A DNA stretch of 64,000 nucleotides from Sphingomonas ginsenosidivorax (GTDB taxonomy: Bacteria > Pseudomonadota > Alphaproteobacteria > Sphingomonadales > Sphingomonadaceae). The notes below the pieces were generated by a model. It was not told the DNA's origin. It did no database searches and saw only the letters and a program-made list of their open reading frames with translations. The stretch lies in contig NZ_VOQR01000001.1 of assembly GCF_007995065.1 (NCBI RefSeq), forward strand, positions 3,041,001-3,105,000, written 5' to 3'. Shown here one piece after another: positions 1 through 64,000 of this stretch (position 1 is the stretch's first letter; every line of letters starts with the position of its first letter). The translations under genes and the position numbers were made by a program.

Positions 1-1
1 T

Positions 2-2689
2 GCCGATACCCTCGCCGCCCTGGAGGCGGAGGATCGCACGATCCTGCGCCACGCGGCGACGGCCGTGCTGAAGGACGCGCTGGACGCGGGACGGCGCGAG
101 GTCGAGCGGCGACTGATCGAACATCCCTCGCGCGGGCTGGAGGCGACCAGCGCGCAGGCCTATCTGGTCGACCAGATCCTGCGGCTGCTGTTCGCGTTCA
201 CCGTCGAGCGGCTGTACCAGCGCGCCAACCCGACCGCGGCCGAGCAGCTGACGCTGATCGCGGTCGGCGGCTATGGCCGGACCGAGATGGCGCCGCATTC
301 GGACGTCGATATCGGGTTCCTGACGCCGCTGAAACAGACCGCTTGGGCGGAGCAGATCATCGAGACGATGCTGTACGCGCTGTGGGACCTGGGGCTGAAG
401 ATCGGCCATTCGAGCCGGTCGCTCGACGAGATGATCCGCCAGGCCAAGGCCGACATCACGGTGCGCACCGCCTTGCTCGAGGCGCGCTTCGTGTGCGGCG
501 ACACCGCGCTGTACGAAGAGGCGTCGCGACGCTTCAAGGCCGAGGTGCAGGCGGACACCGCACGCATCTTCATCGCCGAGAAGCTTGCCGAACGCGACCT
601 GCGCCACAAGAAGATGGGCGACACGCGCTACGTCGTCGAACCCAACGTCAAGGAGGGCAAGGGCGGCCTGCGCGACCTGCACGCGCTGTTCTGGATCGGG
701 AAATATATCTACGATGTCCAGCGCGCCGCCGAGCTAGTCGAGGTCGGGCTGTTCACCAAGGCGGAATACCGGCTGTTCCACCGCGCCGACAATTTCCTGC
801 AGGCGGTGCGGTGCCACCTCCACAGCATCACCGGGCGCGCCGAGGACCGGCTGACGTTCGACGTGCAGCGCGAGATCGCCGAGCGGATGCGGTTCTCCGA
901 CCGGCCGGGCAAGTCGAGGGTCGAGCGCTTCATGCAGTTCTATTTCCTGCAGGTGAAGATCGTCGGCAGCCTGAGCGGGGTGTTCCTGGCGCATCTCGAC
1001 GAGAAATTCGCCGCGCGGGGCCGCCGGTTCGGGCTGCCGACGCTGCGACGCAGCCCCCGCAAGATGCACGGCTTCGTGCTCGATCGCGGGCGGCTGGCGT
1101 TGCCCGAGGACGATTTCTTTCGCGCCGACCCGGCGCGGCTGATCGAGCTGTTCCAGCTGGCCGACAAGCACGGGCTGGAGATCCATCCGCTGGCGATGCG
1201 GGCGGCGGCGCGCGATGCCAAGCTGGTCGACGAGGTCCGCGACAGCCCGAGCGCGAACGCGCTGTTCCTCGACGTGCTGACCTCCCCGCGCGATCCCGAA
1301 CTGGTGCTGCGCTGGATGAACGAAGCGGGCGTGTTCGGCCGGTTCGCACCCGATTTCGCGCGCGTCGTCGCGCAGATGCAGTTCGACATGTACCATCATT
1401 ATACCGTCGACGAGCACACGATCCGCGCGATCGGGTTGCTGGCGCAGATCGAGCGAGGCGCCCTGCGCGAGGATCACCCGCTGGTCACCGGGATCTTCGA
1501 CCAGATCGTGTCGCGCCGCGCGCTGTACGTCGCGGTGCTACTGCACGACATCGCCAAGGGGCGCGGCGGCGATCATTCGATCCTGGGCGCGGAGGTCGCG
1601 CGGCGGCTGTGCCCGCGCTTCGGCCTGACCGCGGCGGAGACCGAGACGGTGGCGTGGCTGGTCGAGAAGCACCTGCTGATGTCGGCGACCGCGTTCAAGC
1701 GCGACCTGTCGGATTTCAAGACGATCCTCGATTTCTGCGAGGTGGTGCAGAGCCCGGAGCGGCTGCGGTTGCTGCTGGCGCTGACGGTGGTCGATATCCG
1801 CGCGGTGGGCCCGGGGGTGTGGAACGGGTGGAAGCGGCAATTGCTGTCCGACCTGTACGAGTCGGCGGAGGAAGTGCTGCGGCTGGGCCACAAGCAGAAG
1901 GGCCGCGCGGACCGGATCGCCGCCAAGCAGGAGACGCTGCAGGCGGACCTGGGCTGGGACGAGGGGGTGTTCGCCGACTTCGTGCGGCGGATGCCCGAGG
2001 CCTATTGGGTGGCCGAGCCCGACGACGTGCTGGCGCACAATGCGCGGTTCATCGCGGGCGCGGGCGATGCCCGGCTGGCGATCGACGCGCATGTCTATCC
2101 GGGGCGCGGCGCGACGTTGGTGACGATCTATGCGGCCGACCATCCCGGGCTGTTCTACCGCATCGCGGGCGCGATCCATGTCGCGGGCGGCAACATCATC
2201 GACGCGCGGATCCACACGACGCGCGACGGCATGGCGGTGGACAATTTCCTCGTCCAGGATCCGTTCGGGCGGCCGTTCGACGATGAGGGCCAGCTGGCGC
2301 GGCTGCGGACCGCGATCGAGGATGCGCTGGCCAATCGCGGCAAGCTGGCCGACCGGCTGGTGGCGAAGGCACTGCCGCGCGTCCGCGCGGAGGCGTTCGA
2401 GATCGTCCCCAACGCGCTGATCGACAACAAGGCGTCGAACCGGTTCACCGTGGTCGAGGTGAACGCGCGCGACCGGCCGGCATTGCTCAACCAGCTCGCG
2501 CATGCGCTGTTTCAGTCGAAGGTGACGATCCATTCGGCGCATGTCGCGACATATGGCGAGCGCGCGGTGGATACGTTCTACGTGACGGACCTGACCGGCG
2601 ACCGGATCGTGGCGTCGGCGCGGTTGAAGACGCTGGAACGGCGGTTGCTGGCGGCGGCCGCGGGCGAGGAGATCGACCTGGCTGCGTGA
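2..2689 (+). CDS. glnD: Bifunctional [protein-PII] uridylyltransferase / uridylyl-removing enzyme, 5' end outside window
   Basis: GlnD adds UMP to the nitrogen signal protein PII when glutamine is low and removes it when glutamine is high. Reading from a GTG at 65, the nucleotidyltransferase motif GGYGRTE...SDVD lies near residues 68-82, a GKGGLRDLH motif near 200, the HD hydrolase motif LLHDIAKGRGGDHS near 490, and two C-terminal ACT domains (DHPGLFYRIAGA and DRPALLNQLAHAL) near 680 and 795 sense glutamine. The frame stays open to the left edge, and family members are usually slightly longer than 874 residues, so the true start is probably upstream and the GTG at 65 is only an internal candidate. 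The identification is firm; the start is unknown. Confidence 0.95.
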   Translation, partial: ADTLAALEAEDRTILRHAATAVLKDALDAGRREVERRLIEHPSRGLEATSAQAYLVDQILRLLFAFTVERLYQRANPTAAEQLTLIAVGGYGRTEMAPHSDVDIGFLTPLKQTAWAEQIIETMLYALWDLGLKIGHSSRSLDEMIRQAKADITVRTALLEARFVCGDTALYEEASRRFKAEVQADTARIFIAEKLAERDLRHKKMGDTRYVVEPNVKEGKGGLRDLHALFWIGKYIYDVQRAAELVEVGLFTKAEYRLFHRADNFLQAVRCHLHSITGRAEDRLTFDVQREIAERMRFSDRPGKSRVERFMQFYFLQVKIVGSLSGVFLAHLDEKFAARGRRFGLPTLRRSPRKMHGFVLDRGRLALPEDDFFRADPARLIELFQLADKHGLEIHPLAMRAAARDAKLVDEVRDSPSANALFLDVLTSPRDPELVLRWMNEAGVFGRFAPDFARVVAQMQFDMYHHYTVDEHTIRAIGLLAQIERGALREDHPLVTGIFDQIVSRRALYVAVLLHDIAKGRGGDHSILGAEVARRLCPRFGLTAAETETVAWLVEKHLLMSATAFKRDLSDFKTILDFCEVVQSPERLRLLLALTVVDIRAVGPGVWNGWKRQLLSDLYESAEEVLRLGHKQKGRADRIAAKQETLQADLGWDEGVFADFVRRMPEAYWVAEPDDVLAHNARFIAGAGDARLAIDAHVYPGRGATLVTIYAADHPGLFYRIAGAIHVAGGNIIDARIHTTRDGMAVDNFLVQDPFGRPFDDEGQLARLRTAIEDALANRGKLADRLVAKALPRVRAEAFEIVPNALIDNKASNRFTVVEVNARDRPALLNQLAHALFQSKVTIHSAHVATYGERAVDTFYVTDLTGDRIVASARLKTLERRLLAAAAGEEIDLAA

Positions 2690-2730
2690 GGTGATGCGTC
2701 GGGGGTGGGTGGGCGAGCCCTCCCCAGTTC

Positions 2731-2820
2731 CCGTCATGCTGAACTTGTTTCAGCATCCACCTCTCTTTGAGCGATAGCGTTTGAGGAGCGGTGGACCCTG
2801 AAACGAGTTCAGGGTGACGA
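2731..2820. repeat. Family A palindromic repeat (copy 1)
   Basis: Two outward inverted repeats back to back: one arm pair reads 'gtcatgctgaac...cagcatccacc', the other 'ggtggaccctgaa...ttcagggtgacg'. Each half can form a hairpin and the halves are related. The same unit recurs at 3015-3104 and in triplicate at 53215-53610. It sits just after glnD; no gene is visible in it. Confidence 0.8.
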
Positions 2821-2953
2821 GATACCTTTCGTCCTGGGGTAGCTGTAGAGAGACGCTGACGAGCCCTATCGAAGGATGAGGGCATCGACTTGGCGGCGTG
2901 AGCGGGTTTCGATTGACGCCGCGCGACGCCGGCGCCGGCGCGTTCGGGACATG

Positions 2954-2980
2954 CCCTTCGACTTCGCTCAAGGCGAACGG
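2954..2980. repeat. Single arm of family I repeat
   Basis: The stretch reads like 'ccttcgacttcgctcaaggcgaacgg', the right arm of the family I element seen complete at 50701-50780. No matching left arm is clear nearby, although 2821-2880 looks like a decayed relative. The 509-base gap between glnD and the TonB receptor holds only such repeats. Confidence 0.55.
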
Positions 2981-3014
2981 AAGTTGGGACGGGCTGAGGG
3001 CCTTCCCTCTTTCT

Positions 3015-3104
3015 CCGTCATGCTGAACTCGTTTCAGCATCCACCACTCCCCATGCGAAAGCGTCCGGGGAGCGGTGGACCCTGAACCGAGTTCAGGGTG
3101 ACGG
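3015..3104. repeat. Family A palindromic repeat (copy 2)
   Basis: Same architecture as 2731-2820: 'ccgtcatgctgaactcg' arm, then a short GC-rich centre, then 'ggtggaccctgaaccgag...ggtgacgg'. It lies in the convergent gap between glnD and the TonB receptor gene and could act in transcript ending or mRNA stability. Confidence 0.8.
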
Positions 3105-3112
3105 GGTATTTT

Positions 3113-3190
3113 CGTTCGTCCTGCGTAGCCGTCGAGCGACGTCGACAGGGACTTTCGACGTCACTCGGCCCCTACTCAGGACGAACGGGG
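3113..3190. repeat. Family I-like paired inverted repeat
   Basis: Outer arms are 'cgttcgtcctg' and 'caggacgaacg', about 78 bases end to end, with a diverged inner part containing gtcgagcgacgtcgac. It lies directly before the stop codon of the receptor gene. Confidence 0.65.
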
Positions 3191-3198
3191 TTCAAGCC

Positions 3199-5997
3199 TC
3201 AGAACCGCGAGCGGAGCGTGACGCCGTAGGTGCGGGGTTCGGCGAGGTAGGATGTGAAGATCTGGTTCCCCACGCCGCCGAACGCCTGGACCTGCGACTG
3301 GCTGCCGGCGCCCTGGAACGGCGCGCTGAAGGCGACCTGCTGGTAGTTGGTGTCGAGCAGGTTCTGCGCCCAGAGCTCGAGCGCCCAGCGCTGCTCGGGC
3401 CCGCGGATGCCGACGCGCGCGTTCATCAGGAAGAAGCCGTCCTGCGCCTTCTCGCCGAACAGATCCGAGCCGGTGTTGTAGTCGCTGGTCATGCGGCCAT
3501 CGATGTAGACGAGGCCGGTGATCCCGCCCGATCCGATCGACGGCGTCCAGGTGGTCGAGCCCGTGACGGTGTGCTTCGGCGCGTTCGACATGGTGTTGCC
3601 CGAGAGCAGGAACAGCGCGGGGTCGAGCGCCTCGCCGCGTTCCGAGCCGACCAGGTTGTTCTTGAACTTGGTCTCGACGTAGGTGTAGCCGAGCCCGACC
3701 TGGAAGTTGCGGACCGGGAACAGCCCGCTTTCGATCTCGAAGCCCTGCGAGCGCACGCCGTACCCGACCTTGCCGGTGCAGGCCCCGGTGACGGCGCTGG
3801 CATCGCGGTCGCCGCCATTGAGGCTGGTTTCGCACGAACTGATGTTCTGGACGATGAAGTTGGTGCCGTTGAAGGTGTTCAGCTGGAAGTTCTTGAAGTC
3901 CTGCCGGAAGCCCGCGACGTTCAGGGTGAAGTTGCGCGAGGTGTATTTCACGCCGGCTTCATAGGCGTTGACGGTTTCGGGATCGAACCGCAGCCGGCTG
4001 GCGCTGGCGTTGGTCGGGCTGCTGAACACGTTGGCGGTCAGATCCGAGCGATCGAGGTTGTAGCCGCCCGCCTTGTAGCCGCGCGAATAGGACGCGTAGA
4101 CCAGCGTGTCGGTGCGCGGCTTGTACGAGACGATGCCGGTGCCGCTGAACTCGCCTTCCTTGAACCCGTCGCGCAGGTTCAAGTTGTTGAGCGCCGAGGT
4201 CGAATTGCCCGTGCAGGTCAGCGTGATGATGCCGCCGACGACGGGCAGCAGCGCGGCGGGCACGGCGGGGTTCGCGAGCAGCGGGCTGAGCGCTGCCTGC
4301 TGCGCGGGGCAGACCGTGTTGTTGTTGGCGAAATCGCCGCGGAAGTCCTTCTGCTCGTGCGTGTAGCGAAGGCCGCCGGTGAGCGACAGCTTGTCGGTCA
4401 GCTTGAAGATGTTGTGCGTGAAGAACGCGTAGTTCTTGCTGTCCTGGTAATAGTTCGCGCGCTGGTCGCCGAGGTTGTTGAGCGTCGACAGGCGATCGAG
4501 CCCGCCCAGGATCGCGGGGGCGAGCGCCCCGAAGTTCGCACCGAATGCCTGGCGCCCGGTCGCACCGCCGAACGCGGCAACCGGCGTGGTGCCGAGACAG
4601 CCGGGGGCGGCGGGGTTGCGCAGCGCGGCGACCGGGCTGACCGTCGCGACGATGCGGCAGGCGGCGAACGCGCCATACTGCGTGCCGAACTTGAGGTTGT
4701 CGGCGACGACCAGGTCTTCCTTCGAGAAATAGCCGCCGATCAGCCAGTCGAGCTTGTCGTCGAACAGCGATCCGTTGAGGCGGAGTTCCTGCGTGAAGGT
4801 GTGGAACTGGCGATAGGCGTTGCCGTCGTCGGCGCGGTAGCCGATGTCGAGATTGCCATAGTCGATGTCGGCGGCGTTGCCCGACTTGTATTCGCGGTAC
4901 GCGGTGATCGAGGTCAGCTGCGCGAAGCCGAGATTGGCGTCGATCTGCGCCGAGCCGCCATAATCCTTGGTGATGTTCGCATAGGCCTTGCCGAGCGAGT
5001 TGGCGATGCGGCGGCCGAACGGATCACCCGCGCTGGGGAACACGCCGCCCATGCTCTGCATGACCTGGACGATGCGGTTGCCGGCCGGGTTGATCGCGAA
5101 GTCGCCGGGGACGCCGGGGGTCGGATCGATCTTCTCGGCGGTGTTGATGTAGACCGCGCCGCAGCATTTCTCGTTGCGGCGGGTATAGTCGCCGATCAGG
5201 CGGACGGACACGTCGGCCGACGGCTCGAACAGCAGCTGGCCGCGGACGAAATAGCGGTTGCGGTCGTTATAGTCGGTGTTGTTGATGACGTCGCGGTAGA
5301 AGCCGTCGCGCTTGCCGAACACGCCGTCGAGGCGGAAGGCCAGCATGTCCTTGATGATCGGGCCGGTCAGGCCGCCGGCGATACGGATGTTGTCGTAGTT
5401 GCCATAGGTGCCCTCGGCATAGCCCCCGAAGGTGTATTCGGGCAGCTTGGTCAGGATATTGATCGTGCCCGCCGACGCGTTGCGGCCGGCCAGCGTGCCC
5501 TGCGGCCCACGCAGGACCTCGATCCGGTCGACTTCACCGAGGTCGTTGAGGCCCGAGCCGGTGCGGCTGCGATAGACGCCGTCGATGAAGACCGCGACCG
5601 AGCTTTCGAGGCCCGGATTGTCGCCGACGGTACCGATGCCGCGGATACGGGCGGAGGCGTTGGCTTCGCTGCCGGTCGAGGAGACGAGCAGCGAGGGAAC
5701 GAGCTGCGTCGCCTGGCGGATGTCTGTGGCGCCGGTGTTCTCGAGCGCGGCCGAGCCGACCGCGGAAACCGCGACGGGGACGTTCGACAGCCGTTCGGCG
5801 CGGCGGGTCGCGGTGATCACGATGTCACCGACGTTGCCGGTGTCTTCCTCGGCGGCGACCGACCCCTGCGCGGTGCCGGAGGTCGAGGTGCCGGCGGTCT
5901 GCGCCTGGGCCTGCGGGGTCGGCAGGTCCTGTGCGAACGCCGGAACGGCCAGCGCCGCGGTGGCGGCTGCGGACAACAGATATGCGATCGAGCGCAT
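3199..5997 (-). CDS. TonB-dependent outer-membrane receptor
   Basis: An outer-membrane gated barrel that imports a substrate (siderophore, glycan or other large ligand) using TonB energy. The N-terminus is a signal peptide ending near AVPAFAQ. The plug domain follows (DIVITATRRAERLSNVPVAVS, then VDRIEVLRGPQGTL and NASAGTINILTK), then a long beta-barrel that ends in the typical terminal phenylalanine (LRSRF). At 932 residues it is normal for sphingomonad receptors. Two in-frame ATGs sit behind AGGAGG at 6006-6011; the one at 5997 has the ideal 8-base gap and 6003 only 2, so 5997 is chosen. No partner gene adjoins it, so the substrate cannot be named. Confidence 0.93.
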   Translation of the reverse strand: MRSIAYLLSAAATAALAVPAFAQDLPTPQAQAQTAGTSTSGTAQGSVAAEEDTGNVGDIVITATRRAERLSNVPVAVSAVGSAALENTGATDIRQATQLVPSLLVSSTGSEANASARIRGIGTVGDNPGLESSVAVFIDGVYRSRTGSGLNDLGEVDRIEVLRGPQGTLAGRNASAGTINILTKLPEYTFGGYAEGTYGNYDNIRIAGGLTGPIIKDMLAFRLDGVFGKRDGFYRDVINNTDYNDRNRYFVRGQLLFEPSADVSVRLIGDYTRRNEKCCGAVYINTAEKIDPTPGVPGDFAINPAGNRIVQVMQSMGGVFPSAGDPFGRRIANSLGKAYANITKDYGGSAQIDANLGFAQLTSITAYREYKSGNAADIDYGNLDIGYRADDGNAYRQFHTFTQELRLNGSLFDDKLDWLIGGYFSKEDLVVADNLKFGTQYGAFAACRIVATVSPVAALRNPAAPGCLGTTPVAAFGGATGRQAFGANFGALAPAILGGLDRLSTLNNLGDQRANYYQDSKNYAFFTHNIFKLTDKLSLTGGLRYTHEQKDFRGDFANNNTVCPAQQAALSPLLANPAVPAALLPVVGGIITLTCTGNSTSALNNLNLRDGFKEGEFSGTGIVSYKPRTDTLVYASYSRGYKAGGYNLDRSDLTANVFSSPTNASASRLRFDPETVNAYEAGVKYTSRNFTLNVAGFRQDFKNFQLNTFNGTNFIVQNISSCETSLNGGDRDASAVTGACTGKVGYGVRSQGFEIESGLFPVRNFQVGLGYTYVETKFKNNLVGSERGEALDPALFLLSGNTMSNAPKHTVTGSTTWTPSIGSGGITGLVYIDGRMTSDYNTGSDLFGEKAQDGFFLMNARVGIRGPEQRWALELWAQNLLDTNYQQVAFSAPFQGAGSQSQVQAFGGVGNQIFTSYLAEPRTYGVTLRSRF

Positions 5998-6017
5998 CGG
6001 CATTCCCTCCTGGTACA

Positions 6018-6051
6018 TTCGAATTGTTTCGAACTTATGGTTTGTTCGAAA
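6018..6051. promoter_or_regulatory. TTCGAA cluster with 8-bp inverted repeat in receptor leader
   Basis: Three TTCGAA hexamers start at 6018, 6028 and 6045. The last two form an extended inverted repeat, tttcgaac (6027-6034) and gttcgaaa (6044-6051), with a 9-base spacer. The block ends about 20 bases before the receptor start and just upstream of its ribosome site, so it could be an operator or a leader hairpin. No regulator is known from the window. Confidence 0.35.
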
Positions 6052-6257
6052 GCTAGAGAGGTGCAGGCGTAAACGTCTATATATTTCCGTATGGGGAAAG
6101 CGTTTTTTGAAGATTGTGTCTCGTACGCAACACTCGATTACGTAAATATCCATGCCGCTTTTCCGGCCCGTTCGATGGCCCGCCGGGGCGTCGGAACCGT
6201 CGATCGCGACGAACCGGCAACAGCCGGAACCGGCCCTGCCGTAACGGCAGCCGGACG

Positions 6258-6300
6258 CGAAACGGCCGGCCCGACGCAGAGCATCGGACCGGCCGTTTCG
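6258..6300 (-). terminator. Rho-independent-type terminator after infC
   Basis: A perfect 12-bp inverted repeat, cgaaacggccgg (6258-6269) and ccggccgtttcg (6289-6300), flanks a 19-base loop and lies 22 bases beyond the infC stop. The stem is GC-rich with a short T run inside its end rather than a long trailing T tract, so it could also serve transcripts from the other side. Confidence 0.65.
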
Positions 6301-6322
6301 TTTGCCAGCAAAGGCGCGCGCG

Positions 6323-6868
6323 TTACTTGGGCGCGAGCACCATCAGCATCTGGCGACCTTCCATGCGCGGATAGGCCTCGACCTTCGCGACCTCCGCGAC
6401 GTCGTCCTGCACGCGCTTGAGCAGGTTCATGCCGAGCTGGCCGTGGCTCAGCTCGCGACCGCGGAAGCGCAGCGTGATCTTGACCTTGTCGCCCTCGCCG
6501 ATGAAGTCGTTCACCTTCTTCATCTTCGTGTCATAGTCATGGTCGTCGATGTTCGGACGCATCTTGATCTCCTTGATCTCCTGCGTCTTCTGCGACTTGC
6601 GCGCGAGATTGGCCTTTTTCTGCGCCTCGTACTTGAACTTGCCGACGTCGAGGAACTTGGCGACGGGCGGATCGGCGTTGGGGGAGACCTCGACCAGGTC
6701 CAGGCCGTGCTCGGCCGCCTGCTCCATCGCCTCGCGCGTGAACATGACGCCGAGGTTCTCGCCCTCATGGTCGATCACGCGAACCTTGGGGCTGACGATG
6801 AATTCGTTGAATCGGGGGCCGTTCATCGGCGGCGCCTGCATCGGCCGGCGCATCGTGGGAGGACGTAT
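6323..6868 (-). CDS. infC: Translation initiation factor IF-3, probable AUA start
   Basis: IF-3 binds the 30S subunit and checks start-codon pairing. The sequence carries the N-domain ([20 protein letters not shown]) and C-domain ([46 protein letters not shown]). The start chosen is ATA at 6866-6868: an AGGAG at 6877-6881 lies exactly 8 bases before it, while the first ATG (6851-6853) is 23 bases away. Rare AUU/AUA/AUC starts are a known self-control device of infC genes. This gives 181 residues; starting at 6853 gives 176. The ATG at 6916 would overlap the Uma2 stop and has no ribosome site. The family call is certain; the start is well supported but inferred. Confidence 0.93.
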
Positions 6869-6912
6869 GGGGTTTGCTCCTGTGGTTCTGCTATCCTGCC
6901 ATATAGCGCATC

Positions 6913-7503
6913 TCACAGTCTTTTTGAAGGTGGTCCGTCGATGACGTCCAGACGGACGACGATATCGGGCAGAAGCAGCGCGCGAACATCGTCATGCGCC
7001 TCATATTCCTCGACATCTGTATAGGCCCCGCCGGCAGGCGTGCGGTGCACACGGATCGTCTTGCGGATGGCATCGACGACCCAATATTCGCGCACGCCGT
7101 GCAGCGCGTATTTGTCTGCCTTCACATGCAGGTCGAAGCCCAGCGACGACACCGCGACTTCGACGACCAGCAACAGATCGGGGCCGCGCACGTCCTGCGA
7201 GTCGATCTCGCGTGGCCATAGCGCGATGTCCGGCTCCAGCATCGTTGTCTCGCTGAACGCCACCGACGGCTCGACGAACAGGCCAATTTCGGCCGGCTTG
7301 GCAAGAATCAGGGCCTCGTTCAGGCGGGACTTCATGCGCTCGTGATCACTGAACTTGGCGGCGGCCATCGGCACGATCTTTCCGTCGATCAGTTCGAAGC
7401 TGTCGCGGTCGTCGATCACACCGGCTTCCTGCAACGCATAGACGTCCGCGACCGTCAGTCGGGCGGGGATCAGACCGTTCCTGATGTTCTGGAAGATCGT
7501 CAT
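6913..7503 (-). CDS. Uma2 family (DUF820) PD-(D/E)XK nuclease-like protein
   Basis: 196 residues with the Uma2 layout: an N-terminal segment with [14 protein letters not shown] and [11 protein letters not shown], then the restriction-type fold with [19 protein letters not shown] and [18 protein letters not shown]. The D, the E of VVEV and the K of KADKY fit a PD-(D/E)XK active site. Uma2 proteins are predicted endonucleases that are very abundant in cyanobacteria and scattered elsewhere; their true role is unknown. The gene starts 13 bases after the thrS stop and ends about 45 bases before the infC start, so it interrupts the usual thrS-infC pair and is probably co-transcribed with both. Confidence 0.85.
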
Positions 7504-7516
7504 GTCCCCCGCCTTA

Positions 7517-9523
7517 TCACATGTCCGGCGGCGTCGCTTCCCCCTTCAGCCGCTCGACCACTTCGTCGAGCGTGAGGATGGTCTGCGCCTGGCTGCCGAG
7601 CGTGCGGAGCGCGACCTTGCCCTCTTCGGCCTCGCGCTTGCCGACGACGAGGAGGTTGGGGACCTTGGCGAGGCTGTGTTCGCGGACCTTGTAGTTGATC
7701 TTCTCGTTGCGCAGGTCGGTCTCGACGCGCAGCCCCGCCTTGCGCAGCGTCGCGGCGACGGTTTCCGCATAGTCGTCGGCGTCGGACACGATCGTCGCGA
7801 CCACCACCTGGGTCGGCGCGAGCCAGAGCGGGAAGCGTCCGGCGTGATGCTCGATCAGGATGCCGATGAAGCGCTCGAACGTGCCGAGGATCGCGCGGTG
7901 GAGCATCACCGGGCGGTGGCGCTCGCCGTCCTGGCCGACATAGCTCGCATCGAGTCGCTCGGGGAGGACTCGGTCGGACTGGATCGTGCCGACCTGCCAG
8001 GTGCGGCCGATCGCGTCGGTCAGGTGGAATTCGAGCTTCGGCGCATAGAACGCCCCCTCGCCCGGGAGTTCCTCGAACTTCGCCTTGATCGACTCGGACA
8101 GAGCGGAGCCGAGCACGGCCTCGCGCAGTTCGGCTTCCGCCTTGTCCCACATCGCGTCGTCGCCGAAGCGCTTGTCGGGGCGCAGCGCGAGTTTCACCGC
8201 GTAATCCTCGAAGCCGAGGTCGCGGTAGACGGTGTCGAGCAGTTCGCAGAAGGCGCGGACCTCGTCGATCAGCTGGTCCTCGCGGACGAAGATGTGCGCG
8301 TCGTCCTGCGTGAACTGGCGGACGCGCATGATGCCGTGCAGCGCGCCGTGCGGCTCGTTGCGGTGGCAGCAGCCGAACTCGGCCATGCGCATCGGCAGGT
8401 CGCGGTACGACTTGATCCCCTGGCGGAAGATCAGGACGTGCGCGGGGCAGTTCATCGGCTTGAGCGCCATCAGGTCGGCGGTGCCGCTGAAGATCGCGGC
8501 GTCGTCCTCGGTCCCCGGGATCTCGTCGGGGACCACGAACATGTTCTCGCGGTACTTGCCCCAGTGGCCGGACTGCTCCCACTGGCGCGCGTCCATCAGC
8601 TGGGGGGTCTTCACCTCCTCATAGCCCGCGGCGTCGAGGCGGCGGCGCATATAGGCCTCGAGCTGGCGCCAGAGCAGGAAGCCCTTGGGGTGCCAGAACA
8701 CGGACCCTTGCGCCTCGGACTGGAGGTGGAACAGGTCCATCTCCGCGCCGATCTTCCGGTGGTCGCGCTTGGCGGCTTCCTCGAGGCGGAAGAGGTACGC
8801 GTCGAGCTGCTTCTTGTTGAGCCAGCCGGTGCCGTAGATGCGGCTGAGCATCGCGTTCTTCTGATCGCCGCGCCAGTATGCGCCCGAGACGCGCGTCAGC
8901 TTGAACGCGCTGGGATCGAGCTTGCCGGTCGAGACCATGTGGGGCCCGCGGCACATGTCGAGCCACTCGCCCTGGCGATAGATCGTCAGTTCCTCACCCT
9001 CGGGGAGTTCGGCGGCCCATTCGGCCTTGAAACGCTCGCCTTGGCTGTTCCAGCGGTCGATGAGCTGCTGGCGGCTCCAGACCTCGCGCGTGAACGGCTC
9101 GTTGCGGGCGATGATCGCGCGCATCTCGGCCTCGATGGTGGGGAGGTCGTCGTCGGTGAACTGGCGGTCCTTCCCATTAATCTTGGGGGGCGCGAAGTCG
9201 TAGTAGAAGCCGTCGTCGGTGGCGGGGCCGAAGGTGATCTCGGTACCGGGGAACAGGTTCTGCACCGCCTCGGCCATGACGTGCGCGAGATCGTGACGGA
9301 CGAGTTCGAGCGCATCGGCCTCGTCGCGCGCGGTGACGAGCGCGAGCTGCGTGTCGCCCTCGAACGGGCGGTTGAGGTCGCGGACCTGGCCGTCGATCCG
9401 CGCGGCGAGCGCCGCCTTGGCGAGGCCGGGGCCGATCGCGGCGGCCACGTCTGCCGGGGTAGTCCCGGGCGCAACCTCGCGGACGGAACCGTCGGGCAGC
9501 GTGATGCGGAACATGGCGGACAT
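7517..9523 (-). CDS. thrS: Threonyl-tRNA synthetase
   Basis: Charges tRNA-Thr with threonine and edits mischarged serine. Domains in order are an N-terminal TGS domain ([22 protein letters not shown]), the editing domain beginning [17 protein letters not shown], the class II catalytic core ([10 protein letters not shown] near residue 358 supplies the zinc-binding cysteine) and the C-terminal anticodon-binding domain ([15 protein letters not shown] onward). The start at 9523 (MSAMFRITL) matches the family N-terminus; a second ATG lies at 9514, and the open frame further upstream runs into repeat DNA. This gives 668 residues. It heads a likely thrS-uma2-infC transcript. Confidence 0.96.
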
Positions 9524-9611
9524 GGGAAGGCTTTCTGGTCGGGTGGAGGCGGGCTTATGCCGTCGCAAGGGGTATATAGGCAAGGCGCGTGTCATGCGCA
9601 CGCGTCTGCAG

Positions 9612-9699
9612 TCCCGTCCTCGCGGGGTTGTCCCGGGATCCAGGGTCACGGGGGGCGGCGTTCGTGGCTCTGGATGCCGGGACGAGCCCGGCATGACGG
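9612..9699. repeat. Family C palindromic repeat (copy 1)
   Basis: Arms 'gtcccgtcctcgcggggttgtcccggga' and 'tggatgccgggacgagcccggcatgac' match the better-preserved family C unit at 12506-12588. It is upstream of thrS, and the 305-base gap to the next gene holds this unit plus a family D unit. Confidence 0.7.
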
Positions 9700-9727
9700 A
9701 GGGGGCGTACCCTCATCGTCCCCCACT

Positions 9728-9812
9728 CGTCATCCCAGCGAAGGCTGGGATCTTCCTGGGGCGGGTGCTGTGGTCGCCAACGGCGAGACCCCAGCCTTCG
9801 CTGGGGTGACGG
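9728..9812. repeat. Family D palindromic repeat (copy 1)
   Basis: Outer arms 'cgtcatcccagcgaaggctggga' and 'ccagccttcgctggggtgacgg', each itself able to fold into a hairpin. Near-identical units lie at 44603-44688 and 48659-48742. It sits downstream of the LD-carboxypeptidase gene. Confidence 0.8.
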
Positions 9813-9828
9813 TTTGGGGGGCGGGGCT

Positions 9829-10671
9829 TTACGCGATCCCGAAGGGCACGACGTGGTTGGTCTGCGTATGGCCGATCTCGGCGCGCCCCAGATAGGGCAC
9901 GTCCATGTCGCGGCTCCAGCGGACCATCATGTAGTCGAGCGTCTCGCCCCAGGGGGGATCGTTGGGCTTCTGCGCGGTCACCGCGCCGAGGCGCAGGCCG
10001 GCGATGCCCTTCAGCTGCGTGGCGTTGGCGAGTTTGAAGAGCATGCGGTCGACATTGTACATCGGTTCCGACACTTCCTCGACGATCAGCACGTGATCGG
10101 TGAGGTCGGGCAGCCAGGGCGTGCCGATCAGCGAGGTGAGGATCGTCAGGTTGAACGCCGCGGACGGGTGGCCGTTCAGCCCCGGCTCGAGCCCGGCGCG
10201 GTCGCGGCGCGCGAGCCAGCCGAGCGTGCGCGCGACGGTCGCCTCGCCGTCCTGGCGGTTGATGTCGCTGACCATCGGGCCGTGGACCGGGCGGCCGATG
10301 CGCCGGGCGTAGAGCGCGCCGAGCAGGAAGCCTACGTCCGAATAGCCGACATAGGCCTTGTGATGCGCGGCGCGCGTCAGATGCGGCATGACCATCGCGA
10401 GGATGCGGTTGGCGCCGTAGCCGCCGCGCAGGAACCAGATCGCGTCGAACGCGGGGTCGTTGGCATATTCGAGGAAGGCGGCGGCGCGGGCGAAGTCGGA
10501 GCCGGCGAAATGGCCGTCGGTCGCCGTGCACTGCGGGTGGAAGACGAGTTCGACCTCGGGGAAGGCGGTCGCGGCATAGGCGATCATCTTCGGGATCGCC
10601 TCGGCGCTGGCGCGGCTCGACGCGGCGAGGACTCCGATCCTGATTGTCCGTCTCCCCGGCCCTTGCCCCAT
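9829..10671 (-). CDS. ldcA: LD-carboxypeptidase, S66 family (muramoyl-tetrapeptide carboxypeptidase)
   Basis: Cytoplasmic S66 peptidases trim the terminal D-alanine from recycled murein tetrapeptides. Visible features are an N-terminal IRIGVLAASSR strand, the family motif RGGYGANRIL near residue 83, the nucleophile motif VGYSDVG near 107, VEEVSEP...VDRML near 200 (the Glu of the Ser-Glu-His triad) and GHTQTNHVVPFG at the end (His). 280 residues is slightly short of the usual 300. It is divergent from the Mur ligase gene with 26 bases between starts; the product of LdcA is the substrate of Mpl, which fits a recycling pair. With so little room, its true start could be a little downstream of the ATG at 10671. 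Confidence 0.88.
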   Translation of the reverse strand: MGQGPGRRTIRIGVLAASSRASAEAIPKMIAYAATAFPEVELVFHPQCTATDGHFAGSDFARAAAFLEYANDPAFDAIWFLRGGYGANRILAMVMPHLTRAAHHKAYVGYSDVGFLLGALYARRIGRPVHGPMVSDINRQDGEATVARTLGWLARRDRAGLEPGLNGHPSAAFNLTILTSLIGTPWLPDLTDHVLIVEEVSEPMYNVDRMLFKLANATQLKGIAGLRLGAVTAQKPNDPPWGETLDYMMVRWSRDMDVPYLGRAEIGHTQTNHVVPFGIA

Positions 10672-10697
10672 GCGGCTTCCGCCGATAGCGCGGGGGC

Positions 10698-12098
10698 ATG
10701 CGACACGGCAAATCCTTCTTTTTCGTCGGTATCGGCGGTTCGGGCATGATGCCCCTGGCGATGATCCTGGCAGGCCGCGGCGCGAGCGTCGCGGGATCGG
10801 ACCGCGGGCTCGACCAGGGGCGCGTGCCGACCAAGTTCGACGACTTGCGCGCCCGCGGCGTCGCGCTGTTCCCGCAGGACGGCAGCGGGATCGTATCGGC
10901 CGAGCAGATCGTGATCGCCTCCGCCGCGATCGAGGCGAGCGTGCCCGACATGGTGACCGCCGAGCGGCTGGGGTGCGAACGGATCACGCGGGCCGCGATG
11001 CTCGCGTCGCTGTTCAATGCGAGCAGCCTGCCGATCGGGATCGCGGGGACCAGCGGCAAGTCGACCGTGACGGGGATGATCGGGTGGATCCTGTATGCGT
11101 GCGGGCGCGATCCGACCGTGATGAACGGCGCGGTGATGAAGAATTTCGCCGGGCCCGATGCGCCGTTCGCGAGCGCGCTGGTCGGGGCTGGAGACGCGTT
11201 CGTCAGCGAGGTGGACGAGAGCGACGGGTCGATCGCGGGCTATGCGCCGCGGATCGCGGTGCTCAACAATGTCAGCCTCGATCACAAGGCGCTCGACGAG
11301 CTGCGGATATTGTTCGCGGACTTCATCGGCAAGGCGGAGACCGCGATCGTCAATATCGACAATGACGATGCGGCCGCACTCGCCGCCGCCCTGCCCCGCC
11401 GCCGCGTGACGACGTTCGCGGTGAACCGCGACGCGGATTTCTGCGCGCGCGACGTGGTGGAGCGGCCGTTCGGGGTCGATTTCGCGCTGGTCGTGGGCGG
11501 CAATCCGGCGGTGCCCGTCACGCTGCAGGTGCCGGGAAGACACAATGTGTCGAACGCGCTGGCGGCGATCGCGGCGGCGGTGGCGAGCGGCGTTCCGCTG
11601 GCCGAGGCGGTCGCGGCGATTGGCGGGTTCGTCGGGCTCAGGCGGCGGTTCGACCTGGTCGGAGAGGCCGGCGGCGTCGCGGTGATCGACGATTTCGGGC
11701 ACAACCCCGACAAGATCGCAGCGACGCTGGATACGCTGCACGCGTTTCCGGGCCGGCTGCTGCTGTTGTTCCAGCCGCATGGCTATGGGCCGCTCAAGGT
11801 CATGGGCGAGGCGCTGGTCGCGACGTTCGTCGAGCGGATGCGCGACGGTGATCTGCTGGTGCTGCCCGACCCGGTCTATCATGGCGGGACGGTCAGCCGC
11901 GAGGTGACGAGCGCGGACATCACGGCACGGGTCGCCGCGTTGGGGCGCGACGCGCGCCATGTCGCGGACCGGGCCGAGGCGGCGGCTTTGCTGGTGGCGG
12001 AGGCGAAAGTGGGCGACCGGATCGTGGTGATGGGCGCGCGCGACGACAGCCTGAGCGCGCTGGCGGCGGGAATGGTCGACGCCCTGCGCGCACGCTGA
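10698..12098 (+). CDS. mpl: Mur ligase family protein, probable UDP-MurNAc:tripeptide ligase (Mpl-like)
   Basis: Mpl reattaches recycled L-Ala-D-Glu-meso-DAP tripeptide to UDP-MurNAc. The protein has the Mur-ligase order: an N-terminal nucleotide-binding motif [14 protein letters not shown], a P-loop [12 protein letters not shown] near residue 118, a central [10 protein letters not shown] motif, [21 protein letters not shown], and a C-terminal domain with [12 protein letters not shown]. MurC and Mpl usually read GTHGKT in the P-loop; here it is GTSGKS, so a diverged substrate or subfamily is possible. The divergent LD-carboxypeptidase favours Mpl over MurC. The Mur-ligase fold is clear; the exact substrate is inference. 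Confidence 0.8.
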
Positions 12099-12123
12099 TA
12101 AGACACGCCCAAGGAGACCGCCG

Positions 12124-12378
12124 ATGTTCCGCCGCCTGTTCCTCGACCACCCCGAAACCGTCGGCGAGAGCTATGCCCAGCATTTCGGCGTCGCCAGCCG
12201 CTTCGGGTGCACGATGATCGCGGGCGGGATCGGCGCGCTGGTCCATGCGGTCGTGCCGGCGTTCTGCAAGACTCGCGGCAGCGACACGGTGCGCGAGCTC
12301 CACCGCCAGATGGTCGCCAAGCGCGGCGCGGTCAGCGCCGACCGCGCGCAGATGAAGACGGTCGACTACATCATCTGA
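12124..12378 (+). CDS. DUF6356 family small protein
   Basis: 84 residues of unknown function. It has the family look: LFLDHPETVGESYAQHFGVA at the start, a hydrophobic middle (TMIAGGIGALVHAVVPAF) that could be one membrane or amphipathic helix, then a polar tail with GSDTVRELHRQMVAKRG. Members are common in sphingomonads. A strong AAGGAG lies 8 bases before the ATG. It starts 25 bases after the Mur ligase stop and is probably co-transcribed with it. No reaction can be assigned. Confidence 0.8.
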   Translation: MFRRLFLDHPETVGESYAQHFGVASRFGCTMIAGGIGALVHAVVPAFCKTRGSDTVRELHRQMVAKRGAVSADRAQMKTVDYII

Positions 12379-12505
12379 GCTGCCTCGAAGGTCGCGAAGG
12401 TCACACCGGATCAGGCATGGCTGTGGGCCCGCGAGCGGATCGCGGGGTGTTCGGGTGTCGGATCGAGGAGATTTTCACGCCGGGAGCGTGATCCGACCCT
12501 GCCCC

Positions 12506-12588
12506 CGTCATCCCGGGCTCGTCCCGGGATCCAGAGCCCCGGGCGCAGCGCTCGTAACCCTGGATCCCGGGACGAGCCCGGGATGACG
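12506..12588. repeat. Family C palindromic repeat (copy 2)
   Basis: Perfect-looking arms: cgtcatcccgggctcgtccc on the left and gggacgagcccgggatgacg on the right, around a centre of about 40 bases. It lies in the convergent gap between the DUF6356 gene and the acyl-CoA dehydrogenase gene; nothing else is visible in that 245-base gap. Confidence 0.85.
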
Positions 12589-12623
12589 GAAGGGGGGAGC
12601 GCCGCCCCCCTTCCGGAGGGCGC

Positions 12624-14342
12624 TCAGGCGGCGAAGGCCTCGGGCGAGATGGCGTAGAGGATGGCCGCGCTGGCGGTCGCCGCGGCTTTCAGGCCCATCG
12701 CCTCGGGAACGATCTGATCGAGGTAGAAGCGCGCGGTGGCGGTCTTCATGGCGGAGAAATCGTCCGATCCCTCGGCGGCGATGCGGCCCTGGCGTTCCAT
12801 CAGCCAGCCGCAGGTCGCGACCGAGAGCATGGTGAGGAACGGGTAGCTCGCCGCGAGCTTGTCGTCGGCGTCCGCGGTGGCGAGGCGGCGGCCGATTGCG
12901 TCGCACGCGTCGACGAGCGCGATGAGGCCGGTGTCGGTCGTCTCGGCGCGGATGTCGGCGATCAGCGTGGCGAACGCGCCGCCATTGTCGAGCGCGAGTT
13001 TCCGGCCGACGAGGTCGGCGGCCTGGATGCCGTTGGTGCCTTCGTAGATCGGCGTGATGCGCGCATCGCGGAAATACTGCGCGGCGCCGGTTTCCTCGAC
13101 ATAGCCCATGCCGCCGAACACCTGGATGCCGAGCGACGCGACCTCGTTGCCGAGATCGGTGCCGTGCGCCTTGGCGAGCGGGGTCATGATTTCGAGCCGG
13201 TTGCGCGCGGCGGCGTCGCCCATGTTCGCACGATCGACCTGCCCCGCCGCGTAATAGACGAGCGCGCGCGCGGCCTGGGTCTGCGCCTTCATCCGCATCA
13301 GCATGCGGCGCACGTCGGGATGCTCGACGATGCGGACCGGTGCCTTGTCGGGCGAGCCGGCGCGCGCGGACTGGACGCGGTCGAGCGCGTAGGCGACCGC
13401 GCCCTGCGTCGCGCCCTCCGCGACCTGCACGCCCTGGAGGCCGACGTTGAGGCGGGCGTTGTTCATCATCGTGAACATCGCGCGGATGCCGCCCAGTTCG
13501 GCACCGATCAGCTCGCCGACGCAGTCGTCGTTGTCGCCGAAGCTCAGCACGCAGGTCGGCGAGGCGTGGAGGCCCATCTTGTGCTCGATCGAGATGACGC
13601 GGACGTCGTTGAAGTCGCCCGGCGTGCCATCGGCGTTCAGGCGGTATTTGGGAACGAGGAACAGCGAGATGCCGCGCGTGCCGGCGGGGGCGCCGGGGGT
13701 GCGCGCGAGCACGAGGTGGACGATGTTGGGCGCCATGTCGTGGTCGCCGAACGAGATGTAGATCTTGGTGCCCTTGATGCTCCACTTGCCGTCACCGAGC
13801 GGGGTGGCGGTAGCGCGGAGCGCGCCGACGTCGGAGCCGGCCTGCGGCTCGGTCAGGTTCATCGTGCCGGTCCATTCGCCGGTGGCGAGATGGGGCAGAT
13901 AGAGCGCCTGCTGCTCAGGGGACCCGTGGTGCGCGAGCGCCTCGATTGCGCCGACGGTCAGCGTCGGGCAGAGCGCGAAGCCCATGTTCGCCGAGCCCAA
14001 GGTGTCGAGCACCGCGGTCTGGATCGCGAAGGGAAGCCCCTGCCCGCCCCATGCCTCGTCGACACCGATCGTGCCCCAGCCGCCCTCGACATAATCCTTG
14101 TACGCCTGCGCGAAGCCGTCCGGCATGACGACGCCGCGTTCAGTCCATTTCGCGCCGACGGTGTCGCCCGCGCGGTTGAGCGGGGCCCATTCGCCGGCGG
14201 CGAACTGGCCGACGCCTTCGAGGACCGCGTCGACAACGTCGTCGCTGGCGGCGGCGAAGCGTTCCGTATCGGCGAGGTCGCCGATACGGACGATATGGTC
14301 GAGCACGAAACGCTGTTCGCGGGTTGCCGGAGTGAAGGCCAT
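12624..14342 (-). CDS. Acyl-CoA dehydrogenase with C-terminal extension domain
   Basis: An FAD enzyme of fatty-acyl-CoA beta-oxidation. At 572 residues it belongs to the long form that carries an added C-terminal helical domain. Seen are the N-terminal helical segment, GWGTIGVDEAWGGQGLPF, the flavin-site motif NLTEPQAGSDVGALRA near residue 165, and TPIYEGTNGIQAADLVGRKL near 430, typical of this subfamily. The ATG at 14342 has GAGG 5 bases upstream. It is divergent from tsaC/sua5 with 46 bases between them. Chain-length specificity cannot be read from the sequence. Confidence 0.92.
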   Translation of the reverse strand: MAFTPATREQRFVLDHIVRIGDLADTERFAAASDDVVDAVLEGVGQFAAGEWAPLNRAGDTVGAKWTERGVVMPDGFAQAYKDYVEGGWGTIGVDEAWGGQGLPFAIQTAVLDTLGSANMGFALCPTLTVGAIEALAHHGSPEQQALYLPHLATGEWTGTMNLTEPQAGSDVGALRATATPLGDGKWSIKGTKIYISFGDHDMAPNIVHLVLARTPGAPAGTRGISLFLVPKYRLNADGTPGDFNDVRVISIEHKMGLHASPTCVLSFGDNDDCVGELIGAELGGIRAMFTMMNNARLNVGLQGVQVAEGATQGAVAYALDRVQSARAGSPDKAPVRIVEHPDVRRMLMRMKAQTQAARALVYYAAGQVDRANMGDAAARNRLEIMTPLAKAHGTDLGNEVASLGIQVFGGMGYVEETGAAQYFRDARITPIYEGTNGIQAADLVGRKLALDNGGAFATLIADIRAETTDTGLIALVDACDAIGRRLATADADDKLAASYPFLTMLSVATCGWLMERQGRIAAEGSDDFSAMKTATARFYLDQIVPEAMGLKAAATASAAILYAISPEAFAA

Positions 14343-14388
14343 CGCATCCTCTTATCGCTATGCTGTGCGCCCGCTATAGCCCTCCACC

Positions 14389-15393
14389 ATGGCTCGTCCA
14401 CACCCTGTGATTTTACCCTACGGCAAGGCCGCGACCACCGAGGCCGCGAATGTGATTCGCGCAGGCGGCCTCGTCGCGGTGCCGACCGAGACGGTGTACG
14501 GGCTCGCGGCGGACGCAACCGATGCGGCGGCGGTGGCGCGAATCTATGCGGCCAAGGGGCGCCCGAGCTTCAATCCGCTGATCGTCCATGTCGCGGATCT
14601 GGCCGCGGCCGAGCGGATCGCGGTGTTCGATGCGGATGCGCGCGCGCTGGCGGCGGCGTTCTGGCCGGGGCCGCTGACCCTGGTGCTGCCGCTGCGGCCC
14701 GAGTCGGGGATCGCGGCGCTGGTGACCGCGGGGCTGGACACGATCGCGATCCGGGTGCCGCGGCACCGCGCGATGCAGGATCTGATCGCGGCGTCGGGCA
14801 GGCCGCTGGCGGCGCCGTCGGCGAATGCGAGCGGGGGGATCTCGCCGACGCGGGCCGCGCACGTCGCGGCGAGCCTGGGGGATAGGGTGGCGCTGATCAT
14901 CGACGATGGGGCGACCGAGGCTGGGGTGGAGTCGACGATCGTGATGGGACGGACGGTGCTGCGGCCGGGGCCGGTGACGGCGGAGGCGCTGGCGCTGGCG
15001 TTCCCCGGCGGAGGCCGGGGCCCAGGTGGGGAAGTCGTTGTAACGGAGGACGACGGGCCTCACGATCGTCCCCCAACTGGGCCCCGGCCTTCGCCGGGGA
15101 ACGCGCCCGTCGTGGCGCCGGGGCAGCTCGACAGCCATTATGCGCCGAGGAAATTACTCCGGTTGAGCGCGGTCGAGGCCGAGGCGGGCGAGTGGCTGAT
15201 CGGGTTCGGGGCGGTGGCGGGCGACGTGTCGCTCTCCGCGTCGGGGGACCTGATCGAGGCGGCGGCGCGGCTGTTCGATCTGCTGCATGCGGCGGATGCG
15301 AATGCGGCGGCGCGGATCGCGGTCGCGCCGGTGCCTGCCGACGGTATCGGCGAGGCTATCAACGACCGGCTGCGGCGCGCCGCGCATCGGTAG
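14389..15393 (+). CDS. L-threonylcarbamoyladenylate synthase, long TsaC/Sua5 form, with repeat in linker
   Basis: Makes threonylcarbamoyl-AMP for the t6A37 modification of ANN-decoding tRNAs. The YrdC domain (residues about 10-200) shows AGGLVAVPTETVYGLAADAT, KGRPSFNPLIVHV and PSANASGGISPT; the C-terminal Sua5 domain begins near GQLDSHYAPRKLL (about 245) and ends in a typical INDRLRRAA tail. Between them, bases 15000-15102 are a palindromic repeat translated in frame as a Gly/Pro-rich linker of about 34 residues. The domains remain intact, so the enzyme probably works. It is 334 residues long. This is the most direct example in the window of a repeat inside a gene. Confidence 0.92.
   Translation: MARPHPVILPYGKAATTEAANVIRAGGLVAVPTETVYGLAADATDAAAVARIYAAKGRPSFNPLIVHVADLAAAERIAVFDADARALAAAFWPGPLTLVLPLRPESGIAALVTAGLDTIAIRVPRHRAMQDLIAASGRPLAAPSANASGGISPTRAAHVAASLGDRVALIIDDGATEAGVESTIVMGRTVLRPGPVTAEALALAFPGGGRGPGGEVVVTEDDGPHDRPPTGPRPSPGNAPVVAPGQLDSHYAPRKLLRLSAVEAEAGEWLIGFGAVAGDVSLSASGDLIEAAARLFDLLHAADANAAARIAVAPVPADGIGEAINDRLRRAAHR
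15000..15102. repeat. Family H inverted repeat inside the tsaC/sua5 reading frame
   Basis: Arms of 26 bases, 15000-15025 and 15077-15102, are inverted copies with one mismatch (gttccccggcgg... against gttccccggcga...), separated by 51 bases. A relative lies in the gap just after the gene at 15399-15476. It keeps the gene's frame and falls between the two protein domains. Confidence 0.9.
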
Positions 15394-15398
15394 CCCCT

Positions 15399-15476
15399 GT
15401 TCCCCCGCGAAGGCGGGGGTCCAGGAGTGAGGCCGGACTACGGTACTTAGCTGGGCCCCCGCATCCGCGGGGGAAC
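15399..15476. repeat. Family H inverted repeat, intergenic copy
   Basis: Left arm gttcccccgcgaaggcgggg and right arm ending gcatccgcgggggaac enclose a short centre. It sits between the convergent tsaC/sua5 and msrA genes, where it may help end both transcripts. Confidence 0.8.
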
Positions 15477-15492
15477 GGCTTTCGGGACGGTG

Positions 15493-16038
15493 TTACGCGC
15501 TCACCGCCGCCTTCGACCGCGCCGCGAAGCTCTTGCGCAGCTTCTGGAGCTTGGGGGGGATCACCGCCATGCAATAGGGGTTCGAGCGGCCCGAGGTTTC
15601 CCAGTAATCCTGGTGGTAGATTTCCGCCGGGTACCAGACGTCCATCGGTTCGATCGTGGTGACGATCGGCTTGTCGCTCGCGGCCTGCGCGCGGTCGAGC
15701 GCGGCCTTCATCTCGGCCTGCTGCGCGTCGTTGGCCGGGAACATCGCCGAGCGATACTGCGTGCCGACGTCGTTGCCCTGGCGGTTGAGCGTGGTCGCGT
15801 CGTGCGTCGCGAAGAAGATGTCGAGCAGGTCGCCGAGCGCCAGCTGGTCGGTGTCGAAGCCGATCCGGATCGCCTCGGCATGGCCGGTGTCGCCGCCGCA
15901 GACCTGCTTGTAGGTCGGGTCGGGAACGGTGCCGCCGATATAGCCGCTCTCGACCGACTGCACGCCGATCACGTCCTTGAACACTGCCTCGGTGCACCAG
16001 AAGCAGCCGCCGGCAAGCGTGGCATATTCGATAGTCAT
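15493..16038 (-). CDS. msrA: Peptide methionine-S-sulfoxide reductase
   Basis: Reduces the S form of methionine sulfoxide in proteins with thioredoxin. The active-site motif [11 protein letters not shown] is near residue 10, followed by the conserved [29 protein letters not shown] and a [12 protein letters not shown] end. Two adjacent ATGs (16041, 16038) follow GGAG at 16046-16049; 16038 has the better 7-base gap. The product is 181 residues. It is divergent from galE with about 67 bases between starts. Confidence 0.94.
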
Positions 16039-16105
16039 CATGTGTCTCCAGCTTTCTCCCAAGATAGGAAGCCGCTAACGCCGCGCAATTGGTAGGGAGA
16101 GACGC

Positions 16106-17104
16106 GTGATCGACGGCAAGGTGATGGTGACCGGCGGGGCCGGCTATATCGGCAGCCATGCGGTGCTGGCACTGCTGGACGCAGGCCACGAGGTCGTCGT
16201 GGTCGACAATCTGGTCACCGGGTTCGACTGGGCGGTCGATCCGCGCGCCACCCTGGTCCAGGCGAACGTCGCCGACGATGCGAAGGTCCGCGCGGCGATC
16301 CGCGACCACAAGGTGCGCGCGATCCTGCATTTCGCGGGGTCGGTGGTGGTGCCCGAATCGGTCAGCGATCCGCTCAAATATTACCGCAACAACACCGCCG
16401 CGAGCCGGTCGCTGATCGAGAGCGCAGTGGCCGAGGGCGTGGCGCACTTCATCTTCTCGTCGACCGCGGCGACCTATGGCACGCCCGAGAAGGTGCCGGT
16501 CGCCGAGGGCGATCCGACCGTGCCGATCAACCCGTACGGCATGTCCAAGCTGATGACCGAGGCGATGCTGCGCGACGTCGCGGCGGCGCATCCGATGAAC
16601 TATGCGGCGCTGCGCTATTTCAACGTCGCGGGCGCGGATCCGCAGGGGCGCAGCGGGCAGTCGACGGTCGGCGCGACTCACCTGATCAAGATCGCGGTCG
16701 AGGCGGCGACCGGCAAGCGCGACGCGGTCGGCGTCTATGGGACCGATTTCGACACGCCCGACGGCACCGGGGTGCGCGACTATATCCATGTCAGCGACCT
16801 GGCCGCCGCGCATGTCGCGGCGCTCGACCTGCTGATCGCGAACCCGGCGGCCAGCCATACGCTCAATGCGGGGTACGGCCAGGGGTTCTCGGTGCTCGAA
16901 GTGCTCGACGCGGTCGACCGGATCACCAACCGGACGATCGAGCGGCGGTTCGAGGGGCGGCGTGCGGGTGACCCCGCCGCGCTGATCGCGGACAACCGCG
17001 CGATCCTGGCGACGCTAGACTGGACGCCCAAACATGCCGATCTGGACGGGATCGTGCGCGATGCGCTGGGGTGGGAGCGCGTGCTGGCGGAGCGCGGGCG
17101 TTGA
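16106..17104 (+). CDS. galE: UDP-glucose 4-epimerase
   Basis: Interconverts UDP-glucose and UDP-galactose, feeding surface polysaccharides. It is a short-chain dehydrogenase-fold enzyme: VTGGAGYIGSH NAD motif at residues 8-18, catalytic SSTAATYG and YGMSK (Tyr/Lys) near 140-157, RYFNVAGADPQGR, and a VRDYIHVSDLA motif. It uses a GTG start at 16106 behind GGAGAG. 332 residues is the normal length. Its stop overlaps the start of the CitE-like gene, so the two are co-translated. Confidence 0.93.
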   Translation: MIDGKVMVTGGAGYIGSHAVLALLDAGHEVVVVDNLVTGFDWAVDPRATLVQANVADDAKVRAAIRDHKVRAILHFAGSVVVPESVSDPLKYYRNNTAASRSLIESAVAEGVAHFIFSSTAATYGTPEKVPVAEGDPTVPINPYGMSKLMTEAMLRDVAAAHPMNYAALRYFNVAGADPQGRSGQSTVGATHLIKIAVEAATGKRDAVGVYGTDFDTPDGTGVRDYIHVSDLAAAHVAALDLLIANPAASHTLNAGYGQGFSVLEVLDAVDRITNRTIERRFEGRRAGDPAALIADNRAILATLDWTPKHADLDGIVRDALGWERVLAERGR

Positions 17105-17937
17105 CGTTTCCCGGGAGGCTGCGGTCCCTGCTGTTCGTGCCGGGCGATCGGCCCGAGCGGATGGCGAAGGCGGCGGCGCTCGACGTCGATGCGCTGATCC
17201 TCGACTTGGAGGATTCGGTCACGCCGGGCGCGAAGGCTCGTGCGCGGGAGGCGGTGGCCGGGTTCCTGCGCGAGCCGCGGTCGCGCGCGCTGTTCGTTCG
17301 GATCAATCCGCTCGATTCGGGGCTGGCCGAGGACGATCTGGCGGCGGTGCTGTCGGGGCGGCCCGACGGGATCGTGCTGCCCAAGGCCGAGGGGGCGGCG
17401 AGCCTCGCCGCGCTCGACGCGATGCTCGAGGGCGACATCGCCATCCTGCCGATCGCGACCGAGACGCCGGCGGCGATCTTCGCGCTCGGCAGCTATGGCG
17501 GGGTGACGTCGCGATTGTGCGGGCTGACCTGGGGGGCGGAGGACCTGCCCGCCGCGATCGGTGCGGCGACCTCGCGCGAGGAGGACGGGTCGTATACCGC
17601 GCCGTACCAGCTCGCGCGGTCGCTGACGCTGTTCGGCGCGCATGCGGCGGGGGTGCCGGCGATCGAGACGGTGTATCCCGATTTCCGCGACCTGGACGGC
17701 CTTGCGGCCTATGCGGCGCGCGGGCGGCGCGACGGGTTCACGGGGATGATGGCGATCCATCCGAGCCAGCTGGCGACGATCAACACAGCGTTCACGCCGA
17801 GCGCGGACGAGATCGCGCGCGCGCAGGCGGTGGTGGATCTGTTCGCGGCGAACCCGGGGGCGGGCGCGCTGCAGCTCGACGGGCGGATGGTCGATGCGCC
17901 GCACCTGAAGGCGGCGCGCGCGGTGCTGGGGCTTTGA
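17101..17937 (+). CDS. CoA ester lyase, HpcH/HpaI-CitE family
   Basis: Members of this TIM-barrel family cleave or form malyl-, citramalyl- or related CoA thioesters. Seen are RSLLFVPGDRPERMAKA, the metal-site motif LILDLEDSVTPGAK near residue 41, RINPLDSG, GIVLPKAEG, LCGLTWGAEDLP and MAIHPSQLATIN. The start is taken as TTG at 17101, which shares bases with the galE stop (TTGA) and has GGAG 8 bases upstream; a GTG at 17071 would add 10 residues. 278 residues. The physiological substrate is not clear, and a link to galE is not obvious. Confidence 0.85.
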   Translation: MTFPGRLRSLLFVPGDRPERMAKAAALDVDALILDLEDSVTPGAKARAREAVAGFLREPRSRALFVRINPLDSGLAEDDLAAVLSGRPDGIVLPKAEGAASLAALDAMLEGDIAILPIATETPAAIFALGSYGGVTSRLCGLTWGAEDLPAAIGAATSREEDGSYTAPYQLARSLTLFGAHAAGVPAIETVYPDFRDLDGLAAYAARGRRDGFTGMMAIHPSQLATINTAFTPSADEIARAQAVVDLFAANPGAGALQLDGRMVDAPHLKAARAVLGL

Positions 17938-17941
17938 CGCG

Positions 17942-18060
17942 ATCCTCCCCCGCCAGGGGGAGGTGGCGCGCGTAGCGTGACGGAGGGGGCGGTACCGAGA
18001 ACTGCCGTTTCGTGTCCTCCCCCTCCGTCAGCTTCGCTGCCCCCCCCTGGCGGGGGAGGA
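17942..18060. repeat. Family F paired inverted repeat (copy 1)
   Basis: Outer arms 'cctcccccgccagggggagg' and 'cccctggcgggggagga' with inner arms around 'cgtgacggagggggcgg' / 'ccccctccgtcagctt'. The same unit is at 31653-31773 and 60493-60615. It lies between the convergent CitE-like and PAP2 genes. Confidence 0.82.
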
Positions 18061-18070
18061 CAAGGGTGAC

Positions 18071-18724
18071 TCAGCGTTCGCCGCCGAGTGACTCGCGCGC
18101 CCGGGCGGTGGCGAGCCACCAGCCGAGCGCCCAGAGCGTGCCGAAGCTCCAGCCTGCCAGCACGTCGCTCGGCCAGTGGACGCCGAGATAGACGCGGCTG
18201 CAGCCGATCGCGCCGACCAGCAGGATCGCGACGACGAGCAGATAGGCGCGCGTCGCGCGGTCCGCAGTCACCTGCGAGGCGAGCCCGGCGAGCGTCAGAT
18301 AGACGATCGCGCTGTTCGCCGAATGCCCGCTGGGGAAGCTCATATGCTTCACGGTGACGAGATGCGCGACGATGTCGGGCCGGGGCCGGCCGATCTGCAG
18401 CTTGACCAGTTCGACCACGAGATTGCCGCTGACGCTGGCCGCGACGATCGCCGCGGCGGTCAGCCACAGTCGCTGGACCAGCAGCAGGCCGGCAACGATC
18501 ACGACGACGATCGTGAGGACGATCCCGCCGCCGAGCGCTGTCACGTCGGCGGCGACTTTCGGCAGCCAGGCGGGGCCGCCCCAGGCGCGCAGGCCCAGGA
18601 TGATCGAGCGGTCGAACGCGAACGGCCAGTGACCGACCGCGAGCCCGACCAGCAGGATGACGCCGAGCGCGACCGCGGCGACCGAGGCGCCGGTCAGGAC
18701 CGGCGGGACGTGGCGGCGGGTCAT
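18071..18724 (-). CDS. PAP2-family membrane phosphatase
   Basis: 217 residues with about six hydrophobic segments and the three acid-phosphatase motifs on the outer face: KLQIGRPRP near residue 108, FPSGHS near 130 (His), and SRVYLGVHWPSDVLAG near 183 (His/Asp). Family members remove phosphate from undecaprenyl pyrophosphate, phosphatidate or similar lipids. The start overlaps the stop of the upstream lactonase-fold gene by ATGA, so translation is coupled. The true lipid substrate is not readable. Confidence 0.9.
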   Translation of the reverse strand: MTRRHVPPVLTGASVAAVALGVILLVGLAVGHWPFAFDRSIILGLRAWGGPAWLPKVAADVTALGGGIVLTIVVVIVAGLLLVQRLWLTAAAIVAASVSGNLVVELVKLQIGRPRPDIVAHLVTVKHMSFPSGHSANSAIVYLTLAGLASQVTADRATRAYLLVVAILLVGAIGCSRVYLGVHWPSDVLAGWSFGTLWALGWWLATARARESLGGER

Positions 18725-19767
18725 CGGGGCGGCTCCGTATCGAACACATAGGCGGCGCCGGGTACCGCCAGGCTGATCCCGGTGGGCGCGAGCGTGCCGT
18801 CGGCGCGAAGATGCAGCACGGTCACGGTCTGCGCCTTCTCGTTGGCGATCACCATGCAGCCCTGGTCCTCGAGCAGAGCGAAGTGGCGGGGATAGTCGCC
18901 GCCGGCGGGGGCATGCTGGATCAGCGTGGGTTCGCCGTCGGCAGCGAGCGCGAACACCGCGATGCTGTCATGCCCCCGGTTGGAGACGTAGAGGCGGTCG
19001 CCCGCGCGGTTGGCCGCGAGATGCGCGACGATGCTGTCGCCGTGCCAGTCCGCGGGAAGCGTCGATCGCGTGGTGCGGGCAGTAAGGCGGTCGTCGGTCC
19101 GGTCGAGCAGGGTCAGCGTATTGGCGAGCTCGCCGACGAGATAGGCGCGGCCGGGCTGGCGCGGGTGGAGCAGCATGTGCCGCGGCCCAGATCCGGGCGG
19201 CGCGACGTAGGCGATGCGCGCGGTGCCGAGCCGGCCGTCGACGACCGGATAGGCGAGGACCTGGTCGGTGCCGAGATCGGTCTGGAACAGCCAGCGATCG
19301 TCGGGGCTGAACCCGACCCAGTGCGCGTGCGGCGCCTCCTGCCGGTCGGGATTGGGGCCGCGGCCTGTATTGGCGTGGACCTGCGGCGGCGGGAGCGGCA
19401 GTCCGTCGTCGTCGAGCCGGAACAGCGAGACGCTGCCGCTGGCGTAGTTCGCGACCGCGAGCGCGGTCTGCGCGTGGTTCAGGGCGACGTGGCAGGGCGC
19501 GGCGCCTGCGACCGCCGCACAGGCCAGCCGCTGCCATCCGGATTCGCCCGAACGATAGGCGCCGACTGCGCCCGCATCGCGCTCGTCGACGAGATAATGC
19601 AGCCCGAAGCGCGGCGCATACGCCCCGAACGAGGCGTTGAGCGCCGCGGGACAGGCCGCGCCGAGCGTCCAGCCGTCGGCGACGGCATAGACGCCGGCAC
19701 CCCCACCCCCGGCATAGGTGCCGATGCCCAGTGAAGCTCCGCGAAACGCCGTCATGCCGCGCCCCAT
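18721..19767 (-). CDS. Lactonase-family beta-propeller protein (6-phosphogluconolactonase-like)
   Basis: The family folds as a seven-bladed propeller and includes YbhE-type 6-phosphogluconolactonases. Visible motifs are SLGIGTYAG at the N-terminus, NYASGSVSLFRL, PHAHWVGFSPDDRWLFQTDLGTD, GPRHMLLHPRQP, LYVSNRGHDSIAVF and PRHFALLEDQG, all standard blade signatures. ATG at 19767 (MGRGMTAF) is chosen; 19755 is an alternative and the longer open frame to 19983 lacks family similarity. 348 residues. No signal peptide is evident. It is the first gene of a two-gene unit with the PAP2 phosphatase. Confidence 0.85.
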   Translation of the reverse strand: MGRGMTAFRGASLGIGTYAGGGGAGVYAVADGWTLGAACPAALNASFGAYAPRFGLHYLVDERDAGAVGAYRSGESGWQRLACAAVAGAAPCHVALNHAQTALAVANYASGSVSLFRLDDDGLPLPPPQVHANTGRGPNPDRQEAPHAHWVGFSPDDRWLFQTDLGTDQVLAYPVVDGRLGTARIAYVAPPGSGPRHMLLHPRQPGRAYLVGELANTLTLLDRTDDRLTARTTRSTLPADWHGDSIVAHLAANRAGDRLYVSNRGHDSIAVFALAADGEPTLIQHAPAGGDYPRHFALLEDQGCMVIANEKAQTVTVLHLRADGTLAPTGISLAVPGAAYVFDTEPPR

Positions 19768-20090
19768 GCCACCGACCGGGGAGGATGACGAGACCCGTCC
19801 CGGCGTCCTGCCGCTCGCTTTCTCGCTGTCGATCGCGGCGACACCGGATGTTTTTGACCCGGTTTTGAAGCTCAACGGCGTCGGTCGTCGTATATGTAGA
19901 AGAGCCGCGGTTTCCTTGTTCCGCGGCTCGGCCCGCCTCTGCCCCCCCGCAGGGGCGGGTCGTAAGGATATCGGGTGCGGCATGTCCTGAAATCGGGCGA
20001 GCCGATGACATAATTCTTACAATTGCATTGCACTCGTCCCTTGTCCGCGTATCCTCCCTCGAACGGCCGCAAGAGCCGCTGGAGAGCGTG
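19768..20090. other. Gap with no clear gene; small hairpin
   Basis: I see no supported gene here. The notable structure is an 8-bp perfect inverted repeat, agccgcgg (19903-19910) and ccgcggct (19921-19928). The base composition is less GC-rich around 19985-20040 than in neighbouring genes, as expected for a promoter region in front of the small reading frames at 20091 and 20317. Confidence 0.4.
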
Positions 20091-20195
20091 ATGCATCTGA
20101 TGTTGGACTTCGTGCTCGTGATGGCCGCCGCAGTGCCGCCGGGTGTTCGCTATTTTCGTCGCAGCCGGGTGGCGGACGACTGGGATCCCTATTGA
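20091..20195 (+). CDS. Candidate 34-residue small protein
   Basis: A short frame, too short for routine callers, starts ATG at 20091 behind GGAGAG (20081-20086). It encodes a hydrophobic start (MHLMLDFVLVMAAAV) followed by a basic then acidic tail (RYFRRSRVADDWDPY), a layout seen in small membrane-associated peptides. Its start context is shared with the frame at 20317. It may not be translated; there is no known homologue I recognise. Confidence 0.3.
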   Translation: MHLMLDFVLVMAAAVPPGVRYFRRSRVADDWDPY

Positions 20196-20316
20196 TCGCA
20201 ACCATGGTGTCCGGTTGCGTCGGATCGGCCGCGATGTTTGGTCTAGGCAGCGCCGTCGATCCATGATGTACTGCGAATCGTCGAGCAGGATCACCTGCCG
20301 TCGTGGAGAGTGATGC

Positions 20317-20505
20317 ATGGCAAACCCGACCGAAACCGTGTCGAATACGCACCGACTGACCGGCCTGATCAGCGCATCGGTGCTGGTGACGGGATTGTTG
20401 CTGATGGCGTTCGTCAGCGGTGCGAGCGAATCCTCGGCCCGGACTTCGGCTACGTCTTCGGCTACGTCGTCGGCCCCGACTGCGGCCGTGCACGCGGTAC
20501 ACTGA
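20317..20505 (+). CDS. Candidate small membrane protein, Ser/Ala-rich tail
   Basis: 62 residues: a short polar start, one hydrophobic helix (LTGLISASVLVTGLLLMAFV) and a Ser/Ala/Thr tail with the repeated SATSSATSSA unit. GGAGAG at 20305-20310 is 6 bases from the ATG. It ends 24 bases before the convergent TonB receptor stop. An overlapping frame starting at 20310/20313 could be an alternative, but its protein is Arg-rich and looks unlike a real product. Function is unknown. Confidence 0.45.
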   Translation: MANPTETVSNTHRLTGLISASVLVTGLLLMAFVSGASESSARTSATSSATSSAPTAAVHAVH

Positions 20506-20529
20506 GCGCGGAAACCCACGCACGGCGCC

Positions 20530-22905
20530 CTACCAGGCGACCGTGCCGCCCAGCCTGATCGTCCGCGGTCGTAGCGGGGTGTATTCGCTGCGCATCGCGA
20601 GCCCGAACGGGTTGCCGCCGGCGAAGCGGTCCCCCTTGCCGTCGAACAGATTGTCGATCGTCGCCGTCAGTCGGATCCGGTCCCGGGTCCAGGACGCACC
20701 GAGATGGGCGACGCCGTAATCCCCCTGCGACACGTCGAGCGGCGCCTGCGTGCCGACCGTCGAGCGGCCGACATAGCGCCATCCCGCGTCGATACCGGCG
20801 CTGGAGTCGGTGCCGAGCGTCCAGTCATAGCCGACGCTGCCCGACGCCGCGACACGCGGGGTGTTGGGCACGCTGTCGCCAGGGCGGCGGCTGGGCCCCG
20901 AACCGACGGGCACGCGCGTGTCGTTGAGAAACACCGCCGTCGCGAACCGCAGCCCCGACAGCGGGACCCAGTCGAGATTGCCCTCCAGCCCGCGGAACCG
21001 TGTGGTGCCGAGATTGGCGGTGTAGGGAAAGCCCAGGCGGTCGACCAGATCCGCCTGGACGTGACGCCAGTCGGTCAGCGACAGCCCGATCGAGCCTGCA
21101 AGCCCGATCGGGCCGTGGCGGTCCCGGCGGAGGCCGATCTCGGCAACGCGGATCGTGTCGGGAAGCAGATCGGCGACGCGGCCGACCCCCTGCGCGACGG
21201 TGATCCCGCCGGTCCGGAACGCCGACTGGTACCGGGCATAGGCGGCCAGCCGCGGCGCCAGCAGCCACGAGGCGCCGAGCGTCGGATCGAGCCGCGTCGT
21301 GCTTCGTCCCCGGATATAGTTGGTGGTGCGCAGGCTGGCGATCGGATCGCCGTCGGTGCGCTGGTGCGTCAACCGCCCGCCCACCGTGATCGTCAGCGCG
21401 GGCGACAGCGCGACCCCGGCCTCGCCGAACAGCGCGACGTCGCGCGTCCGGTTGGTGACGCCGACGATGTCGCGCAGCCGATCGGGCCGACCATATTGCC
21501 GCGCATAGGCGTCGCGCGCGCGGATCAGCGCGACACCGACCAGCCAGCCCGCGCCGTTCGCCCCGCTGCGCGACAGCCGGGTCTCGTGCGAGAACAAGCG
21601 GCTGCGTTCGTCGGTGTCGTAGGCGAGCGGGACGGGCGGCACCGCGGCCTGGCGGCTGGCGTCGAACCGGCTGGCGGCATCGCGGCGGACGAGGCCCGTT
21701 GCGGACACCAGATGCAGGCCGTCGTCCCACCGCTTGTCGACGACGACGCGGCCGAGCAGATAGCGCTGGTCGAACGGCTGGGCGAGCACCGACGCGCGCG
21801 ACAGCCCGCGCATGCTGCGTTCGGCATATTGCAGGTCGGGCGCCGCGATCGATTGCGCGACGAGTCCCGCATCGATCGTCCACCCGTGCGCGGGCGCGGC
21901 GCGGAGGTCGAGGCGCCCGCCGGTCGTGGTCGTCCGGTTGACGTCGCGCAGCCCGCGCCGGACATCGTTGATATAGCCGCCTTCCGCGACGTGATAGCCG
22001 ACCGCGCGCAGGCCGAGCGCACCGTCCAGCAGCGGCAGGTTGACCATGCCCGCCAGGTCGCCGCCCGGATCGCCGTCTTGCGTCGCGCTCGCGCCGGCGG
22101 ACACGGTCGCCGCGACCGCCGAGAGATCGACCGGCTGCGGCACGAGCCGGACGATGCCGCCGATCGCGCCTGCGCCGTACAGCGTGCCCTGCGGTCCTTC
22201 GAGCACCTCGACCTGCTGCATGTCGTAGAGGTTCAGCCCCGGGTCGGGGCCGTTATAGGCGACCGGCACCTCGCCGAAATAGACTGCCGCGGTCGACTGG
22301 GTCGGGCCAGTGAAGCTGCTGTCGGCGACGCCGCGGATGAACAGCTTGTTGCGCCCGGTGCCGAGCGCGGTGCCCTGCAGGATCGGGGAGGCGGCGATCG
22401 CCTGGTCCATCGTGCTCGCGGGGTCGGCACCGGACAGCCGCGTGGCGCCCGATCGCAGGATGGTGAGCGCGCCGGGGAAGCGAAGCCGGGAGGTCTCGCG
22501 CTTGGTCGCGGTCACGACGATCTCGGGCGGCGGGCCCTCGGGCGGCGGGGGTGGCGACGGCGCTATATGACGGACGGCGCGCGCGACCGGACGGCGGACG
22601 ATCCGGAAGCTGGCGGCATCGACCCGCTGCGCGGTGTACGGCGTGCCCGCGAGCAGCCGGTCGAGCGCCGCGGCGGGGGTCAGCCGGCCCTGTACGCCAC
22701 GGGTCCGGACACGCGCGAGCCCGGGCTCCGCGCTGCCGATATCGACCCCGGCCTGCTCTGCGAGCACCGCAATCGCACGGTCGAGCGGTGCCGCCGCCAC
22801 CGCGATGGCGCGTCGCTCCGCCGCCCGTGCCGACGCGGACGGGACGCATGCGAACGCGGTCGCGGCGAGCAGCGAGACGGCGAATCGGAGTCTAGGGACC
22901 GGCAT
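20530..22905 (-). CDS. TonB-dependent transducer with STN domain (FecA-like)
   Basis: An outer-membrane receptor that both imports a ligand and signals inward. After a signal peptide (SLLAATAFACVPSASARA) comes a secretin/TonB short N-terminal (STN) domain of about 75 residues (IAVAAAPLDRAIAVLAEQAGVDI...), then the plug (EIVVTATKRE..., VEVLEGPQGTLYGAGAIGGIV) and a barrel ending TVAW. The STN domain is what contacts FecR-type proteins, and the fecR gene lies immediately upstream, overlapping by 14 bases. The start at 22905 has GGAGG only 2 bases away, so translation probably depends on coupling to fecR. 791 residues; the ligand is unknown. Confidence 0.92.
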   Translation of the reverse strand: MPVPRLRFAVSLLAATAFACVPSASARAAERRAIAVAAAPLDRAIAVLAEQAGVDIGSAEPGLARVRTRGVQGRLTPAAALDRLLAGTPYTAQRVDAASFRIVRRPVARAVRHIAPSPPPPPEGPPPEIVVTATKRETSRLRFPGALTILRSGATRLSGADPASTMDQAIAASPILQGTALGTGRNKLFIRGVADSSFTGPTQSTAAVYFGEVPVAYNGPDPGLNLYDMQQVEVLEGPQGTLYGAGAIGGIVRLVPQPVDLSAVAATVSAGASATQDGDPGGDLAGMVNLPLLDGALGLRAVGYHVAEGGYINDVRRGLRDVNRTTTTGGRLDLRAAPAHGWTIDAGLVAQSIAAPDLQYAERSMRGLSRASVLAQPFDQRYLLGRVVVDKRWDDGLHLVSATGLVRRDAASRFDASRQAAVPPVPLAYDTDERSRLFSHETRLSRSGANGAGWLVGVALIRARDAYARQYGRPDRLRDIVGVTNRTRDVALFGEAGVALSPALTITVGGRLTHQRTDGDPIASLRTTNYIRGRSTTRLDPTLGASWLLAPRLAAYARYQSAFRTGGITVAQGVGRVADLLPDTIRVAEIGLRRDRHGPIGLAGSIGLSLTDWRHVQADLVDRLGFPYTANLGTTRFRGLEGNLDWVPLSGLRFATAVFLNDTRVPVGSGPSRRPGDSVPNTPRVAASGSVGYDWTLGTDSSAGIDAGWRYVGRSTVGTQAPLDVSQGDYGVAHLGASWTRDRIRLTATIDNLFDGKGDRFAGGNPFGLAMRSEYTPLRPRTIRLGGTVAW

Positions 22906-23890
22906 GGCCTCCGACGAGCGTCCAGCGCCCGCTCGCCCGTTCGGCCCGGGCACCGATCAGCGCCGCGAAATGCGGGATCATCCGCGCGGGCCCGCCGTTC
23001 ACCGCGATCGATCCCGTGAACGGCGTGTCGGCGAGTCCCGGTGCGACCGTCAGGGCGGCGCCGGTGCTGCGCTCGAGCGCGGCGGCGACCAGCCGTACCG
23101 GGGCCTGGCGGAACACGAGCCGGCCGGTGCGCCAGCTGCCGACGTCGCCCGGCGCGACACCCGACATCCGCGGCGTCTCGCCATCGACATGCGACAGCGC
23201 CGCGCCCGCGGTCAGCATGATGCGGTCGCGGTCGGGCTGGAACATCACCGCGCCCTCCGCGACCTGGACGCCGAGATGCGACCCGACGCGCGCGACGTTG
23301 AAGACCGTGCCGACATCCTCCAGCCGCATCGTCCCCGAGCGTACGACGAACGGGTGCGCAGGATCGTGGGTGACGCGGAACACCGCCTCGCCGTGCTCCA
23401 GCGACACGAGCCGCGATCGGCCCTCGTCGATCGCGAGCCGGGTGCCGCCGTTGAGGTCGATCCGGCTGCCATCGGCGAGCGTCACCGTGCGGCGGACCCC
23501 CGCCGGCGTCTCGACGATCCGCATCGCCGCGGTAGCCTGGTCGTCCCACGGCAGCAGCACGCCGGCGACCGCGGCGGCGGCGAGTATGCCCGTCGCGCCC
23601 GCCGCGATCCGCCAGCGCCGCGGCGCGGGGCGATCGTCGTTGGCAGCGACCGGAAGCGGCGGGTTGGTCCAGTCGCGCGGGGTCAACGCATCCTGCAACT
23701 CGGCATCGGCGATGGCGAGCGCGTCATAGGCGTCCGCGTGCGCGGGGTCGGCCTCCAGCCAGGCGGTGAAGGCGCGCCAGTCGGCGGCGTCCGCAGTCGG
23801 CAGGCGCAGGTGCCACGCGACCGCCTGCGCGGCCACGCGGTCGCGGCCTTTGGCCCCGTCGATCGTCTTGCCGGCCCAGTCATCGACCAT
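22892..23890 (-). CDS. FecR-family anti-sigma / sigma regulator
   Basis: An inner-membrane relay that receives the signal from the STN receptor and controls the neighbouring ECF sigma factor. The N-terminal DUF4880 region (WHLRLPTADAADWRAFTAWLE...DAYDAL) faces the cytoplasm, then one membrane helix near residues 100-120, then the periplasmic FecR domain (RRTVTLADGSRIDLNGGTRL, LEHGEAVFRVTHD, VGTVFNVARVG) and a C-terminal STN-like part. The start at 23890 is fixed by AGGAGG 9 bases upstream; the gene overlaps the sigma gene stop by 11 bases and the receptor start by 14. 332 residues. Confidence 0.9.
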   Translation of the reverse strand: MVDDWAGKTIDGAKGRDRVAAQAVAWHLRLPTADAADWRAFTAWLEADPAHADAYDALAIADAELQDALTPRDWTNPPLPVAANDDRPAPRRWRIAAGATGILAAAAVAGVLLPWDDQATAAMRIVETPAGVRRTVTLADGSRIDLNGGTRLAIDEGRSRLVSLEHGEAVFRVTHDPAHPFVVRSGTMRLEDVGTVFNVARVGSHLGVQVAEGAVMFQPDRDRIMLTAGAALSHVDGETPRMSGVAPGDVGSWRTGRLVFRQAPVRLVAAALERSTGAALTVAPGLADTPFTGSIAVNGGPARMIPHFAALIGARAERASGRWTLVGGHAGP

Positions 23891-24437
23891 CGCGCTGGCC
23901 CTCCTCAGAACCGAGACGTCCTGCCTGCGGCTTTTCCCCACCAGAAACCGGTCGCTGCATGTGTATTCGGCGATAGGCGCGGTGCAACAGCTTCTCGACG
24001 CCGCTGATGCTGATGCCCATCCGCTCGGCGATCACCTTCTGGGGCAGGTCCTCGAACCGGTAGAGGCGGAACGCGGTGGCGACGCGGTCGGGCAGGCCTG
24101 CGAGCGTCCGTTCGACCCGGTCGAGGCGTTCGCGCGCGATCAGTGCGCGTTCGGCATCGGGCTGTTCGCCCGCGCCCGCCTGCGCCTGCAGCCAGCCGGT
24201 GTCGCGATCGGTGCGGCGTGCAGCCCGGCGGCGGCGATCGACCGCGATGTTGCTCGCCATCCGGCAGAGATAGCCGATCGGTTCGGCGATCGGCCCGCCG
24301 GTCACCGTGTCGAGCTTGAGCCAGAGGTCGTGCAGCGCGTCCTCCGCCTCGTCGACGCTGCCGAGCCGCGCGGCCAGCAGCCGCAGCAGCATCGCGCGTT
24401 CGGCGAGGAAAACCGCGCGCAGGCCGCCGACCGTCAT
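23880..24437 (-). CDS. ECF sigma factor, FecI type
   Basis: 185 residues with sigma region 2 (SVDEAEDALHDLWLKL, YLCRMASNIAVDRRRR) and region 4 (LYRFEDLPQKVIAERMGISISGVEKLLHRAYRRI). It is expected to direct polymerase to the downstream receptor gene when FecR is activated. Its ATG overlaps the flippase stop as ATGA, so this regulator is translated straight after a polysaccharide flippase, an unusual place for a fecI gene. A promoter of its own may lie inside the flippase gene, but none was identified. Confidence 0.9.
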   Translation of the reverse strand: MTVGGLRAVFLAERAMLLRLLAARLGSVDEAEDALHDLWLKLDTVTGGPIAEPIGYLCRMASNIAVDRRRRAARRTDRDTGWLQAQAGAGEQPDAERALIARERLDRVERTLAGLPDRVATAFRLYRFEDLPQKVIAERMGISISGVEKLLHRAYRRIHMQRPVSGGEKPQAGRLGSEEGQRDGR

Positions 24438-25783
24438 GCCGGGCGGTCGCGCGCGTCGGTGCGGACCATCGCCGCCAGCGCGACCGCCGCGACGACGCTC
24501 TGGAGCAGCGCGTGCCAGCCGGCGCCATCGGTGCCGAGCATCCACAGCAGCAGCGGCAGCGCGGGGTAGAGCGCGAGGCTGGTCACCAGCCCCACGGTCA
24601 TCGAGCGGCCTGGCAGACCGAGTGCGGTGAGCCCGGCGGCGAGCGGCGCGCTGGCGAGCCCGGCGGCGCGCGCGGTCGCGATCAGGATCAGCAGCATCGT
24701 GCCGCCGGCAAAGCTCGCGCCACCCAGCAGCACGAGTAGCCTGTCGCCGCCGATCGCCAGCACGAGCACGATCGGGATCGCCACTGTGAGCGCCACCCCC
24801 GCGCTGCGCCAGACGGTGTGGCGCAAGCCCGAAAGGTCGCCGCGCGCCACCTGGGCCGCGAGCACCGCATAGCTCGCCTGGCTGAGCAATGCGGTCGGCT
24901 GTGCGAGCAGCGAGGTCGCGCGCTGGGCCAGCGCGAGCAGCCCAGCGGCGGCGGGGCCGAGCAGCCAGCCGACCGTCAGCGGCGCGAGGTTGGGTGCGAG
25001 TTCGCGGATCGTGATGTCGAAATTGGTGATCAGCACGAACCGAGTCATGCCGGGCGTGTCGCGCAGCGCCCCGCGCCAGGGACCGCGCAGCGGCTGGTCG
25101 GGCGCGAGGCGGCGCCAGGCGACCAGCGCGAGGCCCCACATCGCCAGCCCCTCGGCGATCGCCGCGACCAGCCAGACCGCGATGAACCCGGTCAGCCCGC
25201 CGCCCGCAAACCAGATCCCCGTCGCGCCGATCAATCGGATCAATGGCGAGACCGCATGGTGCAGTCCGATCAGGTCGAACCGCCCGGCGATCTGCAACAG
25301 CCCCTGCGGCGTCGCGCGGACCGTCGCGATGATCGCGAGGCTGTAAGGGATGGCGATGCGGATCGTGTCGGGCGACCAGCCGAGCCGTGCGCCGACCAGC
25401 GGCACGAACGCCGCAGCGACGAGGATGGCGACGAGGCCGCAGGCGAGCTCGACGACCGCCATGCACCGCACGATCCGCGCGAAGCCGGCGCGGTCGCCCG
25501 CCTCCAGCGCGAGGCCGCCGAACCGAACGACGCCGTGGAATCCGGAAAACGCGACCACGCTGCCGAGCAGCACCGCATAGGCGTTGACCAGTACGAGCAC
25601 GCCGTAGTCCGCCGCGCCGAGCCGGTGCGTCACGAGGACGAGATAGACGAGGCTCATCAACCCGGCCGCGACCTTGCCGCCGAGCAGATGCCCGAGATTG
25701 GCCAGCACCAGCCGCAGCCCCGAACGGCCGGCGGGGTCGCGATGGTCGCGCGGTGGGGAAAAACGGCGGAGGAACGATGCCAT
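24434..25783 (-). CDS. Polysaccharide flippase (Wzx / O-antigen transporter family)
   Basis: An inner-membrane protein of 449 residues with roughly 12 to 14 hydrophobic segments and the arrangement of lipid-linked oligosaccharide flippases: LANLGHLLGGKVAAGLMSLVYLVL at the start, HRLGAADYGVLVLVNAY, and long hydrophobic repeats to the end. It would move undecaprenyl-linked sugar units across the membrane. The start is ATG at 25783, with an adjoining GTG at 25786 also possible. It is divergent from the glycerophosphotransferase-like gene and co-translated with the ECF sigma gene through ATGA. Confidence 0.85.
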   Translation of the reverse strand: MASFLRRFSPPRDHRDPAGRSGLRLVLANLGHLLGGKVAAGLMSLVYLVLVTHRLGAADYGVLVLVNAYAVLLGSVVAFSGFHGVVRFGGLALEAGDRAGFARIVRCMAVVELACGLVAILVAAAFVPLVGARLGWSPDTIRIAIPYSLAIIATVRATPQGLLQIAGRFDLIGLHHAVSPLIRLIGATGIWFAGGGLTGFIAVWLVAAIAEGLAMWGLALVAWRRLAPDQPLRGPWRGALRDTPGMTRFVLITNFDITIRELAPNLAPLTVGWLLGPAAAGLLALAQRATSLLAQPTALLSQASYAVLAAQVARGDLSGLRHTVWRSAGVALTVAIPIVLVLAIGGDRLLVLLGGASFAGGTMLLILIATARAAGLASAPLAAGLTALGLPGRSMTVGLVTSLALYPALPLLLWMLGTDGAGWHALLQSVVAAVALAAMVRTDARDRPA

Positions 25784-25894
25784 CACGGCCCCTTACGCAC
25801 CCGCCGTATGGACGACGACCGGAAAGTTCCCGCGATTTGCGCGGATGACAAAATATTTAATGGGGATCGCCGACGGGCTCGACGTCTACCGGCC

Positions 25895-27118
25895 ATGAAG
25901 ATCGGCTTTCTGTTCAACCACGACCAGGTCCACCAGGTCGCGCACGCCCTTCCCACCGCGCTGGCGATGGTGGAGGGCTATCCCGATTCCGAGATCGTCG
26001 TCGCGACGACCAACGACCGGCTGACCGCCGAAGTCCGCCGGCTGTGCGCGCGGCTGAACGTCGCGGTGCCGCTGGTCCAGCTGGGGCTGCGCCGGCCGCT
26101 GACGCGGATGCTGGCGGGGGCGCTCGAATGGGGCGTGCCGGTCACCAAGATCGGCGTGTACCGCGACAATCTCGACTTCTTCCGCTCGCTCGACGCGCTG
26201 GTGGTCGCCGAGAAGACCTCGCTGCTGCTCAAGACGCGCTACGGGCTCGACGATCTCAAGATCATCCATACGCGCCACGGGGCCGGCGACCGCGCGATCG
26301 GCTTCAACCGGCACAGCGCGACGTTCGACCATGTGCTGGTGTCGGGCAGCAAGATCCGCCAGCGGCTGATCAGCGAGGCGGGGGTGGCGCCCGACCGGAT
26401 GAGCCTGATCGGCTATCCCAAGTTCGACCTGATGCCCGACCCTGCGCCGCGGCTGCCGTTCCAGGCGAACGGGAAGCCCACGGTGCTCTACAACCCGCAC
26501 CCGTCGCCGCATCTGTCGTCCTGGTACGCGCAGGGGCGCGCGGTGCTCGACCATTTCCTGCACAATGATCGCTACAACCTGATCTTCGCGCCGCACGTCA
26601 TGCTGTTCCACCGCAAGTTCGTGCTGACGATCGACAAGGTCCGGATCGACCGCGCGGGGACGATCGACCGGCGCTATCACGACGCGCCGAACATCCATAT
26701 CGACCTGGGCAGCGCGGCGTCCACCGACATGACCTATACCGCGGCGGCGGACCTCTATCTCGGCGACGTCAGCAGCCAGGTGTACGAGTTCCTCCACCGG
26801 CCGCGGCCCTGCCTGTTCCTCGACGCGCATGCGACGCGCTGGGAGGGCGATGCGAACTATGCGCATTGGCAGGCGGGCGACGTGATCGCCGATACCGCGC
26901 AGCTCGGCGATGCGCTCGACCGCGCGGTGGCGACGCACGACCGCTATCGCCCGGTGCAGCGCGCGCTGTTCCAGCGCAGCTTCGAGCTGACCGCCGAACG
27001 CTCCGCGGTCCGTGCCGCACGCGCGGTGATGAGCGTGCTCGGCACCGCCACGCCGAGCGCGCTGCCCGATCGCGAGCCGGAGGCGGCAAGCGCCACGCAG
27101 GACTTGCGCGTCGCCTGA
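25895..27118 (+). CDS. Glycerophosphotransferase-like (Glyphos_transf / GT-B fold) protein
   Basis: 407 residues. The ATG at 25895 begins MKIGFLFNHDQVHQVAH, a GT-B first strand and helix. Later features are TRHGAGDRAIGF, VSGSKIRQRLI, LIGYPKFDLMP, VLYNPHPSPHLSSW and, near residue 290, YLGDVSSQVYEFLHRPRPCLFLD. The last matches the signature in CDP-glycerol glycerophosphotransferases (TagF/TagB type), which build poly-glycerolphosphate. In a Gram-negative genome it may act on a sugar-phosphate of a surface glycan. Confidence in the fold is fair; the substrate is unknown. It lies in a glycan island, divergent from the flippase. Confidence 0.65.
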   Translation: MKIGFLFNHDQVHQVAHALPTALAMVEGYPDSEIVVATTNDRLTAEVRRLCARLNVAVPLVQLGLRRPLTRMLAGALEWGVPVTKIGVYRDNLDFFRSLDALVVAEKTSLLLKTRYGLDDLKIIHTRHGAGDRAIGFNRHSATFDHVLVSGSKIRQRLISEAGVAPDRMSLIGYPKFDLMPDPAPRLPFQANGKPTVLYNPHPSPHLSSWYAQGRAVLDHFLHNDRYNLIFAPHVMLFHRKFVLTIDKVRIDRAGTIDRRYHDAPNIHIDLGSAASTDMTYTAAADLYLGDVSSQVYEFLHRPRPCLFLDAHATRWEGDANYAHWQAGDVIADTAQLGDALDRAVATHDRYRPVQRALFQRSFELTAERSAVRAARAVMSVLGTATPSALPDREPEAASATQDLRVA

Positions 27119-27182
27119 CGCGACGCGACAAGGCCGGCCATCGCGGCGCCCCCGCACCGCCTTTCCGGGATCGACACGTACC

Positions 27183-28109
27183 GTGGCTCTACGCAAGGAT
27201 ATCTGGCGCCCCGCCATCGTGATGGCGACCGTCGAGCAGATCGTCGCGCGCGGCACGATCGAGGGGTTCGCGCGCGTCTGGCTGCCGCCGATGGGCAGCT
27301 TCCGGTTTCTCGCCGACCCGTTCGGGCTGTGGCGCGACGGGCGGCTGTACGTGTTCGTCGAGACCTATGACTACCGCGTCCGGATCGGCGCGATCGAGGT
27401 GCTGGTCTATGATGCCGCGTTCACTTTGGTCGATCGCCGGCCGGTGCTGAACGAGCCCTGGCACCTGTCCTATCCGCTGGTGTTCGAAGCCGAGGGCGAG
27501 ACGTGGATGCTGCCCGAATCGCATCGGTCGAAGCGGCTGACGCTGTACCGCGCGGTCGACTTTCCGGACCGGTGGGAGGCGGCGCATGTCATCGAGCTCG
27601 ATCACGTCGCGGTCGATGCCACCCCGGTGTTCCAGGACGGTGTGTGGTGGCTGTTCTACACGTCTGCCGACCGCGAGGCGGACAAGATGAGCGCGCTGCA
27701 CGTCGCCTTCGCCGAACGCCTCGCAGGGCCGTGGACGCCGCACCCCGCCAACCCGGTCCGCGTCGACGTCGCGAGCGCGCGTCCGGGTGGCCGGGCGGTG
27801 ACGATCGACGGGCGGATCGTGCTGCCGGTGCAGGATTGCAGCCGCACCTATGGCGGCGCGATCCGGGCGCTGACGATCACGACGCTGACGCGCGACCGGT
27901 TCGTCGCGGAGATCGGCGACGCGATCGTCGCGCCGCCGTCGGCGCAGCCGTTCGTCGAGGGGCTCCACACGTTGTCGGCGGCGGGGCCGGTGACGCTGGT
28001 GGACATGAAGCGGACCGAATTGTCGCCGCACGGGCTGTCGATCGAAGCGGTACGCGAACTCAGGAAGCTGGGTCGCCGGATCCGAAGCCGCGCATCCGCG
28101 CGAGGATAG
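27183..28109 (+). CDS. GINT1_N-like / GH43-like beta-propeller protein
   Basis: 308 residues. Motifs include FLADPFGLWRDGRLYVFVE, LNEPWHLSYPLVF, WMLPESHRSKRLTLYRAVDFP, DATPVFQDGVWWLFYT and GRIVLPVQDC, which resemble the N-terminal domain of glucosamine inositolphosphorylceramide transferase (GINT1), a five-bladed propeller related to GH43 enzymes. In bacteria such domains occur in polysaccharide loci, sometimes fused to formyltransferases. Function here is unproven; it may bind or modify a sugar. It starts 64 bases after the preceding gene and its last 50 bases overlap the convergent glycosyltransferase gene. Confidence 0.6.
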   Translation: MALRKDIWRPAIVMATVEQIVARGTIEGFARVWLPPMGSFRFLADPFGLWRDGRLYVFVETYDYRVRIGAIEVLVYDAAFTLVDRRPVLNEPWHLSYPLVFEAEGETWMLPESHRSKRLTLYRAVDFPDRWEAAHVIELDHVAVDATPVFQDGVWWLFYTSADREADKMSALHVAFAERLAGPWTPHPANPVRVDVASARPGGRAVTIDGRIVLPVQDCSRTYGGAIRALTITTLTRDRFVAEIGDAIVAPPSAQPFVEGLHTLSAAGPVTLVDMKRTELSPHGLSIEAVRELRKLGRRIRSRASARG

Positions 28110-29163
28110 CGAGCCCCGTCGCGGCGAACCGCTCGGGGCCGAACAGCGCGAGCACGCGCGTGCGTGCCGCCTGCCCCATCTCCGCCAGCCGCGCGGGATC
28201 CTCGAGCAGTGCCGACAGCGCCGCCGCGAGGGCTGCGGGATCGCCGGGCGGGACGGTCATGCCGCTTTCGCCCTCGACCACGCTGGCGGAAATCTCGCCG
28301 ACCGCGGAGGCGACGACCGGCAGCCCGGCCTGCATCGCCTCGTGCACCGCGACGCACAGCCCTTCGGAGCGCGACGGCTGGACGTAGAGGTGGCAGCCGG
28401 CGAGGAACGCTCCGGGGTCTTTGGCATAGCCGGCGAAGCGCAGGGTCTCGACGCCGAGGGTTTGCGCCTGGTCTTCGAGTGCGCGCCGCTGCGCGCCGTC
28501 GCCGGCGATCACGACCTCGTAGGGCGTGGTCGTCTCGACCAGTGCCAGCGCGGCGACGAGGACGTCATAGCCCTTGACCGTATGAAGGCGGCCGAGGCTG
28601 CCGATGCGGACGGGCTGGCCGGGCTGCCAAGGCGTCGCCTGGCGCGCGACAGGATCGGCGCGGAAGATCGACCACTGAGTCAGGCGCTCGGGCGGGACGT
28701 GCAACCGGTCGGCGGTGAGGCGGGTCACGGTGGCGGAGTCGCCGACCCAGAGCCGGGATAGTCGCTGCAGGCGGCGCAGGAGGATGCGGTTGGCGGGTTT
28801 GAGGGAGGCGGCATGCTGCCAGCTGACGACGGGCCAGCCGCGTCGCAGGGCCACGAGCTGGCCGAGCAGCGTGGCGCGCGTCAGCGAGGTCCAGAGATGC
28901 GTCGGCGCCCAGTCGCGCAGCGTCGCGTCGAGCCAGCGCAGCGCGGCGAGGTGGTCGGTTTCGCCGCCGTCCCGGACGCGGACGTCGATCCCAGCGGCGC
29001 GCATTGCCGGCTCGCCGCGACGGTCGCGCGGGGTGAGCGCGAACACCGCGACCTCGGCGCCGCCTTGCCGCAGCACGTCGAGGATCGCGGGGACGGGCGA
29101 CGCCGCACCGCCGCCTTCGACCGAGTTGATGACATAGGCGATCCGCATCGGGCGTGCGGTCAT
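28060..29163 (-). CDS. Glycosyltransferase family 4
   Basis: A GT-B enzyme of 367 residues that transfers a sugar from a nucleotide donor. The N-terminal domain starts RIAYVINSVEGGGA; the C-terminal donor site has IGSLGRLHTVKGYDVLV near residue 197, then VIAGDGAQRRAL, FAGYAKDPGAFL, and SRSEGLCVAVHEAMQAGLPVVAS with the ESGMTVPPGD loop, a GT4 pattern. ATG at 29163 overlaps the previous gene's stop as ATGA. Its 3' end runs 50 bases into the convergent GINT1_N-like gene. Acceptor and sugar cannot be told. Confidence 0.88.
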   Translation of the reverse strand: MTARPMRIAYVINSVEGGGAASPVPAILDVLRQGGAEVAVFALTPRDRRGEPAMRAAGIDVRVRDGGETDHLAALRWLDATLRDWAPTHLWTSLTRATLLGQLVALRRGWPVVSWQHAASLKPANRILLRRLQRLSRLWVGDSATVTRLTADRLHVPPERLTQWSIFRADPVARQATPWQPGQPVRIGSLGRLHTVKGYDVLVAALALVETTTPYEVVIAGDGAQRRALEDQAQTLGVETLRFAGYAKDPGAFLAGCHLYVQPSRSEGLCVAVHEAMQAGLPVVASAVGEISASVVEGESGMTVPPGDPAALAAALSALLEDPARLAEMGQAARTRVLALFGPERFAATGLAILARMRGFGSGDPAS

Positions 29164-30242
29164 CGCCGCAGCCGATCGAACAGCGCGAGATAGGCGGCGG
29201 CGACCGCGCCGATCCGGTGCTGCGCGACCGAAGCCGCGAGGCGCGCCGGATCCGGCGCCGGCTGCGCGAGCATCGTCGCGATCGCGTGCGACAGCGCCGC
29301 CGTGTCGCCTAACGGGACGACGATCCCGGCCCCGTCGGCGAGCAGACGCGTGGCGGGGGTGCAGTCGGTCGCGACCACCGGTCGCCCGGCTGCAAGCGCC
29401 TCGACCAGGACCGCCGGGAACCCCTCGAAATCGGACGACAGCACGAGCAGCCGCGCCGCGTCGAGCGCGGGACGGATATCTGGGACATAGCCTGCCAGGG
29501 TGACCCGGTCGGCGAGGCCGAGCGTCTCGCTCTGCCGTCGCAAGGTGTCCGCTTGCGGTCCGTCGCCGACGATCACCAGCCGGGCGGCGTCTTCGGGCAG
29601 CGTGGCAAACGCCGCGATCAGCCGCGCGAAGCCCTTTTCGGGGACCAGCCGCCCTGCCGCGAGGACGACCGGCGGGCGGGTGTCGGGAACGGGCAGCGGC
29701 GGCGCCACGGCGTCGTCGAGCGCGGGCAGCGCGATCACGCTGGCGACGTCGCGCCGCAGGATCCGGTTCGCCTGGTCGCGCGCGACGTCGGACAGTGCGA
29801 CGACCGCATCGGCCCGGCGCAGCAGGTACCGCATCCGTGTCTCGAACGCCCATTGCCGCCATCGGCCACGTTGCGGCTTGTCGAGCGCGGCGCTGACCTG
29901 CGCGAGGACGGCGATGCCGCGGCCGCCGAGCGCGGCGGCGACCGGCCAGTGGAAATTGCCGGGCGCGTACACGCCGTCGAACCGCCGCCGGTCGACGAAC
30001 GTGCGCGTTGCGAGCGCCAGCCTGCGGCGAGACCCGCGCGCGCGGGGGATCGGCGGATCGGCGACGACGATCTCGACCTGCGAGCCGGCGAGCGCGCGCA
30101 ACGGACCGGACCCGGACCCGGCGAAGATGGTGACGGAAGCTCCCTGCCCCGCCATCGCGGCGGCGAGGCGGACGGCGACCCGCTCGGTACCGCCCAATGC
30201 GAAGTCGTGGAGGACGACCAGGATCGACGGGGGCGGACGCAT
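29160..30242 (-). CDS. Glycosyltransferase family 4
   Basis: 360 residues: VLHDFALGGTERVAVRLAAAM at the N-terminus, then VVALSDVARDQANRIL, VLAAGRLVPEKGFARLI near residue 193, LVIVGDGPQADTLR, LAGYVPDIRPALDAARLLVLSS and DFEGFPAVLVEALAAGRPVVATDC, the GT4 donor-site set. It is the first gene of a two-gene unit and its stop overlaps the start of the next GT by ATGA. It follows tRNA-Lys on the same strand. It probably acts on the same glycan as the flippase. Confidence 0.9.
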   Translation of the reverse strand: MRPPPSILVVLHDFALGGTERVAVRLAAAMAGQGASVTIFAGSGSGPLRALAGSQVEIVVADPPIPRARGSRRRLALATRTFVDRRRFDGVYAPGNFHWPVAAALGGRGIAVLAQVSAALDKPQRGRWRQWAFETRMRYLLRRADAVVALSDVARDQANRILRRDVASVIALPALDDAVAPPLPVPDTRPPVVLAAGRLVPEKGFARLIAAFATLPEDAARLVIVGDGPQADTLRRQSETLGLADRVTLAGYVPDIRPALDAARLLVLSSDFEGFPAVLVEALAAGRPVVATDCTPATRLLADGAGIVVPLGDTAALSHAIATMLAQPAPDPARLAASVAQHRIGAVAAAYLALFDRLRR

Positions 30243-30294
30243 GGCCGGCGGTTAGCCGCGCCGTCGCCGGGACGCCAATCTTATCGTCTGGGAA

Positions 30295-30370
<76 letters not shown>

Positions 30371-30385
30371 CACCGTGCGCCGCAC

Positions 30386-30880
30386 CTAGGTGCGCGGTCG
30401 CGGTCGGTCAACCTTCGCGGCGAGGTGGCGTATCGTTTCGCCGGTTCGGGGGTCGCGCCAGTGCGGTGCGATGGTCGCCAGCGGGTGGAGGACGAAGCCG
30501 CGGTCGCGGTAGGCGGCATGCGGGACCGTCAGGCCCGGCGAGGTCCAGACTCCGCCCGACCAGAGGATGATGTCGAGATCGATGACGCGGCTGCCCCAGC
30601 GTCGACCGCGGCGGCGGCCGAAGGCGCGTTCGATTCGCTTCAGCCGGATCAGCAGCGCGGCGGGGTCCTCGGTGGTCTCGATCAACGCGACGGCGTTGGC
30701 GTAGCGGCGCAGCGAGGGGCCGAGCGGCGCGCTGGCGATGATCGGCGAGACCGCGACGACTCCGCCGACCGCGGTCAGCGCGGCGCGGATCGTCGCGGGG
30801 GGCGCGCCGTGGCTGCTCCAGCGGTTCGAGCCGAGCGCGATTGCGTAGCGGGGCGCGTAGAGGACCGCGTCGCCGGTCAC
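30386..30880 (-). CDS. folK: 2-amino-4-hydroxy-6-hydroxymethyldihydropteridine pyrophosphokinase
   Basis: Transfers pyrophosphate from ATP to the pterin in folate synthesis. Motifs are IALGSNR at the start, SPIIASAPLGPS, YANAVALIET, and the signature RRWGSRVIDLDIIL followed by VPHAAYRDRGFVLHPL. GTG at 30880 gives 164 residues and puts the conserved strand near the start; ATG at 30922 would add 14 residues without similarity. Divergent from the uracil-DNA glycosylase gene. Other folate genes are not in the window. Confidence 0.9.
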   Translation of the reverse strand: MTGDAVLYAPRYAIALGSNRWSSHGAPPATIRAALTAVGGVVAVSPIIASAPLGPSLRRYANAVALIETTEDPAALLIRLKRIERAFGRRRGRRWGSRVIDLDIILWSGGVWTSPGLTVPHAAYRDRGFVLHPLATIAPHWRDPRTGETIRHLAAKVDRPRPRT

Positions 30881-30944
30881 TCCGCGCTTTGAGATGCGTA
30901 TCGGGGCGCTTGTCGGGACCATGCCGTCCGCCTACCGCACGCCG

Positions 30945-31652
30945 ATGGACTTCGCACCCTCTTCCCCCGACGCAGTGATGCCCGACCCGCAACCCGTTCC
31001 GGCGCCGCTGCCGCTGCCCGACAGCGAGCCACCACGCGACTGCCCGTTATGCCCGCGGCTGGTCGCGGCGCGCGAAGAACTGCGCGCGGAATTCCCGCAC
31101 TGGTGGAACGCCCCCGTCCCCGCGTTCGGCGATCCCGAGGCGTGGCTCGGCATCGTCGGGCTGGCACCGGGCAAGCACGGCGCCAACCGGACGGGACGCG
31201 TCTTTACCGGCGATTCGAACGGATCGGTGCTGTACGACGCGCTCGCCGCGGTCGGCATGGCGACCGGCACCTATGCCAACACGCCGCCCGACGACGTGAC
31301 GCTGCACGGTGCGATCCTGATCGACGCGGTGCGCTGCATGCCGCCGCAGGGCAAGCCCACGCCCGAAGAGCTCCGCACCTGCCGCCCGTTCCTCGAGACG
31401 CAGGCGGATGCGGTGCCGAGCGCACGCGTGTGGATCGCGCTGGGGCCGGTCGCGCACCAGTCGGCGGTGAAGATGCTCGGCGGACGGTTGCCCAAGGCGC
31501 GGTTCGCGCATGGCGCGGAGCACCGCATGCCCGACGGGCGCGTGCTGATCGACAGCCACGCCTGTTCGCGCCACAATTTGACCACCGGCGTGCTGACGGC
31601 GGAGATGTTCGCCGCGGTGTTCGCACGGGCGCTGGAGCTGCGCGAGGGCTGA
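30945..31652 (+). CDS. Uracil-DNA glycosylase, family 5 (UDGb-like)
   Basis: Removes uracil and related damaged bases from DNA. The motif GLAPGKHGANRTGRVFTGD near residue 78 and a DSHACSRHNLTTGVLT motif near the C-terminus mark the family; cysteines in CPLCPRL, VRCMPP and RTCRP fit the iron-sulfur cluster. Family 5 enzymes lack the catalytic Asp of classic UDG. The start is uncertain: ATGs exist at 30894, 30921, 30945 and 30978 and the first ~30 residues are Pro-rich and unconserved. 235 residues from 30945. Confidence 0.85.
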   Translation: MDFAPSSPDAVMPDPQPVPAPLPLPDSEPPRDCPLCPRLVAAREELRAEFPHWWNAPVPAFGDPEAWLGIVGLAPGKHGANRTGRVFTGDSNGSVLYDALAAVGMATGTYANTPPDDVTLHGAILIDAVRCMPPQGKPTPEELRTCRPFLETQADAVPSARVWIALGPVAHQSAVKMLGGRLPKARFAHGAEHRMPDGRVLIDSHACSRHNLTTGVLTAEMFAAVFARALELREG

Positions 31653-31773
31653 TCCTCCCCCGCCAGGGGGAGGTGGCGCCGAAGGCGGCGGAGGGGGAGG
31701 ACACACAACAGATGTCGCCCTTTCCGCCCCCTCCGTCAGGCTGCGCCTGCCACCTCCCCCTGGCGGGGGAGGA
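31653..31773. repeat. Family F paired inverted repeat (copy 2)
   Basis: Outer arms 'cctcccccgccagggggaggtggcgcc' and 'gccacctccccctggcgggggagg', inner arms 'ggcggagggggagg' / 'ccccctccgtcagg'. It begins one base after the glycosylase stop and lies between convergent genes. Confidence 0.85.
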
Positions 31774-31782
31774 TGACGGGGA

Positions 31783-32631
31783 TCAGATGTCCTGGACCAG
31801 CCGCCCGTACAGGTCCGGGCGGCGATCGCGGAAGAAGCCGAACGCGGCGCGGTGACGCTTGACGATGGCGAGGTCGATCGTCGCGGTGATCACGCCTTCG
31901 TCCTCGCGGCCCAGCTCGGCGAGGATGTCGCCGCGCTCGTCGGTGATGAAGCTGGTGCCGTAGAAGGTCTGGCCGTGCTCGACGCCGACGCGATTCGCGG
32001 CGACCACGGGGACGACGTTCGACACTGCATGGCCGACCATCGCACGGCGCCATAGGCGCGCCGTGTCGAGCGAGGTGTCATGCGGCTCGCTGCCGATCGC
32101 GGTCGGGTAGAAGAGGACTTCCGCGCCCATCAGCATCATCGCGCGCGCGGTCTCCGGGTACCATTGGTCCCAGCAGACGCCGACGCCGAGCTTGCCGGCG
32201 GGATGCGGCCAGACCTTGAACCCGGTGTTGCCGGGGCGGAAGTAGAATTTTTCCTCGTAGCCCGGCCCGTCGGGGATGTGGCTCTTGCGGTAGACGCCCT
32301 GGATTTCGCCGTCGGGGCCGATCATCGCGAGGCTGTTGTAATGATGCGGGCCGTCGGCTTCGAAGAAGCTGGTCGGGATCGTGACCTTGAGCGCCTCGGC
32401 CAGCGCCTGCATCGCGAGCACCGCCTTGTGCTCGCCGACCGGGGCGGCGTTGGCGAACAGGCCCTCGTCCTCGACGCGGCAGAAATATTCGCCCTCGAAG
32501 AGTTCGGGCGGCAGGATCACCTGCGCGCCGCGCGACGCCGCCTCGCGGACGAGCCGCGAAATGTGCGCGATGTTCTTGTCGATGTCGGGGGTGAAGCCCG
32601 CCTGGATGGCGGCGACGGTGATCTGGGTCAT
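31783..32631 (-). CDS. aguB: N-carbamoylputrescine amidase
   Basis: Hydrolyses N-carbamoylputrescine to putrescine, carbon dioxide and ammonia. Nitrilase-fold triad residues are visible as Glu in LPPELFEG, Lys in YRKSHIPDGPGYEEKFYF and Cys in GVGVCWDQWYPE, with ANRVGVE and FYGTSFI typical of AguB. ATG at 32631 is the family start (MTQITVAAIQ); an ATG at 32643 is also in frame. 282 residues. It lies downstream of the agmatine deiminase gene, which makes its substrate, but 152 bases with a repeat separate them. Confidence 0.93.
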   Translation of the reverse strand: MTQITVAAIQAGFTPDIDKNIAHISRLVREAASRGAQVILPPELFEGEYFCRVEDEGLFANAAPVGEHKAVLAMQALAEALKVTIPTSFFEADGPHHYNSLAMIGPDGEIQGVYRKSHIPDGPGYEEKFYFRPGNTGFKVWPHPAGKLGVGVCWDQWYPETARAMMLMGAEVLFYPTAIGSEPHDTSLDTARLWRRAMVGHAVSNVVPVVAANRVGVEHGQTFYGTSFITDERGDILAELGREDEGVITATIDLAIVKRHRAAFGFFRDRRPDLYGRLVQDI

Positions 32632-32670
32632 GGGCGCGTACATAAGGAGGGATGACGCCGAGTGCGAGCC

Positions 32671-32776
32671 CTCTCCCCTCCCTGGAAGGGAGGGGTTGGG
32701 GGTGGGTTGGTCTCGTGGGAATGCTGCGCCTGCCCCAAGCCGACCCACCCCCGGCCCCTCCCTTTCAGGGAGGGGA
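32671..32776. repeat. Family G paired inverted repeat
   Basis: Left arm 'ctctcccctccctggaagggaggggttgggggtggg' and right arm 'cccacccccggcccctccctttcagggagggg' form nested hairpins between aguA and aguB. It is the only copy of this type in the window. It might attenuate or process the transcript between the two genes. Confidence 0.8.
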
Positions 32777-32783
32777 GCAGAAG

Positions 32784-33761
32784 CTACCCCGGGATCTGCT
32801 GCGAGATGCAGTGGAAGCTGCCGCCGCCGGTCAGGATGTGGTCGGCGCGCTGGCCCACCACCTGGCGGTCGGGGAAGATCGCCTGGATCGCCGCCACCGC
32901 GGCCGCGTCGTTCTCCGCGCCGTAGAGCGGCACGACGACGGCGGCGTTGCCGATGTAGAAGTTCATGTAGCTGGCGGGGACGACCTCGTCGTCGCGCAGT
33001 ACGCGGCCGGGGGACGGCAGGCCGACGACCTCGAGCCCGGCGGCCTCGGCATCGCGACGCGCGTGCTGGTAGACCAGCCAATTGGGATCGTTCTCGGTCG
33101 CCTCGGGAATCGCGACGCGGCCCGCACCGACGAAGCGCGCGAGATTGTCGACATGGCCGTCGGTATGGTCGTTGAGCAGGCCGTCGCCGAGCCACACGAT
33201 CTGCGTGAAACCGAGATCGTCGCGCAGCCGCTGGGCGATCTCCGCCTCGGTCAGCGTAGGGTTGCGGTTGTCGTTGAGCAGGCACTGCCGGGTGGTCACG
33301 ACCACGCCGGTGCCGTCGCCGTCGATCGCGCCGCCCTCGAGCACCCAGTCGCAGGCGTGGACCGCAAGGTCGCGCGTGTCGGCGAGGCGGCGGCCGATGC
33401 TGTCGTCGCCGGGCAGGTCGTATTTGCCGCCCCAGCCGTTGAACTCGAAGTCGCGCGCGCTGCCGTCGCCGGCGATGATCGGCGCGGTGTCGCGCAGCCA
33501 GATGTCGCCGAACGGTTCGACGACGACCTGTGCGAACGGCGCGAGCCGCTCGGCGACGGTGCCCGCCTCGGCATCCGCGGCGACGAGGATCACGGTCTCG
33601 CCCTTGCCTCCGGCATGGACCGCGCGCGCGAAGGCAACGACCTCCTCGCGGGCGGGATCGAGATCCTCGAGCCAGAGCTCGGCGTGGCTGGGGAAACCGA
33701 TCCAGACGGCCTGGTGATGCGCCCATTCGGCTGCAGGGGGTTTGGGCGGGAATATCGTCAC
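32784..33761 (-). CDS. aguA: Agmatine deiminase (agmatine iminohydrolase)
   Basis: Converts agmatine to N-carbamoylputrescine and ammonia. A guanidine-modifying-enzyme fold is shown by EWAHHQAVWIGFPSH, DIWLRDTAP, FNGWGGKY, EGGAIDGDG, NDHTDGHVDN and the catalytic cysteine in GGGSFHCISQQIP near residue 317. The GTG start at 33761 directly follows the TAA of the upstream M28 peptidase gene, and a GGAG lies 8 bases before it inside that gene's end. 325 residues, slightly short of the usual ~340-370. Confidence 0.93.
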   Translation of the reverse strand: MTIFPPKPPAAEWAHHQAVWIGFPSHAELWLEDLDPAREEVVAFARAVHAGGKGETVILVAADAEAGTVAERLAPFAQVVVEPFGDIWLRDTAPIIAGDGSARDFEFNGWGGKYDLPGDDSIGRRLADTRDLAVHACDWVLEGGAIDGDGTGVVVTTRQCLLNDNRNPTLTEAEIAQRLRDDLGFTQIVWLGDGLLNDHTDGHVDNLARFVGAGRVAIPEATENDPNWLVYQHARRDAEAAGLEVVGLPSPGRVLRDDEVVPASYMNFYIGNAAVVVPLYGAENDAAAVAAIQAIFPDRQVVGQRADHILTGGGSFHCISQQIPG

Positions 33762-35405
33762 TTACTTGGCTCCTGCGCGATCACGGTCGCGGATGGCGCG
33801 GAATTCCGCGGTCTTGTACCAGTTTGGCCAGAGCCCCGTATCGTCGGCGAGCTTGCGACCCAAGCCATAATAGATGGTGAGGTCCTGAACCGCGCCCGAC
33901 CAGTTCCAGTTGGCGTCATACTGGTCCTGCGGCTTGTGATAGCGGTGCGCGACATAGTCCTCGCGCGCGGCATGGCCCGCCGCGGTGCCGCCTGTAACGA
34001 GGTCCTCGCCGCTGCCACCGTCGAGCATCGGCACGCCGAGTTTCGCGAAGCTGAAATGGTCCGAGCGGTAATAGCTGCCGCGTTCGGGGTTCGCCTCGGT
34101 CCCGATCACGCGGCCCTGCGCGGTGACGAAGGGCTTGGCCAGGTCCTCGATCTCGGACTTGCCCGCGCCGACCAGCACGAAGTCCTTTGCGGGGCCGATG
34201 ATGTTGAGCCCGTCCATGTTGACGCCGCCCACCGTGCGCGCGAGCGGGTAGATCGGGTGTTCGGCGTAATAGCGCGATCCGAGCAGCCCCGATTCCTCCG
34301 CGGTCACCGCCATGAACGCGATCGAGCGCTTCGCGGGGCCGGCCTTGGCCTGCGCCTCGGCGAGCGCGACGAGCCCGGCAACGCCGCTCGCATTGTCGAG
34401 CGCGCCGTTGCAGATGTCGTCGCCGTCGACCGCGTCGCAGCGGCCGAGATGGTCCCAGTGCGCGGTGTAGAGCACGGTATCGGCGGGTGCGGTGGTGCCG
34501 GGCAGCACGCCGATGACGTTCTTCGACGCCTGGCGGCGGATGCTGTTGTCGAACGAGGCGCTCATCTTCAGCCCGAGCGGGACGGCCTTGAAACCCTTGA
34601 CCTTGGCGGATGCGGCGAGGGCCGCGTAATCCTTGCCCGCGCTGGCGAAGACGCGCTCGGCGGCGGGCCGCTGCATCCAGCCGATCACCTGGCTCTGGTC
34701 GAGATGGTCGCCCTTCTCGTCGAGCTCCAGCTGCGGGCCGGTCCAGGACGACTGGACGACCGCCCAGGGATAGGCGGCGGGCTCGGTGTCGTGGACGATG
34801 ATCGCGGCGGAGGCACCGTGCTTGGCGGCGTTCTCGAACTTGTACGGCCAGCGCCCGTACCAGGTCATCGCGCGGCCCTCGAACGGGCCCTCGCGCGTCA
34901 TGGTCTGCCAGTCGGGGTCGTTGATCAGGATGACGACGGTCTTGCCGCGCACGTCGACGCCGGCATAGTCGTCCCAGCCCTGCTCCGGCGCGGTGACGCC
35001 GTAACCGACGAACACGACGTCGCTGTTCGCGACCGCCGATTTGGGGGCCACGCGGTAGGTGCCTGCGACCATGTCGGTGCGATAGGCGAGGCTGACGGGG
35101 GCCTTGCCGCCGGTGAAGACATAGGGCGCGACGTTGCCCGCGGTGATCTCGACCATCGGGACGTCCTGCGTCCACAAGCCCTTGTTGCCCGGCTTCAGCC
35201 CCGCCGCCTGGAAGCGCTTGACGATGTACGCGACGGTCTTGTCCTCGGCGGGCGTGGTCGGCGCGCGGCCCTCATAGGCGTCGGACGACAGCTCCTGCGT
35301 GACCGATTTCAGCGTGTCGACGGAGATGGCGGGCGCGGCCGCCGATCGGGTCTGGGCGGCAAGCGGGATGGGCAGGATCAGGGCGGCAAGCATGAGGCTA
35401 CGCAT
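33762..35405 (-). CDS. Exported M28-family metallopeptidase
   Basis: A zinc aminopeptidase-type enzyme with a signal peptide (MRSLMLAALILPIPLAAQ). A PA domain (VGYGVTAPEQGWDDYAGVDVRGKTVV) is inserted before the catalytic part. Zinc and catalytic residues are seen in AHWDHLG (about residue 313), GALDNASG, AEESGLLGSR, NMDGLN and SDHFSFAKLGVP. ATG at 35405 has GGAG 7 bases upstream. 547 residues. It reads into aguA with no gap, and is divergent from the S9 peptidase gene. Confidence 0.92.
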   Translation of the reverse strand: MRSLMLAALILPIPLAAQTRSAAAPAISVDTLKSVTQELSSDAYEGRAPTTPAEDKTVAYIVKRFQAAGLKPGNKGLWTQDVPMVEITAGNVAPYVFTGGKAPVSLAYRTDMVAGTYRVAPKSAVANSDVVFVGYGVTAPEQGWDDYAGVDVRGKTVVILINDPDWQTMTREGPFEGRAMTWYGRWPYKFENAAKHGASAAIIVHDTEPAAYPWAVVQSSWTGPQLELDEKGDHLDQSQVIGWMQRPAAERVFASAGKDYAALAASAKVKGFKAVPLGLKMSASFDNSIRRQASKNVIGVLPGTTAPADTVLYTAHWDHLGRCDAVDGDDICNGALDNASGVAGLVALAEAQAKAGPAKRSIAFMAVTAEESGLLGSRYYAEHPIYPLARTVGGVNMDGLNIIGPAKDFVLVGAGKSEIEDLAKPFVTAQGRVIGTEANPERGSYYRSDHFSFAKLGVPMLDGGSGEDLVTGGTAAGHAAREDYVAHRYHKPQDQYDANWNWSGAVQDLTIYYGLGRKLADDTGLWPNWYKTAEFRAIRDRDRAGAK

Positions 35406-35547
35406 CGGCGGTCTCCGGTCGGATGATGCGCTCTTTTCGCATCGGGATTCGCACTTGTCCACGAACCGGAACGAGAACCGATCGAAGCGATTGCAAGCGG
35501 CGCGCGCTGCGATACTGTCCGCAGGGGATTGAAAACAGGGGGATTCA

Positions 35548-37551
35548 GTGAGGGTTAGATCTTGGTTGGCGCCGGCTGCGTTGTTGCTGGCGACCGCGAT
35601 GACGATCGTCGTGACGGACGGCGCGCAGGCCGCGGAGCCGAGCGACGCGGCGAAGCGGTTCGGGGCACGCGACAATGTGATCGGGGTCACGATATCCCCC
35701 GACGGCAAGTCGCTGGCGGTGATCCAGCCGACCGCGGGGCGCGGGGCGGTGCTGTCGGTCGTCGCGATGGACGGCAGTACGGGTCTGAAGCCGATCCTGC
35801 GGTCGAGCGGCAATCCGGAGCGGCTGCAATATTGCCGCTGGTCGACCAACACGCGGCTGGTGTGCGGGCTGTACGTGATCGACCAGATCGGAACGTCCTT
35901 CTACGGCTTTACCCGGCTGTTCTCGCTCAATTCGGACGGCAGCGACCAGAAGCTGCTGAGCGCACGCGCCAACCAATATTCGCTCGGCATCGCGCTGGGC
36001 GGCGGCGGCGTGATCGACTGGCTGGGCGAGAAGGGCGACGGCAGCGCGCTGATGCAGCGCTATGTCTTGCCCGAGATGACGACCGGGCACCTGACCGCGC
36101 AGACGAGCGAAGGCCTGGCGGTCGAACGGGTCGACACCCGTACGCTCGAGCGGACGATGGTCGAGCAACCGCGCGGCGGGGTCGCGGGGTACATCACCGA
36201 CGGGCGCGGCGTGGTGCGGATCATGGCGCGGCGCCCGACCACCACGCTCGGGCAGAGCAAGGACCGGTACGATTTCCTCTATCGCCGCAAGGGCAGCCGC
36301 GAATGGCTGCCGCTGACGACGGTGACCGTGTCGGGCGGGCGCGCCAAGGGGTTCGAGCCCGAGGCGGTCGATCCCGATCTCGACGTCGTCTACGGGCTGG
36401 ATTCCTCCGGCGGCCGGATCGGCGTGTACAGCATCGCGCTTGACGGCAGCATGACCAAGAAACTCGTGTTCGAACGCCCCGACGCAGACGTCGACCAGCT
36501 CGTGCAGGTCGGCCGGCAGAGCCGGGTAGTGGGAGCCAGCTGGGTCACCGACAAGCGCGAGACCGCGATGTTCGATCCGCCGCTGAAGAGCTTCGCCACC
36601 TCGCTGTCCAAGGCGTTGCCCGGCGCACCGCTGGCGAGCTTCGTCGATGCGAGCGCGGACGAACAGAAGCTGGTGATGTTCGCGGGCGCCGATACCGATC
36701 CCGGGCGCTTCTACCTGTTCGACAGGGCGAGCAAGAAGCTGGCGGAGATCCTGCCGATCCGTCCGCAGCTGGCGAGCGTGAAGCTGGCGAGCGTCAAGCC
36801 GATCAGTTTCCCGGCCGCCGACGGCACGATGGTCCCGGGCTATCTGACGCTGCCGCCGGGCAGCGACGGCAAGGGGCTGCCCGCGATCGTCCTGCCGCAT
36901 GGTGGCCCATGGGCGCGCGACGAGTGGAATTTCGACTGGCTGCCGCAGTTCTTCGCCAATCGCGGCTATGCGGTGCTGCAGCCCAATTACCGCGGATCGA
37001 CAGGCTATGGCGACAGCTGGTTCCAGCAGAACGGGTTCCGGTCGTGGAAGACAGCGGTCGGAGACATCGACGATGGCGGCCGCTGGCTGGTGAAACAGGG
37101 CATCGCCGACCCTGCCAAGATGGCGATCGTCGGCTGGTCCTATGGCGGCTATGCGGCGCTGCAGTCGGGCGCGGTCGACCCCACCCTGTTCAAGGCGATC
37201 GTCGCGGTCGCGCCGGTCACCGATTTCGAGATGCTGCGCGAGGAATGGAAGGGCGATTCATCGCCGGCCTCGCTCGACCAGACGTTCGGGACACGCGTGA
37301 CCGCCGAGGAGGGATCGCCCGCGCGGCATGCCGACCGGTTCGCGGCGCCCGTGCTGCTGTTCCACGGCGACCGCGACCAGAACGTCTCGATCCGGGAGAG
37401 CCAGTTGATGGCGTCGCGGCTGCGCGGGGCGGGCAAGCCGGTGCAGTTCGTCGAATATAAGGGGCTGGACCACCAGCTCGACGACGACGCCGCGCGGACC
37501 GACCTGCTCGACAAGACGGACGTGTTCCTTCGGACGACGATGAAGATGTAA
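35548..37551 (+). CDS. Exported S9-family prolyl-oligopeptidase-type peptidase
   Basis: An alpha/beta-hydrolase peptidase of 667 residues. After a signal peptide (LLLATAMTIVVTDGAQAA) comes a propeller-like region (SPDGKSLAVIQP, blade-like repeats) and the catalytic domain: LPHGGPWARDEW, QPNYRGSTGYG, nucleophile GWSYGGYAA near residue 532, acid HGDRDQNV near 610 and LDHQLDD (His) near 640. GTG at 35548 has AGGGGG upstream. Likely digests peptides in the periplasm, as the divergent M28 peptidase does. A strong terminator follows. Confidence 0.92.
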   Translation: MRVRSWLAPAALLLATAMTIVVTDGAQAAEPSDAAKRFGARDNVIGVTISPDGKSLAVIQPTAGRGAVLSVVAMDGSTGLKPILRSSGNPERLQYCRWSTNTRLVCGLYVIDQIGTSFYGFTRLFSLNSDGSDQKLLSARANQYSLGIALGGGGVIDWLGEKGDGSALMQRYVLPEMTTGHLTAQTSEGLAVERVDTRTLERTMVEQPRGGVAGYITDGRGVVRIMARRPTTTLGQSKDRYDFLYRRKGSREWLPLTTVTVSGGRAKGFEPEAVDPDLDVVYGLDSSGGRIGVYSIALDGSMTKKLVFERPDADVDQLVQVGRQSRVVGASWVTDKRETAMFDPPLKSFATSLSKALPGAPLASFVDASADEQKLVMFAGADTDPGRFYLFDRASKKLAEILPIRPQLASVKLASVKPISFPAADGTMVPGYLTLPPGSDGKGLPAIVLPHGGPWARDEWNFDWLPQFFANRGYAVLQPNYRGSTGYGDSWFQQNGFRSWKTAVGDIDDGGRWLVKQGIADPAKMAIVGWSYGGYAALQSGAVDPTLFKAIVAVAPVTDFEMLREEWKGDSSPASLDQTFGTRVTAEEGSPARHADRFAAPVLLFHGDRDQNVSIRESQLMASRLRGAGKPVQFVEYKGLDHQLDDDAARTDLLDKTDVFLRTTMKM

Positions 37552-37573
37552 GGGGAAAATGTAGGCAGATACG

Positions 37574-37608
37574 AAAAAGGGCGGCCCCGCGAGGGACCGC
37601 CCTTTTTT
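37574..37608. terminator. Bidirectional intrinsic terminator
   Basis: Stem gggcgg (37579-37584) / ccgccc (37597-37602) is extended by five A on the left and six T on the right, giving a U-tract in either direction. It lies between the convergent S9 peptidase gene and rpsD, so it can end both. Confidence 0.9.
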
Positions 37609-37686
37609 GTCTTGGACCGCGCCGCGGCGAAGCCGCGTCGTCGGACGGTGCTGGTGCACCGCCGGCCGGTCTCGCTCTCGCTCGAC

Positions 37687-38301
37687 TTAACGCGAGTAGA
37701 ATTCGACGACGAGGTTCGGTTCCATCTTCACCGGATAGGGCACCTCGTCGAGCGTGGGCACGCGCGTGAAGGTGATCTTGGCGGCGCCGTCGGGCGAGAC
37801 GTAATCGGGGATCTCGCGCTCGGCGAGCGTCTGTGCCTCGAGCACCAGCGCCATTTCCTGCGCCTTCGAACCCAGCGTGATCTCGTCGCCGACGAAGCAG
37901 CGACGCGAGGCGACGTTGCACTTCACGCCGTTGACGCGGATGTGGCCGTGCGAAACGATCTGGCGGGCCGCGAAGATCGTCGGCGCGAACTTGGCGCGGT
38001 AGACGAGCATGTCGAGACGCTGCTCGAGCAGGCCGATCAGGTTCTGGCTGGTATCGCCCTTCATCCGGGCTGCCTCGAAATAGCAGGCGCGGAACTGCTT
38101 CTCGGTCACGTCGCCGTAGTAGCCCTTGAGCTTCTGCTTGGCGCGCAGCTGGATGCCGAAGTCGCTGACCTTGCCCTTGCGGCGCTGGCCGTGCTGGCCG
38201 GGGCCGTATTCACGCTTGTTGACCGGGCTCTTGGGGCGACCCCAGATGTTCTCGCCCATGCGACGGTCGAGTTTGTACTTCGCGCTTTGACGCTTCGACA
38301 T
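37687..38301 (-). CDS. rpsD: 30S ribosomal protein S4
   Basis: A primary 16S rRNA binder in 30S assembly. The 204-residue protein has the S4 opening ([19 protein letters not shown]), [48 protein letters not shown] with the S4 RNA-binding motif ([19 protein letters not shown]), and the normal C-terminal VVEFYSR. It stands alone here rather than in the alpha operon, as usual in alphaproteobacteria. Confidence 0.98.
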
Positions 38302-38503
38302 AGATAATCCTTGCAGTAGCCTGTGACGAACCCGCGCCGTTTCGGGCGCGGATCACTCCCGGTATCGCCTGCTTGGATCCTAGGATCGGCAGGGCCGCCG
38401 CTTCACCGGGGTGCGGAGCCTGTTGCGAAGTGCGGGCGCCTAGACGCCGAGGCGCAGCGAGTCAAGCTGGACAGCCGCGCCGGCGCCCGCCTAGAGACGC
38501 CGC

Positions 38504-38800
38504 ATGATCCTTTCCGGCCCCGACTGCACAACCATGACCGAGGTCCGCGCGGGCGTCGATGCGCTCGACCGCGAGCTCGTCGCGCTGCTGGCCCGGCGCT
38601 TCGCCTATATGGACGCCGCCGCGCGCATCAAGCCGGGGCGCGAGGCCGTGCGCGACGAGGCGCGCAAGGCCGAGGTGATCGCCAATGCGCGTGCCGAGGC
38701 GGTGCGGCTGGGGCTGCCCGAGGCGGCGATCGGCGACCTGTGGGAGGGGCTGGTCGAGGCGTCGATCGCGTACGAGCTGGCGGCGTTCGACCGGCGGTGA
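38504..38800 (+). CDS. Chorismate mutase, AroQ-type
   Basis: 98 residues of all-helical AroQ type: RAGVDALDRELVALLARRFAYMDAAARIKPGREAVRDEARKAEV shows the first active-site helix (R near the start, K in the RIK segment) and the following Arg. It converts chorismate to prephenate for Phe/Tyr, though isochorismate-pyruvate lyases share the fold. The ATG is at 38504; a second ATG further in (38534) would remove 10 residues. The rpsD promoter must lie in the 202-base gap before it. Confidence 0.8.
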   Translation: MILSGPDCTTMTEVRAGVDALDRELVALLARRFAYMDAAARIKPGREAVRDEARKAEVIANARAEAVRLGLPEAAIGDLWEGLVEASIAYELAAFDRR

Positions 38801-38816
38801 TGGCGTAGCGCCCCCT

Positions 38817-38895
38817 CCCCGTTCGTGCTGAGCGTAGTCGAAGCACCTGCGCCTGGGGCCTGTCCTTCGACTGCGCTCAGGACGAACGGGAGGGG
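38817..38895. repeat. Family I paired inverted repeat (copy 1)
   Basis: Outer arms 'ccccgttcgtgctgagcgtagtcgaag' and 'ccttcgactgcgctcaggacgaacggg'. It fills the gap between the chorismate mutase gene and the convergent methyltransferase gene, whose stop codon follows 3 bases later. Confidence 0.82.
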
Positions 38896-38897
38896 GG

Positions 38898-39998
38898 TTA
38901 CTCTGGGTCCTGACTTTCGTTGGGATGACGGATGGGGGCTGGCCGGGGGCGCTTGCCCGCGAGCGCCGACAGCACGCCGCGCAGCGTGCGGATCTCCATC
39001 CCGGACCAGGCGGGCTTGGTCAGCAAAGTGCGCAGCGTACGGCGAAGCGCGGGGCCGCGGTCTTCGGGGAAGAAATAGCCGGCGCCGACGAGCATGCCGT
39101 CGAGCTGCGCGATCATGCCATCGAGCTCCTCCTGCGAGGACGGGACCGGCATGTCGACCTCGGGCGGCTGGGCGAGAGCCACGCCCTTCGACCATTCGTA
39201 CGCGACCAGGATCACCGCCTGGGCGAGGTTGAGGCTGCCGAATTCGGGGTTGATCGGCACGGTGATGATCGTCCGCGCGACCGCGACGTCGTCGGTCTCG
39301 AGGCCGGAGCGCTCGGGGCCAAACAGAATCGCCGAGCGGCCGGGGCCTGTGTGGATCGCGGTGCCGGCGACTTCCGGGGTGACGACGGGCTTGGTGACGC
39401 CGCGCTTGCGCACCGTGGTGGCGTAGACATGCTCGCAGTCGGCGACCGCGTCGGCGACGGTGTCGTAGACCTGCGCGTTCTGGAGGACGATGTCGGCGCC
39501 GCTGGCGGCGGGGCCGGCGGTAGGGTTGGGCCAGCCGTCGCGCGGGGATACGAGGCGCATCTCGACGAGCCCGAAATTGAGCATCGCGCGGGCGGCTTTG
39601 CCGATGTTCTCGCCGAGTTGGGGGCGGACGAGGATGATGATTGGGGGGGGCGTTTGGGTCTCACCCCGTTCGTCCCGAGTAGATGCCGAGCTTGTCGAGG
39701 CATCGTATCGAGGGGCAGGAGGCTGTTTCCTTGCCGCCTCCGACAGCGCTGCCCAGTCCGCACGGAACAGCGCTTCCTTTTTCTTGCGCGACCAGTCCTT
39801 GACCTGAAACTCGGCTGCCAGCGCCTCCTGGCGCGACGGGAACTCCTGGCTCCACATCAGCGTCACCGGGCGACGCTTCTGCGTGTAGCCGGCGACCTCA
39901 CCGAGATTGTGTTGGCCGATCCGGCGTTCGAGGTCATCGGTGTGACCGGTGTAATAGCTGTCGTCGGCGCAGCGGACGATATAGGCCCAGAATGTCAT
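38898..39998 (-). CDS. GIY-YIG nuclease domain fused in frame to TrmJ-type RNA methyltransferase
   Basis: Residues about 1-90 form a GIY-YIG domain (WAYIVRCADDSYYTGHTDDLERRI, SRQEALAAEFQVKDWSRKKK); about 117-355 form a SpoU/TrmJ methyltransferase (ILVRPQLGENIGKAARAMLNFG, YATTVRKRG, ILFGPERSGLETDDV, PINPEFGSLNLAQAV). TrmJ methylates the 2'-O of tRNA position 32. The joint, residues about 97-113, is the translation of a repeat arm (39667-39714), and no ATG, GTG or TTG precedes the TrmJ part in frame downstream of it. The last ~12 residues (RHPNESQDPE) also come from a repeat-like arm. A repeat probably joined two genes; alternatively the methyltransferase starts from a rare codon. Confidence 0.85.
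   Translation of the reverse strand: MTFWAYIVRCADDSYYTGHTDDLERRIGQHNLGEVAGYTQKRRPVTLMWSQEFPSRQEALAAEFQVKDWSRKKKEALFRADWAALSEAARKQPPAPRYDASTSSASTRDERGETQTPPPIIILVRPQLGENIGKAARAMLNFGLVEMRLVSPRDGWPNPTAGPAASGADIVLQNAQVYDTVADAVADCEHVYATTVRKRGVTKPVVTPEVAGTAIHTGPGRSAILFGPERSGLETDDVAVARTIITVPINPEFGSLNLAQAVILVAYEWSKGVALAQPPEVDMPVPSSQEELDGMIAQLDGMLVGAGYFFPEDRGPALRRTLRTLLTKPAWSGMEIRTLRGVLSALAGKRPRPAPIRHPNESQDPE
39667..39714. repeat. Single family I arm inside the GIY-YIG::TrmJ frame
   Basis: The stretch 'cgttcgtcccgagtag...gcatcgtatcgaggg' matches the right-hand half of the paired unit at 40012-40138 ('cgttcgtcccgagtag...gcgcgtatcgaggga'). It encodes the linker of the fused protein. Confidence 0.8.
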
Positions 39999-40011
39999 GC
40001 GGCGGGCTTAT

Positions 40012-40138
40012 CCCTCGATACGGCATCTCGACAAGCTCGATGCCTACTCGGGACGAACGGAGGGGGGGGTATAGGAGTTCGATCACACCGTTCGTCCCGA
40101 GTAGCGATCGAGCGAAGTCGAGAGCGCGTATCGAGGGA
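40012..40138. repeat. Family I paired inverted repeat (long variant)
   Basis: Left half 'ccctcgatacggcatctcgacaagctcgatgcctactcgggacgaacgg' and right half 'ccgttcgtcccgagtagcgatcgagcgaagtcgagagcgcgtatcgaggg' are imperfect inverted copies, 127 bases end to end, with a G-run in the centre. It lies between nrdR and the fusion gene. Confidence 0.85.
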
Positions 40139-40155
40139 CAGGGTCGTGAGCGCCG

Positions 40156-40632
40156 CTATTCCCGCCCCACCTCTTCGACACTCCCGGCGAACGCCTCGAA
40201 GTCCTTCGCCTCGCTGAAATCGCGGTAGACGCTGGCGAAGCGGATATAGGCGACCGAATCGAGGCCCTTGAGCCCGTCCATCACCATCTCGCCGATCCGC
40301 TTCGACGTGACCTCGTTCTCGCCGAGCGTCTCCAGCTGGCGCTGGATGCCGCTGACGAGTTTCTCGATGCGGACCGGCTCGATCGCGCGCTTGCGGGTCG
40401 CGATCGAGAGCGAGCGGAGCAGCTTCTCGCGGTCGAACGGTTCGCGGCGGCCCCCGCCTGCTGAATCGGCGCTCTTCAGCACGAACAGGTCACGCAGCTG
40501 GATGCGTTCGAACGTCGTGAAACGCGCGGCGCAGCCTTCGCACTGGCGCCGGCGCCGGATCGCCGCCCCGTCTTCGGTGGGGCGGCTGTCCTTTACCTGG
40601 CTGTCTTCATGTCCGCAGAAGGGGCAGCGCAT
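40156..40632 (-). CDS. nrdR: Ribonucleotide reductase regulator NrdR
   Basis: A repressor of ribonucleotide reductase genes that senses ATP/dATP. The N-terminal zinc ribbon [17 protein letters not shown]...[15 protein letters not shown] places cysteines at 3, 6, 31 and 34; the ATP-cone follows ([20 protein letters not shown]...VSGIQRQLE). 158 residues. It directly follows the small gene and glyA, a standard alphaproteobacterial order. No NrdR box was searched for in the window. Confidence 0.95.
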
Positions 40633-40812
40633 TCAGAGGGTCTTCTTGCCCTTGTAATAGGCATAGCCGGCACCCGCGAGCGCACCGAAGATCGGGCCGA
40701 TCACGGGAATCGGGATCGCTACCACCGCACCGAGCGCGCTCCACTTGGCCATGCTCTTGCCGAGGCCAGGCGTGCTCTTCACGTCGTTCTGGATTTCATC
40801 GAACTTCGACAT
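40633..40812 (-). CDS. Small membrane protein between glyA and nrdR
   Basis: 59 residues: a short acidic/basic start (MSKFDEIQNDVKSTPGLGKSM) and a hydrophobic region (WSALGAVVAIPIPVIGPIFGALAGAGYAYYKG) with the Gly/Pro spacing of a hairpin-like membrane segment, ending KGKKTL. The ATG at 40812 starts 4 bases beyond the glyA stop, and its stop adjoins the nrdR start. It is probably co-transcribed with both. No known function. Confidence 0.75.
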   Translation of the reverse strand: MSKFDEIQNDVKSTPGLGKSMAKWSALGAVVAIPIPVIGPIFGALAGAGYAYYKGKKTL

Positions 40813-40816
40813 AGGA

Positions 40817-42142
40817 TCATCCTTCGTAGATGGGGAAGCGCGCACACAGGGCGCGTACGCGGGTCCGAACGTCCGCCTCGACCGCCGGATCCCCGTGTTC
40901 GCCCTTTTCGCGCAGGCCGTCGAGCACGTCGGCGACCATGTGGCCGATCTCGCGGAACTCGGCGGGGCCGAAGCCACGCGTGGTGCCAGCGGGGGAACCG
41001 ACGCGGATGCCGCTGGTCTTGACCGGGGGCAGCGGGTCGTTGGGGATGCCGTTCTTGTTGCAGGTGATCCCGGCGCGCTCGAGCGCCTCGTCGGCGTCGC
41101 GGCCGGTGATGCCGAGCGGGGTCAGGTCGACGAGCGCCAGATGCGTGTCGGTGCCGCCCGAGACGAGATCGGCGCCGCGCTCCTTGAGCGTCGCAGCGAG
41201 GATCTTGGCGTTCTCGACGACCGCGGCGATGTAGCTCTTGAAGTCGGGCTGCAGCGCCTCGCCGAACGCCACCGCCTTGGCGGCCACGACGTGCATCAGC
41301 GGGCCGCCCTGGAGCCCGGGGAACACCGCCGAGTTGAGCTTCTTCGCGATCGCCTCGTCATTGGTCATGATCATGCCGCCGCGGGGGCCGCGCAGCGTCT
41401 TGTGCGTGGTCGTGGTGACGACGTGCGCATGGCCGAACGGGGTCGGGTGGAGGCCCGCCGCGACGATGCCGGCGAAATGCGCCATGTCGACCATGAAGTA
41501 CGCGCCGACCTTGTCCGCGATGGCGCGGAAGCGCGCGAAGTCGATCACGCGCGGATAGGCCGAGCCGCCCGCGATGATGAGTTTGGGCTGGTGCTCGACC
41601 GCGAGTGCCTCGACCTGGTCGTAATCGATCAGATGCGTGACGGGGTCGACGCCGTACTGGACCGCGTTGAACCACTTGCCCGACATCGCGGCGCGCGCGC
41701 CGTGCGTCAGATGGCCACCGGCGTCGAGGCTCATGCCGAGGATGGTGTCGCCCGGCTTGACCAGGGCGAGCATCACCGCGCCGTTCGCCTGTGCGCCCGA
41801 ATGCGGCTGGACGTTGGCGAAGCCGCAGCCGAAGATCTGCTTGGCGCGCTCGATCGCGAGCGTCTCGACCTCGTCAGACGGTGCGCAGCCCTGGTAATAG
41901 CGCTTGCCGGGATAGCCTTCGGCATATTTGTTGGTGAACACCGAGCCCTGCGCCTCGAGCACCGCCTTCGACACGATGTTCTCCGACGCGATCAGCTCGA
42001 TCTGCGTCTGTTCGCGGTCGAGTTCGTGCTCGATCCCGGCGAAGATCGCGGGGTCGGCTGCGGCCAGGCCGCGCGTGAAGAAGCCGTCCGGCTGGACGTC
42101 TGAGAGGGTCTGGGGCGAAAGGGTCTGGGGCTGGGTGCTCAT
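40817..42142 (-). CDS. glyA: Serine hydroxymethyltransferase
   Basis: Interconverts serine and glycine with tetrahydrofolate, using PLP. Motifs are [61 protein letters not shown] and [16 protein letters not shown], whose Lys (near residue 246) holds PLP. The ATG at 42142 overlaps the rpiB stop (ATGA), so rpiB-glyA are co-translated. 441 residues, normal. Confidence 0.97.
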
Positions 42143-42573
42143 GCGGGTTCCCTTAGCATGTCGACTCGGTGCTGGTGGCGTCCGCCGAGGAAATCGGCGG
42201 TGAGGAAGGCTTCGACGCACGCCTTGGCCATTTCCTCGCCGATCAGGCGGGCGCCGAGCGCGATGGCGTTGGCGTCGTTATGCGATCGGGCAAGGCGGGC
42301 GGACAGCGGTTCGGAGACCTGCGCGCACCGGCAGGCCGGGTTGCGATTGGCGGCGATCGCGATGCCGATGCCCGAGCCGCACAGCGCGATCCCGCGCTCG
42401 ACGCGGCCGTCGGCGAGCGCGGCGGCGATCGCGAAGCCGTAATCGGGATAGTCGACGCTCGCGGTGCCGTCGGTGCCGAGGTCGAGCACGTCATGGCCCT
42501 CCTCGCGCAACCACGCGGCGAGCGTGGCCTTGAGCGAGACGGCGGCGTGGTCGGACGCGATGGCGATGCGCAT
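42139..42573 (-). CDS. rpiB: Ribose-5-phosphate isomerase B
   Basis: Interconverts ribose-5- and ribulose-5-phosphate. 144 residues in the RpiB/LacAB fold: [31 protein letters not shown], the active-site Cys in [17 protein letters not shown] near residue 65, and [17 protein letters not shown] at 42573 is the family start. First gene of the rpiB-glyA-small-nrdR unit. Confidence 0.95.
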
Positions 42574-42650
42574 CGGGGAGGTTCCTGTGGCAATCGGGAC
42601 CCTCGCGGCTTTACCGACAGGTGCGCGCGATTGCCACACCTGTTCGTCCG

Positions 42651-42676
42651 GGAACGGACACGCGCCGCGATTGGTT
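42651..42676 (+). promoter_or_regulatory. Candidate EcfG-type general-stress promoter
   Basis: GGAAC (42651-42655), 17 bases, then GGTT (42673-42676). The consensus of alphaproteobacterial EcfG promoters is GGAAC-N16/17-CGTT, so one base differs in the -10 part. The lipoprotein start is 37 bases further on. Pattern match only. Confidence 0.35.
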
Positions 42677-42712
42677 GGTCGGTTCTATCCTCGATCAGCG
42701 TGGTGCCGACTG

Positions 42713-43183
42713 ATGACCGATTTTTCCGTTCCTGCGCGTACGCGGTGCCTGGCGGCGCTGCTCGCCCTCGGGCTCGCCGCGTGCTCCGGCCCGGCGCCCG
42801 AGACCCGCAGCGACGGCAACATGACGTCTGCCGGTGCCATCGACAACAGCGTGATCCCCGCTCAGGCCCCTGCCCCGGCCGGAAACACCGAGCCGGCTGC
42901 GGCGGCGATCGACTATACCGGGCGCTGGATCGGTGTCGAAGGCATGTATCTCAATATTGCGCCCACGAGCGTGCCGGGGCGCTATCGGCTCGACATGCAG
43001 TGGGACCTCGACAATTCGGGCAAGTTCGAAGGTGTCGCGCGCGGCGACACCATCGTGTTCGAGCGCCGCGGCACGCGCGAGACGCTGCGCCCCACCGACG
43101 GCGAGCAGACCGGTCTCAAATATCTGGCAGGCAAGACAAAGTGCCTGACGGTCAAGCCGGGCGAAGGCTATTGCCGCGACTGA
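42713..43183 (+). CDS. Hypothetical lipoprotein
   Basis: 156 residues with a lipoprotein signal peptide: CLAALLALGLAAC, where the Cys near residue 24 would be lipidated. The mature part opens with a Pro/Ala-rich stretch and then a compact domain (YTGRWIGVEGMYLNIAP, RYRLDMQWDLDNSGKFEGVARGDTIVFER, GEGYCRD) resembling small beta-rich lipocalin-like proteins. It has two further cysteines near the end. No function is known. It is just upstream of the sigma/anti-sigma pair on the same strand. Confidence 0.75.
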   Translation: MTDFSVPARTRCLAALLALGLAACSGPAPETRSDGNMTSAGAIDNSVIPAQAPAPAGNTEPAAAAIDYTGRWIGVEGMYLNIAPTSVPGRYRLDMQWDLDNSGKFEGVARGDTIVFERRGTRETLRPTDGEQTGLKYLAGKTKCLTVKPGEGYCRD

Positions 43184-43196
43184 TTCCCGCGCTAGG

Positions 43197-43775
43197 TTGG
43201 TCCTCGTGACGCCATCGCCATCCACTGCGGATACCGCCCGGGCCTATCTGGCCGACATGCTGTTACGGACCGGCGGCGAGGACCGCGCGGCCTTTGACGA
43301 ACTCTACCGGCTGACCAATGCGAAGCTTTTCGGGATCACGCTGCGTATCTGTGGCGAACGACAGGCCGCGGAGGATGTGCTGCACGAGGTCTACATCACG
43401 ATCTGGAAACGGGCGAGCGGCTGGGAGCCGGGGCGCGCGAGCCCGATCACCTGGCTGGCGACGATCGCGCGCAACCGCGCGATCGACTGGCGCCGGGCCC
43501 AGGGCGTGCGCCGGACCAGCTCGATCGACGACGCGCCCGACATTGCCGACCCCAGCGAGGGTGCGGAGCGCGCGATGCTCGCGAACGAGGACACCCGCCG
43601 GTTGCTCGACTGCCTGGACGGGTTGGACGGGCAACAGCGCGACGCGATCCGCACCGCGTTCTTCGATGGCGTGACCTATGCCGAGCTGGCGATCGCGCGT
43701 GCGGTGCCGCTGGGCACGATGAAGAGCTGGGTCCGCCGCGGCCTCGCACGGCTGAAGGATTGCCTGCGTGGCTGA
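43197..43775 (+). CDS. ECF sigma factor, SigK-like
   Basis: 192 residues. Region 2 shows AFDELYRLTNAKLFGITLRICGERQAAEDVLHEVYITIW and SPITWLATIARNRAIDWRR; region 4 shows LDGQQRDAIRTAFFDGVTYAELAIARAVPLGTMKSWVRRGLARLKDCL. The first in-frame start is TTG at 43197, with GTG at 43206 close by and ATG at 43258; the exact one is unsure. Its stop overlaps the anti-sigma gene start by 8 bases. Probably held inactive by that partner. Confidence 0.9.
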   Translation: MVLVTPSPSTADTARAYLADMLLRTGGEDRAAFDELYRLTNAKLFGITLRICGERQAAEDVLHEVYITIWKRASGWEPGRASPITWLATIARNRAIDWRRAQGVRRTSSIDDAPDIADPSEGAERAMLANEDTRRLLDCLDGLDGQQRDAIRTAFFDGVTYAELAIARAVPLGTMKSWVRRGLARLKDCLRG

Positions 43776-44469
43776 CCCCGATGTCGACCTGACCGCGGCC
43801 GAACTGGCGCTGGGCCTGCTGGACGGCGAGGAGCGCGCCGCCGCGCTGCGCCGGCTGCTTGCCGAACCCGGGTTCGCAGCGGAGGTGGAATGGTGGCGCG
43901 AGCGGTTCGCGGCGTTGTTCGACCTGTGGCCGGAGGTCGCGGCGGGACCGCACGTGGCCGCGCGGATCGCCGCGACGCTGGACGGCACGCCGGTCGCGGC
44001 GAGGACGCGGTGGCCTTGGCCGGTGCTCGCCGCGGTCAGTAGCGCGATCGCGGCGTGCCTGTTGCTGTTCATCGCGATCGATCCGCGGCCGAGCGCGCCG
44101 GTGTCGCAACCGGTGCCGGCCGCACGCCCGACGAGCTTGCTGATCGCGACGCTGACGGGCGATGGAGACGACGCGGCGGGTCCGGTGGCGGCAGCGTTCG
44201 ACGCCGCCGCGGGGTCGCTGCGGATCGCCGCGGCGCCGGCGGTGGACGCGGACAAGGTCGCGCAGTTGTGGGCGATCGGCGGCGACGGAGTGCCGCATCC
44301 GCTGGCGCTGCTGGCGCGGACGCCAGCGACGCTCAGGCTGACGCCTGCGGATCGCGCGCGGATCGTGGCGGGCGCGGTGCTGGCGATTTCGGTCGAGCCG
44401 ACGGGCGGTTCGCCGACCGGGCTGCCGACGGGGCCGGTGATCGCGAAGGGTGTGCTCGCGCGGGTTTGA
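43768..44469 (+). CDS. Anti-sigma factor, RskA family
   Basis: 233 residues: an N-terminal sigma-binding region (ELALGLLDGEERAAALRRLLAEP), one membrane helix near residues 88-110 (VLAAVSSAIAACLLLFIAI), and a periplasmic RskA domain (DKVAQLWAIGGDGVPHPLALL, ISVEPTGGSPTGLPTGPVIAKG). It begins with GTG inside the sigma gene, so translation is coupled. Release of the sigma probably follows cleavage of this protein, as in SigK-RskA systems. Confidence 0.88.
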   Translation: MADPDVDLTAAELALGLLDGEERAAALRRLLAEPGFAAEVEWWRERFAALFDLWPEVAAGPHVAARIAATLDGTPVAARTRWPWPVLAAVSSAIAACLLLFIAIDPRPSAPVSQPVPAARPTSLLIATLTGDGDDAAGPVAAAFDAAAGSLRIAAAPAVDADKVAQLWAIGGDGVPHPLALLARTPATLRLTPADRARIVAGAVLAISVEPTGGSPTGLPTGPVIAKGVLARV

Positions 44470-44495
44470 GGCGGGGCCGCTGGCCTTGCAACGAC

Positions 44496-44577
44496 CGTCA
44501 TCCTGACGACCGTCAGGATCCAGGGTAACAGGGGCTGCGCTGCTTGGCTCTGGGTCCTGACTTTCGTCAGGATGACG
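44496..44577. repeat. Family E paired inverted repeat (copy 1)
   Basis: Outer arms 'cgtcatcctgacgaccgtcaggatcc' and 'ggtcctgactttcgtcaggatgacg'. The matching unit is at 58142-58223. It follows the anti-sigma gene in the convergent gap. Confidence 0.82.
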
Positions 44578-44602
44578 AAGAAGGGCGCGTACCGCCGCCT
44601 TG

Positions 44603-44688
44603 CCGTCACCCCAGCGTAGGCTGGGGTCTTCCGATTGGTGAGCGGAGCGTCCGCCCCACGGAAATCCCAGCCTGCGCTGGGATGACGG
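44603..44688. repeat. Family D palindromic repeat (copy 2), with an extra half unit
   Basis: Arms 'cgtcaccccagcgtaggctgggg' and 'cccagcctgcgctgggatgacgg'; a further right-hand half, 'cccccagccttcgccgggatgacgg', follows at 44703-44727. The 267-base gap holds only repeats. Confidence 0.78.
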
Positions 44689-44736
44689 GTGGGGAGGCGT
44701 GACCCCCAGCCTTCGCCGGGATGACGGATGCCAGGT

Positions 44737-45759
44737 CTAGTGGACCGTGGCGCGCAGGGTGGCGCGGACGCCGGTGTGGGTGGCGTCGTATTCGACGATC
44801 GACTGCAGGCTCTGCGCCATCGCGCGGATGAGCTTGGTGCCGAGGCCGGTGCCGCGCGGGGTGGCGTCGGCGGGCATGCCGCAGCCATCGTCCTCGACCG
44901 CGAGCAGGAACGCATCGCCATCCGCCCGGAGCGCGACGCGGACTTCGCCGGCGCCGAGCGGATAGGCGTATTTGCACGCGTTGGTGACGAGTTCGGTGAC
45001 GATGATGCCGAGCGACACCGCCCGATCGGTCGACAGCCGGATCGGTTCGGCGACGATGCTGAGCGCGCGCGGCAATGCGTCGGTCGACCAGGTCTCGGCC
45101 AGTTCCTCGACCAGCGCGCCGAGATATTCGCGCATGTCGACGCTCTCGACGTCGTTGGTGGTGTAGAGCCGGCGGTGGACCTGCGCGATCGCCTGGATCC
45201 GGCGCTGCGTGTCCTCCAGCGCCTCGCGTGCCGCCGGGTCGACGAGCGCGGTCGACTGCAGCCGGACCATCGCCGAGACCAGCTGCAGCGAATTGGCGAC
45301 ACGGTGGTTGACCTCGCTGAGCAGCGCCTCGAGCCGCGCATTGGTCGCGCGCAGTTCGGCCTCCGCGGTCGCCTTGGCCTGTTCCAGCGTGGCGCGCGCG
45401 CGGACCTGTTCGAACGCGGCGGCGAGCAGGTCGAAGAAATCATTGCCGACGGTCTTCACGACATAGTCGGCCGCCCCGGCTTTCAGCGCGGCGACGGCGA
45501 TGCGGCCCTCTTCCGATCCGGTCACATAGACGATCGGCGGCGTGTCGGGCAGTTTCGCCAGCTCGGCGATCGTCTCCAGCCCGTCCATACCGGGCATGTA
45601 GTGATCGACCGCGATCAGGTCGAAATGGTCGGCGGCAGCGCGCACACAGCCCTCCGCGCCGCCCTCGGCCACGGTCACGTCATAGCCGCGCCGGCCGAGC
45701 GCACGCGCGGCCAGCCGGCGGATACCCGCATCGTCGTCGATATAGAGGACGCGGGTCAC
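44737..45759 (-). CDS. Response regulator-histidine kinase hybrid (REC plus HisKA_2)
   Basis: 340 residues. Residues 1-120 are a receiver domain (VLYIDDDAGIRRLAARAL, phospho-Asp in AVDHYMPGMDG near 52, Thr in VYVTGSEEG, Lys in VVKTVG). A short coiled segment leads to a HisKA_2 histidine box (LLSEVNHRVANSLQLVSAM near 150) and an ATPase domain (SLGIIVTELVTNACKYAYP, VEDDGCGMP, GLGTKLIRAMAQ). GTG at 45759 lies 6 bases after the upstream regulator stop. The fused receiver suggests that its kinase output is set by the partner kinase. Confidence 0.9.
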   Translation of the reverse strand: MTRVLYIDDDAGIRRLAARALGRRGYDVTVAEGGAEGCVRAAADHFDLIAVDHYMPGMDGLETIAELAKLPDTPPIVYVTGSEEGRIAVAALKAGAADYVVKTVGNDFFDLLAAAFEQVRARATLEQAKATAEAELRATNARLEALLSEVNHRVANSLQLVSAMVRLQSTALVDPAAREALEDTQRRIQAIAQVHRRLYTTNDVESVDMREYLGALVEELAETWSTDALPRALSIVAEPIRLSTDRAVSLGIIVTELVTNACKYAYPLGAGEVRVALRADGDAFLLAVEDDGCGMPADATPRGTGLGTKLIRAMAQSLQSIVEYDATHTGVRATLRATVH

Positions 45760-45765
45760 CTAGCG

Positions 45766-46209
45766 TCAGGCCTCGATCTCGGGGACCTGGATCACCGAGA
45801 GGAACAGCCCGAGCTGGCGAATCGCGGTGGCGAAGCTTTCGTAGTTCACCGGCTTGGTGATGTAGACGTTGCAGCCGAGATCGTAGCAGCGCTGGATCTC
45901 GACCTTGTCGTCGGTCGTGGTCAGCACGACGACGGGCGTGCGGCGCAGCGGACTGCCCTCCGCCTTGATCCGCAGCAGGATGTCGGTGCCGCTCATGTCG
46001 GGCAGGTTGAGGTCGAGCAGGATGAGCGCCGGGCCGTTGAGCGCGGGGCCGTCGGGCGCGTTGAACAGGAAGTCGAGCGCGGTGCCGCCGTCGGTGAAAT
46101 GGCGGATCGCGTTGGAGATGCCCGCGCGGCGGATGTTCTTCTCGATGAGGCGGGCATGGCCCTCGTCATCCTCGATCATCACGATGCCGACGGTCTGGTG
46201 TTCGCTCAT
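45766..46209 (-). CDS. Single-domain response regulator (Rcp1/CheY-like)
   Basis: 147 residues: VMIEDDEGHARLIEKNIRRAG, phosphoacceptor Asp in LILLDLNLPDMSGTDIL, VVVLTTTDD and VYITKPVNYESF. No output domain, so it acts by protein contact or as a phosphate carrier. ATG overlaps the upstream kinase gene stop (46206-46209). It sits between two kinases and could shuttle phosphate between them. Confidence 0.93.
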   Translation of the reverse strand: MSEHQTVGIVMIEDDEGHARLIEKNIRRAGISNAIRHFTDGGTALDFLFNAPDGPALNGPALILLDLNLPDMSGTDILLRIKAEGSPLRRTPVVVLTTTDDKVEIQRCYDLGCNVYITKPVNYESFATAIRQLGLFLSVIQVPEIEA

Positions 46210-47714
46210 GCTTTCGGGTCCTGCACGGTCAAAGTCTTGGGAAGGTTGAGGCGGAAGGTCGCACCCTCGCCCAGTTCGGAGGCCAGGTCGATAGTGCCGC
46301 CAAGGCGATAGGCCAGCGCACGCACATGCGCGAGCCCGATCCCCTCGCCCGGCTGGTCCTGCGCGCCCGAGCGGCGGAACAGGTCGAACACGCGGGCATG
46401 GTCGCGGGTATCGATGCCGCGGCCATTGTCGGCGACCGACAGCACCACGCGGCCGCGCTCTTCGTGGCCCGAGACGGTAATGACGCCGGGACGGCCGGGC
46501 TTCAGATACTTGGTCGCATTCTCGATCAGGTTCGACAGGATCTGCTCGATCGCGAGGCGGTCGCTGACGAGCCCCGGGATCGTGCCTTCGACGCTGACCG
46601 TTGCCCCGCGATCGTCGATGATGTGCTGCATCGATCCGCAGATATTGGCGACGATCTCGGCCACGTCGAGCCGCTCGGGCGCAATCACGCGGCGGCCTTC
46701 GCGCGACAGCTTGAGGATCGCGTTGATCAGCCGGTCCATCTTCTGCGTCGAGGTGCGGATGAAGCCGACCGCCTCGGGCAGGTCCTCGCGCACCGCGAGC
46801 CGCGCATCCTCGGTGACGATCTCGGGCGCGGTCGCCTCGGCGCGTTCGAGCAGTTCCTCGAGCGGGGCGACGGTAGCGGCGAGCTCGGCGGTGAAGCCCA
46901 TCACGTTGACCAAGGGCGAGCGCAGGTCGTGGCTGACGATATAGGCGAAGCGCTGGATCTCGTCGTTCGCCAGGCTGAGGTCCGCAGTGCGTTCGGCGAC
47001 CTGCTCCTCGAGCGTCTCGTTGAGCGTGTTGAGGCTGTCGCGCGAGCGGGTGAGGTCGCGGGTGTAGCGCATCACCGTCGTCACCGAGAGGATCGCGACG
47101 ACCAGCAGGATCAGCCCGGCGATGCCGAGCACGATGTAGAACGCGCGGACGCTGCGGACCTGGTCGGCGTCGCGGATCTTCAGCAGGCGGCGTTCCTCTT
47201 GCGCCATGTGCGCGGCGAGCCGGCGGATCGTCATCATCCGCTTCGCATCGGTTTCGGCGAAGAACAGCGCGATTGCCTCGCGCCCGCGACCTTCGCGGAC
47301 CAGCGAGACGGTCAGGTCGCGCTGGCGCTGGAGATCGGCGACGAGCGCGACCAGCCTGGCGTAGCTGGCACGTTGGCGCGGATTGTCGGCGGTCAGCGTG
47401 CTGACGCGGGCCAGCGTCGCGGGCTGCTTCGCGCGGTTTGCGAGGTAGGTGTCGAGGTAGATCGGCGCGCGGGTGATCAGATAGCCGCGGCGCGGGGTCT
47501 CGCCCTGCTCGATCGCAATGCTGGCCTGCGCGATCGCGAGCTCGACCTCATAGGTGTGGTTGACCCAGCGGACATGCTCCTGGTTGCGGCCGGTCAGCCA
47601 GGCGGCGGCGATGCCCGCAGCGATCAGGCTGGCGAACCCGAGGACCATGCAGGCGAGCAGGACGCGACCGATCGGCCGGGTGTTCGCGACGAGCTTGATC
47701 CGGGTCTGGCGCAT
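46206..47714 (-). CDS. CHASE3-domain sensor histidine kinase
   Basis: 502 residues: a first membrane helix (RVLLACMVLGFASLIAAGIAAAWL), a periplasmic CHASE3 domain to about residue 185, a second helix (FYIVLGIAGLILLVVAILSV), a coiled coil with LNTLNETLEEQVAERTADL, then the HisKA box (FAYIVSHDLRSPLVN near 264) and an ATPase domain (LIENATKYL, SVADNGRGID, GIGLAHV). The signal is unknown. It heads the three-gene unit. Confidence 0.93.
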   Translation of the reverse strand: MRQTRIKLVANTRPIGRVLLACMVLGFASLIAAGIAAAWLTGRNQEHVRWVNHTYEVELAIAQASIAIEQGETPRRGYLITRAPIYLDTYLANRAKQPATLARVSTLTADNPRQRASYARLVALVADLQRQRDLTVSLVREGRGREAIALFFAETDAKRMMTIRRLAAHMAQEERRLLKIRDADQVRSVRAFYIVLGIAGLILLVVAILSVTTVMRYTRDLTRSRDSLNTLNETLEEQVAERTADLSLANDEIQRFAYIVSHDLRSPLVNVMGFTAELAATVAPLEELLERAEATAPEIVTEDARLAVREDLPEAVGFIRTSTQKMDRLINAILKLSREGRRVIAPERLDVAEIVANICGSMQHIIDDRGATVSVEGTIPGLVSDRLAIEQILSNLIENATKYLKPGRPGVITVSGHEERGRVVLSVADNGRGIDTRDHARVFDLFRRSGAQDQPGEGIGLAHVRALAYRLGGTIDLASELGEGATFRLNLPKTLTVQDPKA

Positions 47715-47801
47715 CCGCGCGTGCTAGCGCTCTGCCGGGGAGATTGCCAGCGGTGTTCGGATTTCGTTCCGGGCATCGGCGCAGGCGATGCAGCAGGCGC
47801 G

Positions 47802-48566
47802 CTAGAGCAGCAGGTCCTGGGCGCTGGGGCGCCCGACCGCGCCGCCGCCGCTGCGACGGTCCATCTCGGCATTGGCAGTGAAGCGGATGTCGGGATCCCG
47901 GTCGGTGAGGAAGCCCATCAGCGAATCATGGTCGATCTCGCGCCAGCCCTTGCCGCGGTCGGGACCGTAGCGGACGCGCGGGATCAGACCGGGGTTGGTC
48001 GACCATTCGATCAGCTGCGCGACGCTCGCCTCGTTGAGCTGGTCGCGCAGGTGGAACGCCGTGACGTACGCGTCGGGAAACGCGCGGTGCGCAGGCAGCC
48101 CGCGTTCGTGGTCGATGCCGTACGGGCGGCGCCAGTAGCGCAGCACCTGGTTGGAGAAGCTCGGCGAATCGGGCCAGAGCCGGAGCGCGCACTTCCAGGT
48201 GCAGATCCAGTCGGCGCCCTTGGTCAGCGTGGGCGTGCAGAATTGCTGTTCGAAATCGGCGCGGTGCGCGGCGAGCGCGACGCGGCGCGGCCAGGGATCG
48301 AGCACGCGGCGTGCGACGTCGTGCCAGAACGGCGCGTCGGCGACCTGATCGTCGAGGATATGGTGGATCGCCTGCGTCACCGGCGGGATCGGCCGGCCCG
48401 GATTGACGAGGATGCTGCCGCCCTCGCCGTCCAGCTCCCAGCGGCCGTCCTCGCCGAGCGCGACGTCCTGCCAGCCGATCTCGCAGACCCCGTGCGCGGG
48501 CGGGGCGGACCCGGTCGTCTCGAGGTCGACGACGCGGATGATCTGGGGCTGGGGCTTGGGAGGCAT
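47802..48566 (-). CDS. DEDD-type 3'-5' exonuclease (ExoX/DnaQ-like)
   Basis: 254 residues. Exo I motif RVVDLETTG near residue 13, a PPVTQAIHHI stretch, AAHRADFEQQFC for the second acid, and HRAFPDAYVTAFHL with the third acid motif, as in exodeoxyribonuclease X and DnaQ epsilon. The C-terminal part (RYGPDRGKGWREIDHDSLMGFLTDRDPDIRFTA) is a short added module seen in ExoX relatives. ATG at 48566. It acts on DNA, most likely in repair. Confidence 0.85.
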   Translation of the reverse strand: MPPKPQPQIIRVVDLETTGSAPPAHGVCEIGWQDVALGEDGRWELDGEGGSILVNPGRPIPPVTQAIHHILDDQVADAPFWHDVARRVLDPWPRRVALAAHRADFEQQFCTPTLTKGADWICTWKCALRLWPDSPSFSNQVLRYWRRPYGIDHERGLPAHRAFPDAYVTAFHLRDQLNEASVAQLIEWSTNPGLIPRVRYGPDRGKGWREIDHDSLMGFLTDRDPDIRFTANAEMDRRSGGGAVGRPSAQDLLL

Positions 48567-48658
48567 CGGGAGCTAGGTGGGCGTTCGGGTGGAGAATTGC
48601 CAGTTTTTCCGAGCCCGCTCGACGTCGCGACGCGGCGCGCCCAACCCTGGCCACACAT

Positions 48659-48742
48659 CGTCATCCCAGCGAAGGCTGGGATCTTCCCGGGGCGAGTGCC
48701 GCGCTTCCCAACGGGAGACCCCAGCCTTCGCTGGGGTGACGG
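48659..48742. repeat. Family D palindromic repeat (copy 3)
   Basis: Arms 'cgtcatcccagcgaaggctggga' and 'ccagccttcgctggggtgacgg'. Just beyond it is a run of 'atgggg' simple repeats to about 48775, next to the PH-domain gene. Confidence 0.85.
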
Positions 48743-48790
48743 ATGGGGGATGGGGGATGGGGGGTGGGGAAGACTGACGGCGGGACAGCG

Positions 48791-49243
48791 TCAGTCCAGA
48801 TACGCATCCTCGTGGTCGACATCCATCTCGCGCACGCCGCGGCGGCTGCGGGCGCGGTCGACGAGCTTGCGCAGGCCCTCGCGGCGGTCGCGCGCCATGG
48901 GGACGTCGCGCAGCACGAACTCGCCGCCCATCGTGGTGCGGTCGCTCGAGGTCAGGACGATGGTGCCGATGTCGACCATCTGGTTGAGCAACGAATAGCC
49001 GAGCCGGACGTCCTTGATCCGGTAGAGCTCGATCTCGTCGATCGTCTTGAACAGGATGCCGCGCTTCACGATCAGGCGCTGGTCGGTGACCTCGTAGCTG
49101 GCGGCGCGGTTCTTGAGCCAGCGGACGCCGATCAGCACGAAGCCGATTCCAACGAGACAGGTGAGCAACGTCCCCCAGCCGGCGAAGCTGCCGAGCAGCC
49201 AGCGTGCGGTGCTGGACCGGAACTCGTCGACGGGACGTTCCAC
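48791..49243 (-). CDS. PH-domain membrane protein (bPH2, YdbS-like)
   Basis: 150 residues with a membrane helix (TLLTCLVGIGFVLIGVRWL) and a bacterial PH domain (YEVTDQRLIVKRGILFKTIDEIELYRIKDVRLGYSLLNQMVDIGTI), then a charged tail. The start is taken as GTG at 49243 because AAGGAG (49252-49257) is 8 bases upstream; the ATG at 49279 is preceded by no such site. No known substrate. It is separated by 49 bases from the phosphohexomutase gene on the same strand. Confidence 0.8.
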   Translation of the reverse strand: MERPVDEFRSSTARWLLGSFAGWGTLLTCLVGIGFVLIGVRWLKNRAASYEVTDQRLIVKRGILFKTIDEIELYRIKDVRLGYSLLNQMVDIGTIVLTSSDRTTMGGEFVLRDVPMARDRREGLRKLVDRARSRRGVREMDVDHEDAYLD

Positions 49244-49292
49244 GCGTACAACTCCTTGGAAAGCGGGCACGGTACGCATGCCCGTCGGGCTG

Positions 49293-50663
49293 TCAATCGG
49301 CTCGCACGACGCCGCTTTGCGCGAGCTGCGCATCGACCTGTGCGAGCAGCGCGTCGAGCCCGGCCTGGTCGCGCGCCTCGGCCCGCGCTGTCAGCATCGC
49401 CTGCGTGTTCGAGGCGCGGAGCAGCCACCAGCCATCGGGCGTGGTGACGCGCGCGCCGTCGATATGGTCGACGGTCGCTCCCTCCGCGACGAGCCGCGCC
49501 AGCACTTCGTCGACCACCGCGAATTTCCGCTGTTCCGCGACCGGAAAGCGCAGGTCGGGCGTGTTGACGAAGCGCGGCATCGCGTCGAGCAGGTCGGTCA
49601 GCGTGCCGCCCGACAGATGCACCGCGCGGATCAGCCGGATCGCGGCATAATGCGCGTCGTCGAACCCGTAATAGTCGCCGGCGAGAAACACATGCCCGCT
49701 GAGCTCGCCGCCGAGCGGAGCGCCGGTCTCGACCATCCGCGCCTTCATCAGGCTGTGCCCCGTCGCGGCCATGCTGGGGGTGCCGCCGAGCGCGACGATC
49801 CGGTCGAACAGGCCCTGGCTCGACTTGACGTCGGCGACGATCGTCGCGCCCGGCGTCTCACGCAGCTGGGGTTCGACCAGAATGGAGAGGATCTGGTCGC
49901 CCCACAGCACCCGCCCCTGCGCGTCGACCGCGCCGATCCGGTCGCCATCGCCGTCGAAGGCGATACCGAAATGGAGGTTCTTGTCGACGACCAGGCGCTT
50001 CAGGTCGGCCAGGTTGGCCTCGACGCTGGGATCGGGATGATGATTGGGAAAATGGCCGTCGACATCGGCGAAGATCACGTGATGCTCACCCGGCAGGCGC
50101 TGGACGAGTTGCTCGACGACCGGGCCCGACGCGCCGTTGCCGGTGTCCCAGCCGATCCGGTAGGTCCCGCCCGCATAGCCGAGCATGAGCCGGTCGACAT
50201 AGGCGTCCTGGACGTCGGCTTCGGTGACGGCCCCTGCCCCCGCCTCCCAGTCGCCGATGGCGGCGAGGCGGGCGAGGTCCTGGATGTCGTCGCCCGAAAA
50301 TGGCGCGTGGGCGTGCACCAGCTTGAAGCCGTTATAGTCGCCGGGATTGTGGCTGCCGGTTACCTGGATGCCGCCGTCCACCTCTAAGATCGCCTCGGCG
50401 AAATAGAGCATCGGGGTCGGGCCGAGACCGATCCGGACGACGTCGACGCCGCTCGCCACGAGGCCGGCGACCAGCGCGGCTTCGAGGTCGGGGGACGAGA
50501 GCCGGCCGTCATAGCCGACCGCGACTCGGGTCCCGCCCGCGCGGCGGACGCGCGTCGCGAAGCCGCGGCCGGTCGCGTGCGCGTCGGCGGGGCCGAGCGA
50601 CGGACCGACGATGCCGCGGATGTCGTATTCGCGGAGGATTTCAGGGGCGAAGTGATGGGTCAT
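49293..50663 (-). CDS. Phosphomannomutase / phosphoglucomutase
   Basis: Interconverts hexose 6- and 1-phosphates to supply nucleotide sugars. Four domains with catalytic phosphoserine in VTGSHNPGDYNGFK near residue 103, metal loop FDGDGDRIG near 237, sugar loop GGELSGHVF, and phosphate loop RASNTQAM near the C-terminus. ATG at 50663 gives 456 residues. Fits a role in feeding the surface-glycan genes and GalE, though they are not in one operon. Confidence 0.93.
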   Translation of the reverse strand: MTHHFAPEILREYDIRGIVGPSLGPADAHATGRGFATRVRRAGGTRVAVGYDGRLSSPDLEAALVAGLVASGVDVVRIGLGPTPMLYFAEAILEVDGGIQVTGSHNPGDYNGFKLVHAHAPFSGDDIQDLARLAAIGDWEAGAGAVTEADVQDAYVDRLMLGYAGGTYRIGWDTGNGASGPVVEQLVQRLPGEHHVIFADVDGHFPNHHPDPSVEANLADLKRLVVDKNLHFGIAFDGDGDRIGAVDAQGRVLWGDQILSILVEPQLRETPGATIVADVKSSQGLFDRIVALGGTPSMAATGHSLMKARMVETGAPLGGELSGHVFLAGDYYGFDDAHYAAIRLIRAVHLSGGTLTDLLDAMPRFVNTPDLRFPVAEQRKFAVVDEVLARLVAEGATVDHIDGARVTTPDGWWLLRASNTQAMLTARAEARDQAGLDALLAQVDAQLAQSGVVRAD

Positions 50664-50700
50664 GCTGTCGTCGCCGTGTTCAGATCTCAACGTGCCCCTC

Positions 50701-50780
50701 CCCCCGTTCGTCCTGAGCGTAGTCGAAGGACAGTGCCACGAACCTGTCCTTCGACTTCGCTCAGGACGAACGGAAGGGGG
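50701..50780. repeat. Family I paired inverted repeat (copy 2)
   Basis: Arms 'ccccgttcgtcctgagcgtagtcgaaggaca' and 'tgtccttcgacttcgctcaggacgaacgg'. Best-conserved member of the family. It sits between the phosphohexomutase and J-domain genes. Confidence 0.85.
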
Positions 50781-50788
50781 CGGACGGG

Positions 50789-51040
50789 TCAGAGCCGCTT
50801 CAGCAGCAGATCGCGCGCCGCGTTGACGCGCCGCGCGAGGTCCGCCGAGCCGCCGCGATCGGGATGGACGCTCGCCACGAGCCGGCGGTGCGCGGTGCGG
50901 ATCGCGTCCGCGTCGGCGCCGCGGTCGAGTCCGAGAATCGCGCGCGCCTCAGCCTCGTCGGTGACGCCGCGGGGCTTCGGTTTCGGGCGGAGATAATACC
51001 AGGCGAGCCAGATGAAGAGGCCGGCGACGATCCACTTCAC
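50789..51040 (-). CDS. Membrane-anchored J-domain protein
   Basis: 83 residues: an N-terminal membrane helix (WIVAGLFIWLAWYYL), a basic/proline linker, and a compact J-domain (EAEARAILGLDRGADADAIRTAHRRLVASVHPDRGGSADLARRV) with the HPD motif needed to stimulate Hsp70 ATPase. Layout resembles Tim14/Pam18-type co-chaperones. It starts 10 bases after the mipZ stop and is probably co-transcribed. Confidence 0.85.
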   Translation of the reverse strand: MKWIVAGLFIWLAWYYLRPKPKPRGVTDEAEARAILGLDRGADADAIRTAHRRLVASVHPDRGGSADLARRVNAARDLLLKRL

Positions 51041-51050
51041 GCAGCCGCCC

Positions 51051-51881
51051 TCACGCGGCGACGCCGGGTTGCTCGGCGGCGATCTCGGGGAGTTGAAGCG
51101 CAGCCATCATCTCGCGCAGTTCCTGACGCGCGGCGACGTGACCCAGGCCCATCGCGCCGAACTGCTTCGAATCGATCATCGTCAGCCCGGCGGGGAACAT
51201 CTCGCGGTAGATGACGCGTTCGCCCAGACCTGGAATGATGCGGAAGCCGACGCGTTTGGCGAGTTGCGCGAGCGCGTCCGAGACGCGGCGCATGTTGCGT
51301 GCCTCGATATGCTGGAGGCGGTTGCGCAACACGACCCAGTCGATCGTGGTGCCGTCGGCGCGCGCGCGCTGCTTGCGCGCATCCCAGATCAGCTCCGAAT
51401 AGAAGCTGGGGCGCGTCACCTGATAGGTCTCGGGATCGACCTGTCCGATCAGGTCGAAATCGACGAAGCTGTCGTTCATCGGCGTGACGAGCGTGTTGGC
51501 GAGCGCGGCCGCGGTCCGCGCGAACGGATCGTCGCGGCCGGGGGTGTCCACCACCAGGAAATCGGCCTGTTCGGACAGCCCGTGCCACAGATCCTCGAAC
51601 TGGTCCTCGGACTGGTCGGACAACGTCGCGTGGATCGGCATTGGCAGCGGCGCGCCGTTGCGGCGGACGGTCTCGGCGCGGTTGTCGAGATAGCGGCCGA
51701 CGGTGCGCTGGCGGTGATCGAGGTCGAGGCAGGCGACGCGCGCGCCCCGCGCGGCGAGCGCGATCGCGACGTGGACCGCAGTCGTCGACTTGCCCGTCCC
51801 ACCCTTTTCATTGGCGAACACGATGACGTGGGGCGCCTGGGCGGGACTCTGTGCAGAGCTCTGGTCGGGAGCCGTGGGCAA
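51051..51881 (-). CDS. mipZ: MipZ-type ParA ATPase, division-site inhibitor
   Basis: In alphaproteobacteria MipZ forms a gradient from the ParB-bearing pole and stops FtsZ assembly away from midcell. Visible are the deviant Walker A VFANEKGGTGKSTT (residues about 22-33), ACLDLDHRQRTVGRY, LVVDTPGRDD, and VVLRNRLQHIEARN. Start is TTG at 51881 with GAAGGA 8 bases upstream (51890-51895); the first 20 residues are Ser/Gln-rich. 276 residues. Divergent from panC. Confidence 0.9.
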   Translation of the reverse strand: MPTAPDQSSAQSPAQAPHVIVFANEKGGTGKSTTAVHVAIALAARGARVACLDLDHRQRTVGRYLDNRAETVRRNGAPLPMPIHATLSDQSEDQFEDLWHGLSEQADFLVVDTPGRDDPFARTAAALANTLVTPMNDSFVDFDLIGQVDPETYQVTRPSFYSELIWDARKQRARADGTTIDWVVLRNRLQHIEARNMRRVSDALAQLAKRVGFRIIPGLGERVIYREMFPAGLTMIDSKQFGAMGLGHVAARQELREMMAALQLPEIAAEQPGVAA

Positions 51882-51971
51882 TTCGTGGTTCCTTCTGCGA
51901 CGAAGATGGGTTGATAGTCGGTTGCCCCCTTCATAGAAGCCGCGACCGCCTTTATCGAGTAGGAGTTTGCC

Positions 51972-52823
51972 GTGGACGTCGTCCGGGACCTGAATGCCTT
52001 GCGCGCAAGCGTCGCCGCCCTGCGCGGCGGGGACACGCGCATCGCGCTGGTGCCGACGATGGGCGCGCTGCACGCGGGCCATGTCGCGCTGATCGAGGCG
52101 GCGAAGCGGCCGGGGACCAGGGTCGTCGCGTCGATCTTCGTCAACCCGACGCAGTTCGGACCGAACGAGGACCTGTCGCGCTATCCCCGGCGCGAGATGG
52201 CCGATATCCGGATGCTGACCGAAGCGGGCTGCGACCTGCTCTGGCTGCCGTCGGTCGAGACGATGTACCCCGACGGCTTCGCGACGAGCGTGCGCGTGAC
52301 GGGCGTCAGCGACGGCTTCGACGGCGCGTCGCGACCGGGGCATTTCGACGGCGTCGCGACCGTGGTCTCGAAACTGTTCGGCCAGGTCGAGCCCGATGCC
52401 GCCTATTTCGGCGAGAAGGACTATCAGCAGCTCGCGGTCGTCCGCCGCTTCGTCGCCGACCTGAACTTCGCGATCGATATCGTCGGGGTACCGACGCAGC
52501 GCGACGACGACGGGCTCGCGATGTCGTCGCGCAACATCTATCTCGACGACGAACAGCGCCGCCAGGCGATCACGCTGCCCCGCGCGCTGGGCGTCGCGGC
52601 ACGGGCGATCGCGCGCGGCGAGGATGTCGAGCCGGTGCTCGACGATGCGCGCACCATGCTGGCGGCCGCGGGGTTCGAGATCGACTATGTCGCGCTCGCC
52701 GACGCCGAGACGCTGACCGAACATCCGGCGGCGGATCGGCCGCGGCGCCTGCTGGCGGCAGCGCGGATGGGCGGCACGCGGCTGATCGACAATATCGCGA
52801 TCGACCCGGTCGGCCCCGTCTGA
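51972..52823 (+). CDS. panC: Pantothenate synthetase
   Basis: Joins pantoate and beta-alanine with ATP. Motifs are LVPTMGALHAGHVALI (residues about 27-42, HxGH), SIFVNPTQFGPNEDLSRYPR, FGEKDYQQLAVVRRF and MSSRNIYLD. GTG start behind AGGAG. 283 residues. No panB is nearby. Confidence 0.95.
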   Translation: MDVVRDLNALRASVAALRGGDTRIALVPTMGALHAGHVALIEAAKRPGTRVVASIFVNPTQFGPNEDLSRYPRREMADIRMLTEAGCDLLWLPSVETMYPDGFATSVRVTGVSDGFDGASRPGHFDGVATVVSKLFGQVEPDAAYFGEKDYQQLAVVRRFVADLNFAIDIVGVPTQRDDDGLAMSSRNIYLDDEQRRQAITLPRALGVAARAIARGEDVEPVLDDARTMLAAAGFEIDYVALADAETLTEHPAADRPRRLLAAARMGGTRLIDNIAIDPVGPV

Positions 52824-52897
52824 CCTGCCGTTAACCCATTAACCATTTCGTAGCCCGACTCGGTGCAGGCTGCCTCCACGATCATTGGGGGCAGACC

Positions 52898-53194
52898 ATG
52901 GCAAGCAGAGTGAAGAGTGGAAATTTCGTCGTCGAGAGCCGGCTCGCAGCCGCAGCGCGGGGCGACGACCGGGCCTATTACGATCTGGGGATGGTCTATT
53001 CGACCGGGGCCTCGGGGATCGGCGTCGACCTGATCGAGGCGCACAAATGGTTCAACCTCGCCGCGGTCGCGGGCAACGTCGCCGCGCAGGAATGCCGCGC
53101 GGAGATCGCGGAGGACATGACCGCACGCGAGATCTCGGTCGCGCAGCGGGCGGCCAGGGACTGGCTCGGCATGACGCAGCGTAGGGCGGCGTAG
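52898..53194 (+). CDS. Sel1-repeat small protein
   Basis: 98 residues with one clear Sel1-like repeat (AYYDLGMVYSTGASGIGVDLIEAHKWFNLAAVAGNVAAQECRAEIA). These helical repeats usually mediate protein contacts. ATG at 52898. The start is weakly supported by the upstream GGGGG. No signal peptide; function unknown. Confidence 0.8.
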   Translation: MASRVKSGNFVVESRLAAAARGDDRAYYDLGMVYSTGASGIGVDLIEAHKWFNLAAVAGNVAAQECRAEIAEDMTAREISVAQRAARDWLGMTQRRAA

Positions 53195-53214
53195 GCGCGG
53201 CTTCGTCTACTCGC

Positions 53215-53610
53215 CGTCGTCCTGAACTTGGTTCGGGATCCACCGTGCGGCAGACGCTTCGTCCAAGGGGGGAGCGGGGCGCTTGCGGCGCGGTGGATGC
53301 TGAAACGAGTTCAGCATGACGGGGGGGGGTGAGGCGGCGGGGCGGCTTATCCGCCTCTTCGTCATCCTGAACTTGGTTCAGGATCCACCGCGCGGCAGAC
53401 GCTTCGCCCAGGGGGGAGCGGGGCGTCTGCGGCACGGTGGATGCTGAAACGAGTTCAGCATGACGGGAATGAGGTTGCGGGGGGCCCGGCTTAAACGCCT
53501 CTTCGTCATCCTGAACTTGGTTCAGGATCCACCGTGCGGCAGACGCTTCGCCCACGGGGGGAGCGGGGCGCCTGTGGCACGGTGGATGCTGAAACGAGTT
53601 CAGCATGACG
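53215..53610. repeat. Tandem array of three family A units
   Basis: Three units, about 53215-53321, 53360-53465 and 53504-53610, lie in a ~145-base period. Each has 'cgtcatcctgaacttggttcaggatccacc' and 'ggtggatgctgaaacgagttcagcatgacg' arms around a GC-rich centre (cggcagacgcttcg...). The 422-base gap before topA holds nothing else. It ends a few bases from the topA stop. Confidence 0.85.
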
Positions 53611-53616
53611 GGGGGA

Positions 53617-56238
53617 TTAGGCTTCGGCCTTTTTCGCGGGGGCCTTTTCCGCGGGGGCCTTCTTTGCTGCGGGCTTCTTGGCCGCCGGCTTTTTCGCTGC
53701 GGCCTTTTTCGCCGGTGCCTTCTCGGCCGCATCCTTGGCCGGGGCCTTCTTGGCGGCCGGCTTCTTGACCGCCTTCTTCTTCTTCGTCGCGGGCGCTGCC
53801 GCCGCCCGGGCGTCGATCAGCGAGGCGGCTTCCTCGAGCGTCAGCTGGTCCTTCTCGATCGATTTGGGCAGCGTCGCGTTGGTCGTGCCGTCGGTGACGT
53901 AGGGACCGTAGCGGCCCTCCATCAGCTTGATTTCCGCCTCGGTCCGCGGATGCGCGCCGAGGATCTTGAGCGGGGCCTGGGCGCCGCGCTGCTGGCGACC
54001 GCCGCCGGCCGCGGCTTCGGCGAGCTTGACGACCGCGGCGTTCATCCCCGTCTCGAACACGTCCTGCGTCGAGCTGAGGCGCGCATATTTGCCGGCGTGC
54101 TTCAGATACGGCCCGAACTTGCCGATCGCGGCGAGGATCGGTTCGCCCGTCTCGGGGTGCGTGCCAACGGTGCGCGGGAGGCTGAGCAGTTTCAACGCCC
54201 ATTCGAGGTCTAGCTCGCCGATGTCCTTCGGGATCGACGCCATCTTCCGGGTCTCGCCCTCGCCGATCTGGATGTACGGGCCGAACCGCCCCGACTTGCG
54301 CTCGACCGGCAGGTTGGTGTCGGGATCGACGCCGAGCGTCGAGGGACCCGTGTCGTCGCCCTCCCCGCCCGGCTGCGCGAAGCGGCGCGTGAACTTGCAC
54401 TCGGGATAGTTGGAGCACGCGATGAACGCGCCGAACTTGCCGCCGCGCAGCGCGAGCTGGCCCTCGCCGCAATTGGGGCAGAGGCGGGGATCGCCGCCGT
54501 CGGCGCGCTCGGGGAAGAGATAGGGCGCGAGGAAGGTGTCGAGTTCGGCGGTGATCGCCGATGGCTGCTGCTCCATCACCTCGGAGGTGCGCGGCTTAAA
54601 GTCGCGCCAGAACGCGTCGAGCACCGACTGCCACTGCGCGCGGCCGCCCGAGACGTCGTCGAGTTCCTCCTCGAGCTCGGCGGTGTAATCATAGCCGACA
54701 TATTTCTCGAAGAAGCGTTCGAGGAACGCGGTCACCAGGCGGCCGGATTCCTCGGCGAAGAAGCGGTTCTTCTCGATCCGGACGTACGCGCGGTCCTTGA
54801 GCGTCTTGATGATCGAGGCATAGGTGGACGGGCGGCCGATGCCGAGTTCCTCCATCCGCTTGACCAGCGAGGCTTCGGAGAAGCGCGGGGGCGGCTGGGT
54901 GAAATGCTGTTCGGCGTCGACCTTCTTCTTGGCAGGCGAATCGCCCTCGCGCATCCGCGGCAGGCGACGCGAATCCTCGTCGGCCGAATCGTCCGAGCCT
55001 TCCTCGTAGAGCGCGAGATAGCCGGGGAAGAGGACGACCTGGCCGGTGGCGCGCAGGATGTTGCGGCCGGTACCGTCGGCCATCTCGACCGTGGTGCGCT
55101 CCATGCGGGCCGACGCCATCTGGCTGGCGAGCGCGCGCTTGAAGATCAGGTCGTAGAGGCGGGCGTGATCGCCGCCGCCGGCCTTGTCCTTCGAGAAGTC
55201 GGTGGGGCGGATCGCCTCGTGCGCTTCCTGCGCATTCTTCGCCTTGGACTGGTACTGGCGCGGCTTGTCGGGGACGTAGCTCGCGTCGAAGCGGTTCGCG
55301 ACGGCGAGGCGCGCGGCCGAGATCGCGCTCGAATCCATCTGCACGCCGTCGGTACGCATGTAGGTGATCGCGCCGTCCTCGTAGAGGCCCTGCGCGATCC
55401 TCATCGTGTGGTCGGCGGAGAAGCCCAGTTTGCGCGACGCCTCCTGCTGCAGGGTGGACGTCGTGAACGGCGGCGGCGGGTTGCGGCCGGCCGGCTTGGT
55501 CTCGACCGACTGGACCGAGAAATTGCCGTCGAGCACCGCCTGCTTCGCCCGCAGCGCATCGCCTTCGTTGCCGATCGACAGGCGGTCGAGCTTGGCGCCC
55601 TCGAACTGCGTCAGCCGCGCGGTGAAGGCAGTGCCGTCATGCTCCATGTCGGCGGTGACCGACCAATATTCCTGCGGCTTGAAGACGTCGATCTCGCGCT
55701 CGCGCTGGACGATCAGACGGAGCGAGACGGACTGGACGCGGCCGGCCGACTTGGCGCCGGGCAGCTTGCGCCACAGCACCGGCGAGAGCGTGAAGCCGAC
55801 GAGGTAATCGAGCGCGCGGCGGGCGCGATAGGCGTCGATCAGGTCGTCGTCGAGCTCGCGCGGGTTCTTCATCGCCTCGGTCACCGTCGCCTTGGTGATC
55901 GCGTTGAAGGTGACGCGCTCGACCTCCTTCGGCAGCGCTTTGCGCGCACGCAGCACTTCGCGGACGTGCCAGCTGATCGCCTCGCCCTCGCGATCCGGAT
56001 CGGTCGCGAGGATCAGCCGGTCGGCGGTCTTGGCGAGATCGGTGATCGCCTTCAGCTGCTTCGACTTGTCCGCGTAATTCTCCCACGTCATCGCGAACGC
56101 ATCGTCGGGATCGACCGAGCCGTCCTTGGGCGGCAGATCGCGGACATGGCCGTAGCTGGCCAGCACGCGGTAATCGCTGCCGAGATATTTCTCGATGGTC
56201 TTCGCCTTGGCGGGCGATTCGACGATGACAAGCTGCAT
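53617..56238 (-). CDS. topA: DNA topoisomerase I
   Basis: Relaxes negative supercoils by single-strand passage. TOPRIM motifs IVESPAKAKTIEKYLG at the start and DPDREGEAISWH, active-site Tyr in GAITYMRTDGVQM, one visible C4 zinc ribbon (CPNCGEGQLALR...ACSNYPECKF) and several ribbon-like repeats after it. The last ~70 residues are a Lys/Ala/Pro tail with KKPAAKKAPA repeats, which probably binds DNA. 873 residues. It ends next to a tandem repeat array. Confidence 0.96.
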   Translation of the reverse strand: MQLVIVESPAKAKTIEKYLGSDYRVLASYGHVRDLPPKDGSVDPDDAFAMTWENYADKSKQLKAITDLAKTADRLILATDPDREGEAISWHVREVLRARKALPKEVERVTFNAITKATVTEAMKNPRELDDDLIDAYRARRALDYLVGFTLSPVLWRKLPGAKSAGRVQSVSLRLIVQREREIDVFKPQEYWSVTADMEHDGTAFTARLTQFEGAKLDRLSIGNEGDALRAKQAVLDGNFSVQSVETKPAGRNPPPPFTTSTLQQEASRKLGFSADHTMRIAQGLYEDGAITYMRTDGVQMDSSAISAARLAVANRFDASYVPDKPRQYQSKAKNAQEAHEAIRPTDFSKDKAGGGDHARLYDLIFKRALASQMASARMERTTVEMADGTGRNILRATGQVVLFPGYLALYEEGSDDSADEDSRRLPRMREGDSPAKKKVDAEQHFTQPPPRFSEASLVKRMEELGIGRPSTYASIIKTLKDRAYVRIEKNRFFAEESGRLVTAFLERFFEKYVGYDYTAELEEELDDVSGGRAQWQSVLDAFWRDFKPRTSEVMEQQPSAITAELDTFLAPYLFPERADGGDPRLCPNCGEGQLALRGGKFGAFIACSNYPECKFTRRFAQPGGEGDDTGPSTLGVDPDTNLPVERKSGRFGPYIQIGEGETRKMASIPKDIGELDLEWALKLLSLPRTVGTHPETGEPILAAIGKFGPYLKHAGKYARLSSTQDVFETGMNAAVVKLAEAAAGGGRQQRGAQAPLKILGAHPRTEAEIKLMEGRYGPYVTDGTTNATLPKSIEKDQLTLEEAASLIDARAAAAPATKKKKAVKKPAAKKAPAKDAAEKAPAKKAAAKKPAAKKPAAKKAPAEKAPAKKAEA

Positions 56239-56359
56239 GGGGAAAGTCGGTCCTTACGTGTACGCATGCGAGGGTGGCGGGGTCGCAGCGCGTTAGTCAA
56301 GCAATCGGCTGGGGCAAAGGACCGAGTGATCCTTGCCCTTGGCGGGGCAGGATGACGGC

Positions 56360-57445
56360 TTAGAGACTCACCCTGCCGCCGGCGTGACGAGCGAGCCGGC
56401 CGGCGAGTTCCAGTTCGAGCAGAACGGTCTGCACGATCGCGGGCGGCAGGTCGGACTGGCGGACGAGTTCGTCGATCCCGACCGGGACCGGGCCGAGCAG
56501 CGCGACGAGCCGGCGGCGGTCGCCGTCGGTCGCGTCCTCCGGCGGCGGGCCGACGAAGCGGTCGATAGGCGCGCGGACCGAGCGCGGGTCGAACGGGCGG
56601 ATCTGTTCGAGCACGTCGGCGGCGGACTGGACCAGGATCGCGCCGTCCCGGATCAGCAAATTGCAACCCTGGGCGCGTGGATCGAGCGGGCTGCCGGGCA
56701 CCGCCATCACCTCGCGCCCGGCCTCGGCGGCGAGCCTGGCGGTGATCAGCGAGCCCGAGCGCGGCACCGCCTCGACCACCACGGTGCCGATCGCGAGCCC
56801 GGCGATGATCCGGTTGCGCGACGGGAAGTTGCGCGCGCGCGGCTCGGTGCCGGGCGGCTGTTCGGCGATCAGCAGGCCGCGCTGTGCGATATCCTCCTGC
56901 AGCGCGGCGTTTTCAGGGGGGAAGGCGATGTCGATGCCGCTGGCGATCACGCCGATCGTGCTGCTGCCGCCCCGCGAACCGAGCGCGCCGACATGCGCGG
57001 CGGTGTCGATGCCGCGCGCCAGGCCCGAGACGACGCTGGTCCCGGCCTCCGCCATCTCCAGCCCGAGCTGGCGCGCGAAGCGGCAGGCGGCGGCCGAGGC
57101 GTTGCGCGCGCCGACGATCGCGACGCAGGGGCGGCGGAGATGCGCGGAGTCGCCGCGCAGGATGAGCGCGGGCGGTGCGGTGTCGGTGGCGGCGAGCAAC
57201 GGCGGGTAGCCGGCATCGTCGAGGAAGAGATAGCGGCCGCCGATCCTGGCCGTCGCGGCAATCTCTCGGTCGATCATCGCGCGATCGGCGACCGGCGGCG
57301 CGCGCCCCCCGCCGCGGGCGGCGAGCATCGGCAGCGCGGCGAGCGCGGCGTCGGCGTCGCCGAAGCGCGCGATCAACTGGCGATAGGTGACCGGACCGAT
57401 TCCCGCGGTGCGCACCAGACGCAGCCGCGAGAGGGGGTCAGCCAC
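56360..57445 (-). CDS. dprA: DNA-processing protein A (Smf)
   Basis: Loads RecA on incoming single-stranded DNA during natural transformation. Rossmann core: SGLARGIDTAAHVGAL, FPPENAALQEDIAQRGLLI, PSRNRIIAGLAIGTVVVEA, GSLITARLAAEAGREVMAVPGSPLD. An N-terminal HhH-like part (GIGPVTYRQLIARFG) precedes it, and a C-terminal winged-helix part is present. GTG at 57445 overlaps the plsY stop by 8 bases. 361 residues. Confidence 0.93.
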   Translation of the reverse strand: MADPLSRLRLVRTAGIGPVTYRQLIARFGDADAALAALPMLAARGGGRAPPVADRAMIDREIAATARIGGRYLFLDDAGYPPLLAATDTAPPALILRGDSAHLRRPCVAIVGARNASAAACRFARQLGLEMAEAGTSVVSGLARGIDTAAHVGALGSRGGSSTIGVIASGIDIAFPPENAALQEDIAQRGLLIAEQPPGTEPRARNFPSRNRIIAGLAIGTVVVEAVPRSGSLITARLAAEAGREVMAVPGSPLDPRAQGCNLLIRDGAILVQSAADVLEQIRPFDPRSVRAPIDRFVGPPPEDATDGDRRRLVALLGPVPVGIDELVRQSDLPPAIVQTVLLELELAGRLARHAGGRVSL

Positions 57446-58043
57446 GCGATCGGCCGATGCGCGGCTCGGTGCCCGACAACAGCCGGGCGACGTTCTCGCG
57501 GTGCTTCCACAGCACGATCAGCGCGAGCGCGAGCAGCAGGAGGACGAGGTCGAACCGGCCCAGCAACGCGGCGCCGACGGGGGCGCTGACCGCGGCGGCC
57601 ATGCCGGCGACCGACGAGATCCGCAGGCCGGCGAGCAGGCCGAGCCACACGACCGCGAAGACGAGACCGAGCGGCCAGTGGAGCGCGAGGACGATTCCCA
57701 TCAGGATCGCGACGCCCTTGCCGCCGCGAAAGCCGAGCCAGACCGGATAGCAATGGCCGAGGAACGCCCCCGCGGCGGCGAGGGGCGCGTTGCCCGGGAA
57801 CAGCCGGTCGACCAGCAGCACCGCGACCGCGCCCTTGGCGAGATCGAGCAGCAACGTCGCAGCGGCGAGGCCCTTGCGGCCGGTGCGCAGCACGTTGGTC
57901 GCGCCGATATTGCCCGACCCGATCGTGCGCAGGTCGCCCGCACCCGCGAGCCGCGTCAGGATGACGCCGAACGGGATCGACCCCAGCAGATAGCCGAGGA
58001 CGAGCGACAGCGTCGGCGCGACCCAGAGAATTTCAGTCTTCAA
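57438..58043 (-). CDS. plsY: Acyl-phosphate glycerol-3-phosphate acyltransferase
   Basis: A five-segment inner-membrane enzyme that acylates glycerol-3-phosphate from acyl phosphate. Motifs are LLGSIPFGVIL, GSGNIGATNVLR, GHCYPVWLGFRGGKGVA and KHRENVARLLSGTEPRIG. TTG at 58043 (after GGGGG) gives 201 residues, the family norm; the open frame upstream to 58094 is unconserved. Overlaps dprA. Confidence 0.93.
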   Translation of the reverse strand: MKTEILWVAPTLSLVLGYLLGSIPFGVILTRLAGAGDLRTIGSGNIGATNVLRTGRKGLAAATLLLDLAKGAVAVLLVDRLFPGNAPLAAAGAFLGHCYPVWLGFRGGKGVAILMGIVLALHWPLGLVFAVVWLGLLAGLRISSVAGMAAAVSAPVGAALLGRFDLVLLLLALALIVLWKHRENVARLLSGTEPRIGRSRG

Positions 58044-58141
58044 GATACCCCCGTTCGAACCGGATATACGCGGTCGCGGTGGGCGCGCCAACACCTGTGT
58101 CGGGGTGCCCTCCCGTCATTCCCCTCTCCCGTCCTCATCTC

Positions 58142-58223
58142 CGTCATCCTGACGAACGTCAGGATCCAGGGTTACGGACGTAGCGCTGCTGGGCTCTGGA
58201 TCCTGACGTTCGTCAGGATGACG
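58142..58223. repeat. Family E paired inverted repeat (copy 2)
   Basis: Outer arms 'cgtcatcctgacgaacgtcaggatcc' and 'ggatcctgacgttcgtcaggatgacg'. It lies between the divergent plsY and murI genes, so it is close to their promoters. Confidence 0.85.
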
Positions 58224-58282
58224 GACCGGAGGGACGAGGGAGACCGTGCAATTTGCCTTCCGGCTGCGCTAAGGCCCGTGCG

Positions 58283-59074
58283 ATGACGACCGGTCCGATC
58301 CTGTTCTTCGATTCGGGCGTGGGCGGTCTGTCGATCGTCGCGCCGGCGCGCGCGCTGCTGCCGACCGCGCCGTTCGTCTATGCGGCCGACTCGGCGGGGT
58401 TTCCCTATGGCACCAAGTCCGAGACGGAGATCGCGGCGCGGGTGCCGGTGCTGCTGGGGCGGCTCGCCGAGCGCTATCGCCCGAGCCTGATCGTGATCGC
58501 GTGCAACACTGCCTCGACGATCGCGCTGCCGGTGGTGCGCGCGGCGCTCGACCTGCCGGTGGTCGGCACGGTGCCCGCGATCAGACCCGCCGCGCTGCTG
58601 TCGCGGACGCGGACGATCGGCGTGCTGGGGACGCAGGCGACGGTGCGGCAGGCCTATGTCGACGATCTCGCCGCGCGGTTCGCGGGCGACTGCAGCGTGC
58701 TGCGTCACGGATCGGCCGAGCTGGTCGAGCTGGCGGAGGCGGCGCTGCACGGACGCGACGTCGCGCCCGAGCGCTACGCCGCGGTGCTGGAGGGGTTGTT
58801 CGGGCAGCCGGGGGGCGAGCGGATCGACGTGATCGTCAACGCCTGCACGCATTTCCCGCTGGTCGAGGCCGAGCTTGCCGCCGCCGCGCCCGGCGTGCGG
58901 TTCGTCGATGGCGGACCCGGCATCGCGCGGCGAATCGCGCACCTGACCGCGGGCGCGGTGTGGCCCGAGTCGCCGGCACCGGGGACCGCGGTGTTCACGC
59001 GGCTGGGCGAGGACGAGCGCGCGCTGGCGCCGGCGCTTGCCGCGCGCGGGTTCGCGCAGCTCGAGCAGCTGTGA
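58283..59074 (+). CDS. murI: Glutamate racemase
   Basis: Makes D-glutamate for peptidoglycan. [11 protein letters not shown] near the start, catalytic Cys in IACNTAST (about residue 74) and NACTHFPLV (about 188), [26 protein letters not shown] at 58283 is chosen; a start 30 bases upstream is in the repeat region. 263 residues. Confidence 0.95.
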
Positions 59075-59204
59075 CCCCGGGACAATCTGTCCGGTTGAAT
59101 GCTGCGCCCGCTGTGGCAATGTAGCGCCAGGACGAGGGAAGCGATCACCGTCATCGCGGGATTGCGCTGGAATGAAGTGGAAGCGAAGCGTAGTGGGCTA
59201 CCCC

Positions 59205-60482
59205 ATGAACACGGACGGCCCCATGCCGGTGCACGGCACCGACAGCCCCCAGACCCTGCAACCCCGAGTCGATTATTCGCGCGTCTTCACGCAGGCGATC
59301 GACCGGCTGCACGCCGAGGGACGCTACCGCGTCTTCATCGACATCCTGCGCAACAAGGGCGCGTTCCCCAATGCGCGCTGCTTCGCCGGGCATAACGGGC
59401 CCAAGCCGATCACGGTGTGGTGCTCGAACGACTATCTCGCGATGGGCCAGCACCCCAAGGTGATCGCGGCGATGGAAGAGGCGCTGCACGACGTCGGCGC
59501 CGGTTCGGGCGGCACGCGCAACATCGGCGGCAACACGCATTACCATGTCGACCTGGAGGGCGAGCTCGCCGACCTGCACGGCAAGGAAGCCGCGTTGCTG
59601 TTCACCAGCGGCTACGTCTCGAACGAGGCGACGCTGGCAACGCTCGCGAAAGTGCTGCCGGGGTGCATCATCTTTTCGGACGAGCTGAACCACGCGTCGA
59701 TGATCGCGGGGATCCGCAATTCGGGGTGCGAGAAGCGCGTCTTTCGCCACAACGACCTCGCGCATCTCGAGGAACTGCTGGCCGCCGAAGACCCGACCGC
59801 GCCGAAGCTGATCGCGTTCGAGAGCGTCTATTCGATGGAAGGCGACATCGCGCCGATATCGGACATCTGCGACCTCGCCGACCGCTACAACGCGCTGACC
59901 TATTGCGACGAAGTCCATGCGGTCGGGATGTACGGCGCGCGCGGCGGCGGGATTTCGGAGCGCGACGAGGTGGCGCACCGGATCACGATCCTCGAAGGGA
60001 CGCTCGGCAAGGCGTTCGGCGTGATGGGCGGCTACATCGCCGCGGACCGCACGATCGTCGACGTGATCCGCAGCTACGCGCCGGGGTTCATCTTCACCAC
60101 GAGCCTGTCGCCGGTGCTGGTCGCGGGCGTGCTGGCGAGCGTCCGCCACCTCAAGGCGTCGAGCGTCGAGCGCGACGGGCAGCAGGCCTCGGCCGCGATG
60201 CTCAAGGCGATGCTGAAGGACGCCGGGCTGCCGGTGATGATCGGCGACACGCATATCGTGCCGCTGATGGTCGGCGATCCCGTCAAGGCGAAGAAGATTT
60301 CCGACGTGCTGCTCGCCGAATACGGCGTGTACGTGCAGCCGATCAACTACCCGACCGTGCCGCGCGGGACCGAGCGGCTGCGCTTCACCCCGGGGCCGGC
60401 GCATACCGAGGCGATGATGCGCGAGCTGACCGACGCGCTGGTCGAGATCTGGGGCCGGTTGGAGTTGCGGAAAGCGGCGTAG
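59205..60482 (+). CDS. hemA: 5-aminolevulinate synthase
   Basis: Condenses glycine and succinyl-CoA, the first step of tetrapyrrole synthesis in alphaproteobacteria. PLP-dependent aminotransferase-like: [63 protein letters not shown], and PLP Lys in [13 protein letters not shown] (about residue 268). Serine palmitoyltransferase was considered, but the N-terminal and substrate motifs are those of ALAS. ATG at 59205 or 59223. Confidence 0.95.
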
Positions 60483-60492
60483 ACGCTACCCG

Positions 60493-60615
60493 ATCCTCCC
60501 CCGCCAGGGGGAGGTGGCGCCGAAGGCGACGGAGGGGGCCGACACGGAACCGACGTTACCCTTCCCGCCCCCTCCGTCAGGCTGCGCCTGCCACCTCCCC
60601 CTGGCGGGGGAGGAT
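60493..60615. repeat. Family F paired inverted repeat (copy 3)
   Basis: Arms 'cctcccccgccagggggaggtggcgcc' and 'gccacctccccctggcgggggagga', inner 'gacggagggggcc' / 'cccctccgtcagg'. Between convergent hemA and the TetR gene. Confidence 0.85.
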
Positions 60616-60626
60616 TGTTCCTTCCC

Positions 60627-61211
60627 TCAGAGCGCCCGTACCGCCGCCACCATCATCCGGCCGGTCAGCCGCGCCGTCTCGTCCTCCGAGAGTTGGGGGC
60701 GCGATAGCGTGCGGTGGCCGAGGCCGAACATGAAGGCGAGGACGAGTTCCTCGGCGCCTTCCAGCTGAGTCGCGGTGAGGTCGGGATTGGCGACGCAGGC
60801 GAGTTCGCTGATCACGTCGCGAAACCCCTGGCACAGCCCGCCGATGGAATCGGCGACTCCGGGGTTGCGATGCGCCTCTGCCATGATCTCGAACGACAGC
60901 GCCTCGTCGCCCTTCGACAAAGCGCGACGCGCGAGTTCGACGAACGCGACCTCGATCGTGATCCGCCCCGCGGTCGCGTCTTCGCAGATCTTGCTGAGTT
61001 CCAGTTCCTTGGCGGCGGCGTCCTCGAGGACGATCGCCTGGATGATCGCGTCCTTGCCCGTGAACAGGCGATAGATCTGGCCGACGCTGACGTCCGCCGA
61101 CTGCGCCAGTTCGGACATCGCGGTCTTGTGAAACCCCTGAGTCGAAAAGAGATGACGAGCCGTGGCGACGATCCGATCGCGGCTGCACAGGTCATGCTGC
61201 ACTGCAGCCAA
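60627..61211 (-). CDS. TetR/AcrR-family transcriptional repressor
   Basis: 194 residues: N-terminal HTH (RIVATARHLFSTQGFHKTAMSELAQSADVSVGQIYRLFTGKDAII) and a helical ligand domain. TTG start at 61211 with GGAG 7 bases upstream. Divergent from the efflux operon with a perfect palindrome between them, so it most likely represses the pump genes and perhaps itself. Confidence 0.9.
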   Translation of the reverse strand: MAAVQHDLCSRDRIVATARHLFSTQGFHKTAMSELAQSADVSVGQIYRLFTGKDAIIQAIVLEDAAAKELELSKICEDATAGRITIEVAFVELARRALSKGDEALSFEIMAEAHRNPGVADSIGGLCQGFRDVISELACVANPDLTATQLEGAEELVLAFMFGLGHRTLSRPQLSEDETARLTGRMMVAAVRAL

Positions 61212-61273
61212 AATACATCTCCAGACACGTTTCTTGTTGACGGACCGGTTGCACGTTCGTAGCGGCGGCGCAA

Positions 61274-61295
61274 GCGGAATGAACGTTCATTCCGC
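61274..61295. promoter_or_regulatory. Perfect 22-bp palindrome, candidate TetR operator
   Basis: The bases gcggaatgaac at 61274-61284 are mirrored exactly by gttcattccgc at 61285-61295. Core TGAACGTTCA fits known AcrR/TetR-type operators. It lies 37 bases before the adaptor gene start and 62 bases from the regulator start. Confidence 0.7.
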
Positions 61296-61332
61296 GCGGC
61301 CGCTTTGGCCGCGGGGCGTTGGAAAGCAAACT

Positions 61333-62499
61333 ATGCGTCGATCGGACATCACAGGATCCATGGCTCTGGGCGCGTTCGTCCTGGTGGCCGCGTGCAGCAA
61401 GCCGGCACCGGCGCCGCCGCCGACTCCGCAGGTCGGGGTGGTCCAGGTGACCGAGCAGTCGGTGACTCTGTCGAGCGAGCTTCCGGGGCGGATTACCGCG
61501 GTGGAGACGTCCGAAGTGCGTCCGCAGATCAGCGGCGTCATCCGTCGCCGGCTGTTCGCCGAGGGATCGATGGTGCGCGCCGGACAGACGCTGTACGAGA
61601 TCGAGGACGCCCCCTATCGCGCCGCGCTCGGCACCGCGCAGGGCCAGCTTGGCGCCGCGCAGGCCCAGATCAACGCGACCCGCCTGCAGGCCCAGCGCTA
61701 TAGCGAACTCGTCCGCGTGAACGCGGTGTCGAAGCAGGAAGCGGACAACGCGACCGGCTCCGCCGCACAGGCGCGCGCCAATGTTGCAGCGCAGCGTAGT
61801 GCGGTCGAGGCTGCTCGCGTCAACCTGAACTTCACGCGGATCAAGGCGCCGATCTCGGGCCGCATCGGCCGATCGCTGTTCACCGCGGGCGCGCTGGTCC
61901 AGACCGGCCAGGCCGACCCGCTGGCGACGATCCAGCGCACCGACACCGTCTATGTCGACGTCACCCAGTCGGCCGCCCAGCTGCTCGACCTAAAGGCGGC
62001 GATGCAGTCGGGCGAGGTCACCGGCGGCGGCCAGGGCGCACGCGTCCAGCTGATCCTGCCCAACGGCCAGACCTATCCGATCGAGGGTCGCCTGCAGTTC
62101 GCCGAAGTCACGGTCGACCAGACCACCGGCGCGGTGACGCTGCGCGCGAGCTTCCCCAACCCCACGGGCATGTTGCTGCCGGGCATGTACGTCCGCGCGA
62201 AGCTGGTCGAGGGTACGCAGTCCAAGGCGATCCTGGTTCCGCAGCGCGCGGTCAGCCGCGACGAGCGCGGCAACCCGACCGTGATGGTCGTCGGTGCCGA
62301 CAACAAGGTCGCACCGCGCGTGCTGAAGACCGACCGAACGCAGGGCGACAACTGGATCGTCACCAGCGGCGTCAAGCCCGGCGACAGGATCATCGTCGAG
62401 GGCGGCATGATGCTGCGTCCCGGCGCGGTGGTGAAGGCGACCCCGTGGAACCCCAATGCGAAGCCGGCAGCCGCCAGCGCCCCGGCACAGGGTAAGTAA
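61333..62499 (+). CDS. RND efflux periplasmic adaptor (AcrA/MexA-like)
   Basis: 388 residues, a lipoprotein with Cys 21 (ALGAFVLVAACSK) as lipid anchor. Adaptor features: LPGRITAVETSEVRPQISGVI, lipoyl half (LFAEGSMVRAGQTLYEIED), a coiled-coil hairpin, APISGRIGRSLFTAGALVQTG, and a barrel with MLLPGMYVRAKL. Links inner pump and outer-membrane channel. ATG at 61333. Confidence 0.94.
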   Translation: MRRSDITGSMALGAFVLVAACSKPAPAPPPTPQVGVVQVTEQSVTLSSELPGRITAVETSEVRPQISGVIRRRLFAEGSMVRAGQTLYEIEDAPYRAALGTAQGQLGAAQAQINATRLQAQRYSELVRVNAVSKQEADNATGSAAQARANVAAQRSAVEAARVNLNFTRIKAPISGRIGRSLFTAGALVQTGQADPLATIQRTDTVYVDVTQSAAQLLDLKAAMQSGEVTGGGQGARVQLILPNGQTYPIEGRLQFAEVTVDQTTGAVTLRASFPNPTGMLLPGMYVRAKLVEGTQSKAILVPQRAVSRDERGNPTVMVVGADNKVAPRVLKTDRTQGDNWIVTSGVKPGDRIIVEGGMMLRPGAVVKATPWNPNAKPAAASAPAQGK

Positions 62500-62505
62500 C
62501 CGCTT

Positions 62506-64000
62506 ATGTCACGCTATTTCATCGAACGGCCGATCTTTGCCTGGGTGATCGCGATCATCCTGATGCTCGCGGGCGTCCTGGCGATCCGGACGCTGCCGAT
62601 CGCGCAGTTCCCGGCGATCGCGCCGCCCTCCATCTCGATCACCGCGACCTATCCGGGTGCGGACGCCGCCACGCTGGAGGCGACCACCACGCAGCTGATC
62701 GAGCAGCAGATGAAGGGGCTCGACCACCTTCGCTACTTCTCGGCGGCGTCGAGTTCGGCCGGCACGGTCACGATCACGCTGACCTTCGAGCAGGGCACCG
62801 ACCCCGACATCGCGCAGGTCCAGGTCCAGAACAAGCTGCAGGCGGCGACGCCCCTGCTGCCGCAGGAAGTCCAGCAGCAGGGCATCCAGGTCGCCAAGGC
62901 GACCGCCAACTTCCTGCTGTTCGTCGGCCTGTATTCGGAGAACGGCGCGCATAACGGCGACGACCTGTCCGACTATATCGTGTCGAAGCTCCAGGATCCG
63001 CTGAGCCGCGTCAACGGGGTCGGCGACACGCTGGTGATCGGGTCGCAATACGCGATGCGCATCTGGGTCGATCCGCTGAAGCTCAACAACTACGCGCTGA
63101 CGATGGCGGACATCACCGCGGCGGTGACCGCGCAGAACGCACAGGTTTCCGCCGGGCAGATCGGCGCGCAGCCGGCTCCCAAGGAGCAGATGCTCAACGC
63201 GACCGTCTCGGTCTCGTCGCGCCTGACCACCCCGGACCAGTTCGCCAATATCAGCCTCAAGAGCAACGCGGACGGTTCGATCGTCCGCCTGAAGGACGTC
63301 GCGCGGGTCGAGATCGGTGCCGAGAACTACGGCTTCTCGACGCAGTGGAACGGCAAGCCGGGTTCGGGCCTGGGCATCAAGCTGGCGCCGGGTGCCAACG
63401 CGCTCGACACCGTGACCGCGGTCAAGGCGCGCGTCACCGAGATCGCCAAGACGTTCCCGCCCGACGTGAAGGTCATCTTCCCGTACGACACCTCGCCGTT
63501 CGTGCGCCTGTCGATCACGCAGGTGATCGAGACGCTGGTCGAGGCCGTCGTGCTCGTCTTCCTGGTGATGTTCCTGTTCCTGCAGAACTTCCGTGCCACG
63601 CTGATCCCGACGATCGCGGTGCCGGTCGTGCTGCTCGGCACGTTCGGCGTGCTCGCGCTCGCGGGCTATTCGATCAACACGCTGACGCTGTTCGGCATGG
63701 TGCTGGCGATCGGGTTGCTCGTCGATGACGCGATCGTCGTCGTCGAGAACGTCGAACGCCTGATCCAGACCGAGCATCTCAGTCCCAAGGACGCCGCGCG
63801 CAAGTCGATGTCCGAGATCAGCGGCGCGCTGGTTGGCATCGGCCTGGTGCTGTCCGCGGTGTTCCTGCCGATGGCGTTCTTCGGCGGCTCGACCGGCGTG
63901 ATCTATCGCCAGTTCTCGATCACGATCGTCTCGGCGATGGTGCTCTCGGTGCTGGTCGCGTTGATCCTGACGCCGGCGCTGTGCGCGACCATCCTCAAGC
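62506..64000 (+). CDS. RND efflux inner-membrane pump (AcrB/MexB-like, HAE1), 3' end outside window
   Basis: The ATG at 62506 is 6 bases after the adaptor stop and the frame stays open to the right edge (498 codons visible). It starts [21 protein letters not shown], then the porter domain ([32 protein letters not shown]) and TM4 with [15 protein letters not shown], where the two Asp fall at residues 407 and 408, the proton-relay pair of AcrB. The family is about 1040 residues, so roughly half is here. Exports drugs or toxic lipophiles with the adaptor and an outer-membrane channel that is not in the window. Confidence 0.96.

Follow-up and report, generated by a model that had tools for sequence, protein, structure and literature searches.

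A GIY-YIG gene fused in frame to trmJ in Sphingomonas as a probable member of a repeat-bracketed, REPtron-like unit

Introduction

In Sphingomonas ginsenosidivorax, a GIY-YIG nuclease domain and the tRNA methyltransferase TrmJ are read as a single protein, and the stretch that joins them resembles a repeat lying next to the gene. The fusion of these two domains is itself already known (2006–07). The locus raises the question of how the two genes came to share one frame and what part the repeat had in it. We analyzed a stretch of 64,000 nt of contig NZ_VOQR01000001.1 (positions 3,041,001 to 3,105,000; in the following called the window, whose coordinates are used throughout) and compared the locus with its relatives.

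Results

GIY-YIG and TrmJ share one open frame

The minus-strand frame from 39998 to 38898 is uninterrupted over 366 codons, as judged from the ORF and its translation. The principal features are:

38898..39998, minus strand: GIY-YIG, linker and TrmJ in one open frame of 366 aa (ORF and profile matches)
39723..39998, minus strand: GIY-YIG domain of the repeat-bracketed subfamily B1 (profile match and residue conservation)
38964..39647, minus strand: TrmJ domain (SPOUT tRNA 2′-O-methyltransferase), aa 118–345 (profile and structure-database matches)
40156..40632, minus strand: nrdR, the upstream neighbor, which adjoins trmJ in relatives without the GIY-YIG gene (ORF and locus comparison)

The protein matches the GIY-YIG profile PF01541 at aa 4–74 (69 bits; cut-off 22.6) and the SpoU methylase profile PF00588 at aa 120–267 (78.4 bits; cut-off 29.7). 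Scored on the fused protein, the TrmJ profile TIGR00050 reached 149.1 bits, below its curated cut-off of 167.15, and the TrmJ half matched the TrmJ structure 5gra with an E-value of 1.6e-110. Residues Y6, Y16, R26 and H30 are kept in all 40 fused loci examined and E63 in 39 of them; these five are taken to be catalytic. The profile match and the conserved Y, Y, R, H and E mark the domain as a GIY-YIG nuclease, and the SpoU domain together with the TrmJ-family match identifies TrmJ. In the predicted structure the GIY-YIG domain is confident and the TrmJ part less certain, with a whole-chain pTM of only 0.46; aa 92–114 of the linker have a pLDDT below 50 and are predicted to be disordered.

Pfam and NCBIfam returned only GIY-YIG and SpoU/TrmJ-type families and no HUH (Y1 tyrosine transposase) domain, so that membership in the RAYT family was rejected. 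The gene is not a homing endonuclease either: it lies between nrdR and trmJ, and no split host gene (intron or intein) was seen.

The linker is a translated repeat arm

Around the linker and at the end of the frame, the following elements were located:

39666..39714: 3′ bracket, a repeat arm translated as the linker (repeat comparison and frame)
40012..40138: 5′ bracket, in which this repeat forms an inverted dimer, in the interval from nrdR to the GIY-YIG start (repeat comparison and folding)
39662..39664, minus strand: GTG (GTGAGA) beside the arm, out of frame with TrmJ (sequence, compared with GIY-less loci)
39643..39650, minus strand: run of eight C (G on the plus strand), between GTG 39664–39662 and TrmJ (sequence)
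38904..38930, minus strand: degenerate CGTC...CCA palindrome translated into part of the C-terminal end of TrmJ, in the HPNESQDPE region (by eye; stem imperfect)

An earlier note on this DNA had taken the linker for the translation of a repeat arm with a full copy at 40012–40138. This is borne out: the frame is continuous, and the arm is 84% complementary over 49 nt to 40012–40060, which is one half of the inverted dimer. The 127-nt dimer folds well above 200 shuffled versions of itself (z = −10.6). Three single arms of the window fold no better than shuffles (z = −1.1, −1.5 and +1.2) and two 27-nt B1 repeat cores have no folding excess (z = −0.4 and −0.7); among the B1 repeats tested, only the dimer out-folds its shuffles. 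A CGTC tag with an adjacent perfect stem was absent from the flanks of the window locus (L001).

Just 3′ of trmJ, at 38811–38897, lies a second inverted dimer of the same general type, its arms 81% complementary and 1 nt apart. The palindrome at 38904–38930 would be a second place with repeat-derived residues in the fused ORF.

A codon scan of the window frame found no in-frame ATG, GTG or TTG from the end of the GIY-YIG domain to TrmJ, which confirms what had been noted for the stretch after the linker; the nearest lies 71 codons upstream, within the GIY-YIG domain. The accompanying idea that the start of trmJ was erased needs qualifying: a GTGAG survives out of frame beside the arm, so the start may persist. 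Four GIY-less loci (L018, L026, L333 and L334) have a similar GTGAG as their trmJ start, and from this resemblance we infer that GTG 39664–39662 is possibly a relic of the old one. The slip-prone C8 run could switch between a fused and a separate TrmJ.

Linkers of the 40 fused loci measure 69–240 nt, come in 21 different lengths and lack conserved sequence; "fused" was defined as in frame without a stop, so lengths in multiples of three are no independent finding. Internal initiation of TrmJ is possible in 27 of these loci because a start codon lies within the linker; the other 13, the window among them, have no ATG, GTG or TTG there.

The fused frame is widespread

A single local fusion event in this strain does not fit the distribution of the frame. 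In a survey of the genus, a B1 GIY-YIG gene was found at E ≤ 1e-20 in 153 of 267 genomes, and in at least 81 of the 267 the GIY-YIG domain lies in an open frame of at least 360 codons (one row per genome); the 14 of these rows that were read as loci all continue into trmJ. Among 43 distinct neighboring pairs of GIY-YIG gene and trmJ (L054 repeats L017 and was counted once), 41 are in frame and 40 fused, in a selection by best E-value that is biased toward full-length or fused loci. The three non-fused pairs are L017, in frame with a stop, and L021 and L048, in another frame. When 35 trmJ loci from 37 genomes of the same genus were read, 17 had the GIY-YIG gene as neighbor, 14 of them fused. 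The loci of this set and of the genus survey were likewise best matches by E-value and lean toward full-length ones. A search across the order took in 247 genomes; of the 225 that belong to other genera, at least five carry the fusion. Among the protein matches listed (7994 found), 120 of 120 rows, query included, contain both domains.

Codon comparison of 703 non-independent pairs shows that purifying selection acts on both domains, with median dN/dS of 0.20 for GIY-YIG (whose dS is often near or above 1), 0.20 for TrmJ and 0.62 for the linker.

Relatives that carry the same fusion without a repeat had been named as evidence against a repeat-derived origin. Such cases occur, in small number: L326, a locus of another genus, has the fusion with a repeat-free linker of 36 nt, and the fused loci L144 and L147 show no bracket at the threshold used. 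A former arm was likely lost there.

The unit appears to have entered at the nrdR–trmJ joint

In 51 of 53 GIY-YIG loci nrdR lies upstream, 300–1500 nt before trmJ. Among the 28 GIY-less loci with nrdR beside trmJ, the gap is at most 60 nt in 21, and 20 have an in-frame 4-nt [AGT]TGA stop/start overlap between the two genes; five more GIY-less loci have no nrdR beside trmJ. Since nrdR and trmJ mostly touch in GIY-less loci, the unit seems to have inserted where two operon genes were closely joined. The overlap in 20 of 28 further suggests that the GIY-YIG gene arrived with a repeat on each side and that the linker repeat is its 3′ bracket. The idea that a lone repeat was inserted late, between genes already in place, was rejected, because nrdR and trmJ mostly touch at the GIY-less sites. 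The earlier proposal that repeat insertion or recombination made the fused gene is right about the repeat origin of the linker and about an insertion beside a once separate trmJ that preceded the fusion, but it was not the repeat that inserted between giy-yig and trmJ.

One locus, L339, retains one arm and a fragment of the second, has no GIY-YIG gene and starts trmJ with its own ATG. Presence and absence of the GIY-YIG gene are interleaved on the TrmJ tree; the trees, built from ~89 residues and modestly supported, do not settle the number of insertions. In L027, L031 and L135 the GIY-YIG domain is 81–88% identical to that of the window, yet the linker and bracket are of another type. These loci suggest that a B1 gene can be retained at its site and its bracket replaced.

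Two GIY-YIG subfamilies are bracketed by repeats

For a first set we took 76 single-domain GIY-YIG loci from 80 genomes of the phylum, among the matches listed, leaving out 8 further short frames; a bracket was a repeat match in either orientation with a score of at least 20. Brackets flank 7 of 8 genes of subfamily B1 and 26 of 32 of a second subfamily, B2 (together 33 of 40; 7 of 40 have none at this threshold). Among the other single-domain GIY-YIG genes none of 36 is bracketed, and among neighboring ORFs 6 of 175 are. Within the seven genomes that have both kinds, 8 of 11 B genes and 0 of 7 other GIY-YIG genes are bracketed. With none of the 36 genes of the other class bracketed, brackets as a general property of GIY-YIG genes were rejected. 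The division into B1, B2 and other was drawn on the tree after the bracket scores had been seen, and a separate B2 set was therefore tested (see below).

A larger B1 set of 60 loci, with one duplicate (L040 = L055), left 59 distinct loci, 50 of which have an inverted score of at least 20. The motif CCTGAG..CGAAGG, devised after the sequences were seen, lies downstream of 8/8 B1, 3/32 B2 and 2/36 other genes of the first set; in the larger B1 set (n = 59) it occurs upstream in 30 and downstream in 44. A CGTC tag with an adjacent perfect stem was found in none of the eight B1 loci.

Strong brackets, with scores of 45–56, flank two control genes (269 and 299 aa; L110 and L117) whose nearby GIY-YIG genes are of the unbracketed class.

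Close relatives keep in step with era and dnaG

Close relatives of the window GIY-YIG gene also occupy two other sites, the rnc–era and the yqeY–dnaG intervals, and most of them are bracketed (gene names were checked on L040 and L042). At era, the frame runs through the 3′ repeat and stops 1–10 nt inside era in 14 of 18 distinct loci, in 11 of them at exactly 4 nt. At dnaG it runs through the 3′ repeat into a stop/start overlap with dnaG, likewise of 1–10 nt, in 3 of 3. Exceptions to this pattern are L041 (stop at codon 4), L044, L049 (frameshifted) and L290. In L045 and L046, two further B1 loci, the stop precedes the repeat.

Many B2 genes lie between CGTC REPs

Many B2 brackets are perfect CGTC REPs, with a CGTC tag pointing outward, a stem of 8–9 nt, a loop of 4–5 nt and a CCA tail facing the gene. 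In the first set, 19 of 32 B2 loci have a perfect hairpin in any orientation, and both hairpins in the correct orientation were found in 13/32 B2, 0/8 B1 and 0/36 other loci. The genome of the window has six B2 genes with six different palindromes, and a 464-kb sample that includes the window contains 85 perfect tagged hairpins versus 2 in mononucleotide shuffles.

For the separate set, named genomes were scanned with the B2 alignment, yielding 80 loci, or 75 after five with short flanks were dropped. An inverted match of at least 20 occurs in 43 of the 75. Perfect CGTC-type hairpins lie upstream in plus orientation in 42, downstream in minus orientation in 46 and on both sides in 30; the opposite orientations number 14 (upstream, minus) and 28 (downstream, plus). 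In 107 control ORFs of the same loci the corresponding counts were 2 and 0, with correctly oriented hairpins on both sides in 0 of 107; the flanks of 95 of these controls overlap those of the GIY-YIG genes, and the 12 lying apart gave no hits. By name, the records with both hairpins belong to Pseudomonadota, Nitrospira, Dehalococcoidia, another Chloroflexi, Deltaproteobacteria, a Rifleibacterium, an Elusimicrobia bacterium and an Uhrbacteria bacterium, many of them MAGs.

Distances between B2 proteins correlate with those between their hairpins (Mantel r 0.415, p ≤ 5e-4, kinship ignored; computed over the 77 loci, out of 112, that have a hairpin), and the two arms of a B2 locus are identical in 18 of 44 cases versus 4.3% between loci. 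The REP pattern occurs in 10 of 17 genomes with and 8 of 63 without a B2 gene (Fisher p 2.3e-4, kinship ignored). It represents some REP families only and is unmatched in 7 of the 17. Among the eight B2-less genomes with the pattern, G136 has broken B2 pieces only, and G112 and G085 share a genus with a B2-carrying genome. In underpowered 20-kb samples (a G108 region beyond the contig end and the 164-nt L263 were left out), the REP excess is weak: 3 of 14 B2-carrying genomes versus 1 of 24 (rank test p 0.04, Fisher p 0.13).

One genome without a B2 gene, G096, contains 152 copies of the CGTC REP pattern, often as inverted pairs ~127 nt apart. On our reading, these repeats may have outlived their gene or lack one.

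Discussion

Proposed origin and rival explanations

What looks new here is the repeat-bracketed GIY-YIG unit. Judging from sequence comparison and from analogy with known systems, the GIY-YIG half of the window protein probably belongs to a unit resembling a REPtron, in which a short repeat stands in inverted copies on the two sides of a GIY-YIG nuclease gene and would be what the enzyme acts on. A nuclease for structured DNA sits between palindromic repeats, and the repeat or its dimer is therefore suggested as substrate. The nuclease would recognize and cut a hairpin or cruciform formed by its bracket repeats; cutting followed by repair-copying would spread the unit and short repeat-only copies, as is thought of RAYT transposases acting on GTAG REPs. 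Inside operons the unit precedes trmJ, era or dnaG, all of them housekeeping genes. Its frame passes the 3′ repeat without a stop and keeps step with the gene behind it, by stop/start overlap at era and dnaG and by full fusion at trmJ. Such step-keeping would protect both the translation of the neighbor and the nuclease gene from loss by frameshift. TrmJ activity probably has nothing to do with the nuclease. No target duplication was defined.

More tentatively, and with the balance close to level, B2 genes may be the missing dedicated enzymes of CGTC REPs, while the sister group B1 would serve the CCTGAG..CGAAGG repeats of sphingomonads and others. Both would then be RAYT-independent, repeat-propagating units of several phyla that hold their place by running in step with housekeeping genes, at trmJ to the point of fusion.

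The brackets could also arise passively, if repeats come to lie around these GIY-YIG genes, or the genes insert into pairs of repeats, and the nuclease does nothing to the repeat. REPs are indeed described as common at gene ends and inside reading frames (PMC3733652), some B loci have no bracket, and B1 brackets are swappable; but a passive process would hardly spare the other single-domain GIY-YIG genes (0/36 bracketed, and 0/7 in the same genomes) or produce the preferred orientation and matching arms, and we consider it unlikely. Quite unlikely, too, is a host-domesticated bifunctional enzyme in which GIY-YIG works with TrmJ, for instance as a structure-specific nuclease dimerized by SPOUT, and the fusion is kept for joint function. 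Such an enzyme would agree with the similar purifying selection on both domains, the conserved catalytic residues and the spread of the long frame (≥81/267 genus genomes, with the fusion in ≥5/225 genomes of other genera of the order). Against it stand linkers of 69–240 nt without conserved sequence and predicted to be disordered, close GIY-YIG relatives that precede era and dnaG unfused, plain TrmJ in many relatives, and the interleaved presence and absence on the TrmJ tree.

A chance or technical fusion, by a sequencing slip in the C8 run or in a degenerating pseudogene, is highly improbable. The run is slip-prone and is preceded by the GTG in another frame, but the same kind of open frame recurs in 39 other loci, so no slip is needed; the sequencing or assembly error that the earlier note had allowed for was rejected on these grounds. 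The two domains found together in all 120 of the listed protein rows and a dN/dS near 0.2 likewise speak against a chance product.

If the REPtron-like reading is true, one anatomy could explain both the enzyme-less CGTC REPs (including dRS3 and RPE-4/RPE-6) and the unexplained GIY-YIG::TrmJ fusion, directly testable enzyme–substrate pairs would follow, and the locus would exemplify a selfish gene tied to core genes by translational step-keeping. Palindromes flank small GIY-YIG genes across many bacteria, and these genes may be a clue to the enzyme that a large class of bacterial repeats has so far lacked.

Comparison with known systems

The closest solved structures to the window GIY-YIG half are 1zg2 and 1ywl (UPF0213, YhbQ-type GIY-YIG). 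Unlike B1, the class that we assume to contain the YhbQ-type genes is bracketed in 0 of 36 loci. With the TrmJ structures 5gra and 4cnd the window protein has the entire SPOUT domain and the C-terminal helices in common; these are stand-alone chains of 243 and 267 residues, whereas the window TrmJ is fused.

The GIY-YIG::SPOUT fusion of Erythrobacter litoralis (Dunin-Horkawicz 2006, PMC1564403; ELI_05635 in Tkaczuk 2007, PMC1829167) has the same two domains in one protein. GIY-YIG is N-terminal according to the 2007 paper, and the 2006 wording is of a C-terminal fusion with the MTase. In the portions consulted, both papers leave the function open and do not mention repeats, spread or an origin by insertion. 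The domain was called Slx1-like in 2006, with 1zg2 and 1ywl placed in the same family, and eukaryotic Slx1 is described there as a structure-specific endonuclease (PMC1564403). B2 presumably belongs to this Slx1-like family as well. We found no link between a GIY-YIG gene and REPs in the open literature (which leaves bioRxiv outside and includes few subscription journals).

CGTC REPs, which include dRS3 of Neisseria and RPE-4/RPE-6 of Rickettsia, are apparently without a dedicated transposase, according to Di Nocera 2013 (PMC3733652). Many B2 brackets share their tag, stem, loop and tail; unlike in the published account, a GIY-YIG gene lies between them at B2 loci. The B1 bracket of the window is not of the CGTC type.

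A REPtron, as defined by Nunvar 2010 (PMC2817692) and Di Nocera 2013 (PMC3733652), is a RAYT/TnpAREP gene between two inverted GTAG REPs. B1 and B2 units are alike in having a small nuclease gene between two inverted repeats, with like repeats dispersed in the genome, and in B2 the repeat may, as in the REPtron, be tied to the gene lineage. They differ in the enzyme, a GIY-YIG nuclease instead of an HUH tyrosine transposase, and in the repeat, which is a CGTC REP (B2) or another, weaker palindrome (B1) instead of a GTAG REP. B1 differs further in reading through its own repeat into the genes of the operon.
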